A stretch of 27,605 bases of DNA. Origin: a virus. The translations under genes and the position numbers were made by a program. The notes beneath the pieces are model-generated. The model saw nothing but the letters and a program-made list of their open reading frames with translations. It did no database searches and was not told the DNA's origin. Numbering within the stretch: the first letter of the stretch is position 1; each line of letters begins with the position of its first letter. The DNA lies in IMG/VR virus record IMGVR_UViG_3300008050_000236, positions 1 through 27,605 of that record; one strand, 5' to 3'. Below, one piece after another: positions 1 through 27,605 of the stretch.

Positions 1-949
1 CCCATTTTTCTTTTTTTGCAGTTGCGGTCTTTAGTTCATTCGCATATTTTCCGAAAAGCTTTTCATTGCCTGTCGCGAAAAGGACCTCGACCATGTTTGT
101 TCGTGTGAGAAAAAAAGAAAACAATTGAACCTGATCTCCACCTTTTCCGCGTTTTAGGGCGATGACATACTCAATAGCACTATATCTGTCAAAGAATCGA
201 ATTAAGTTCTGATAACTTCCGTGAATATGTGTTCCAGATTGACCGTCAAGGTTGCCCGTGGCCTTGTTGCGAGATCTGCCTTTTAAAACCTTTAAACTTG
301 CTGGTACTCCGTCTTTGCCCCTGCCAGTGGGATCGAAAGCAATTATGTCCTCGATTGGCAAACCGGTGGGGGTCTTCTGGTTCACTTGTTTTCCAAAAGT
401 CAAGGCAGCGAGGAAACCCTCAAAAACAAATCCTGCAGGAGATTCACTAAAATTGCGAAGTATGGCGGCGAGCGATTCTAAGAGGATAAGTGAGGAGATC
501 ATTCTCCCCGGAGATCTTATGGCGGAGGAACTCTCAAAAGGTTTAAACAACTTGTCAAATTTCTTTTTGATGTCCGTCTCTGCACCAGCAGCTTTCAATA
601 CAAACTTCTCTATTCTCTTAAAGTCTGCAGAGTTTGGGTCGCCCCAAGATTCATTTGGTGTAAACTTAGGGAGAGGAATTGTCACACTGTCACCAGATTC
701 GTCTTCGGTTAGTACTGGTGTTCCTTTAACCTCTCTCTTTCTTTGTGCCTCGCCAAGTTCGAACTCACTGAAGAGACTCTCGTACAGTTCTTCTTCGTCT
801 TCTTCCTCATCCACATCCCCTTTGGGGCGGAACTTAGTTGCATCGGTACTGCCATATATGGACTCAACACCGCCAACATTTGTTGGGTCGTCCATTGGTC
901 CGCCGACGATTTCATTAAAAAGTTCTTCGATTAGTTTATTCTTGTTCAT
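1..949 (-). CDS. Hypothetical phage protein, N-terminal part (possible PD-(D/E)XK nuclease-like); runs off the left edge
   Basis: The frame is open from ATG 949-947 to the window edge, about 316 residues, with no stop. A clear ribosome site (GGAG) lies 7 bases before the ATG, and the start overlaps the amidase stop by 14 bases, so it is the next gene of the lysis-end operon. The N-terminus (about 1-95) is acidic with an EEEDEEE run and looks disordered. The body has a hydrophobic stretch near 150-165, then AGFVFEGFLAALTFG (about 172-186), PIED (about 198-201) and ASLK (about 217-220). The E...D...SLK spacing resembles a PD-(D/E)XK nuclease core. That is inference from a motif only; a virion or prohead protein is also possible. 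The C-terminus is outside the window. The reverse-strand open frame over this region is a shadow of this gene. Confidence 0.75.
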   Translation of the reverse strand, partial: MNKNKLIEELFNEIVGGPMDDPTNVGGVESIYGSTDATKFRPKGDVDEEEDEEELYESLFSEFELGEAQRKREVKGTPVLTEDESGDSVTIPLPKFTPNESWGDPNSADFKRIEKFVLKAAGAETDIKKKFDKLFKPFESSSAIRSPGRMISSLILLESLAAILRNFSESPAGFVFEGFLAALTFGKQVNQKTPTGLPIEDIIAFDPTGRGKDGVPASLKVLKGRSRNKATGNLDGQSGTHIHGSYQNLIRFFDRYSAIEYVIALKRGKGGDQVQLFSFFLTRTNMVEVLFATGNEKLFGKYANELKTATAKKEKW

Positions 950-1739
950 CCTTGATCTCCTCGATGACTTTTGCTAGGTCCAAACATGCAGGGTCTGTCT
1001 TGTTGTCTGTCACGTGATAATGACAGATGACACCCTTGAAGGAACTCGCCTTGATTACTCCTCTAATTAGTTCGCCATTGGCATTTGGGAACTCTAAAGG
1101 CACATTATAGAATTTGGTGAGTGATTTTATAAGTTGTTTAAGTGCCTCGACTTGCACATCGTAGAAACCGAGGTGTTCTGGAAAGGTTTTTCCATGGAGC
1201 TGAGATGCAGGAGCAAGAGGTCTTCTTGGGTCGTACTTCTTCGCATACTTCATATAAACAGCATTACTGATTTCAATACCGATGCTCTTTGAATTTACCC
1301 CGCGAGCATGCCAACCAACATGGTTTGTGTCCATTAACTGATGAATGGTGCCGTCGTTGTTGATGCAGAAGTGTGCTGAGAGTCCTCGTTGACCGAGAAC
1401 CTTTGCACACTGCTCTGAACTGAGGCAACCATCCCAGTGAACAACGATCTTATCGACATTTTGCTTTCGATTGCCTTTGATGAATTTGTACTGATCTGAC
1501 TTGCACATCAAGGCACCTGGTTGTGTCCACAACTCCACCTTGTCCCAACTGATATCAACATCAACATCGCTGCATACAATGTTTTTTGATGGTTTCTCTG
1601 GTTCAGGTTCTGGTTCTGGTGTTGGTTCTCTACTTTGAACCTCTTCTTGAAACTCTGTGCTAGATTTTAAGGTCTTTTCTTTTTTCTTTCCGTGCAACAG
1701 GGTCAATATCGCATTAATTATTTCTATTATTAACTTCAT
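936..1739 (-). CDS. N-acetylmuramoyl-L-alanine amidase (Amidase_2 / T7-lysozyme-like endolysin)
   Basis: 267 residues. This should cleave the bond between N-acetylmuramic acid and L-alanine in peptidoglycan at lysis. The Amidase_2 domain covers about 95-265. Zinc ligand candidates are H101 (VVHWDG), H240 or H242 (ICHYH) and D249 or C252 in NKTDPAC; GWHAR (142-146) and IGIEISNA (153-160) are typical family blocks. The N-terminus (1-15) is a hydrophobic, signal-anchor-like segment followed by a lysine patch and a PEPEPEPE linker (about 40-50). This suggests a signal-arrest-release or membrane-tethered endolysin rather than a purely cytosolic one. The ribosome site GGAGG is 9 bases before the ATG. 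The start overlaps the preceding single-TM gene by 26 bases, which fits a lysis cassette. Virion-associated use is an alternative. Confidence 0.85.
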   Translation of the reverse strand: MKLIIEIINAILTLLHGKKKEKTLKSSTEFQEEVQSREPTPEPEPEPEKPSKNIVCSDVDVDISWDKVELWTQPGALMCKSDQYKFIKGNRKQNVDKIVVHWDGCLSSEQCAKVLGQRGLSAHFCINNDGTIHQLMDTNHVGWHARGVNSKSIGIEISNAVYMKYAKKYDPRRPLAPASQLHGKTFPEHLGFYDVQVEALKQLIKSLTKFYNVPLEFPNANGELIRGVIKASSFKGVICHYHVTDNKTDPACLDLAKVIEEIKDEQE

Positions 1740-2145
1740 TTTTGACCACCTCCTTCTTAAACTTATTGTAATACATCAACTGTTGTGAGGCATCTTCCCA
1801 CGAATCAATTGTCAAGTATGACTTGTAGATATCCGGATAAGACTTTACGAACTTTTCCATCACTTGGCGCTTCCAGGTTGCCAGGTCGTGCTCGTCTTCG
1901 TTCTTGATTCTCTTGATCGCTTCTTCACTGACACCGGATGCACGCATGGTGATGTACCCAGTTTCCAGAGAGGTAATCAAGCGACTGTACACAGTGAACA
2001 TGAACATGAGAATCTCGTTCTCCACGACGAATAGAGGTCGGTTACGCATCTGGAATATAATCTGCAGTGCCTCCATTGTTCGCTGAAACAACATCCCGAA
2101 GAAGAAGCACCCCAAACCAATTAAAAATACTACTGTCGTGTTCAT
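1714..2145 (-). CDS. Single-TM membrane protein of unknown function next to the amidase
   Basis: 143 residues. Residues 4-20 form a clear N-terminal membrane segment (VVFLIGLGCFFFGM region), followed by a hydrophilic, mostly helical body with several Trp and Tyr. Ribosome site AGGGAG lies about 6 bases before the ATG. It is the first gene after the promoter/terminator element at 2165-2210 and overlaps the amidase start by 26 bases, so the two should be co-translated. Position next to the endolysin makes a holin or spanin-like lysis role plausible, but the sequence does not match a holin or spanin family that I recognise. A virion membrane-contact protein is equally possible. Confidence 0.7.
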   Translation of the reverse strand: MNTTVVFLIGLGCFFFGMLFQRTMEALQIIFQMRNRPLFVVENEILMFMFTVYSRLITSLETGYITMRASGVSEEAIKRIKNEDEHDLATWKRQVMEKFVKSYPDIYKSYLTIDSWEDASQQLMYYNKFKKEVVKNEVNNRNN

Positions 2146-2164
2146 TCAAACTCCCTGTAAACAA

Positions 2165-2205
2165 AAAAACACTGCAAGTCCATTATACAACATTGCAGTG
2201 TTTTT
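2165..2205 (-). terminator. Rho-independent terminator after the acidic repeat gene, with a promoter -10 box in its loop
   Basis: Perfect 12-bp inverted repeat: AAAAACACTGCA and TGCAGTGTTTTT at 2165-2176 and 2194-2205, with a 17-nt loop. On the minus strand the descending arm runs into a T-tract (T7 to about 2163). It lies 22 bases after the stop of the acidic repeat gene and before the single-TM gene, so it can end the upstream transcript. The loop holds TATAAT, the -10 box of the overlapping promoter. Confidence 0.75.
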
Positions 2206-2210
2206 GTAAA
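2182..2210 (-). promoter_or_regulatory. Sigma70-type promoter inside the terminator (drives the lysis-end genes)
   Basis: TTTACA (2210-2205), 17-bp spacer, TATAAT (2187-2182). The spacer contains one arm of the terminator hairpin, the -10 is in the loop and the expected start point (about 2175) is in the other arm. Transcripts starting here cannot form the hairpin, while read-through transcripts can. The next start codon is at 2145. Confidence 0.7.
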
Positions 2211-2227
2211 GTGTTTTCTGTTTGAAA

Positions 2228-2890
2228 CTACTGGTTCAAGCGGTCCATGACACGTTGAGTGATTTCAGCAACGAGTTCGTCGAGGTTGGAAGTGCCTTCG
2301 GCCATTTCAACTTCTTCTTCTTCGTCACCCATCATTTCAGCATCGTCTGCTGCGGTTTCCATGTCGTCCATTGCTGGCTCTTCCATGTCGTCCATTGCTG
2401 GTTCTTCTTCAGCAGTGTCAGTAACATTGACATCAATGCCGGCAGCGGAAAGGGCACTGGCAAGAGCATCTAAAAGTGCACGTGCCTGGTCTGCCATGTC
2501 TTCACCTGCTGGTTCTTCCATGTCGTCTAACGCAGGTTCTTCGATAGCATCTTCTGCTTCAAGACCCATGTCTTCGTTAGTTGCTTCAACAGTTTCTTCT
2601 GCTTCGTTCACTTCTTCAGTGGACTCGTTAGTTGCCTTGGCGGCCTCTTCAACAGTCTCTTCTGCTTCTGTGATTTCTTCAGTTTCTTCGTTGGTTGCTT
2701 CAGCAGCTTCTTCGATGGCTTCTTCGCCTTCGTTAGTTGCTTCTGCTGCTTCTTCAACAGTTTCTGTCTCTTCTGTGATTTCTTCTTCCTCGTTCACTTT
2801 TTCGTCCAAGAAGGATTCGGAAAGTGGAGCGAGGTTAGCTAATCCCATGAAACGACGAACTGTTGATTCGTTTAAAAGTTTCTTACTCAT
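2228..2890 (-). CDS. Very acidic repeat-rich phage protein, possible prohead core/scaffold type
   Basis: 220 residues. The N-terminus (LLNESTVRRFMGLANLAPL, residues 5-23) is an ordered, basic-hydrophobic segment. After it comes a long Glu/Ala/Thr low-complexity region with the unit EEAAEATNE repeated and varied about four to five times (about 45-110). Then come EPAxDDMEEPA repeats (about 120-185), a short helix DQARALLDALASALSAAG, and a C-terminal helix LDELVAEITQRVMDRLN. Ribosome site GAGGAG lies about 8 bases before the ATG, and a strong terminator follows. Acidity, helices and repeats recall T4-type prohead core proteins such as gp67, but this is analogy, not homology that I can show. The Ser-rich open frame on the other strand is only its shadow. 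Confidence 0.75.
   Translation of the reverse strand: MSKKLLNESTVRRFMGLANLAPLSESFLDEKVNEEEEITEETETVEEAAEATNEGEEAIEEAAEATNEETEEITEAEETVEEAAKATNESTEEVNEAEETVEATNEDMGLEAEDAIEEPALDDMEEPAGEDMADQARALLDALASALSAAGIDVNVTDTAEEEPAMDDMEEPAMDDMETAADDAEMMGDEEEEVEMAEGTSNLDELVAEITQRVMDRLNQ
2357..2404. repeat. 24-bp tandem repeat, two copies, inside the acidic gene
   Basis: The 24-bp unit at 2357-2380 is repeated at 2381-2404 with one mismatch, and a diverged third copy lies near 2510-2530. It encodes the EEPAMDDM repeats. With the upstream ATNE-encoding repeats it shows the gene grew by in-frame duplications. Confidence 0.8.
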
Positions 2891-2996
2891 AGTACTATTC
2901 TCCTCTTGATTATTTTTAAATCGATTTTTTCAAGATATACCCTGCAGAGTGCAGAATAACTCTTGTAATTAGTGTTATAGATCCGAAAAACCCCAT

Positions 2997-3287
2997 TTAT
3001 TTGACTGAAACGGCGTTTCGCAACCTCTTCTTCATCTTGGTGACTGCCATTTTTTCAATTTGATGAACCCTCACACAAGTTATCCCCAAGCGGTCACCAA
3101 CTGCCTGCAGTGTTAGGCCGCTGGGATTATTGTCTACCGCGACCATGCAGCAGTTCAAATCTTCTTCGTGGTTCATCCACATCTCACATTCTGTATTTGG
3201 GCACGAGACACCGTGTTCCTTGCATTTCGTTATGCATTCTTCCTCCTTTTGCATTTCCGGTTCTTCATAAATGCTGAATTTAAACAT
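2997..3287 (-). CDS. Small Cys-rich protein with sigma-70 region 4-like helix-turn-helix
   Basis: 96 residues from ATG 3287, chosen because GGAGG lies 6 bases upstream; a longer upstream in-frame start lacks a ribosome site. The C-terminal half (LTLQAVGDRLGITCVRVHQIEKMAVTKMKKRLR, about 58-90) follows the sigma-70 region 4 pattern (LTLqeIGdrlGvtreRVrQIekkAlkKLR), which contacts -35 elements and the RNA polymerase flap. The N-terminal half has cysteines at 18, 22, 29, 34, 46 and 47, which could bind zinc. Regions 2 and 3 are absent, so it is not a full sigma factor. It may redirect the host polymerase or act as a promoter-specific activator or anti-sigma-like factor. The start overlaps the upstream gene by 8 bases. 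Confidence 0.75.
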   Translation of the reverse strand: MFKFSIYEEPEMQKEEECITKCKEHGVSCPNTECEMWMNHEEDLNCCMVAVDNNPSGLTLQAVGDRLGITCVRVHQIEKMAVTKMKKRLRNAVSVK

Positions 3288-3651
3288 CTTCTTCCTCCGA
3301 ATCAATAAGATCGAAGATATTTTCAATGTCTTCTGGAGATAGGGCGAATTTTCTATCTATCGCATCCGCCTCATCTCTTTGCTTCTTTATCATTCTTCTA
3401 CTCCTCTTGGAGTCTACCTGCCTGTCCTCTTTGTATCTTGCGATGAAGGAGTTGATGTCCTTGTCGTCGTCGATGAAACCGTGGACAATGGCGCGGAAGA
3501 ATTCGGTCTTTGTCAACTTCTCATATTCAAGTTTCATGATCATCCTGACATAGACCGAATCTTGACTGTCGATATATAAGGATGGGAACATCCTCCTGTT
3601 CAGCCAACCATATTCTTCTTCAATTATTTCTTCTTTCTTTTCGTCAGTCAT
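3280..3651 (-). CDS. Hypothetical acidic phage protein
   Basis: 123 residues, unrecognised function. It is rich in charged residues, with a conserved-looking core (EEYGWLNRRMFPSLYI, then SVYVRMIMKLEYEKL and FFRAIVHGFI) and an acidic C-terminus ending LIDSEEEDV. It is predicted helical, with no membrane segment or catalytic motif visible. The ATG lies 3 bases after the IMP dehydrogenase stop, with AGGAT as a weak ribosome site, and its end overlaps the sigma-like gene. That arrangement suggests translational coupling of the three genes. The SPEDIENIFDLI tail could be a short binding peptide; this is speculation. Confidence 0.75.
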   Translation of the reverse strand: MTDEKKEEIIEEEYGWLNRRMFPSLYIDSQDSVYVRMIMKLEYEKLTKTEFFRAIVHGFIDDDKDINSFIARYKEDRQVDSKRSRRMIKKQRDEADAIDRKFALSPEDIENIFDLIDSEEEDV

Positions 3652-3654
3652 GAT

Positions 3655-4677
3655 CTATCCTAAGATGTGTGGTTTGCTCTCTGCTAAACCTGCAGATGTC
3701 TGATTGACGAAGGTTGCAGTCAAGCGGAGTTGATTGAGGTTCTGGCAACCACTGTAGGACAAACCACTTCGTAGACCGCCTGCGATGTCTTCCATGACAT
3801 CAACAACACTACCCTTGTAAGGCACAGTCGTTGACACACCCTCGACGACAGAAATCTTGTTCCTCCAAGAATTTTGAGCATCGCTTGATGCCATTCCGCG
3901 ATAAACTTTTCGTTTGAAACCAGTCCTCTCGTCGGTGATGACTGACCCTGGAGATTCATCTGTTCCTGCCAGAAGAGAACCGACCATTACCAAGTCTGCT
4001 CCGGCAGCGATTGCCTTAACAATATCACCACTGCCCCGGATGCCTCCGTCTGCAATGAGCATTGCAGATGCAGCGGATTTAGCACACTGCATAATGGAAT
4101 CCAGCACAGGTAGGCCGTGTCCAGTTCTCGTCCTTGTACTGCATGCTGCTCCGCCGCCGACACCAACCCGAATGCTATCTGCACCCCAATTAGACAGATC
4201 TTCGTATGCCTCTGAAGTTGCAACATTGCCTGCCATAATGTGAATGTCGCCGCTAAAGCGGCCTCTCATGACACCAATCGCTCTTTTGACCAGCTGGTGG
4301 TGACCGTGAGCAACGTCGATGCATAGCACCTCTGCTCCTGCACCAATGAGTTCGTCGGCACGTTCAAGAAAGTCACCTGTTGCACCGATGGCAGCTGCTA
4401 TCGGGTGCTCTCCAAGAGAAGCGGCAACCACCTCTTCAACCATTGCCGCCTGCTCGCCGATTGGGCAGCAGCGATGTAAAACACCGAAGGTACCCATGTG
4501 ACTTAGGGCAATTGCCATGTCCGTTCCAACAACAGTATCCATAGGGGCACCGATAATTGGCAGGTCCAAGGTAATCACCTTGTCGAGCTCGGTCGTGATA
4601 TCCACATCGGATCTACTGGTGACATCTGAATATTTCGGTACGAGCAATACATCATCATATGACAGAACTTTTCTCAT
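3655..4677 (-). CDS. guaB: IMP dehydrogenase / GMP reductase family TIM-barrel enzyme without CBS domains
   Basis: 340 residues. The family oxidises IMP to XMP (IMPDH) or reduces GMP to IMP (GMPR), both in purine nucleotide supply. N-terminus SYDDVLLVPKYSDV and IGAPMDTVV are typical. The catalytic loop reads GVGGGAACSTRTRTGHG with C179 as the predicted nucleophile, and the phosphate-binding DGGIRGSGDI is at 210-219. The flap RGMASS (260-265) and EGVSTTVPYKGSVVDV (279-294), plus the end TSAGLAESKPH (328-337), look more like IMPDH than GMPR. The two CBS regulatory domains normally inserted after the first strands are missing, so the length matches GMPR. Allosteric control through CBS should therefore be absent. 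Ribosome site AAAGGGA. It lies in an operon with dUTPase and Dam. Confidence 0.85.
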   Translation of the reverse strand: MRKVLSYDDVLLVPKYSDVTSRSDVDITTELDKVITLDLPIIGAPMDTVVGTDMAIALSHMGTFGVLHRCCPIGEQAAMVEEVVAASLGEHPIAAAIGATGDFLERADELIGAGAEVLCIDVAHGHHQLVKRAIGVMRGRFSGDIHIMAGNVATSEAYEDLSNWGADSIRVGVGGGAACSTRTRTGHGLPVLDSIMQCAKSAASAMLIADGGIRGSGDIVKAIAAGADLVMVGSLLAGTDESPGSVITDERTGFKRKVYRGMASSDAQNSWRNKISVVEGVSTTVPYKGSVVDVMEDIAGGLRSGLSYSGCQNLNQLRLTATFVNQTSAGLAESKPHILG

Positions 4678-4943
4678 TTTGATTCCCTTTCAACTATTCG
4701 TTGTTCAAAATCTTTTACAACCTGCTGTGCACTGGACCAACAGTCCGGGCAATATAGATTGACTTTACTCTCTTCGTTTCTCACCACGACATTCCAAGAC
4801 ATCACTTGTTTTTTATCTTGCCTGTCAAATTCTAAACCGCAAGCAAGACACTCTTCCGGAAGCATATCAAACAGACCCAACTTTTCCTTGTAGTCCTTTT
4901 GTGTCTGTTTGTGAGTTTTTTTGTTCTTGAGTTTCCGGACCAT
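4674..4943 (-). CDS. Small zinc-finger-like protein
   Basis: 89 residues from ATG 4943; a GTG one codon earlier is also possible. The ATG overlaps the Dam stop (TGATG), and the end overlaps the IMPDH start by 4 bases. The N-terminus is very basic (VRKLKNKKTHKQTQKDYK). Two CxxC pairs, C32/C35 (ECLACG) and C65/C68 (YCPDC), would form one zinc ribbon separated by a short strand region (SWNVVV). The function is unknown. Basic charge and zinc ribbon suggest nucleic-acid binding, but this is inference. Confidence 0.75.
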   Translation of the reverse strand: MVRKLKNKKTHKQTQKDYKEKLGLFDMLPEECLACGLEFDRQDKKQVMSWNVVVRNEESKVNLYCPDCWSSAQQVVKDFEQRIVERESK

Positions 4944-5422
4944 CACATCACCGCTAACTTTGGTGGGTTTTCAACAGGGTGACCTGCACCAGTATTGAAT
5001 ACGAGGACTGCAGATGGAAACGGTGCGGAGTGCTTGCCGCCGCCGAACTTGAGGCGACCCTTGATGAGGCGGATCTCATCTGCCTTCATCGCATACTTGT
5101 GCCAATATTTAGTGTCGGTACGTGCAGGGATGAGCATAACGACAGTTGTGTCCTTTTTGAGACTCTCATCATATGCCTTCTCAAACCAACGACCAATTCC
5201 CCTGCCATAGGGAGGGTTGACAAACACCTTGTTGCCGCCCCAGTCTTGGGAAAGACCGTCATCTTCTGGTGTGAAATATTTTGAGCACAGGGCATTGTGA
5301 CTCTTTGCACAAGGGTCTAGTGTGAATGCGAACTGCGAGTCTAGTTTACGAAAAAATTCTCGCGGTGTGGCCCACTCCATACTCTTGCTGCTGAATAATA
5401 CTTTTGCATCATGCTTTTTCAT
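4943..5422 (-). CDS. dam: Phage DNA N-6-adenine methyltransferase (Dam-type, PF05869-like)
   Basis: 159 residues from ATG 5422, chosen because GGAGG lies 6 bases upstream and the ATG overlaps the dUTPase stop (ATGA). It should transfer a methyl group from S-adenosylmethionine to N6 of adenine in DNA, which can protect phage DNA from host restriction. WATPREFFRKLDSQFAFTLD (17-36) with LDPCA (35-39) and the catalytic NPPYG (69-73) are the family hallmarks; C-terminal AVLVF fits the last strand. Length is normal for the compact phage form, with no target recognition domain. No cognate restriction enzyme is nearby. The target site cannot be read from sequence. Confidence 0.9.
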   Translation of the reverse strand: MKKHDAKVLFSSKSMEWATPREFFRKLDSQFAFTLDPCAKSHNALCSKYFTPEDDGLSQDWGGNKVFVNPPYGRGIGRWFEKAYDESLKKDTTVVMLIPARTDTKYWHKYAMKADEIRLIKGRLKFGGGKHSAPFPSAVLVFNTGAGHPVENPPKLAVM

Positions 5423-5967
5423 TGTTTTCCTCCGTTCAATGATGTCGTCTGGCCTAGGTTCTTCTTTTTCCATGCTGCATATTTTTCTTTCAGTTTCTTG
5501 GCCTCTTTCGCATTGTCGGTGGAACCCAATGCACCATCGGCGCGATCACTGATTGTGATTGGATACCAGTTATAAAGATCCTTGCTGTGAGTTTCTAGTG
5601 CTCGGAAGTGAACAACAGGAACCATCACACCTTGTGCGATCTTGGTCTGAGGATCAATGGTTTGTGCTTCTGTTCCCACGTTGTGCAGGTTGACGAACAC
5701 TTCGCCGTCGTAACCAGAGTCAACAACACATGCACCGACGAGCAGACTTCGCTTTGCAGCAACACTGCTTCGGTTCTTAATCTCAATCATGTATCCGTGT
5801 GGTACACCGAATCGGTATCCCGTCGGTAACACTGCAGACTTGCCAGGTTCAACAACAACCTCTTTCCCGTTTGCGGGGTTAAAGAACAGGTCCAAACCTG
5901 CATCCGATGGGTTTGCCCTTTCTGGTGGGTGGGTGTCTTCTCTAATTCTTGCATATTCTAAAATCAT
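5419..5967 (-). CDS. dut: dUTP diphosphatase (trimeric dUTPase)
   Basis: 182 residues. It hydrolyses dUTP to dUMP and pyrophosphate, keeping uracil out of DNA and feeding dTMP synthesis. All five trimeric dUTPase motifs are visible: DAGLDLF (22-28), NRSSVA (65-70), GACVVDSGYDGEVFVNL (78-94, catalytic D83), KIAQGVMVPV (109-118) and the glycine-rich RADGALGSTD (142-151). Motif 5 departs from the usual RGxGGFGSTG. A 30-residue Lys-rich C-terminal tail extends past motif 5 and is unusual. Ribosome site AAGGAG is 5-6 bases before the ATG. A strong promoter lies just upstream at 6061-6089. Confidence 0.93.
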   Translation of the reverse strand: MILEYARIREDTHPPERANPSDAGLDLFFNPANGKEVVVEPGKSAVLPTGYRFGVPHGYMIEIKNRSSVAAKRSLLVGACVVDSGYDGEVFVNLHNVGTEAQTIDPQTKIAQGVMVPVVHFRALETHSKDLYNWYPITISDRADGALGSTDNAKEAKKLKEKYAAWKKKNLGQTTSLNGGKQ

Positions 5968-5976
5968 ATTTTCTCC

Positions 5977-6213
5977 TTAATTTATATGTTCTTTTCCATC
6001 CAACTGTCTCAACTGCAGCCATTCCAACATATCAAAGGATCCGCAGTAAGTCACTATTATATCATAACTTGTTTTTGCATATTTGTCAACAAGTTCTTTA
6101 ATGATACCCTCTGTTGTTGATGTGTCCCTTATTGTGCGTCGTTCCTCTATTTTTAATTTTGAGTTGTGGATGACGACAATCGTGTCGAAGTTAGCCTTGA
6201 GTTTCGTTTTCAT
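5977..6213 (-). CDS. Hypothetical small phage protein
   Basis: 78 residues from ATG 6213; an earlier in-frame start at 6261 would overlap the upstream gene by 71 bases, so the shorter form is preferred, though neither has a strong ribosome site. The sequence alternates strands and helices (FDTIVVIHNSKLKIEERRTI, then IIKELVDKYA, then YDIIVTYCGSFDMLEWL) and looks like a small folded alpha/beta protein. No motif is recognised. Its 3' half carries the promoter for dUTPase. Confidence 0.6.
   Translation of the reverse strand: MKTKLKANFDTIVVIHNSKLKIEERRTIRDTSTTEGIIKELVDKYAKTSYDIIVTYCGSFDMLEWLQLRQLDGKEHIN
6061..6089 (-). promoter_or_regulatory. Sigma70-type promoter upstream of dUTPase
   Basis: TTGACA (6089-6084), 17-bp spacer, TATGAT (6066-6061), lying inside the coding part of the preceding small gene. 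It is about 95 bases before the dUTPase start. -35 is perfect and -10 is 5/6. It could drive the dUTPase-Dam-IMPDH operon. Confidence 0.6.
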
Positions 6214-6400
6214 TTTTTTGAGCAACTTTTGCTTCCTTCTTCTTTGATCTGCGGATGGCACGTTTGAATTTTAATATCATTTCCCTTTTCCAATTGACAG
6301 ACATGTCCTCTTCGGAAAGTTCAACTGCATCCAGTATCATTTTAATCTCCCTGCGAGAAAGATACAACTTCTTTAAAAAAGGTGGTGGTCGATTGTCCAT
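6191..6400 (-). CDS. Hypothetical small basic phage protein
   Basis: 69 residues, function unknown. It starts 3 bases after the DnaE polymerase stop, with a GGGG-type ribosome site inside the polymerase end. It is helical and charged: LSRREIKMILDAVELSEEDMSVNW, then a strongly basic stretch KFKRAIRRSKKKEAK. No catalytic or metal motif is visible. The basic helix could contact nucleic acid, but this is only a charge-based inference. Confidence 0.65.
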   Translation of the reverse strand: MDNRPPPFLKKLYLSRREIKMILDAVELSEEDMSVNWKREMILKFKRAIRRSKKKEAKVAQKNENETQG

Positions 6401-6403
6401 GTG

Positions 6404-9400
6404 TCACCCCAATATCCTGAAGTTGTGGTAGATGCTTCTGGAAGAGAAACCCCATTGCTCGCTATGGTCGAGTCTTGCCATATATGGTCGATTTAAATGA
6501 ATGTTGTCCTTTCCTGGTTTTACACCCCAGCACTTGATACGACTGGTTACATTGTTCTCATCGATGACTTCGACGACCCAATAGGTCTTGCCCTTCTTTG
6601 TCTGACGGGCAGTGACTTTGCGAGGTATAAACCAAGCGGCACCGAGGGCAGAATCAAAGTCGGAAATCGGTGGGACACCGAGTTCTCTAAGTTCCTTGGT
6701 GATACTATCGTCAACAACCAAGTGCAGAGGGAAGACACCAGTCAGATTTGTGAGATTCTCGATCTTTTCCTCCTTCGAGAAATCGCCCTCGGGTTTGTAC
6801 TTCTCAATGTTCTCTGTGAGGTCTTTTTCTTTTCTGGGGCGTTCAACGGCAACTGTTGTCCAAAAGTGTTTTGAACCAGAGAATCGGTCATCCTTTAGGC
6901 AATCTAGCGCATGCGACCGGACCAAGACATCGAGTGCCTTCTTGTTCAACTTGCTGTACACCATGTCGTCATTGAAGAGGAACTCTTCAACATTCTTGAA
7001 TGGGCGGCCGGCAAAGATCTGATCGATGGCGGAGTTGCCCAAGCCTTTAACTGATGTCAAGGGTTGAATCAATGTCGTCTTGTCTTCGGAAAACTCCCAC
7101 ACTTTACCAGAAGTGTTAACGTTGAGCGACTGAATGTTGTATCCTAGCGACTTCGCAGTGTTGATTGCCGCCTCTTTGCGACCTTCTGGTTCTTTGTCGA
7201 GGAATGCTGCCATCCACTCTGTCTGATGGTAGTTCAACAACCAGGCACACTGATAAGACAGGGTCGCATAGGAAATCGCATGGGACGCATTGAAACCGTA
7301 TCCTGAGAAGAACTCCATCTTCTTCCAAAGATCGTCAGCATCTTCAACTCGGATACCCTTGTCTTCACACCCGGCAATGAACTTCTTGCGAATTCGCTCA
7401 AGGTCCTTGGCACCCTTGCCTGTCCCCTTCTTTGTGAGAAGTTTACGAAGCATGTTGCCCTCGTCAAGAGAGACACGGCGACCCAACTTGTGAGCAAGAA
7501 GTGCCAACTGTTCCTGGAAGATGATAAACCCATAAGTATCCTCTAGACACTCTTTGACAACTGGGTGAATATATTCAATCTCTTCTGGATTATTCTTCGC
7601 CTTTACAAAGTGGTCGTGGACATTCGCAGACAGCGGGCCAGGACGATAGATAGCGGTGATTGCAGCGAGATCGACAAGACTTCGGGGTGCGACATCTTTA
7701 CAGAACTTCTGTGCACCATGCTGTGTAAACTGGAACACACCTGCCCATTTGCCCTCATGGAAAACACTCTCCCATACGGACTGATCTTCGAAATCGATGA
7801 CATTGGGGTCAAGATGCTTGTCGTAGTAGGACTTTACATCTTCGAAGGTTACATTGTCCATTCCATGCTTTGTCTTCAAGATGTGGCGAATGGCACCTTC
7901 AATCATTCGAAGGGATGCTAGTCCGAGGATGTCGAACTTAATAAATCCCATTGGTTCAAGGTGTCGGACATTCATGCCCTCAGACCAAGGAGTTTGACGG
8001 ACACCACCGGAGGCGATGAGCGGCATGTAGCGGTCAAGGTTTTCTCCAACAAGCACCCCACCTGCATGACGAGAACACGAACGGACAGAGCCATAAAGTC
8101 TCAAGATGTGAGTCTTGATGTGTGGATACTTCGACAGAAAACCGCGAAGACTATCTGAGTACTCGATCAGTTCCTCGAAGGTTGGAGCATACACACCAGC
8201 AGTGATGTTGTTTGCTGCCTTGGCACGTGGTGTTGCCTCGGAAAGCATTCGACTGGTGACCTGGTTAACCTCAGAAAAGTCGATCTTGTAGAACTTGGAA
8301 ATATCCTTGATGAGAGAGCGAAGTTGTAGTGTGTTCCAGTTTGAAATCGGAACAACAACATTATCACCCCACTCGTTAATCAACAGATCCTTGAGCTCCA
8401 TCGGGTCGGCGACATCATAATCAATATCGGGATAGTCAACTGCATCTTTGCGAAGGAATCTCTCAAACTGAAGATTGTACTTGATTGGATCAATCTGAGT
8501 AATGTTGAGACAGAAGGCGACGAGGGAACCGGCGGCGGAACCTCGACCTGCACCAACAAGTTGTACCTCTTGTGCCTTGTCGGAAATTGCCTTCATGGTA
8601 AGAAAATACTTACTGAATCCGCGAGACGAGATGACATCGAACTCTCTCTCGATCCTCTTCTCATATTGCTTATCGCCTGAGAATCCTCGGAGTCTCATTC
8701 CTTCCTGTGTGTACGCCCAGAGTGCTTCGTCTGCAGTGCAATCGGCAGGGACGACGAAGTCAGGAAGTCGGACTGTGTTCTCTGGGAAGAATGCTTCTAT
8801 CTTCTCTTGAGCAATCTGATGTGTTCGCTCGACACTCTCAATGAGTAGCTTCTCGTCATACTCGACCCCTCGTGGGAACAGAGGTTTGTCGTTTTCACGA
8901 TAAATCCAACTTTCTGGTTTGATGTACTTGCGAATTGCTTCGACCATCTCATCACCATTTTTGGGATAGAGTTCGCAGCGAGTCGCATCGATAGAGTCGG
9001 GGAGAGTGGTTTCCTCAAGTCCCCCCTTGGACAGCCAGCCAAGTTTCTTGTAAAGTTCCCGGTCTTTCCAAGAGTCCTTGTCGGGATAATGACTGTCCGA
9101 TGTGGATACGAGTTGGATGCCTAACTCGCCACACACCTTGATAACAAACTTATTGATGGCGTGCTGATCGGGAATGGCATTCCATTGCACCTCTCCATAG
9201 AAGTTGTCACCAAAGATTTCTTTAAAACGGGTTGCGGTGTGGGTCATCGCCTCGATGACTGCTTCCTCGCCCTGTTCGCGGTTTTTCCAATAATCACTGG
9301 CGAATACGCCGCCCATGCATGCACTGGAAACAATAATACCCTCCTTGTGTGCTTCGAGAGTGTCGAAGTCAAGGCGAGGGTAGCGATAAAAATTCTCCGG

Positions 9401-9868
9401 AGTATAAGACTTGGAGATCATCGTGAAGAGATTGGTCAGACCTTTTTGATTAGTGGCAATAAGAACAAGATGAGAACGACGAGAAAGGATATCTTTAACA
9501 ACACTCTTACTGGCTTCTTCATCTTCGACTGTGGTCCCCGTAGCTTCGGCATCTTTTTTTGCCCTCTTCTTATCTAGTTCTGCGGTTGCTTTTTCTTTGT
9601 GCCATTCTTGCAAACTAGGAACAAAATATGTTTCGCAGCCATAGATTGGTTTGAAGTTCTTGCCGGCATCGTGCATCTTCTTTGCATGAAGAACTTGATA
9701 TGCAAGGCCGTTCATATTGCCATGGTCTGTGAGAGCAAGGGCATCCATGCCACTTTTATATGCTGAGTCCATGTGCTCCTGTGGATACCCAAGGGCATCA
9801 AAGGGAGAGCCCGCAACACTGTGTGCGTGAAGACCAACATACTTAACTTTTGGGGACAATCTATCCAT
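6404..9868 (-). CDS. dnaE: DNA polymerase III alpha subunit, DnaE-type (family C) with intact PHP domain
   Basis: 1154 residues from ATG 9868, chosen because AGAGG lies 8 bases upstream and the promoter start point falls after the earlier ATG at 9904. It copies DNA as a family-C replicase. The PHP domain (1-265) keeps all metal ligands expected for an active site: H14, H16, D24, H49, E79, H133, C184, D258 and H260, so it may proofread. Polymerase motifs are GRGSAAGSLVAF (441-452), PDIDYD with D481 and D483, and FDILGL with D646. A helix-hairpin-helix (VKGLGNSAIDQI) and a C-terminal OB-fold-like region follow. Length equals bacterial DnaE. An insertion of charged residues (about 88-130) lies within PHP. 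No clamp or clamp loader is in this window. Confidence 0.95.
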   Translation of the reverse strand: MDRLSPKVKYVGLHAHSVAGSPFDALGYPQEHMDSAYKSGMDALALTDHGNMNGLAYQVLHAKKMHDAGKNFKPIYGCETYFVPSLQEWHKEKATAELDKKRAKKDAEATGTTVEDEEASKSVVKDILSRRSHLVLIATNQKGLTNLFTMISKSYTPENFYRYPRLDFDTLEAHKEGIIVSSACMGGVFASDYWKNREQGEEAVIEAMTHTATRFKEIFGDNFYGEVQWNAIPDQHAINKFVIKVCGELGIQLVSTSDSHYPDKDSWKDRELYKKLGWLSKGGLEETTLPDSIDATRCELYPKNGDEMVEAIRKYIKPESWIYRENDKPLFPRGVEYDEKLLIESVERTHQIAQEKIEAFFPENTVRLPDFVVPADCTADEALWAYTQEGMRLRGFSGDKQYEKRIEREFDVISSRGFSKYFLTMKAISDKAQEVQLVGAGRGSAAGSLVAFCLNITQIDPIKYNLQFERFLRKDAVDYPDIDYDVADPMELKDLLINEWGDNVVVPISNWNTLQLRSLIKDISKFYKIDFSEVNQVTSRMLSEATPRAKAANNITAGVYAPTFEELIEYSDSLRGFLSKYPHIKTHILRLYGSVRSCSRHAGGVLVGENLDRYMPLIASGGVRQTPWSEGMNVRHLEPMGFIKFDILGLASLRMIEGAIRHILKTKHGMDNVTFEDVKSYYDKHLDPNVIDFEDQSVWESVFHEGKWAGVFQFTQHGAQKFCKDVAPRSLVDLAAITAIYRPGPLSANVHDHFVKAKNNPEEIEYIHPVVKECLEDTYGFIIFQEQLALLAHKLGRRVSLDEGNMLRKLLTKKGTGKGAKDLERIRKKFIAGCEDKGIRVEDADDLWKKMEFFSGYGFNASHAISYATLSYQCAWLLNYHQTEWMAAFLDKEPEGRKEAAINTAKSLGYNIQSLNVNTSGKVWEFSEDKTTLIQPLTSVKGLGNSAIDQIFAGRPFKNVEEFLFNDDMVYSKLNKKALDVLVRSHALDCLKDDRFSGSKHFWTTVAVERPRKEKDLTENIEKYKPEGDFSKEEKIENLTNLTGVFPLHLVVDDSITKELRELGVPPISDFDSALGAAWFIPRKVTARQTKKGKTYWVVEVIDENNVTSRIKCWGVKPGKDNIHLNRPYMARLDHSEQWGFSSRSIYHNFRILG

Positions 9869-9902
9869 AATTCGAACCTCTTTCTTAAAATTAGCAGTCT
9901 TC

Positions 9903-9931
9903 ATTATAACACAAAGACGGGATCATGTCAA
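9903..9931 (-). promoter_or_regulatory. Perfect-consensus sigma70 promoter for the DnaE polymerase
   Basis: TTGACA (9931-9926), 17-bp spacer, TATAAT (9908-9903): a full match to the bacterial housekeeping consensus. It sits in the short intergenic gap before the polymerase. The predicted start point near 9896 gives a leader of about 28 bases carrying the AGAGG ribosome site, and it argues for ATG 9868 as the true start. Confidence 0.85.
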
Positions 9932-9934
9932 GCA

Positions 9935-10156
9935 CTACATTACGAAATTGGGAGAAACATTTGGTGCCTGTTTGATATCTTTGAGTTCCTGTTTGTTCCT
10001 GTGCTTTTCTTTATCAGGTTTGGGGTCTTTCGGTGTTGCCAGCACTACAAAAAACAGGAAGAATATGCTCGCCAGATGAATAAGTGGTCTAGGTTTCCCT
10101 GCCGAGGCCGGTGTATTCTCTTTTGTATTTCTCTTTTTGGAAGACTGTGATTCCAT
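9935..10156 (-). CDS. Possible small single-TM membrane protein
   Basis: 73 residues if started at ATG 10156, overlapping the upstream gene by 68 bases. A hydrophobic segment (LIHLASIFFLFFVVLA) is followed by a Lys/Pro-rich, charged tail (TPKDPKPDKEKHRNKQ). It fills the otherwise empty gap 9935-10088, and its stop lies just before the DnaE promoter. No good ribosome site is visible at any start, and the part before the membrane segment lies within another gene's frame, so it may start later or not be real. Confidence 0.4.
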   Translation of the reverse strand: MESQSSKKRNTKENTPASAGKPRPLIHLASIFFLFFVVLATPKDPKPDKEKHRNKQELKDIKQAPNVSPNFVM

Positions 10157-10985
10157 TGGCGATATTCTCGTTCCTGAGCACTGCATGCTCTGATGAAAGG
10201 TATTCCCTGTAGTTGTCCCAAGAGTCGATTGGGTAATACCAATCTAGTTCAATCTCTTTCGGTTCATCCAGTTTAACAGATTTGAATATTTCGTCAAGTG
10301 TTGTTTTGTATTTTCTTATTTCCCGACGAGCATAAACGAAGACATCGCGGTCAAAAGTGAAACCGGTGTACAATCCGTCAGCGACAGATTTCCCGTTATG
10401 GGTCAAAACATACGGACTGCTACTTCGAAAAAGGTTTCTAGATAACCTCACCTTGCTCATGTCATAAATCCCATAAGGGAATGAAACATAATATTTATCA
10501 GGGATCAACCACTTGCTCACCCTAAAAGACATGCGGAATGAATTAATCGCTCCAGTAAGAACACTCCATCCAAGACTTTCGCGTCTTTGGAAGTCTACTG
10601 GTTTTAATTTTACATAATATATTGGAATTCTTCTGATGTTGTCTTTGATTTTTGATCTGGGATTTTTTGATATGCTATCAACTTCCACTGGGTCGTATAA
10701 CCAGTCTCCAAGGCGGTGCCTGATGAGTGGTGTTGTGCCTTCCTTGCAAACAACCCAAATGGTGTTCACACCGGCGCATGCACATTCATATACAGCATGT
10801 TCTATCGCAAGATAGTTCTGTGCTAGTGGGGTCAACGAGTCGTGCCATGGCATGTTGAAGTCTAAAACCTCGCCGGTCACTGGGACTATGCCTGACATAT
10901 GAAAGTCTCCTACTGCGAATCTACCTCGCTTAGACTTCCTTTTCTCCTTCAACATCCTTACTTGTTCTAGCTTTTCCTCTTCCAT
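10089..10985 (-). CDS. Conserved-looking phage protein, nucleotidyltransferase-like N-terminus (function unproven)
   Basis: 298 residues from ATG 10985, which has GGGAG 5 bases upstream; a TTG four codons earlier is less likely. The region GIVPVTGEVLDFNMPWHDSL (about 32-51), then YLAIEHAVYECACAGVNTIWVVCKE, resembles the start of sugar-nucleotide transferases, where a PVxGxPL motif precedes a helix and a strand. No clear DxD or second metal motif is seen, so catalysis is uncertain. The rest is rich in aromatic residues and has RRIPIYYVKL and YVSFPYGIYD. It overlaps the end of the upstream Rossmann-like gene by 56 bases. The pair may act together, but I cannot name the pathway. Confidence 0.7.
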   Translation of the reverse strand: MEEEKLEQVRMLKEKRKSKRGRFAVGDFHMSGIVPVTGEVLDFNMPWHDSLTPLAQNYLAIEHAVYECACAGVNTIWVVCKEGTTPLIRHRLGDWLYDPVEVDSISKNPRSKIKDNIRRIPIYYVKLKPVDFQRRESLGWSVLTGAINSFRMSFRVSKWLIPDKYYVSFPYGIYDMSKVRLSRNLFRSSSPYVLTHNGKSVADGLYTGFTFDRDVFVYARREIRKYKTTLDEIFKSVKLDEPKEIELDWYYPIDSWDNYREYLSSEHAVLRNENIANGITVFQKEKYKREYTGLGRET

Positions 10986-11787
10986 ACGGACTCCCAAATA
11001 CTACTTCTAGTAATTCATTATAAGGCAATTTGTCATCTTTTTTAAGATCAATCTCGTTGACGAACCTTATAGTCTTGGTATTTGCATACTGGTTTCTGTG
11101 CAAAGGTATCTTGTCGCGTTGAGAAAATTCAACATTGAGTGACTGATAGGCAGGTTTGCCGGTTGTCTTTTGGATCCCGTTCTTGTTTCCCTTCAGACCT
11201 GCATCCGTCATCATCTGCCGGACCTTGAGCAAGGCATAAGTCTCCGAGTAATCAAGAGACTTTAGTTTTCTCTCTGTCAGGATTGACACTGCACATGCAT
11301 TCTTGAATTGTTTGTGGTATCCGATCCCCGAGTAGAACACAACCTTCTTCACAAAATCTTTGCTATCTTCGTCAAGAATATAATCATATGGGTGTTTGCG
11401 ACCTCGGTTGACCTTCAACCAGTCAAACACAAGATATTCTTTTTTTGCCTCAACCAGCGGCAGTGGAATGCCGCCGACTCCAAGATCATCAACCAAGTGA
11501 ACCGTGTCGTACTCAATTTTAATAATACGAGAGTTGTCGGTAAAACACTTGAGTGTTTTCTCCTCCTCGTCGACACGAATAGACACCAGACCGGTTGAAA
11601 TTGGAAGTTGACCAGAGAGAGACAGAAAGAAAGATAAATTTTCCCACTCAGAGCGGTGCTTATCTAGGAAAAAATGCGGTTTCTGCTTTACACCCACCAC
11701 AGGGTACCCCTTGGAGTAGGCATAAGAAAGTGCCTCTAAACTGCCACCTATAACGATGTTTTTGTACTTTAACTTACATTGCCTCAA
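10930..11787 (-). CDS. Hypothetical protein with Rossmann-like N-terminus, TTG start
   Basis: 285 residues. The start is TTG at 11787 with a weak AGG ribosome site; no in-frame ATG lies near the N-terminus, so a non-ATG start is needed to include the first strand. YKNIVIGGSLEALSYAYSKG (about 8-27) looks like a beta-alpha-beta nucleotide-binding start (GGxxEA), as in FAD/NAD-binding or substrate-loading folds. The middle part has KKEYLVFDWLKVNRG and a mixed alpha/beta pattern; the C-terminus is basic. No full cofactor-binding fingerprint is present. It lies 17 bases after the DOT1-like methyltransferase and overlaps the following gene, so all three look co-transcribed. Confidence 0.65.
   Translation of the reverse strand: MRQCKLKYKNIVIGGSLEALSYAYSKGYPVVGVKQKPHFFLDKHRSEWENLSFFLSLSGQLPISTGLVSIRVDEEEKTLKCFTDNSRIIKIEYDTVHLVDDLGVGGIPLPLVEAKKEYLVFDWLKVNRGRKHPYDYILDEDSKDFVKKVVFYSGIGYHKQFKNACAVSILTERKLKSLDYSETYALLKVRQMMTDAGLKGNKNGIQKTTGKPAYQSLNVEFSQRDKIPLHRNQYANTKTIRFVNEIDLKKDDKLPYNELLEVVFGSPYGRGKARTSKDVEGEKEV
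11017..11045 (-). promoter_or_regulatory. Candidate sigma70-type promoter upstream of the gene starting at 10985
   Basis: TTAAAA (11045-11040), 17-bp spacer, TATAAT (11022-11017). -10 is perfect and -35 is 4/6. It lies inside the end of the Rossmann-like gene, and the predicted start is about 25 bases before ATG 10985. Confidence 0.45.
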
Positions 11788-11804
11788 TAGACGACCTGAA
11801 TCTG

Positions 11805-12422
11805 CTAAGTGTGTCGATAGGAGGCGTGCTTACTCCAGAAATTAAAGAGGCCATCCTCAAACTCGTGTACACTATAAGATGTGACATTTGGAAAGAAACG
11901 GTCGCCAGATCGAGCACCGTGACTTGTGTATACAACTAGACAATTCGGAGGCAACAGAGAAAGGACTTCGTTGGTCTCGTCGATGGAGTATCCAACATTG
12001 TCAAAATAAACGATTGTCGCATCAGAAAGGTCAGTGTCTCTAAAGTCCTGATTTATAATCGAGGGTTGAGTAAACGGAAATTCAATGTCGGATGCAACTT
12101 CGAGTGCCTTTTCATATCTTTCCTTGCTCATTTCAATGCCTACGATCTTCTTCATTTTGGTCTTTAGTGCCATGTGCATTATGAGCTTTCCCTGGCCACA
12201 ACCAAGATCATAAAAGACAGCGTTCTTGTTCAGAACCTTAGAAAACATTTCAATAAGAAGGTCAGCACTATCTCTGAGGATTTCACCATGATAAGAGTGC
12301 ATTTCTTTTTCAAAGACTCCCAAGTCTATGCTTGGCACATCTTCGTGGCCGTGTGAATAGACCTTATCCAATTCCTGTTCTTTAAACTTTTTTGTAATTC
12401 TTTTTTTCTTTGTGTCTGTCAT
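11805..12422 (-). CDS. SAM-dependent methyltransferase, DOT1-like
   Basis: 205 residues from ATG 12422, chosen because GGAGG lies 8 bases upstream. Class I methyltransferase motif I is YDLGCGQGKL (71-80), followed by KIVGIEMSKERYEKA (92-106). YHGEI (44-48) before motif I and TIVYFDNVGYS (136-146) parallel DOT1-family blocks (YGE, DLGSGxG, GxE, FxNNxxF). DOT1 methylates lysine in eukaryotic histones; bacterial and viral relatives have largely unknown targets. It lacks the Asn pair exactly as in eukaryotic DOT1 (DNV here). A DNA or small-molecule methylase cannot be excluded. It follows a small membrane protein with an 18-base gap. Confidence 0.75.
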   Translation of the reverse strand: MTDTKKKRITKKFKEQELDKVYSHGHEDVPSIDLGVFEKEMHSYHGEILRDSADLLIEMFSKVLNKNAVFYDLGCGQGKLIMHMALKTKMKKIVGIEMSKERYEKALEVASDIEFPFTQPSIINQDFRDTDLSDATIVYFDNVGYSIDETNEVLSLLPPNCLVVYTSHGARSGDRFFPNVTSYSVHEFEDGLFNFWSKHASYRHT

Positions 12423-12438
12423 GATTCTATCCTCCATG

Positions 12439-12651
12439 TTAATAAATAGTAATCTTATTGATGATTGTCGCTGTCATTGTAAAGAAAGGTTTAACGAAAT
12501 AAGCAGTGACAGATGTCGCCTCCATCAGCATTCGATAGACGCTGTCGGACATGCCGGGAGTATAAATGACGATAAAAAGAATGAGTGTCGGGAGTACAAA
12601 AAGAAAAGTCGGTAGAAATAAACCCATGAAAAGCTTTAAATATTTTTGCAT
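12439..12651 (-). CDS. Small integral membrane protein, two TM segments
   Basis: 70 residues. Two hydrophobic helices are visible: about 6-30 (LKLFMGLFLPTFLFVLPTLI region) and about 47-66. It has few charged residues and no signal cleavage site. Holin-like size and topology are possible, but it is far from the amidase. The function is unknown. The start follows a three-hairpin intergenic element, and the nearest ribosome-site-like AGGA lies in one hairpin about 16 bases from ATG, so initiation looks weak. Confidence 0.6.
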   Translation of the reverse strand: MQKYLKLFMGLFLPTFLFVLPTLILFIVIYTPGMSDSVYRMLMEATSVTAYFVKPFFTMTATIINKITIY

Positions 12652-12657
12652 AACAAT

Positions 12658-12718
12658 TGGTTAGAGGTCCTAACCAGACTGGCAGTCGCCATAAAACTCC
12701 GACACTCTTTCAAGTGTC
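12658..12718 (-). other. Intergenic element with three consecutive hairpins
   Basis: On the minus strand: GACACT/AGTGTC (12718-12701, 6-nt loop), GACT/AGTC (12687-12677, 3-nt loop) and TGGTTAG/CTAACCA (12676-12658, 5-nt loop). They fill the 80-base gap after the GroES-like gene. There is no T-tract after the first hairpin, so it is not a typical terminator. It was tested as a tRNA and no cloverleaf fits. It could be a structured leader or a processing site. Confidence 0.5.
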
Positions 12719-12731
12719 TACCTCATGTGTT

Positions 12732-13004
12732 TCAGAGTCTCACTTCGCAAAGCACGTAGTTTGCCTGGAGTAAGTAGTATATCTCCCCTTCAAGGGTAAT
12801 CTGCCTAACCATATTCGGTTCTACGACGACGATAGACCCTTCTTGGATCTCCTCTTTTACGGAATCGTGGACACTGAGCACTTTTGCAACGACATAGTCT
12901 TTTCTCTTCTGATAGTCAGATGGAAGAAGAACAGTTGTTTCTTCCTGTTCCTCTTCCTCGATCATCTCAACGAGAATGTGCTTGTTCTTTGGTAGCACCT
13001 TCAT
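12732..13004 (-). CDS. GroES/Cpn10-like co-chaperonin (possible gp31-type)
   Basis: 90 residues. The pattern LPKNKHILVEMIEEE (4-18), mobile-loop-like acidic region with VLLP (25-28), VVAKVLSV (38-45), IQEGSIVVVEP (53-63) and YYLLQANYVLCEV (76-88) follows the GroES strand order: N-terminal strand, loop, strand, KVGDxV turn and C-terminal DILA-type strand. In T4 and relatives the phage co-chaperonin gp31 works with host GroEL to fold the large capsid protein, so a head-assembly role is plausible. The start shares an A with the upstream stop (TAATG). The match is by eye over a short, diverged sequence; the GroEL-binding IVL tripeptide could be VLL here, which is not proven. Confidence 0.55.
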   Translation of the reverse strand: MKVLPKNKHILVEMIEEEEQEETTVLLPSDYQKRKDYVVAKVLSVHDSVKEEIQEGSIVVVEPNMVRQITLEGEIYYLLQANYVLCEVRL

Positions 13005-13273
13005 TATAAACTACCCCCAACAGTCTCGTAGAAGTCCGTTAACTGTTCAAGGTCAACATCGTCTTTGAGCATCTTATATGCCTTAACTGCGAGTTTGATC
13101 TCTTCCTTGCTCAACCAACCGTTTTCCACATAATTGGTCTTTAGTGCCTTTTTCTGTTCATTAAAGGGCAGGATTGCCTCTTCGAGAGCTGCGATGGACT
13201 TGATGTAATCAACGATACGATCTTCTTTGCTCACTTCTTGTTCACTCTGTGTGTTATCAACTGCTAGTTTCAT
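13004..13273 (-). CDS. Hypothetical small helical protein (GapR/DUF2312-like layout)
   Basis: 89 residues from ATG 13273, chosen for AGGAG 5 bases upstream; an ORF extending upstream into the RNR gene lacks a ribosome site. Two predicted helices: DRIVDYIKSIAALEEAILPFNEQKKALKTNYVENG (about 18-50) and the region KLAVKAYKMLKDDVDLEQLTDFYETV. The pattern of a long helix with LEEE-like repeat, an NG turn, then a second helix ending in a short acidic helix recalls DUF2312/GapR proteins that bind overtwisted DNA. Similarity is weak and by architecture only. It follows RNR with an 8-base gap and is coupled to the GroES-like gene by TAATG. Confidence 0.6.
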   Translation of the reverse strand: MKLAVDNTQSEQEVSKEDRIVDYIKSIAALEEAILPFNEQKKALKTNYVENGWLSKEEIKLAVKAYKMLKDDVDLEQLTDFYETVGGSL

Positions 13274-13281
13274 GTTTTCTC

Positions 13282-15714
13282 CTATCCGCACTTTGCGTAT
13301 CCGCATTGAGTGCATGTTACACAACCATCCTGATAAATGAGTCCATCGGCACTGCAACTTGGGCAGGTTTTGTCCGATGCTCTCTCTCCATCCGGGATGT
13401 ACTTTTTCAAGACACGGGACAACACCTTGTTGAAAGATGTAAAATCAGTGTCCTGATCCTTCTGCATCTGCTCGACGACAAACTTAATGTTTGCGCCATG
13501 TCGCAGAGAAAGCGAGATCATGCGAGTGAAAATCGCATTGTTGGGGTTGTCAAAAATATTGATAATATCACTGATGACCAACTGATCGTCGCCTGCCCCT
13601 AAAACCAAATCATAAACTGATCTGATTGTCTTTCTCGGGTGCTTCACTATTATACCATGAATGTATTTGTTTGGCAAGGTTATTTTTGAAGAAAGGCCTG
13701 CAAAAAGTTCATATGGTTTGCCTTCAACCAACCCAACAAGAACAACCCACTTCTCACCCTTGATTGTAGTGCGGTGGATCTCACACTCAACGTGTTCGGG
13801 ACGAGGGGTAGCATCACGCTGTTCGAAAGCTTCTGGTTCTTCGGTTTTCGCCTCTGTGACGAGAACTCCAGTTCTAGAACCGTCGACATAGACGGTGATT
13901 CCTTTCAGGCCTCGTCTCCACCCCTCTTTGTACAACTCACCAACAACCTCTGGTTTTGTGCCGGCTGGTAAGTTGATGGTGGAAGAAATGGCATGGTCGA
14001 TGTGACGTTGGATTGTCTCCTGTATCTCCACCCTGCGAAGCCAATCTATCTGATCTGATTCGACGAAGAAGTCTGGAATAATGTCTGTTGTTTCGCCAGT
14101 GTGGAATTCGTTCTCTTCTCTCCACTCTTGTACATTGTGGTGGAACACTTTATACTCCTGCCACTTGTCGCCAATCTCATCAACAAAGTCAACTTTCGTA
14201 TTCTTGTCGTTGTGACCAATCTTGCGGCGGCGGGTATAGAAGTTTCTAAATACCGGTTCGAGTCCTGAGCTAGTTTGGCTCATGATCGAGACTGAACCTG
14301 TTGGGGCATTCGTGAGGATGGAAATGTTTCTTCTACCATGCTTCTTAATCAGATCTTTTATCTCCTGCGGGAGAGACTGAATATATGCATTATCTTTTTC
14401 AATTTCCCAATCGAAATGTGGGAACGGGCCGCGTTCGACTGCTAGGTTGCAAGACTCTCGGTAAGCCTCCACTTTCAAGGTGTTGTAAATCTTGTCGATT
14501 ACCTTGATCGCCTCGTCGCTGTCGTAGCGGAGTTTTAAGCAAGCGAGTGCATCTGCAAGGCCGTGGGTTCCAAGACCAGTACGTCTGCCATTTGCGGCCG
14601 CATCACGAAGTTTCAACCACAGTGCTTTTTCATCGTCTGTATCGCAAGAATTCATGATTGATGTAACTTTCTCGATCTCCAACTCCACGAGGTCATCAGA
14701 GAGCCGCATTGCCTGCTTAACCGTGCTGGCGAAATCATCAAAGTTGAAAGCTGCAGTGTCAGTAAAGGGGTCTGATACAAAGTTCTTTAAATTTACAGAG
14801 ATAAGTCGGCAACTGTCGTATGCAGACAGGGGTATCTCTGCACAAGGGTTTGTGCAAATTGTCTTGTATGCAGGATACTCATGAGCAGGGAGATTCTTTG
14901 TGATGTTGTCCCACATTAAAATACCTGGCTCTGCAGTATTTGTTGCTGATTCAACAATCTGTTCCCATACATCGAGGGCACAAACTTCTTTAGAGATCTT
15001 GGGATTCTTAGAACCGACTGGGTATGTCAAAGTGAAGGTGTCGTCGTTTTCGACTGCATTCATAAAATCATCACTGATCTTAACTGAGACATTTGCACCT
15101 GTCACCTTGGTGAGGTCATGCTTCATCTTGATGAATTGTTGAATATCTGGATGCCTGACATCCATCGAGATCATGAGTGCCCCTCGGCGGCCATTTTGGC
15201 CAACCATGCGGCAGACATAGGAATAGAAGTCAGCAAAGGACCATGCACCAGTAGTGGTTCCCGCACTGTTGCTGACAGCGGCACCTTCGGGGCGGAGTTG
15301 TGAGATGTCTAACCCCACACCGCAGCGGCGCTTAAAGAGGTTGGCAAGGTCTTTGCCTGAATCTACGATTGAAGAAATGTTGTCTTCTGGGGACTCTACT
15401 ACAACACAATTGGATAATGAAACATTTACAAAATTGTTTCCAATGCCATACATCGGAGAACCCTGTGGCACAATCTTCTTGAATCCCTTGATGCTGTCAA
15501 AGATCTCCTCTTTGGACATTTTATTCCCGCCAAACTTTTCTTCAATGCGAGAGAACTCATTAGTGAGACGGATGTGCATGTCGTTCGGGTTTGTTTCTTG
15601 GAATTGACCCTCTTTGTCTCTCAGCGCATACTTGGTAATAAAGACATTTGTCGCTAGCTCATCTTTATCGAAATATTTCTTTGTTTCTCTCGTAACTGTT
15701 TCAATTTTTGGCAT
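13282..15714 (-). CDS. nrdJ: Adenosylcobalamin-dependent (class II) ribonucleotide reductase
   Basis: 810 residues from ATG 15714, which has GGAGAAGG just upstream; a start nine codons earlier lacks one. It reduces ribonucleotides to deoxyribonucleotides using coenzyme B12. The finger-loop TNPCAEIPLS (288-297) carries radical C291 with N289 and E293; partner cysteines are C103 (SNCVVV) and C302 (DSCRLISVNL). THGLADALA and TGSVSIMSQTSSGLEPVF are family blocks. The C-terminus has a Cys4-type zinc ribbon (CPSC...CVTCTQCGYAKCG), typical of NrdJ. No NrdB/radical-activase gene is in the window, supporting class II. It ends in Cys-Gly, with the C-terminal Cys pair that usually shuttles electrons. 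The host must supply cobalamin. Confidence 0.95.
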   Translation of the reverse strand: MPKIETVTRETKKYFDKDELATNVFITKYALRDKEGQFQETNPNDMHIRLTNEFSRIEEKFGGNKMSKEEIFDSIKGFKKIVPQGSPMYGIGNNFVNVSLSNCVVVESPEDNISSIVDSGKDLANLFKRRCGVGLDISQLRPEGAAVSNSAGTTTGAWSFADFYSYVCRMVGQNGRRGALMISMDVRHPDIQQFIKMKHDLTKVTGANVSVKISDDFMNAVENDDTFTLTYPVGSKNPKISKEVCALDVWEQIVESATNTAEPGILMWDNITKNLPAHEYPAYKTICTNPCAEIPLSAYDSCRLISVNLKNFVSDPFTDTAAFNFDDFASTVKQAMRLSDDLVELEIEKVTSIMNSCDTDDEKALWLKLRDAAANGRRTGLGTHGLADALACLKLRYDSDEAIKVIDKIYNTLKVEAYRESCNLAVERGPFPHFDWEIEKDNAYIQSLPQEIKDLIKKHGRRNISILTNAPTGSVSIMSQTSSGLEPVFRNFYTRRRKIGHNDKNTKVDFVDEIGDKWQEYKVFHHNVQEWREENEFHTGETTDIIPDFFVESDQIDWLRRVEIQETIQRHIDHAISSTINLPAGTKPEVVGELYKEGWRRGLKGITVYVDGSRTGVLVTEAKTEEPEAFEQRDATPRPEHVECEIHRTTIKGEKWVVLVGLVEGKPYELFAGLSSKITLPNKYIHGIIVKHPRKTIRSVYDLVLGAGDDQLVISDIINIFDNPNNAIFTRMISLSLRHGANIKFVVEQMQKDQDTDFTSFNKVLSRVLKKYIPDGERASDKTCPSCSADGLIYQDGCVTCTQCGYAKCG
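13649..13677 (-). promoter_or_regulatory. Sigma70-type promoter within the RNR end
   Basis: TTGCCA (13677-13672), 17-bp spacer, TATAAT (13654-13649). -10 is perfect and -35 is 5/6. It lies in the RNR coding end, about 375 bases before the next start (13273). It could boost the small genes from GapR-like to DOT1-like. Confidence 0.5.
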
Positions 15715-15737
15715 TTTACCCTTCTCCGTTCTTTGTT

Positions 15738-17099
15738 TCATTGTGATTCTGACTTCCAGTCTTTATATTTCTCCTTGATCTTCTCTTGTTGTTCCTTGAC
15801 GGAAGTGACAAGAATAGATGATGGGGTGTCCCCTTGATATGGTAAGACCTGCAAGTCAATCCTACTCGTATCAATATACATTGGATAAACAAGGCCGTCA
15901 CGGCCGTTTCTGTTCTTTGCTACGAACATTTTACCGGTTTTGTTTTGTTTCTGATCTGCATTGCGAGATATTGTGCAAATAAAATCTGCTACAAAACACT
16001 TGCTAAATGCCTCACTAATCGCGTCTAGGTTGATGCAATCAGCATTGTATCCGGTTCTGTTTGTCTGGGATGCTGTCCAGATGGGGCACTCATATTCCTG
16101 TGCGATGCCTCTCATCTCTTCATATATGGACTCCAACTCATTCCTCTTTTCTTTCTGTGTGGAAACCGGTCTTAAAAGGTCTCCGTAATCAACAATAATC
16201 ATGTCGATAGGGGTCTCCCTCTTTCTCATCCGCTCAAGGTGATTTCTAATCGTATTGGTCGAGGCCGATTTGGTCGGATATTCTTTAACTATTAGTCCGC
16301 CAGAAATATCTTTAATCTCTTCGTAAATTTCGTCTTTCAAGCCATGCAGAGCACCAAGAGAATTCTTGGTCAGACATGCATCATATCTAGTGCCAACAAC
16401 TGTATCTGCAAGTTCCAATGTGTAGTGGACCACATGTAAACCTGCTTTGATTGCTTCTGCACCCAAGTGCACCAGTGCCATTGACTTGCCGGCACCGGTT
16501 GGGGCGACAACAACTCCGAGCTCGCCTTTTCCTAAACCTCCGGAAGTCAGAGAATCGATCTCCTTCCAACCCGTGGAAACTTCACAGCGGTGCTTGATCT
16601 TGAAGCGTTCCTCGAAGTCCTTGATGTATTCATGACCAAAGTCGTTGTCCATGCCGAGGTTCATTGCTGAATCTAGTTTCTTCTTTATCTCTTCAAACTT
16701 GCAACTTCTGAGGAGGTCGGTGCACGACAACATCGCCTCTTTCAGTTTCTGCTTCTTGCAAAAGTCAAGGGAGTGCTCTTTGATGTATGCCACATCTTTC
16801 ACATCTTCTTGAATCGTTGAAGCACGGACAAAAAAGTCTCTGACCTGTTTTTGCACTAAATCGTTCTCATTGTCCAGATCTGTTCGCAAAACAGTCTCTA
16901 GAATAGTTCGAGTTGGGTGAACACTGTACTTATCCTTGTAATTTATAATAAGTCTGCTAAAGACCTGCAGATACTTTTGCTCAAAGAAGTTTACATCGAG
17001 CACCTCAATGATCTGATCCGAAAAGACACGATCATCCATAATCAGTCTCGTGAGGTTTTCTTGGAATGATTTTCCAAATCTAGCAAAATTCTCAGTCAT
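15738..17099 (-). CDS. dnaB: Replicative DNA helicase, DnaB/gp41-type
   Basis: 453 residues. It unwinds DNA at the fork with ATP. An N-terminal helical domain (1-150) is followed by the RecA-like core: Walker A APTGAGKS (199-206), TLELADTVVGTR (about 227-238), Walker B MIIVDYGDLL (300-309), and TASQTNR (about 335-342) as the helicase Q/N motif. FFEQKYLQVF and HPTRTIL are typical of the phage DnaB N-domain. Length matches T4 gp41. It starts within the exonuclease end (8-base overlap; AAGGCGG upstream). No separate primase gene is in this window. Confidence 0.93.
   Translation of the reverse strand: MTENFARFGKSFQENLTRLIMDDRVFSDQIIEVLDVNFFEQKYLQVFSRLIINYKDKYSVHPTRTILETVLRTDLDNENDLVQKQVRDFFVRASTIQEDVKDVAYIKEHSLDFCKKQKLKEAMLSCTDLLRSCKFEEIKKKLDSAMNLGMDNDFGHEYIKDFEERFKIKHRCEVSTGWKEIDSLTSGGLGKGELGVVVAPTGAGKSMALVHLGAEAIKAGLHVVHYTLELADTVVGTRYDACLTKNSLGALHGLKDEIYEEIKDISGGLIVKEYPTKSASTNTIRNHLERMRKRETPIDMIIVDYGDLLRPVSTQKEKRNELESIYEEMRGIAQEYECPIWTASQTNRTGYNADCINLDAISEAFSKCFVADFICTISRNADQKQNKTGKMFVAKNRNGRDGLVYPMYIDTSRIDLQVLPYQGDTPSSILVTSVKEQQEKIKEKYKDWKSESQ
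15873..15901 (-). promoter_or_regulatory. Weak candidate promoter before the RNR gene
   Basis: GTGACG (15901-15896), 17-bp spacer, TATATT (15878-15873), inside the helicase end about 160 bases before RNR ATG 15714. -35 is 4/6 and -10 is 5/6. Confidence 0.25.
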
Positions 17100-18126
17100 T
17101 TGTGAGGTCCGCCTTGGTTGAAGTTTTGACCTTGTCTGCCATGGAATATCTTTTCATGCGAGTATACAACTCCTCATGACGTGCAGTTGCGATGTCGTCT
17201 TGCCTTTTCATGATTTCAATTGAAGTCTTATCGAATGACATGTCCATTTCCCTGATTGTCTCTTTTATGATCTTGGTCGAACTATATGGGATGTTTGGAG
17301 CATCAAGTTGCATCATGCCATAATTCGTCAGGATCAAGTTCCTATTATCTATTATACTATCATATATTTTTAATTTGCCAAGGTTTTTCTCACATTCCTC
17401 AAAAATATCTTGAAGATTGTAGTCCTTTCCTTCCGAGAGGTAAGCGAACCTTTTTGCAATCTTTCCCAGACCTACACCTGGGGCGCCTGGGAGGTTGTCG
17501 GACTTGTCGCCTGCAATCGCTCTTGCAACTGCAAAATTGCATGGATGAATACCTGATTCTTCAGTTATTGCATCCTGATGTACAAGCTCGGCACGACCTC
17601 CCGTTTGGGGTCTATAGATCAGTGTGTCGATGTTCCCTAAAGAACCTTTTGCAAGTTGATAAAAATCCTTGTCAGAAGAATAGATGACCTTCTGCCAATC
17701 AGCAAAGTCTTCCATCTGCACAACATAAGAGATTACATCATCTGCCTCAACATTGTCAATCATTATTTGATGTATGGGCATTTTATCAACATACTCAAGC
17801 AAACGAGTCTGTTGCCAGAGATGATTTGCCATGTGCTGCTCTGTCGTTAACTGACCACGGGCGAAGCGGTTCAATCTCCCTGCAGGTTTGCGTCCCTTTT
17901 TGTACCCAGGGTTTATCTTTCTCTTGCGATGGCTGCCGCCGGCCCCATCCCAGATCAAACATATCTTATCTGGATCCAGTTCCTTGCAAACCTTCTGAAT
18001 AGAGTTCAGTGTACCGACAAGACCGCCGACATGACCGTTTTGGGAAACTGCAGGGTTGGCTTCAAAGTTTCTACGAAACATGTTGGAACCGTCGATTACC
18101 AGTATTCTATTTTTCTTACTCGACAT
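17092..18126 (-). CDS. 5'-3' exonuclease / flap endonuclease (PIN-like plus H3TH)
   Basis: 344 residues from ATG 18126, with GGAGG 9 bases upstream; the start overlaps the recombinase end by 11 bases. It should remove RNA primers and 5' flaps, as T4 RNase H or the Pol I 5' nuclease does. Metal ligands: D12 (VIDGSNMF), D60 (IWDGAGG), E127/D129/D130 (VEADDV), D152/D154 (SSDKDF) and D207/D210 (GDKSDN). NLPGAPGVGLGKIAKRF (211-227) is the helix-3-turn-helix DNA-binding motif. The C-terminal half (230-344) is helical and charged. It stands alone rather than fused to a polymerase, which fits with the minimal family-A polymerase upstream in the same operon. Confidence 0.92.
   Translation of the reverse strand: MSSKKNRILVIDGSNMFRRNFEANPAVSQNGHVGGLVGTLNSIQKVCKELDPDKICLIWDGAGGSHRKRKINPGYKKGRKPAGRLNRFARGQLTTEQHMANHLWQQTRLLEYVDKMPIHQIMIDNVEADDVISYVVQMEDFADWQKVIYSSDKDFYQLAKGSLGNIDTLIYRPQTGGRAELVHQDAITEESGIHPCNFAVARAIAGDKSDNLPGAPGVGLGKIAKRFAYLSEGKDYNLQDIFEECEKNLGKLKIYDSIIDNRNLILTNYGMMQLDAPNIPYSSTKIIKETIREMDMSFDKTSIEIMKRQDDIATARHEELYTRMKRYSMADKVKTSTKADLTND
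17351..17381 (-). promoter_or_regulatory. Weak candidate promoter before the helicase gene
   Basis: TTGGCA (17381-17376) and TATAAT (17356-17351) with a 19-bp spacer, inside the exonuclease gene. -10 is perfect but the spacer is long. Confidence 0.25.
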
Positions 18127-19249
18127 CCTTCTCGTCCTCCCCGTAAAAATCTTTGGCGGTTCCTTCGCGATTTGCAAATTTGCGGACCACTTCTTCGTTA
18201 AAGATTTCCATTACGGAGATTCTGAATTTTTCTTCCTTCATTTTTTCGTTCCACTGCTTGGATTGGAACTTTTCCTTTGTGCCGTCACTGTGGGTCAAAC
18301 TATACCATGCACCTGCTGATGTCATCTTGTCTGATTTTCCTTTGATCGCCTCAAAGATGCTCGCATCATCCTCAATAAAGACCTCGTCACCCCACATGAT
18401 CTTGAAGAATGCCTCACGACCTTCAGTGCCGAATCTGGATTTCTTGATTTTCGCTTTCGTTTCTGAACCGATTTTGAAACCATTGTCATCATAGATGTAT
18501 GATGCTTTTCCCTTTCTACCAGTCAGGAAAATTCTTAAACTGGAGGAATAGTGCATTGACTTGCCACCTGGAGATATATATGGGTTGATCATTGCGTCTG
18601 CCATGTCCCGAGTGATATTTGTCTTTAACTGGTTCAAGACCAGAAAGGTGCTGTTTGTCTCGCTCAGGGGAACAGTTAATTTTGCCATAGCTTTTGAGAG
18701 AATTCTAGCTTTTACGCCGATAGATTCTGATGGGTTGTATGTGCCGGCGACATCCAGTTCCGTTGGAGTGTTCGCAAGTGAATCCCAGATGAAGACCACT
18801 TGTTCATTACCTTCTGTCAAGATTGTCTCAATTGTCTCAAAAACATTCTCAACAGAGGTCGGAGTGACTCTAAGAAAATTATTCGGATCGATTCCTACTT
18901 TTTTCAAAAAATTGGAATCCAAGGCAGCTTCGGAATCAAAGTAAATAACACCGAGGCCGCTGCGGTTAGCATTGGCGGCGACCTGTGCAGCAATGTAAGA
19001 TTTTCCTGAACCTTCTAGACCGCACATTTCTGTAATTCTTCCGACTGGGATGCCTCCCATTTTGCCTCGGGCGATAACACCGTCAAGCCATGTACATCCG
19101 GTCGATATCCAATCTTGCACATCCGAAGGGTTGGTGTCGGAAAGATCTGCAGCGACAGTCATCCCTGCTTTCTTATTTAATACCGATTTAATACCAGCGA
19201 TACCCAGCTTGCCGGGTTTGCTTCTCATTTTCTTAACTTCTGTTGCCAT
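18116..19249 (-). CDS. recA: RecA/UvsX-type strand-exchange recombinase
   Basis: 377 residues from ATG 19249; GAGG is 8 bases upstream. It forms filaments on single-stranded DNA and drives homologous pairing, needed for recombination-dependent replication. Walker A GLEGSGKS (77-84), YFDSEAAL (103-110), Walker B VVFIWD (151-156), LNQLKTNI and the ISPGGKSMHYSSSLRI region fit the RecA core. The C-terminal part (about 290-377) is acidic and differs from bacterial RecA, as in T4 UvsX-like proteins. It follows tRNA-Gly and is followed directly by the exonuclease, so recombination and repair genes share an operon. Confidence 0.93.
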   Translation of the reverse strand: MATEVKKMRSKPGKLGIAGIKSVLNKKAGMTVAADLSDTNPSDVQDWISTGCTWLDGVIARGKMGGIPVGRITEMCGLEGSGKSYIAAQVAANANRSGLGVIYFDSEAALDSNFLKKVGIDPNNFLRVTPTSVENVFETIETILTEGNEQVVFIWDSLANTPTELDVAGTYNPSESIGVKARILSKAMAKLTVPLSETNSTFLVLNQLKTNITRDMADAMINPYISPGGKSMHYSSSLRIFLTGRKGKASYIYDDNGFKIGSETKAKIKKSRFGTEGREAFFKIMWGDEVFIEDDASIFEAIKGKSDKMTSAGAWYSLTHSDGTKEKFQSKQWNEKMKEEKFRISVMEIFNEEVVRKFANREGTAKDFYGEDEKDVE

Positions 19250-19270
19250 TATAATACCTCTCTTAAAAAA

Positions 19271-19346
19271 TGGAGCAGGAAACGAGAGTCGAACTCGCAA
19301 CATTCTGCTTGGAAGGCAGACACTCTACCAATTGAGTTATTCCTGC
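19271..19346 (-). tRNA. tRNA-Gly (anticodon UCC), CCA encoded
   Basis: 76 nt. Acceptor stem GCAGGAA/TTCCTGC, D arm ACTC/GAGT with AATTGGTA loop, anticodon stem TCTGC/GCAGA with loop CTTCCAA (UCC), T arm GCGAG-TTCGACT-CTCGT, discriminator T and CCA 3' end. It reads GGA and GGG codons. It lies between the SSB terminator and the recombinase gene, with no promoter space of its own. Confidence 0.97.
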
Positions 19347-19371
19347 AAAAACCGGGGGATGAACCCCCGGT
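19347..19371 (-). terminator. Rho-independent terminator after the SSB gene
   Basis: Eight-pair stem ACCGGGGG/CCCCCGGT around a 5-nt loop (TTCAT on the minus strand), closely followed by a T5 run at 19351-19347. It is 6 bases after the SSB stop. The T-run ends exactly at the tRNA 5' end. Confidence 0.85.
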
Positions 19372-19376
19372 AAAAT

Positions 19377-20141
19377 TTAGGCATTAAGAAGATCGTTCAA
19401 CTGATCCTTAACTGTGCCCGAGGTAGTCGGCGGAGTGTTGTTACCATACTTGGCAACCTCACTTGCTGATGCCTCTGCTGACTCGTCTCCCGACAAGTGT
19501 GCATCGAGAATTGTTTGAACCTCGGAGGGGTCCTTCTTCTCGAATAGAGTGTCCAAATCCGGAACAGTGTCGAGAATCTCCGCACATTGTTCTGGACTGG
19601 CATCTTCACAGGCGGCAGAAGACTTGCGCTTTGGTGTCAACTTTGTCTGTGGAAATGACTGACCTGCTGCCTTGCCATAGTGCAAGTCAAGATCAGTACC
19701 TTCTTGTACATCCGTGATGTCCCCGTACTCAGGGTTCAAAACGAGAGTGAGTAATGTTTCATATGCCATTTTGCCATATCCCCATACTTTAACTCCCAAG
19801 TTTTCCTCGCCACGGACCAACACCGGAGAAAAGAAGCGCTGTCTTGCCGTCAATTCCTTTGCGGTCTTGACACTGTCCTCGTCGCCGTCTCGGTAAAGTT
19901 TGGATGCGAAATCGCAAACCGCACATGTTTCACCAAAGTTCTTCTTTGGACACAAGAACCCGCCGTTATTTCCAACATTATAGTGGAAGAAGTAATCCTT
20001 GAAGGGGTCTCCATCCTTTGTTGGGATAATGCGAATCGTTTGGTTGCCGTCAGATGGGCGCCAGAAGTTAGAACTTCCGCCTTGTCCCTTCGTAGTCAAC
20101 TTAGTCAAACGATCTCTCATTTTGCTCATATCAATAGCCAT
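19377..20141 (-). CDS. Single-stranded DNA-binding protein, T4 gp32-like
   Basis: 254 residues from ATG 20141, chosen for AAGGAG upstream; a longer start at 20183 would lie across the promoter leader. It coats ssDNA at the fork. The N-terminal basic patch (DRLTKLTTKGQ) matches gp32's cooperativity region. SNFWRP and TIRIIP open the OB fold, and a zinc site is formed by H53, C64, C73 and C76 (HYN...CPKKNFGETCAVC), the same His-Cys3 order as gp32. The C-terminus is acidic and flexible and ends DQLNDLLNA, likely for partner binding. Two promoters lie upstream (20202-20230 and 20407-20435), and a strong terminator follows, so it is probably highly expressed as its own unit. Confidence 0.9.
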   Translation of the reverse strand: MAIDMSKMRDRLTKLTTKGQGGSSNFWRPSDGNQTIRIIPTKDGDPFKDYFFHYNVGNNGGFLCPKKNFGETCAVCDFASKLYRDGDEDSVKTAKELTARQRFFSPVLVRGEENLGVKVWGYGKMAYETLLTLVLNPEYGDITDVQEGTDLDLHYGKAAGQSFPQTKLTPKRKSSAACEDASPEQCAEILDTVPDLDTLFEKKDPSEVQTILDAHLSGDESAEASASEVAKYGNNTPPTTSGTVKDQLNDLLNA

Positions 20142-20201
20142 ATTATTTTTCTCCTTGTAAAGACACTGGGCAAATTTCCCCAAATGCCTGGTGGTTGTTT
20201 A

Positions 20202-20230
20202 ATGTTAACACAAAACCTAGACTGTGTCAA
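20202..20230 (-). promoter_or_regulatory. Sigma70-type promoter immediately before the SSB gene
   Basis: TTGACA (20230-20225), 17-bp spacer, TAACAT (20207-20202). The -35 overlaps the TGA stop of the FtsZ-like gene. The predicted leader of about 55 bases ends at ATG 20141. Confidence 0.65.
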
Positions 20231-21063
20231 GTTGTTTTCTGTATCATCGCTGATGATTGGATACAGAAAACTTGAGGTTCCTCGTAAGATGTGGAATACA
20301 CCCGATAAGAAATCCTCTGTTCAGCATGTCGCTTAGAATCAACCTGTTCTCTGATCTTAGAAATAAGGCCGTTGTCGTTCCTAAGTTGATTCTCATTTAT
20401 ACCATAATAGTACACTCTTTCTTTGATGTTGTCAAGTGGAAAGAATGCTTTTTCTTCGCCGGCGGTAAAATCGACCAAGCCAAGAGTCATGATGCGAGAA
20501 TAATCAATCTTATCCGAGTCGGTGCTGAGTACAGGGTTTGAATGCTCGAAGTAGTAAATTAAATTTAAAGAGTTCACGATATACCCGCGAAATGCCTCCT
20601 CATAACCGATCACGGGAACATTGCCAATGGCCTTTTCTATGTCTGCAACATTGGCAAGCATAACACCTGCGATCATGCCAGAGCGTGCGTATTCCTGCAA
20701 AACATTGAAGACTATTCTCTCGTTGAGGCGAGTCTGCTTGTTGAGGTTGCGGATGTCTGGTTGAATATATAAGACCGTGACCTTCTGATGGTTCATGTGC
20801 TCAAGGACACGAAGTGTTATTGCGGATATCGATTCTCCTCCGGAGACGAGTACAAGACTTCTGCCAGACATACCCTTGAAGAAGTAAGACAAACCTGGGC
20901 AGTTGTTCTCGTATTTCTCTGGTGACTTTTCTTTTTTGATGCCGCGAGTCCGCTTGGTCTTCTCAAGACCATGGTCGATCTTGTAGACATCATAGTTTTT
21001 AAGTTTTTCGAAATCAGTTGCGAGTTCGCAACCGAGTTTTCCAATTCCAACAATGTTTATCAT
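20227..21063 (-). CDS. Diverged FtsZ/tubulin-superfamily-like protein (fold inferred)
   Basis: 278 residues. Block order parallels the FtsZ GTPase domain: first strand and loop INIVGIGKLGCELATDF (2-18; FtsZ IxVxGVGGxGxN), LVLVSGGESISAITLRVLEHM (70-90; FtsZ GGGTGTGAAP helix), KVTVLYIQPDIRNLNKQTRLNE (94-115; FtsZ VVTxPFxxEGxxR), VMLANVADIEKA (134-145; FtsZ IVIPND), and DKIDYSRIMTLGLVDF (184-199; FtsZ NxDFADVxxIM). The tubulin signature GGGTG[ST]G is replaced by SGGESIS, so GTP binding is doubtful. It could instead be a general Rossmann-like phage protein. Ribosome site GGAG; ATG follows the polymerase stop directly (TAAATG). Replication-operon location suggests a role in DNA handling rather than division. 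Confidence 0.6.
   Translation of the reverse strand: MINIVGIGKLGCELATDFEKLKNYDVYKIDHGLEKTKRTRGIKKEKSPEKYENNCPGLSYFFKGMSGRSLVLVSGGESISAITLRVLEHMNHQKVTVLYIQPDIRNLNKQTRLNERIVFNVLQEYARSGMIAGVMLANVADIEKAIGNVPVIGYEEAFRGYIVNSLNLIYYFEHSNPVLSTDSDKIDYSRIMTLGLVDFTAGEEKAFFPLDNIKERVYYYGINENQLRNDNGLISKIREQVDSKRHAEQRISYRVYSTSYEEPQVFCIQSSAMIQKTT
20407..20435 (-). promoter_or_regulatory. Second sigma70-type promoter upstream of SSB
   Basis: TTGACA (20435-20430), 17-bp spacer, TACTAT (20412-20407), inside the FtsZ-like gene. -35 is perfect and -10 is 4/6. It would make a longer SSB transcript. Confidence 0.45.
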
Positions 21064-22278
21064 TTAAACTCCAAGTCCTATTTTCTTCATATTTCCAAAG
21101 TTCTTGCCTGCCGAGGCACCAACCCTGATCTTCCCGAATCTCGTGTTCGAAAAAAGATCCACTAGATCCATTATACCATCTAGATCTTCTTTTTTAAGAT
21201 CAATTACAATAGAATCGTGCAAACAAAATTTAATGAAACTCTCAGTACCCTGAAGGGTTTTATAGACCTTTGCCATCTGCTCGAAAACCATATCTGCAGT
21301 AGTTGATTGCACAAGATGATTCAACGCATGGAAATCGTCAGTCTTAATCGTCCTGCCCATTGGGGTCGTAACTGAATCGTTCTGGCGGTTGTAGAAAGAG
21401 GTCAGGATCTTTTCCCTGTCGTACAGTTTCTCGATGCCTTCTCCAATATCGGATGTCTTCGAGCCATAAAGCCAGGAGAGTACGAGTTCTTTCGCTTTTT
21501 CTCTGGATACGGCCAGATTTGATGCATGCCATTGATGTATGTCCCCCTCTGGTTGTTCTTTTTGTGCCAATGCGAGTAAAACACGAATCTCTGCAGCATT
21601 GTAATCGAATTCTAAGAGAAGATCATTCTCCGGCAAGATAATTGATCTGAACCCTTTGTCTAAGTTAAGTATCGGGAAGCTTCCGGTTTTTACTGCCAGT
21701 CTTCCTGTTTTTGTTTTGAAGGGGTCATAAACAACAAAGTTCGACCTCCTTCCCTCTTTAAAGGATTTCAAAAGATCTCTTGCACGTTGCTTATGTGCCT
21801 GCTCTCTCAGGGGTGCCATATCAAGGGTTATTCTTCGTTTCTTTATATCGGCGACCATAACGACGAGATCCTTCAATAAATCGTAATTTTCGGGTTTAAC
21901 TTGCTCTGCGAACACGGATTTAACGATTCTCGTCTTGAGGTCACAGAACTCAGTCAAATACTGCTTGGGGATGAGGTCAAAAAAGCAGTTTTCACTTAAA
22001 TCAACCTTTGCTTCGACAAAAGAACTAAAATATGCTTGCATCCGTTTGTTCACCTTGTTCCACTTTGCCTTAAGACCCTTTGGGCATACCTCGTCCAGGG
22101 TCCTGCCACCACAATAAAGGTTGGCGAACTCTACACTTGATGCTCCGATTGTTGTAAGGGAGTCTGTATGTGACCAGGTGTGAGAAAGACCGTGTGGAAT
22201 ATTGTCAAAATGCAATTCACCATCACAGTACACCCCGACACACTCTGTTTTGTCGTCAAGGGTTACGAAATGTTTCAT
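21064..22278 (-). CDS. polA: Minimal family-A DNA polymerase (PolA palm/fingers only), Leu at position 762
   Basis: 404 residues, far shorter than Pol I (about 928). Motif A: LEFDYNAAEIRVLLAL (222-237, D225). TGRLAVKTGSFPILNL (191-206) is the template-binding block. Motif B: R259, K263, L267 and Y271-G272, matching R754, K758, F762 and Y766 of E. coli Pol I, so this is a Leu762 type. Motif C: CLHDSIVI with H354-D355, and Ser in place of the usual Glu. NHLVQSTTADM (320-330) is the family QgtaAD block. No 3'-5' or 5'-3' exonuclease domain is present; a separate 5' nuclease is encoded downstream. The N-terminal about 170 residues match no motif. Ribosome site TAGGTGG. It is the second DNA polymerase in the window besides DnaE. 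Confidence 0.9.
   Translation of the reverse strand: MKHFVTLDDKTECVGVYCDGELHFDNIPHGLSHTWSHTDSLTTIGASSVEFANLYCGGRTLDEVCPKGLKAKWNKVNKRMQAYFSSFVEAKVDLSENCFFDLIPKQYLTEFCDLKTRIVKSVFAEQVKPENYDLLKDLVVMVADIKKRRITLDMAPLREQAHKQRARDLLKSFKEGRRSNFVVYDPFKTKTGRLAVKTGSFPILNLDKGFRSIILPENDLLLEFDYNAAEIRVLLALAQKEQPEGDIHQWHASNLAVSREKAKELVLSWLYGSKTSDIGEGIEKLYDREKILTSFYNRQNDSVTTPMGRTIKTDDFHALNHLVQSTTADMVFEQMAKVYKTLQGTESFIKFCLHDSIVIDLKKEDLDGIMDLVDLFSNTRFGKIRVGASAGKNFGNMKKIGLGV
21170..21197 (-). promoter_or_regulatory. Candidate promoter before the FtsZ-like gene
   Basis: TTAAAA (21197-21192), 16-bp spacer, TATAAT (21175-21170) in the end of the family-A polymerase gene. -10 is perfect and -35 is 4/6. Confidence 0.35.
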
Positions 22279-22285
22279 TTACCAC

Positions 22286-23467
22286 CTAAAATAGGATTTG
22301 GGGTTTTATGCCGTTTTTATAAGAGAGTGCAGAATTGAACTCTTCATTAATATACACCAAAGCAGAGATGATGTCAAGGTTTTTGTTCATCGATATTGCT
22401 TTTGTAACGATCTTGTCGAACTCTCGTTGAGTAGTTTTTTTACTCACCTCGTGTGCTTTAATGAAAGTGTAGAGTCGCAACCACTTGGAAACACCACCCA
22501 TTGCCAAGCATTGCTCAAGACCGGTGGGATTGAATGTTTCCCTCTGGCGCATCTTGTGGGTTGTTTTTCCGTTCTTGTGACAGATGTCAACCAAGGGGTC
22601 GAAATCACCAAGGAGTTCTGGGTATAAGGATGAGACAAACATAACCAATTCATTGAACTCTGCAAGGAGAGGTTCAACTGCTCTTTTCTTGAAGAAATCT
22701 TTCAAATTCAATATATCACGGTTTTTCATGTATTCCTGCATTTTTGCGGAACTGAAGTTGACAACCAGTCGGAAGGGTGAGTGGCGATCCATGATAAAAC
22801 CATGATTTTGTGCTTCACGAGCAAAAGCATTGTAAGATAAGTCGCCAAGGTACTTCTCAACAGATATTGCGTCATCACCAAATTTCTCTTGTGCCACAGA
22901 AAATGCCAAACCGGTAAATCCAGGGTCAACTTGGCGTGAAACCCAGTATCTGGAAAAGGTTATTGGAAAGTCTGGCAAATTGAGTGCTGCGAATTCAGCA
23001 AAAACGGGCAAAAAGTCAGAAAAGCGTTCAATGCGGGATCTTCTGAGTGGTGATTCTAGAAAAGTGTCTCGAAAACCAGTCTTTGCTGAGTTTAGATAGT
23101 CTCTGTACTCTCCTCGCCAATCGTTCTTGAGGGCAACGGGTTCAAAACCTGCAAAAACACTGCCTTTACGGATTCCACCATTCTGTAGACCGTTTTTGAT
23201 TGCCTCTTTAAGTTCAGAAATTGCGTCGTCAACAAAGTCAAAAGTTACATACCCGCCAACGGCGCTAGGTTTCATGAAATTAAGGTTTGGGCAGACAACT
23301 TTGTTCTCTAGGTTCATTTTTCCATAGAGTGCCTTTTTGCGCAAATCGATAAACGATACACTTTGGTCGACCTCTGCTGTTTCGTCCATATAATCCTCCA
23401 TTATACCTCTGGAGTAATATGCAGCACGCGCACCCATGTTATTTTTGCCTTTTGGATTTAATACCAT
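22286..23467 (-). CDS. Conserved-looking phage protein of unknown function
   Basis: 393 residues. I recognise no domain. A weak GGGG ribosome site precedes ATG 23467; internal starts at residues 11 (MGARAAYYSRG), 23 and 27 are possible, and the last has GGAGG close upstream. The protein is soluble and mostly helical with many aromatic residues (FSDFLPVFAEFAALNLPDFPITFSRYW, written in part here). It has no metal or nucleotide motif. It lies 4 bases after the hub-like gene and 7 bases before the family-A polymerase, at the junction of structural and replication genes. A virion structural role and a DNA-metabolism role are both open. The 3' end carries a promoter for the polymerase. Confidence 0.7.
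   Translation of the reverse strand: MVLNPKGKNNMGARAAYYSRGIMEDYMDETAEVDQSVSFIDLRKKALYGKMNLENKVVCPNLNFMKPSAVGGYVTFDFVDDAISELKEAIKNGLQNGGIRKGSVFAGFEPVALKNDWRGEYRDYLNSAKTGFRDTFLESPLRRSRIERFSDFLPVFAEFAALNLPDFPITFSRYWVSRQVDPGFTGLAFSVAQEKFGDDAISVEKYLGDLSYNAFAREAQNHGFIMDRHSPFRLVVNFSSAKMQEYMKNRDILNLKDFFKKRAVEPLLAEFNELVMFVSSLYPELLGDFDPLVDICHKNGKTTHKMRQRETFNPTGLEQCLAMGGVSKWLRLYTFIKAHEVSKKTTQREFDKIVTKAISMNKNLDIISALVYINEEFNSALSYKNGIKPQILF
22349..22377 (-). promoter_or_regulatory. Sigma70-type promoter for the family-A polymerase operon
   Basis: TTGACA (22377-22372), 17-bp spacer, TATATT (22354-22349), in the coding end of the preceding gene. -35 is perfect and -10 is 5/6. The polymerase ATG is about 65 bases downstream of the expected start. 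Confidence 0.6.
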
Positions 23468-23470
23468 TTA

Positions 23471-26400
23471 TTAATTCCCCGTAAACTTGCATTCTAGCAC
23501 TGTTTCGTATCTGCCTTCGCTGATACTGTTGGATACACTGATGACAAGAAAGTAACCAACCAGACCGAGGTCTTTTAGGTGTTCTTCTGTACCGAAGGCA
23601 GCAGGGTTGATATAAACAACCTGACCCGGTATCACAAACGGCGTTCCGTGCAGTGTTACCGTGGCATCGTATACGCGACGTGAGATTGGTTGACCCTTCT
23701 TGTCTGCAATCTGCAGGGTCATTGCCTCGTAAGTTGCAGATGATACGGTTTTAAGAGAAATGTCCTTAACTGCACCTGCTTCTGCGCCAACCTTGAGGTG
23801 ATAGATGCCATCTTCGAGGTCCTGCTTCTTTGTCTTGTTTGCCCTGGTGACTTCACCGCTGTCCTTCCCGTAAATGAACAAATAACTCGTTGTACTGTTC
23901 GCTTCGTGATAATTTGACTTATGAGTTACTATTGGTAGTTTACCATTTTCTTTTAACTCTGTCAAGTAAACCAGGTTGTCTGCATTTGGACCTGTCTTGA
24001 GGTCAGGACTCCAGAGCGCGAACTTTCCTGTTTCACCCTTCTTCCCCTTGATGTCGTCCCTTGTGACAAATTTAAAACCAAGAGCATCTTTTTTATCGTT
24101 CTTGTTCTCAATCGTTGTGATAAAACTTGAGCGGCCGCTGGCGGTGATTTGCTGTTTTTTCATAAGGACATGCTCGCTATCCACTGTAAACTGCTTCTGG
24201 ATTAGTTCCAAAAAGGAATCTCTGAGGAAGTTCGATAAAGTGTAGTTCTGTTTTCCGCCTTGAACGATTTTGTCGTTGAAGTGATCCAAAAGAAGGTTTA
24301 CAGAGATTGGAATGTCTGCAATGTTGATTCTGTGCTTAAGTGGGGCAGCGTTAGTGTCCCCACGAAGATTCGCAAGAGACCTTTCAGTAACCGAATCACC
24401 CTGCATCTCTTCTGGCACTAGCATTTCCTCGATCTCTTCGGGTGTAACGTCGAGGAATCGTTCCGCGATCTCGTGAGGTTCCAGATCGGTTGTTGCGGCG
24501 ATTTCGCGAACCTTCTCCCTTAACGCTGCGGATTCATCAACATATTCCTGCTTAATGACCAAAGGTGCGGCGCCGTGGTAATTGATATTTTCCAGAAAAT
24601 CAACAGGTCCAAGGGCAATGCGGACGTCGTTAGCATCAAACGGATCTTGGAGTTTGTTTTTGAGAAAGGAAGCAATTGCGTGCTCTACAATGTCGCCGAA
24701 ATACACATACTTAATGTAGTAGTTCTCGTTGTCGTAAGTTGGCAAAAGGGCGCTCTTGATGGCATTAAAGTTCTCTTGGGCCTTCTGGCGAGTATCCTCG
24801 TTTTCAGGTAAATTAACTATGGTCTCAGAGAAACTCTTATTGCGGTGTTGCTGGCGAGATTCAAAGTACTCTTCTGCATGTGAACCGAGTTCCCCTGCTA
24901 GTTTTTTGGTGACAATGCTAACAGGGGAAGCATGAAGCTTTTTTAAGATCTCTGAAGCGAAGTCTCTGTAAATTATTTTTGTACTCAATTCTGATGCAAA
25001 AAGTTCATAGGCATCCGTTCCCTTTAGATCAAACCTGAACCTTCTATCACTCTCGGCGATGCCTGCTTCGAGGTTAATCTTTTCTGTTCTCTTCTTTTCA
25101 ATTTCCTTGCCCTGTTGTTCAATGGTCTTACTGGTGGCATTTGCCGCATACGCATCTGTTTGCTTGGTTGCTTCTATTTCGCGTGCCAGTCGGCCGACCT
25201 TTTTCTTATCAATATCGACCTGTTTTCGTGCCAATTTTCTCTCTTTAAGATATTTCCCTGCGTTGTCTTTTGCGGTGGGGAGTTGCCCCAAGACAGATTT
25301 CTTGGGATCTTCAAAATCAGAATTTAGGCGTCCGGTGTAACGAGCACCGATGACGACAGTCCCTGTGTCTTGCAGGTCTATTTCATAATTCATCAAATAG
25401 AGGGACATTTCCGTTCTCATGCTTTTGATGACATTTTTAAGGTCTTCGTACCCTTCCCATATGCCGTCACTTTCGTTAACCGAGTATTCAACAACTGTTC
25501 TCAGGGCGGTGGAGGTCTTTTCGTCTCTCACGCCGTCGTCTTGGGTGTTGAGGAAACCAGGAATCATCAGGTCTGCGAATTTATACTTTGTTGACTTGCC
25601 GTCTTTGTCGATAAAAGTTCGAGGTTCATAAAGGACGTCGATGTTTTGTGCTCGGAACTTGATGTCAACCATGATAATCGTGGATGCCTGATATGGATCT
25701 TTTCCTGTGTAACTCCAATCAAAAGATGTTACATTAACACCGTTGGAGGTCGCATACAGGTTTTTAAGAATACCCGCAGAGTTGCCGGCACTGGTGATGT
25801 CGAAATACTCTTCAAATTCATACTCTAGTAAGTTCTTGGACTTGTTTGGAGAATCAACCTGATCTTTGTAAATCCTGACTCTCGGTATTAGTGCGGAGTA
25901 GTGAATTGGTCGAAGATCCTCAAAGAATGCTGCCATGTTCTTTGGTGCAGAGACGACGGAACCAATGTCGTCAAGGCGAACTTCGAGGTCGGAATCTTTA
26001 AAATCGAAACATGCAAAGTTCTTGTGTATTTGCCCCTTTTCTTTTCTCAGTTTTCTTCTTCTTTTTGCCAGTTCTAAGGCGTTATTGAGAACAAGTGCTG
26101 CTTCTGATTCTTTGTCTTTTTTGAATTCATCTAGTTTTCTTTTTCGCTCTGCTGCTTTTGCATGGGCTGCGAGTTTTTCTGCTCTAGTTTCTGAAGGTTT
26201 TTTGCCTGTTTTATCAAATTCTTCCCTGTTTTGCTTGTTCTCTAACGCGGCGAGGTCGTCCTTTGTCATGCTCAAGTAGTAGGCAGGAAAATTTGCCGTT
26301 ATGCCAGCTGGTTCAACATGAACGTATGATTCGTCCTCTGCTTTATTTAAATTTGGAAATGTAGAAATGCCGGTGGGCACAAGTCTTTTCAAGTGACCTT

Positions 26401-27106
26401 TAATGCTTTTTAGAGTTGCATTGCGCCAATCTCTTCGAGCCGATCCGAGTGGGTCATCGAGGAAGGTGATATTGCCCTGGGCGGGGAGGTCGGTGGGTGG
26501 GTTTTTAGTTGCTGCTTTGGCGATCCTTTCCAGTTTTGCTTTGGAGACAGGGATGATCTCATACACTCTAAAAGAAAAAAAGAAAGTTGCAATGTTCGTC
26601 CCAACATTTGCACCGGACTGCTCGTCGAGTTGGTTGGCGGGATCGACAAAATCTTCTCTCCATGTCTCTGGTGAGTGCCAAGTTTTGCCTCTCCCCAGTT
26701 GAGTGTACCCTATGTTGCCCACTTCTGCGGGGCCCTGAGTGTGTGCACGAAGCATTTCTTGACCAATGTAATTAACTTTATACTTGTCAGAGTGCCCATT
26801 GACTCGGGGAATTAAATTTTTAGCAGCGTATTTAAGGACCTCTTCGCGTGATTTGGGTTTGTCATTCAGTTCCTTCATGCGGGTCTCGTTGCCGACCTGG
26901 ACCACAAGGTGGTAGATCTTGCATTTTGAGGCAGCATCGGGCACGATGCCCTTAAGACCTGGATCTGGAATCATTTCCGCTGGGGTCTCGACATAGACCC
27001 CTCTATAATAAGTGTCGCTGCCTTCATATGTTTCGTTGTCGCCGCCGTCGGTGAGGTTGGTGACACTCCATTCTTTATCTGTAAAGGGTGTAAAATCTAA
27101 CGACAT
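23471..27106 (-). CDS. Large tail/baseplate protein, hub-like C-terminus
   Basis: 1211 residues, the largest gene here. No enzymatic motif is visible. Two charged, probably coiled-coil regions lie at about 285-357 and 619-682. The C-terminus has VTLHGTPFVIPGQVVYINP (about 1152-1170) and LVGYFLVISVSNSISEGRYETVLECKF, the pattern seen at the end of baseplate hub proteins of the gp27/gpD type, where a beta domain closes the ring. It follows the LysM/gp53-like gene by 3 bases. I infer a baseplate hub or inner-tail role; it is much longer than T4 gp27 (391 residues), so extra domains or a fusion are likely. Ribosome site GGAAGG. A promoter lies 130-158 bases upstream. Confidence 0.7.
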   Translation of the reverse strand: MSLDFTPFTDKEWSVTNLTDGGDNETYEGSDTYYRGVYVETPAEMIPDPGLKGIVPDAASKCKIYHLVVQVGNETRMKELNDKPKSREEVLKYAAKNLIPRVNGHSDKYKVNYIGQEMLRAHTQGPAEVGNIGYTQLGRGKTWHSPETWREDFVDPANQLDEQSGANVGTNIATFFFSFRVYEIIPVSKAKLERIAKAATKNPPTDLPAQGNITFLDDPLGSARRDWRNATLKSIKGHLKRLVPTGISTFPNLNKAEDESYVHVEPAGITANFPAYYLSMTKDDLAALENKQNREEFDKTGKKPSETRAEKLAAHAKAAERKRKLDEFKKDKESEAALVLNNALELAKRRRKLRKEKGQIHKNFACFDFKDSDLEVRLDDIGSVVSAPKNMAAFFEDLRPIHYSALIPRVRIYKDQVDSPNKSKNLLEYEFEEYFDITSAGNSAGILKNLYATSNGVNVTSFDWSYTGKDPYQASTIIMVDIKFRAQNIDVLYEPRTFIDKDGKSTKYKFADLMIPGFLNTQDDGVRDEKTSTALRTVVEYSVNESDGIWEGYEDLKNVIKSMRTEMSLYLMNYEIDLQDTGTVVIGARYTGRLNSDFEDPKKSVLGQLPTAKDNAGKYLKERKLARKQVDIDKKKVGRLAREIEATKQTDAYAANATSKTIEQQGKEIEKKRTEKINLEAGIAESDRRFRFDLKGTDAYELFASELSTKIIYRDFASEILKKLHASPVSIVTKKLAGELGSHAEEYFESRQQHRNKSFSETIVNLPENEDTRQKAQENFNAIKSALLPTYDNENYYIKYVYFGDIVEHAIASFLKNKLQDPFDANDVRIALGPVDFLENINYHGAAPLVIKQEYVDESAALREKVREIAATTDLEPHEIAERFLDVTPEEIEEMLVPEEMQGDSVTERSLANLRGDTNAAPLKHRINIADIPISVNLLLDHFNDKIVQGGKQNYTLSNFLRDSFLELIQKQFTVDSEHVLMKKQQITASGRSSFITTIENKNDKKDALGFKFVTRDDIKGKKGETGKFALWSPDLKTGPNADNLVYLTELKENGKLPIVTHKSNYHEANSTTSYLFIYGKDSGEVTRANKTKKQDLEDGIYHLKVGAEAGAVKDISLKTVSSATYEAMTLQIADKKGQPISRRVYDATVTLHGTPFVIPGQVVYINPAAFGTEEHLKDLGLVGYFLVISVSNSISEGRYETVLECKFTGN

Positions 27107-27109
27107 TCT

Positions 27110-27448
27110 CTAGCCTTCCCACAAACTTAAAATGTCTTCCAGTGGAAGTGGAATGTATATCTTGTCCCCCAAGGCAACATGCCCTTCGGTTGGTTTCTTG
27201 TTGTACCAAGCGATAATCCACCAGAGTCTAGGATCATTATAATACGTATTTGCTAATTTGTAAAATCTATCTCCAACATTCCACATATGTGCCTGAACTT
27301 TTAATTGATCATGGTTTGCCGTGGGGATGGATTGCTGTCTTGTCGTCATGTAGTGGTACAGGCGATCTTTAATGTCTCTATCCTTGAGAATCTTGTTCAT
27401 ATTCTTTTTTCTTGTGACCTTGACGGTCGACTTATCATATCTAGACAT
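27110..27448 (-). CDS. LysM-like baseplate wedge protein (gp53-like)
   Basis: 112 residues. The C-terminal half reads GDRFYKLANTYYNDPRLWWIIAWYNKKPTEGHVALGDKIYIPLP (about 57-100): a LysM-like pattern (GDtlykIAxxYyxdpxxWwxIaxxN, then lxxGxxlxIP), as found in small phage tail and baseplate proteins such as T4 gp53. The N-terminal half is basic (KVTRKKNMNKILKDRDIKDRLYHY). In baseplates LysM-like folds serve assembly, not always peptidoglycan binding. Ribosome site GGGAGG is about 10 bases before ATG 27448. The stop is 3 bases before the hub-like gene. Confidence 0.8.
   Translation of the reverse strand: MSRYDKSTVKVTRKKNMNKILKDRDIKDRLYHYMTTRQQSIPTANHDQLKVQAHMWNVGDRFYKLANTYYNDPRLWWIIAWYNKKPTEGHVALGDKIYIPLPLEDILSLWEG
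27236..27264 (-). promoter_or_regulatory. Sigma70-type promoter before the large tail gene
   Basis: TTTACA (27264-27259), 17-bp spacer, TATAAT (27241-27236), inside the LysM-like gene. Box sequences equal those of the promoter at 2182-2210. Confidence 0.55.
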
Positions 27449-27451
27449 GCT

Positions 27452-27605
27452 TTATTGTCCTCCCGTCGAATTGGTGTCTTTTGGACTTGTTTTGTATGGG
27501 AAATTTGGTTGTCGTTGTTCTTTTCCGGTAGAGTTCCAACCCAATGGATGAGTATGTGCTACAGTGAACTGAAAAGACAGTTTAATTGTCTGTGGAAACA
27601 GGTCA
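27452..27605 (-). CDS. C-terminal end of a probable virion structural protein (partial)
   Basis: An open frame enters at the right edge and ends at TAA 27454-27452, giving the last 50 residues. The start is outside the window. PQTIKLSFQFTVAHTHPLGW followed by a polar, Pro/Lys/Asn-rich tail is visible. The first part resembles a C-terminal beta strand of tail tube or baseplate junction proteins, but this is a guess from a short piece. It is upstream of and 3 bases from the LysM-like gene, so it belongs to the tail/baseplate group. Confidence 0.6.
   Translation of the reverse strand, partial: DLFPQTIKLSFQFTVAHTHPLGWNSTGKEQRQPNFPYKTSPKDTNSTGGQ

Follow-up and report, generated by a model that had tools for sequence, protein, structure and literature searches.

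A phage protein family with a predicted tubulin fold and a degenerate GTP site, encoded within a DNA-replication module

The minus-strand open reading frame (ORF) at positions 20227 to 21063 of the window (the whole 27,605-nt stretch of viral DNA analysed here, IMG/VR record IMGVR_UViG_3300008050_000236) encodes a protein whose predicted structure makes it nearly certain that it adopts a complete two-domain tubulin fold. We use the name TUB for the phage protein family of this ORF. Based on its fold, its degenerate GTP site and its position among replication genes, we propose that TUB is a non-cytomotive pseudo-tubulin and a subunit of the phage DNA-replication complex with a structural or regulatory role. 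This function is inferred, and we give the proposal an even chance of being correct.

The TUB gene was located in a block of replication genes on the minus strand, for which the following features were assigned:

21064..22278, minus strand: polA, family-A DNA polymerase, 404 aa (Pfam DNA_pol_A PF00476, 1e-11)
20227..21063, minus strand: TUB, tubulin-fold protein (predicted) with a degenerate GTP site, 278 aa, ATG start
20202..20230, minus strand: promoter-like TTGACA-17-TAACAT with TG, ahead of gp32 and overlapping the TUB stop (consensus match only)
19377..20183, minus strand: gp32-type single-strand DNA-binding protein (SSB; PF08804, 9.8e-14; phrog_1192, 3.9e-26)
18116..19303, minus strand: UvsX/RecA recombinase (phrog_97, 1.7e-53)
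17092..18177, minus strand: 5'-3' exonuclease (PF02739, 3.1e-24)
15738..17099, minus strand: DnaB-type replicative helicase (phrog_19, 1.7e-66)

The polA stop codon abuts the TUB start codon in the window (GTTTAA followed directly by ATG), and a GGAG stretch resembling a ribosome-binding site was present upstream of the TUB ORF. From TUB onward, the order on the same strand was gp32-type SSB, UvsX/RecA, 5'-3' exonuclease, DnaB and ribonucleotide reductase. A first-pass annotation of this DNA had placed the gene within a replication operon, flanked by a DNA polymerase and an SSB; this placement was correct, and the order holds across the TUB family. Judging from the promoter-like site at 20202-20230, polA-TUB and the genes from gp32 onward may form separate transcription units. 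The space separating gp32 from the likely UvsX start contains a minus-strand tRNA-Gly (TCC) at 19271-19346 of the window; the long UvsX ORF call overlaps this tRNA. The window phage also carries a DnaE-type polymerase III alpha (6404-9904) in addition to the short family-A polymerase (21064-22278).

As a single sequence, the window TUB gave no usable match in Pfam, PHROGs or the PDB, and tblastn with the window TUB and three relatives (30–38% identity to the window protein) gave no match in 50,697 named phage records. A single-sequence scan of IMG/VR yielded 57 TUB relatives with identities of 28–83%, and a search with conserved motifs confirmed 224 TUB loci, the best 80 of which were retained. 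No curated sequence family matches the window TUB, no published description of TUB was found in the literature searched, and TUB is an undescribed phage family. The sole cellular match in a scan of one genome collection was a metagenome-assembled genome (MAG) of candidate division WOR-3 (L241, CP070664.1), in which a short polA-TUB-gp32-UvsX phage piece lies between bacterial genes of the chromosome; this fragment could be a genuine relic or could stem from a false join in the assembly. Compared with its two nearest relatives, TUB had Nei-Gojobori dN/dS values of 0.065 and 0.035, within the range of the adjoining SSB, recombinase and polymerase. These ratios are approximate because dS is near saturation, but at the level of sequence comparison they show strong purifying selection on TUB, and together with the IMG/VR relatives they establish that the window ORF is not a chance ORF. 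The TUB contigs examined reached about 203 kb, and a T4-type prohead protease was present in seven of seven long TUB contigs tested.

The AlphaFold2 model of the window TUB, calculated from a 38-member alignment, had a mean pLDDT of 92.5 and a pTM of 0.91. The order of elements in the model was S1-T1-H1-S2-S3-S4-T4-H4-S5-H5-S6-T6-H6-H7-S7-S8-H10-S9-S10. An N-terminal Rossmann-like GTPase domain, a long helix H7 and a C-terminal domain in tubulin order, which together define the tubulin/FtsZ fold, were all present. The best PDB matches of the model in Foldseek were TubZ (2xka, 9.1e-11) and FtsZ (7ojd, 1.1e-10); all 50 matches listed were TubZ or FtsZ, and 550 PDB chains matched with E at or below 0.001. 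VIA-align matched the model to CetZ 3zid (Z 24.0, 3.1 Å, 256 residues aligned), TubZ 2xka (Z 23.1, 3.3 Å, 275 aligned) and FtsZ 2r6r (Z 22.6, 3.6 Å, 267 aligned); Z was above 21 in 50 of the 50 rows listed, among which only TubZ, FtsZ, CetZ and tubulin occurred. Because the alignments span model residues 1-278, both domains match and not the Rossmann half alone. The closest predicted viral structure was an uncultured phage 'FtsZ cell division GTPase' with 13% identity. The five blocks in FtsZ order that had been read from the sequence alone are thus present in the predicted structure, and the check suggested in the same annotation, structure prediction followed by Foldseek, placed FtsZ and TubZ on top with agreement in strand order and in both domains.

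At the sequence level, homology to tubulins provided weak but consistent support, and the case rests on the fold. The TUB family profile found TubZ RepX with an E-value of 0.026, with the T6 'DN' and the H7 Asn aligned, and Pfam Tubulin was touched by 4 of 38 TUB members (best 0.03). Pairwise hhalign E-values were 8.5e-5 against TUB2, a second phage tubulin described below, and 5.8e-5 against PhuZ, the latter over the N-terminal 97 columns; with an enlarged TUB alignment and low mact, hhalign gave no useful alignment against either FtsZ or TUB2. The top PDB sequence match of the TUB profile was the NAD domain of KtrA (E 0.0048, N-terminal 86 residues), and hence the first loop alone could not separate tubulin from other Rossmann folds. 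An identity as a KtrA-like NAD domain was rejected, as the KtrA match is limited to the first loop and is contradicted by Foldseek and VIA-align.

The nucleotide site and the surrounding elements were then located on the window gene as follows:

21022..21054, minus strand: T1 loop, residues 4-14, IVGIGKLGCEL; G6, G8 and G11 retained in nearly all relatives
20812..20844, minus strand: degenerate T4/tubulin signature, residues 74-84, SGGESISAITL (93-row alignment)
20677..20709, minus strand: end of H5, residues 119-129, FNVLQEYARSG; most conserved stretch of the TUB family
20635..20658, minus strand: start of T6/H6, residues 136-143; in the window, Val replaces the guanine-contacting Asn139 of the family (HMM alignment to TubZ 'LIDN')
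20587..20604, minus strand: start of H7, residues 154-159, YEEAFR; the family consensus Y-Y-D-x-L-N (guanine stacking/contact) is lost in the window
20494..20544, minus strand: T7 region without helix H8, residues 174-190 (predicted model)

The T1 loop was well preserved, with a consensus G-[LI]-G-x-A-G-C that is nearly invariant in the 93 TUB rows (G8 in 93 and G11 in 91 of them). The T4 loop was changed throughout the family to G-x-G-x-[IV]-S-[GA], compared to the tubulin signature GGGTG[ST]G, which is not met; the glycine in its second half (position 79) was replaced by Ile or Val in 82 of the 93 rows. Between S3 and S4 the TUB model contained only a short helix (48-53), and T3/H3 was not recognizable as such. 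The model was also free of helices between H7 (154-173) and S7 (191-197) and between S7 and S8. Acidic residues near T7 were common and not invariant (D/E at position 184 in 63/93 rows and at position 187 in 55/93), and the combination of a T7 catalytic acid (NxDxx[DE]) with H8 was not found in TUB. The C-terminus ended only a few residues past the last strand. Hence, helices H3, H8 and H9 are reduced or absent in the predicted structure. In tubulin and FtsZ, T3 senses the gamma-phosphate and T7/H8 gives the catalytic acid to the adjoining subunit, and the T3, T7/H8 and H9-type regions include flanks of lateral contacts. At the end of H5, N120, L122, Q123, E124, Y125, R127 and S128 (NVLQEY[AT]RS) were invariant or nearly so in the 93 rows.

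The window sequence belongs to a clade of eight distinct sequences with 100/100 support and a long stem, and this clade differed from the remainder of the family in the guanine pocket. Outside the window clade, Asn139 of T6 was found in 76 of 84 rows, Asn159 of H7 in 81 of 84, and an aromatic residue or His (Y/H/F/W) at position 155 in 81 of 84; the corresponding numbers inside the clade were 0, 1 and 0 of 8. The T4 position G77 was Glu in all eight window-clade rows. The equivalence of Asn139 and Asn159 to tubulin Asn206 and Asn228 was taken from profile alignment and secondary structure rather than from a superposition of coordinates. Since the pocket residues are kept elsewhere in the family, guanine base recognition was probably lost secondarily in the window clade, with the fold, T1 and other invariant residues maintained, an inference drawn from the alignment only. 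The tubulin-signature position had been assigned to SGGESIS in the first-pass annotation, in agreement with our reading of the window (S74-G-G-E-S-I-S-A81). The accompanying description of a degraded GTP loop is right for T4 but incomplete, because the reduction extends to T3/H3 and T7/H8 and the window clade no longer has the pocket residues.

A Pfam Tubulin search of the long TUB contigs revealed the second phage tubulin, TUB2, of which two examples are:

L134:937-2145, minus strand: TUB2
L135:988-2028, minus strand: TUB2

TUB2 proteins were 346–402 aa long, with an intact T1, a GGGTGS-type T4 and invariant D234 and D237 near T7. In IMG/VR 223 TUB2 loci were confirmed, with about 60% conservation, and a search of the named phage collection gave no match. 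TUB2 was modelled by the same protocol as an internal control for the helix loss in TUB. Its model (pLDDT 90.6; VIA Z 32.3 to TubZ and 31.6 to CetZ2) displayed two helices between S3 and S4 (89-111), H8 at 235-243 and H9 at 263-273. Nine long contigs encoded both proteins, one of these with only a partial TUB2 gene at the contig end, while TUB2 was undetected in four TUB contigs of 184–191 kb and was present without TUB in G029 and G039. As each was found without the other, TUB2 was rejected as an obligatory partner of TUB, and its non-detection in the 184–191 kb contigs suggests that TUB needs no tubulin partner there. The two genes were tens of kb apart and TUB2 was unlinked to the replication module; in the one contig checked (L134), it adjoined the T4-type prohead protease. 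A link between the loss of the TUB pocket and the absence of TUB2 was also considered and rejected, as L092 has TUB2 yet has lost both Asn residues.

The module order polA-TUB-gp32-UvsX-exo-DnaB-(RNR) was observed in every TUB locus with enough flanking sequence, with extra genes inserted in some. The end of polA overlapped or directly met the start of TUB, or lay no more than 15 nt from it, in 44 of 80 distinct loci, and many of the remaining loci had a constant polA-TUB spacer of about 309 nt with a MazG-like ORF. This ORF of about 103 aa (e.g. in L065, L066, L008, L011, L032, L112 and L121) was judged MazG-like by eye. Other ORFs between polA and TUB, also judged by eye, were a 562-aa ORF resembling a GHKL-type (Hsp90/histidine-kinase-like) ATPase at L003:3174-5000, and dual-specificity phosphatase-like and NUDIX hydrolase-like ORFs at L035:3330-5003. 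Pairwise distances of TUB correlated best with those of gp32 (0.75) and polA (0.68), compared to 0.52 for polA-gp32 and 0.51 for gp32-UvsX. These correlations are suggestive only, because shared ancestry contributes to them, and for a small number of pairs no aligned columns overlapped.

The same polA-gp32-UvsX-exo-DnaB module was found in Flavobacterium phage immuto, Microcystis phage Mel-JY01 and the uncultured phage LR756508. In these three phages no TUB was found beside gp32, and the ORFs between polA and gp32 were other, mostly short ones. No TUB was found beside gp32 either in the 80 IMG/VR loci nearest to Mel-JY01, some of which stop short of polA. Because related phages have the module without it, TUB appears, from gene content, to be a lineage-specific gain in this conserved replication module. 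Upstream of polA, window positions 22286-27448 were 89–97% identical to L059, with a dS of 0.18 for x393; the identity of x393 between the window and L058 was only 41%, and polA, TUB and gp32 were 82–86% identical to both L058 and L059. From these identities, a recombination boundary near the polA start is probable for the window relative to L059 and L058.

A pseudo-tubulin that acts by protein contacts in the replication complex best accounts for four features taken together: the fold and T1 are kept, the catalytic and contact elements are absent, purifying selection is strong, and translation is apparently coupled to that of the polymerase gene. In this proposal, the viral replication machinery would have taken over a cytoskeletal tubulin as a component without motor function. 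Most TUB members would still bind guanine nucleotide, as a static ligand, and the window clade would lack base recognition. Without the T7/H8 catalytic face, the usual GTP hydrolysis in trans would not be expected, and a canonical dynamic protofilament would be unlikely. TUB would be translated together with PolA through start-stop coupling and would dock on PolA, gp32 or another part of the replisome via the end of H5, which from its conservation is the foremost surface candidate for TUB contacts; docking would organise or regulate replication. On this inference, TUB probably serves the PolA/SSB replication complex of the phage as an adaptor. A wider generalization is put forward only tentatively: the tubulin fold would provide a dedicated non-GTPase replisome part, as an adaptor of polymerase and SSB, and some of the phages concerned would in addition retain a separate tubulin with an intact signature. 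In the literature searched, no virus was described in which a pseudo-tubulin and a true tubulin share out tasks in this way. There is no direct evidence of binding, and synteny and coupling can reflect co-regulation only. The repurposed non-GTPase filament or scaffold offered in the first-pass annotation likewise rests on inference. That H8 and H9 are missing is inferred from predicted models, and a static, nucleotide-free TUB polymer is not excluded, as some protofilament-forming tubulins tolerate odd loops.

We regard it as unlikely, though worth serious consideration, that TUB is a working cytoskeletal polymer whose GTP-bound, slow or static filament positions or clusters replicating phage DNA in the manner of PhuZ. 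The fold is the same as in FtsZ and TubZ, T1 is kept, and the pocket Asn residues are present in most rows outside the window clade. A precedent exists in AlpC, an actin-like cytoskeletal protein of a prophage, on which efficient replication of the viral DNA depends (PMC4446434). The exchange of the T4 glycine for Ile or Val, the reduction or absence of H3, H8 and H9, the missing C-terminal tail, the non-invariant T7 acids and the pocket loss in the window clade all weigh against such a filament.

The asymmetry of the losses, with the nucleotide-side loops partly kept and the T7/H8 side gone, would fit a protein that docks on filament ends via the one retained longitudinal face and so caps or antagonizes host FtsZ, or the TUB2 of the same phage, with host division blocked or a phage filament tuned as the outcome. 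Phage proteins that stop FtsZ are known. A fixed place between polA and gp32 in every lineage is, however, unusual for a host-takeover gene, and TUB was found in contigs without detectable TUB2; we consider this role unlikely, though still possible. Our confidence is very low indeed for a heteropolymer of TUB and TUB2 in which, by analogy to alpha/beta-tubulin, one subunit would be catalytically competent. Although nine long contigs carry both genes and TUB2 retains T1, the signature and both invariant Asp residues, each protein occurs without the other, the genes are far apart, and TUB2 lies beside the prohead protease in the contig checked. Finally, TUB might be a Rossmann-type protein unrelated to tubulin, binding a nucleotide or NAD and FtsZ-like at the first loop only. 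The KtrA match and weak TrkA_N matches in 11 of 38 TUB members might suggest this reading, which resembles the 'new Rossmann family' offered in the first-pass annotation, but it can be practically dismissed at the level of the fold, given the whole-protein tubulin match over both domains.

If the pseudo-tubulin proposal is true, a tubulin fold performs a different job inside DNA replication with its catalytic face dropped. The broad, pocket-bearing TUB family versus the window clade, and TUB versus TUB2 of one genome, provide testable contrasts. Few viruses are known to have tubulin-like genes, and TUB extends their number by many phages that seem not to be represented in culture collections.

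Tubulin relatives are known as GTP-driven filaments. TUB has the two-domain fold and strand order in common with FtsZ, but lacks T3/H3, the GGGTGTG motif and T7/H8. The highest VIA Z was obtained for haloarchaeal CetZ (3zid, 4b45), at only 11% identity; CetZ has an intact signature and all helices. TubZ of the Bacillus plasmid type (2xka, 4ei7) resembles TUB in T1, and most TUB members align with its guanine-pocket DN and H7 Asn. The identity is nevertheless only about 12–14%, and TUB lacks the GGGTG signature, H8 and the C-terminal tail. Moreover, the neighbours of TUB are polA and gp32 and not a TubR-type partition gene; as these two are the immediate neighbours in all TUB loci with flanking sequence, there is no adjacent tubR.

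PhuZ of the phiKZ-like nucleus-forming jumbo phages is likewise a phage-borne tubulin fold with a relaxed T4 (GGASGS in phiKZ). The first-pass statement that known phage tubulins keep the signature is therefore not strictly valid, as PhuZ mostly has GG[AG][ST]GS, although the glycine in the second half is retained. In contrast to TUB, PhuZ keeps this glycine and the invariant Asp near T7, and has a C-terminal extension, whereas TUB lacks the tail that PhuZ and TubZ use. Among the matches listed, PhuZ was found in phages of 230–320 kb, compared to the about 203 kb reached by the TUB contigs examined. By sequence, TUB is not a member of the PhuZ family: tblastn gave no match in the phage collection, which includes 179 PhuZ-matching records, and the profile comparison with PhuZ was weak. 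Dynamic PhuZ filaments centre the phage DNA (PMC4244570), and a comparative study of 224 jumbo phages mentions two distinct FtsZ/tubulin representatives among them (PMC7824862). TUB2 belongs to the same superfamily as TUB and occurs in some of the same genomes, but its signature is intact. Because T4, T3/H3 and T7/H8 fail, TUB should not be filed as FtsZ, TubZ, CetZ or PhuZ; by its fold, it is a new divergent variant in the tubulin superfamily.
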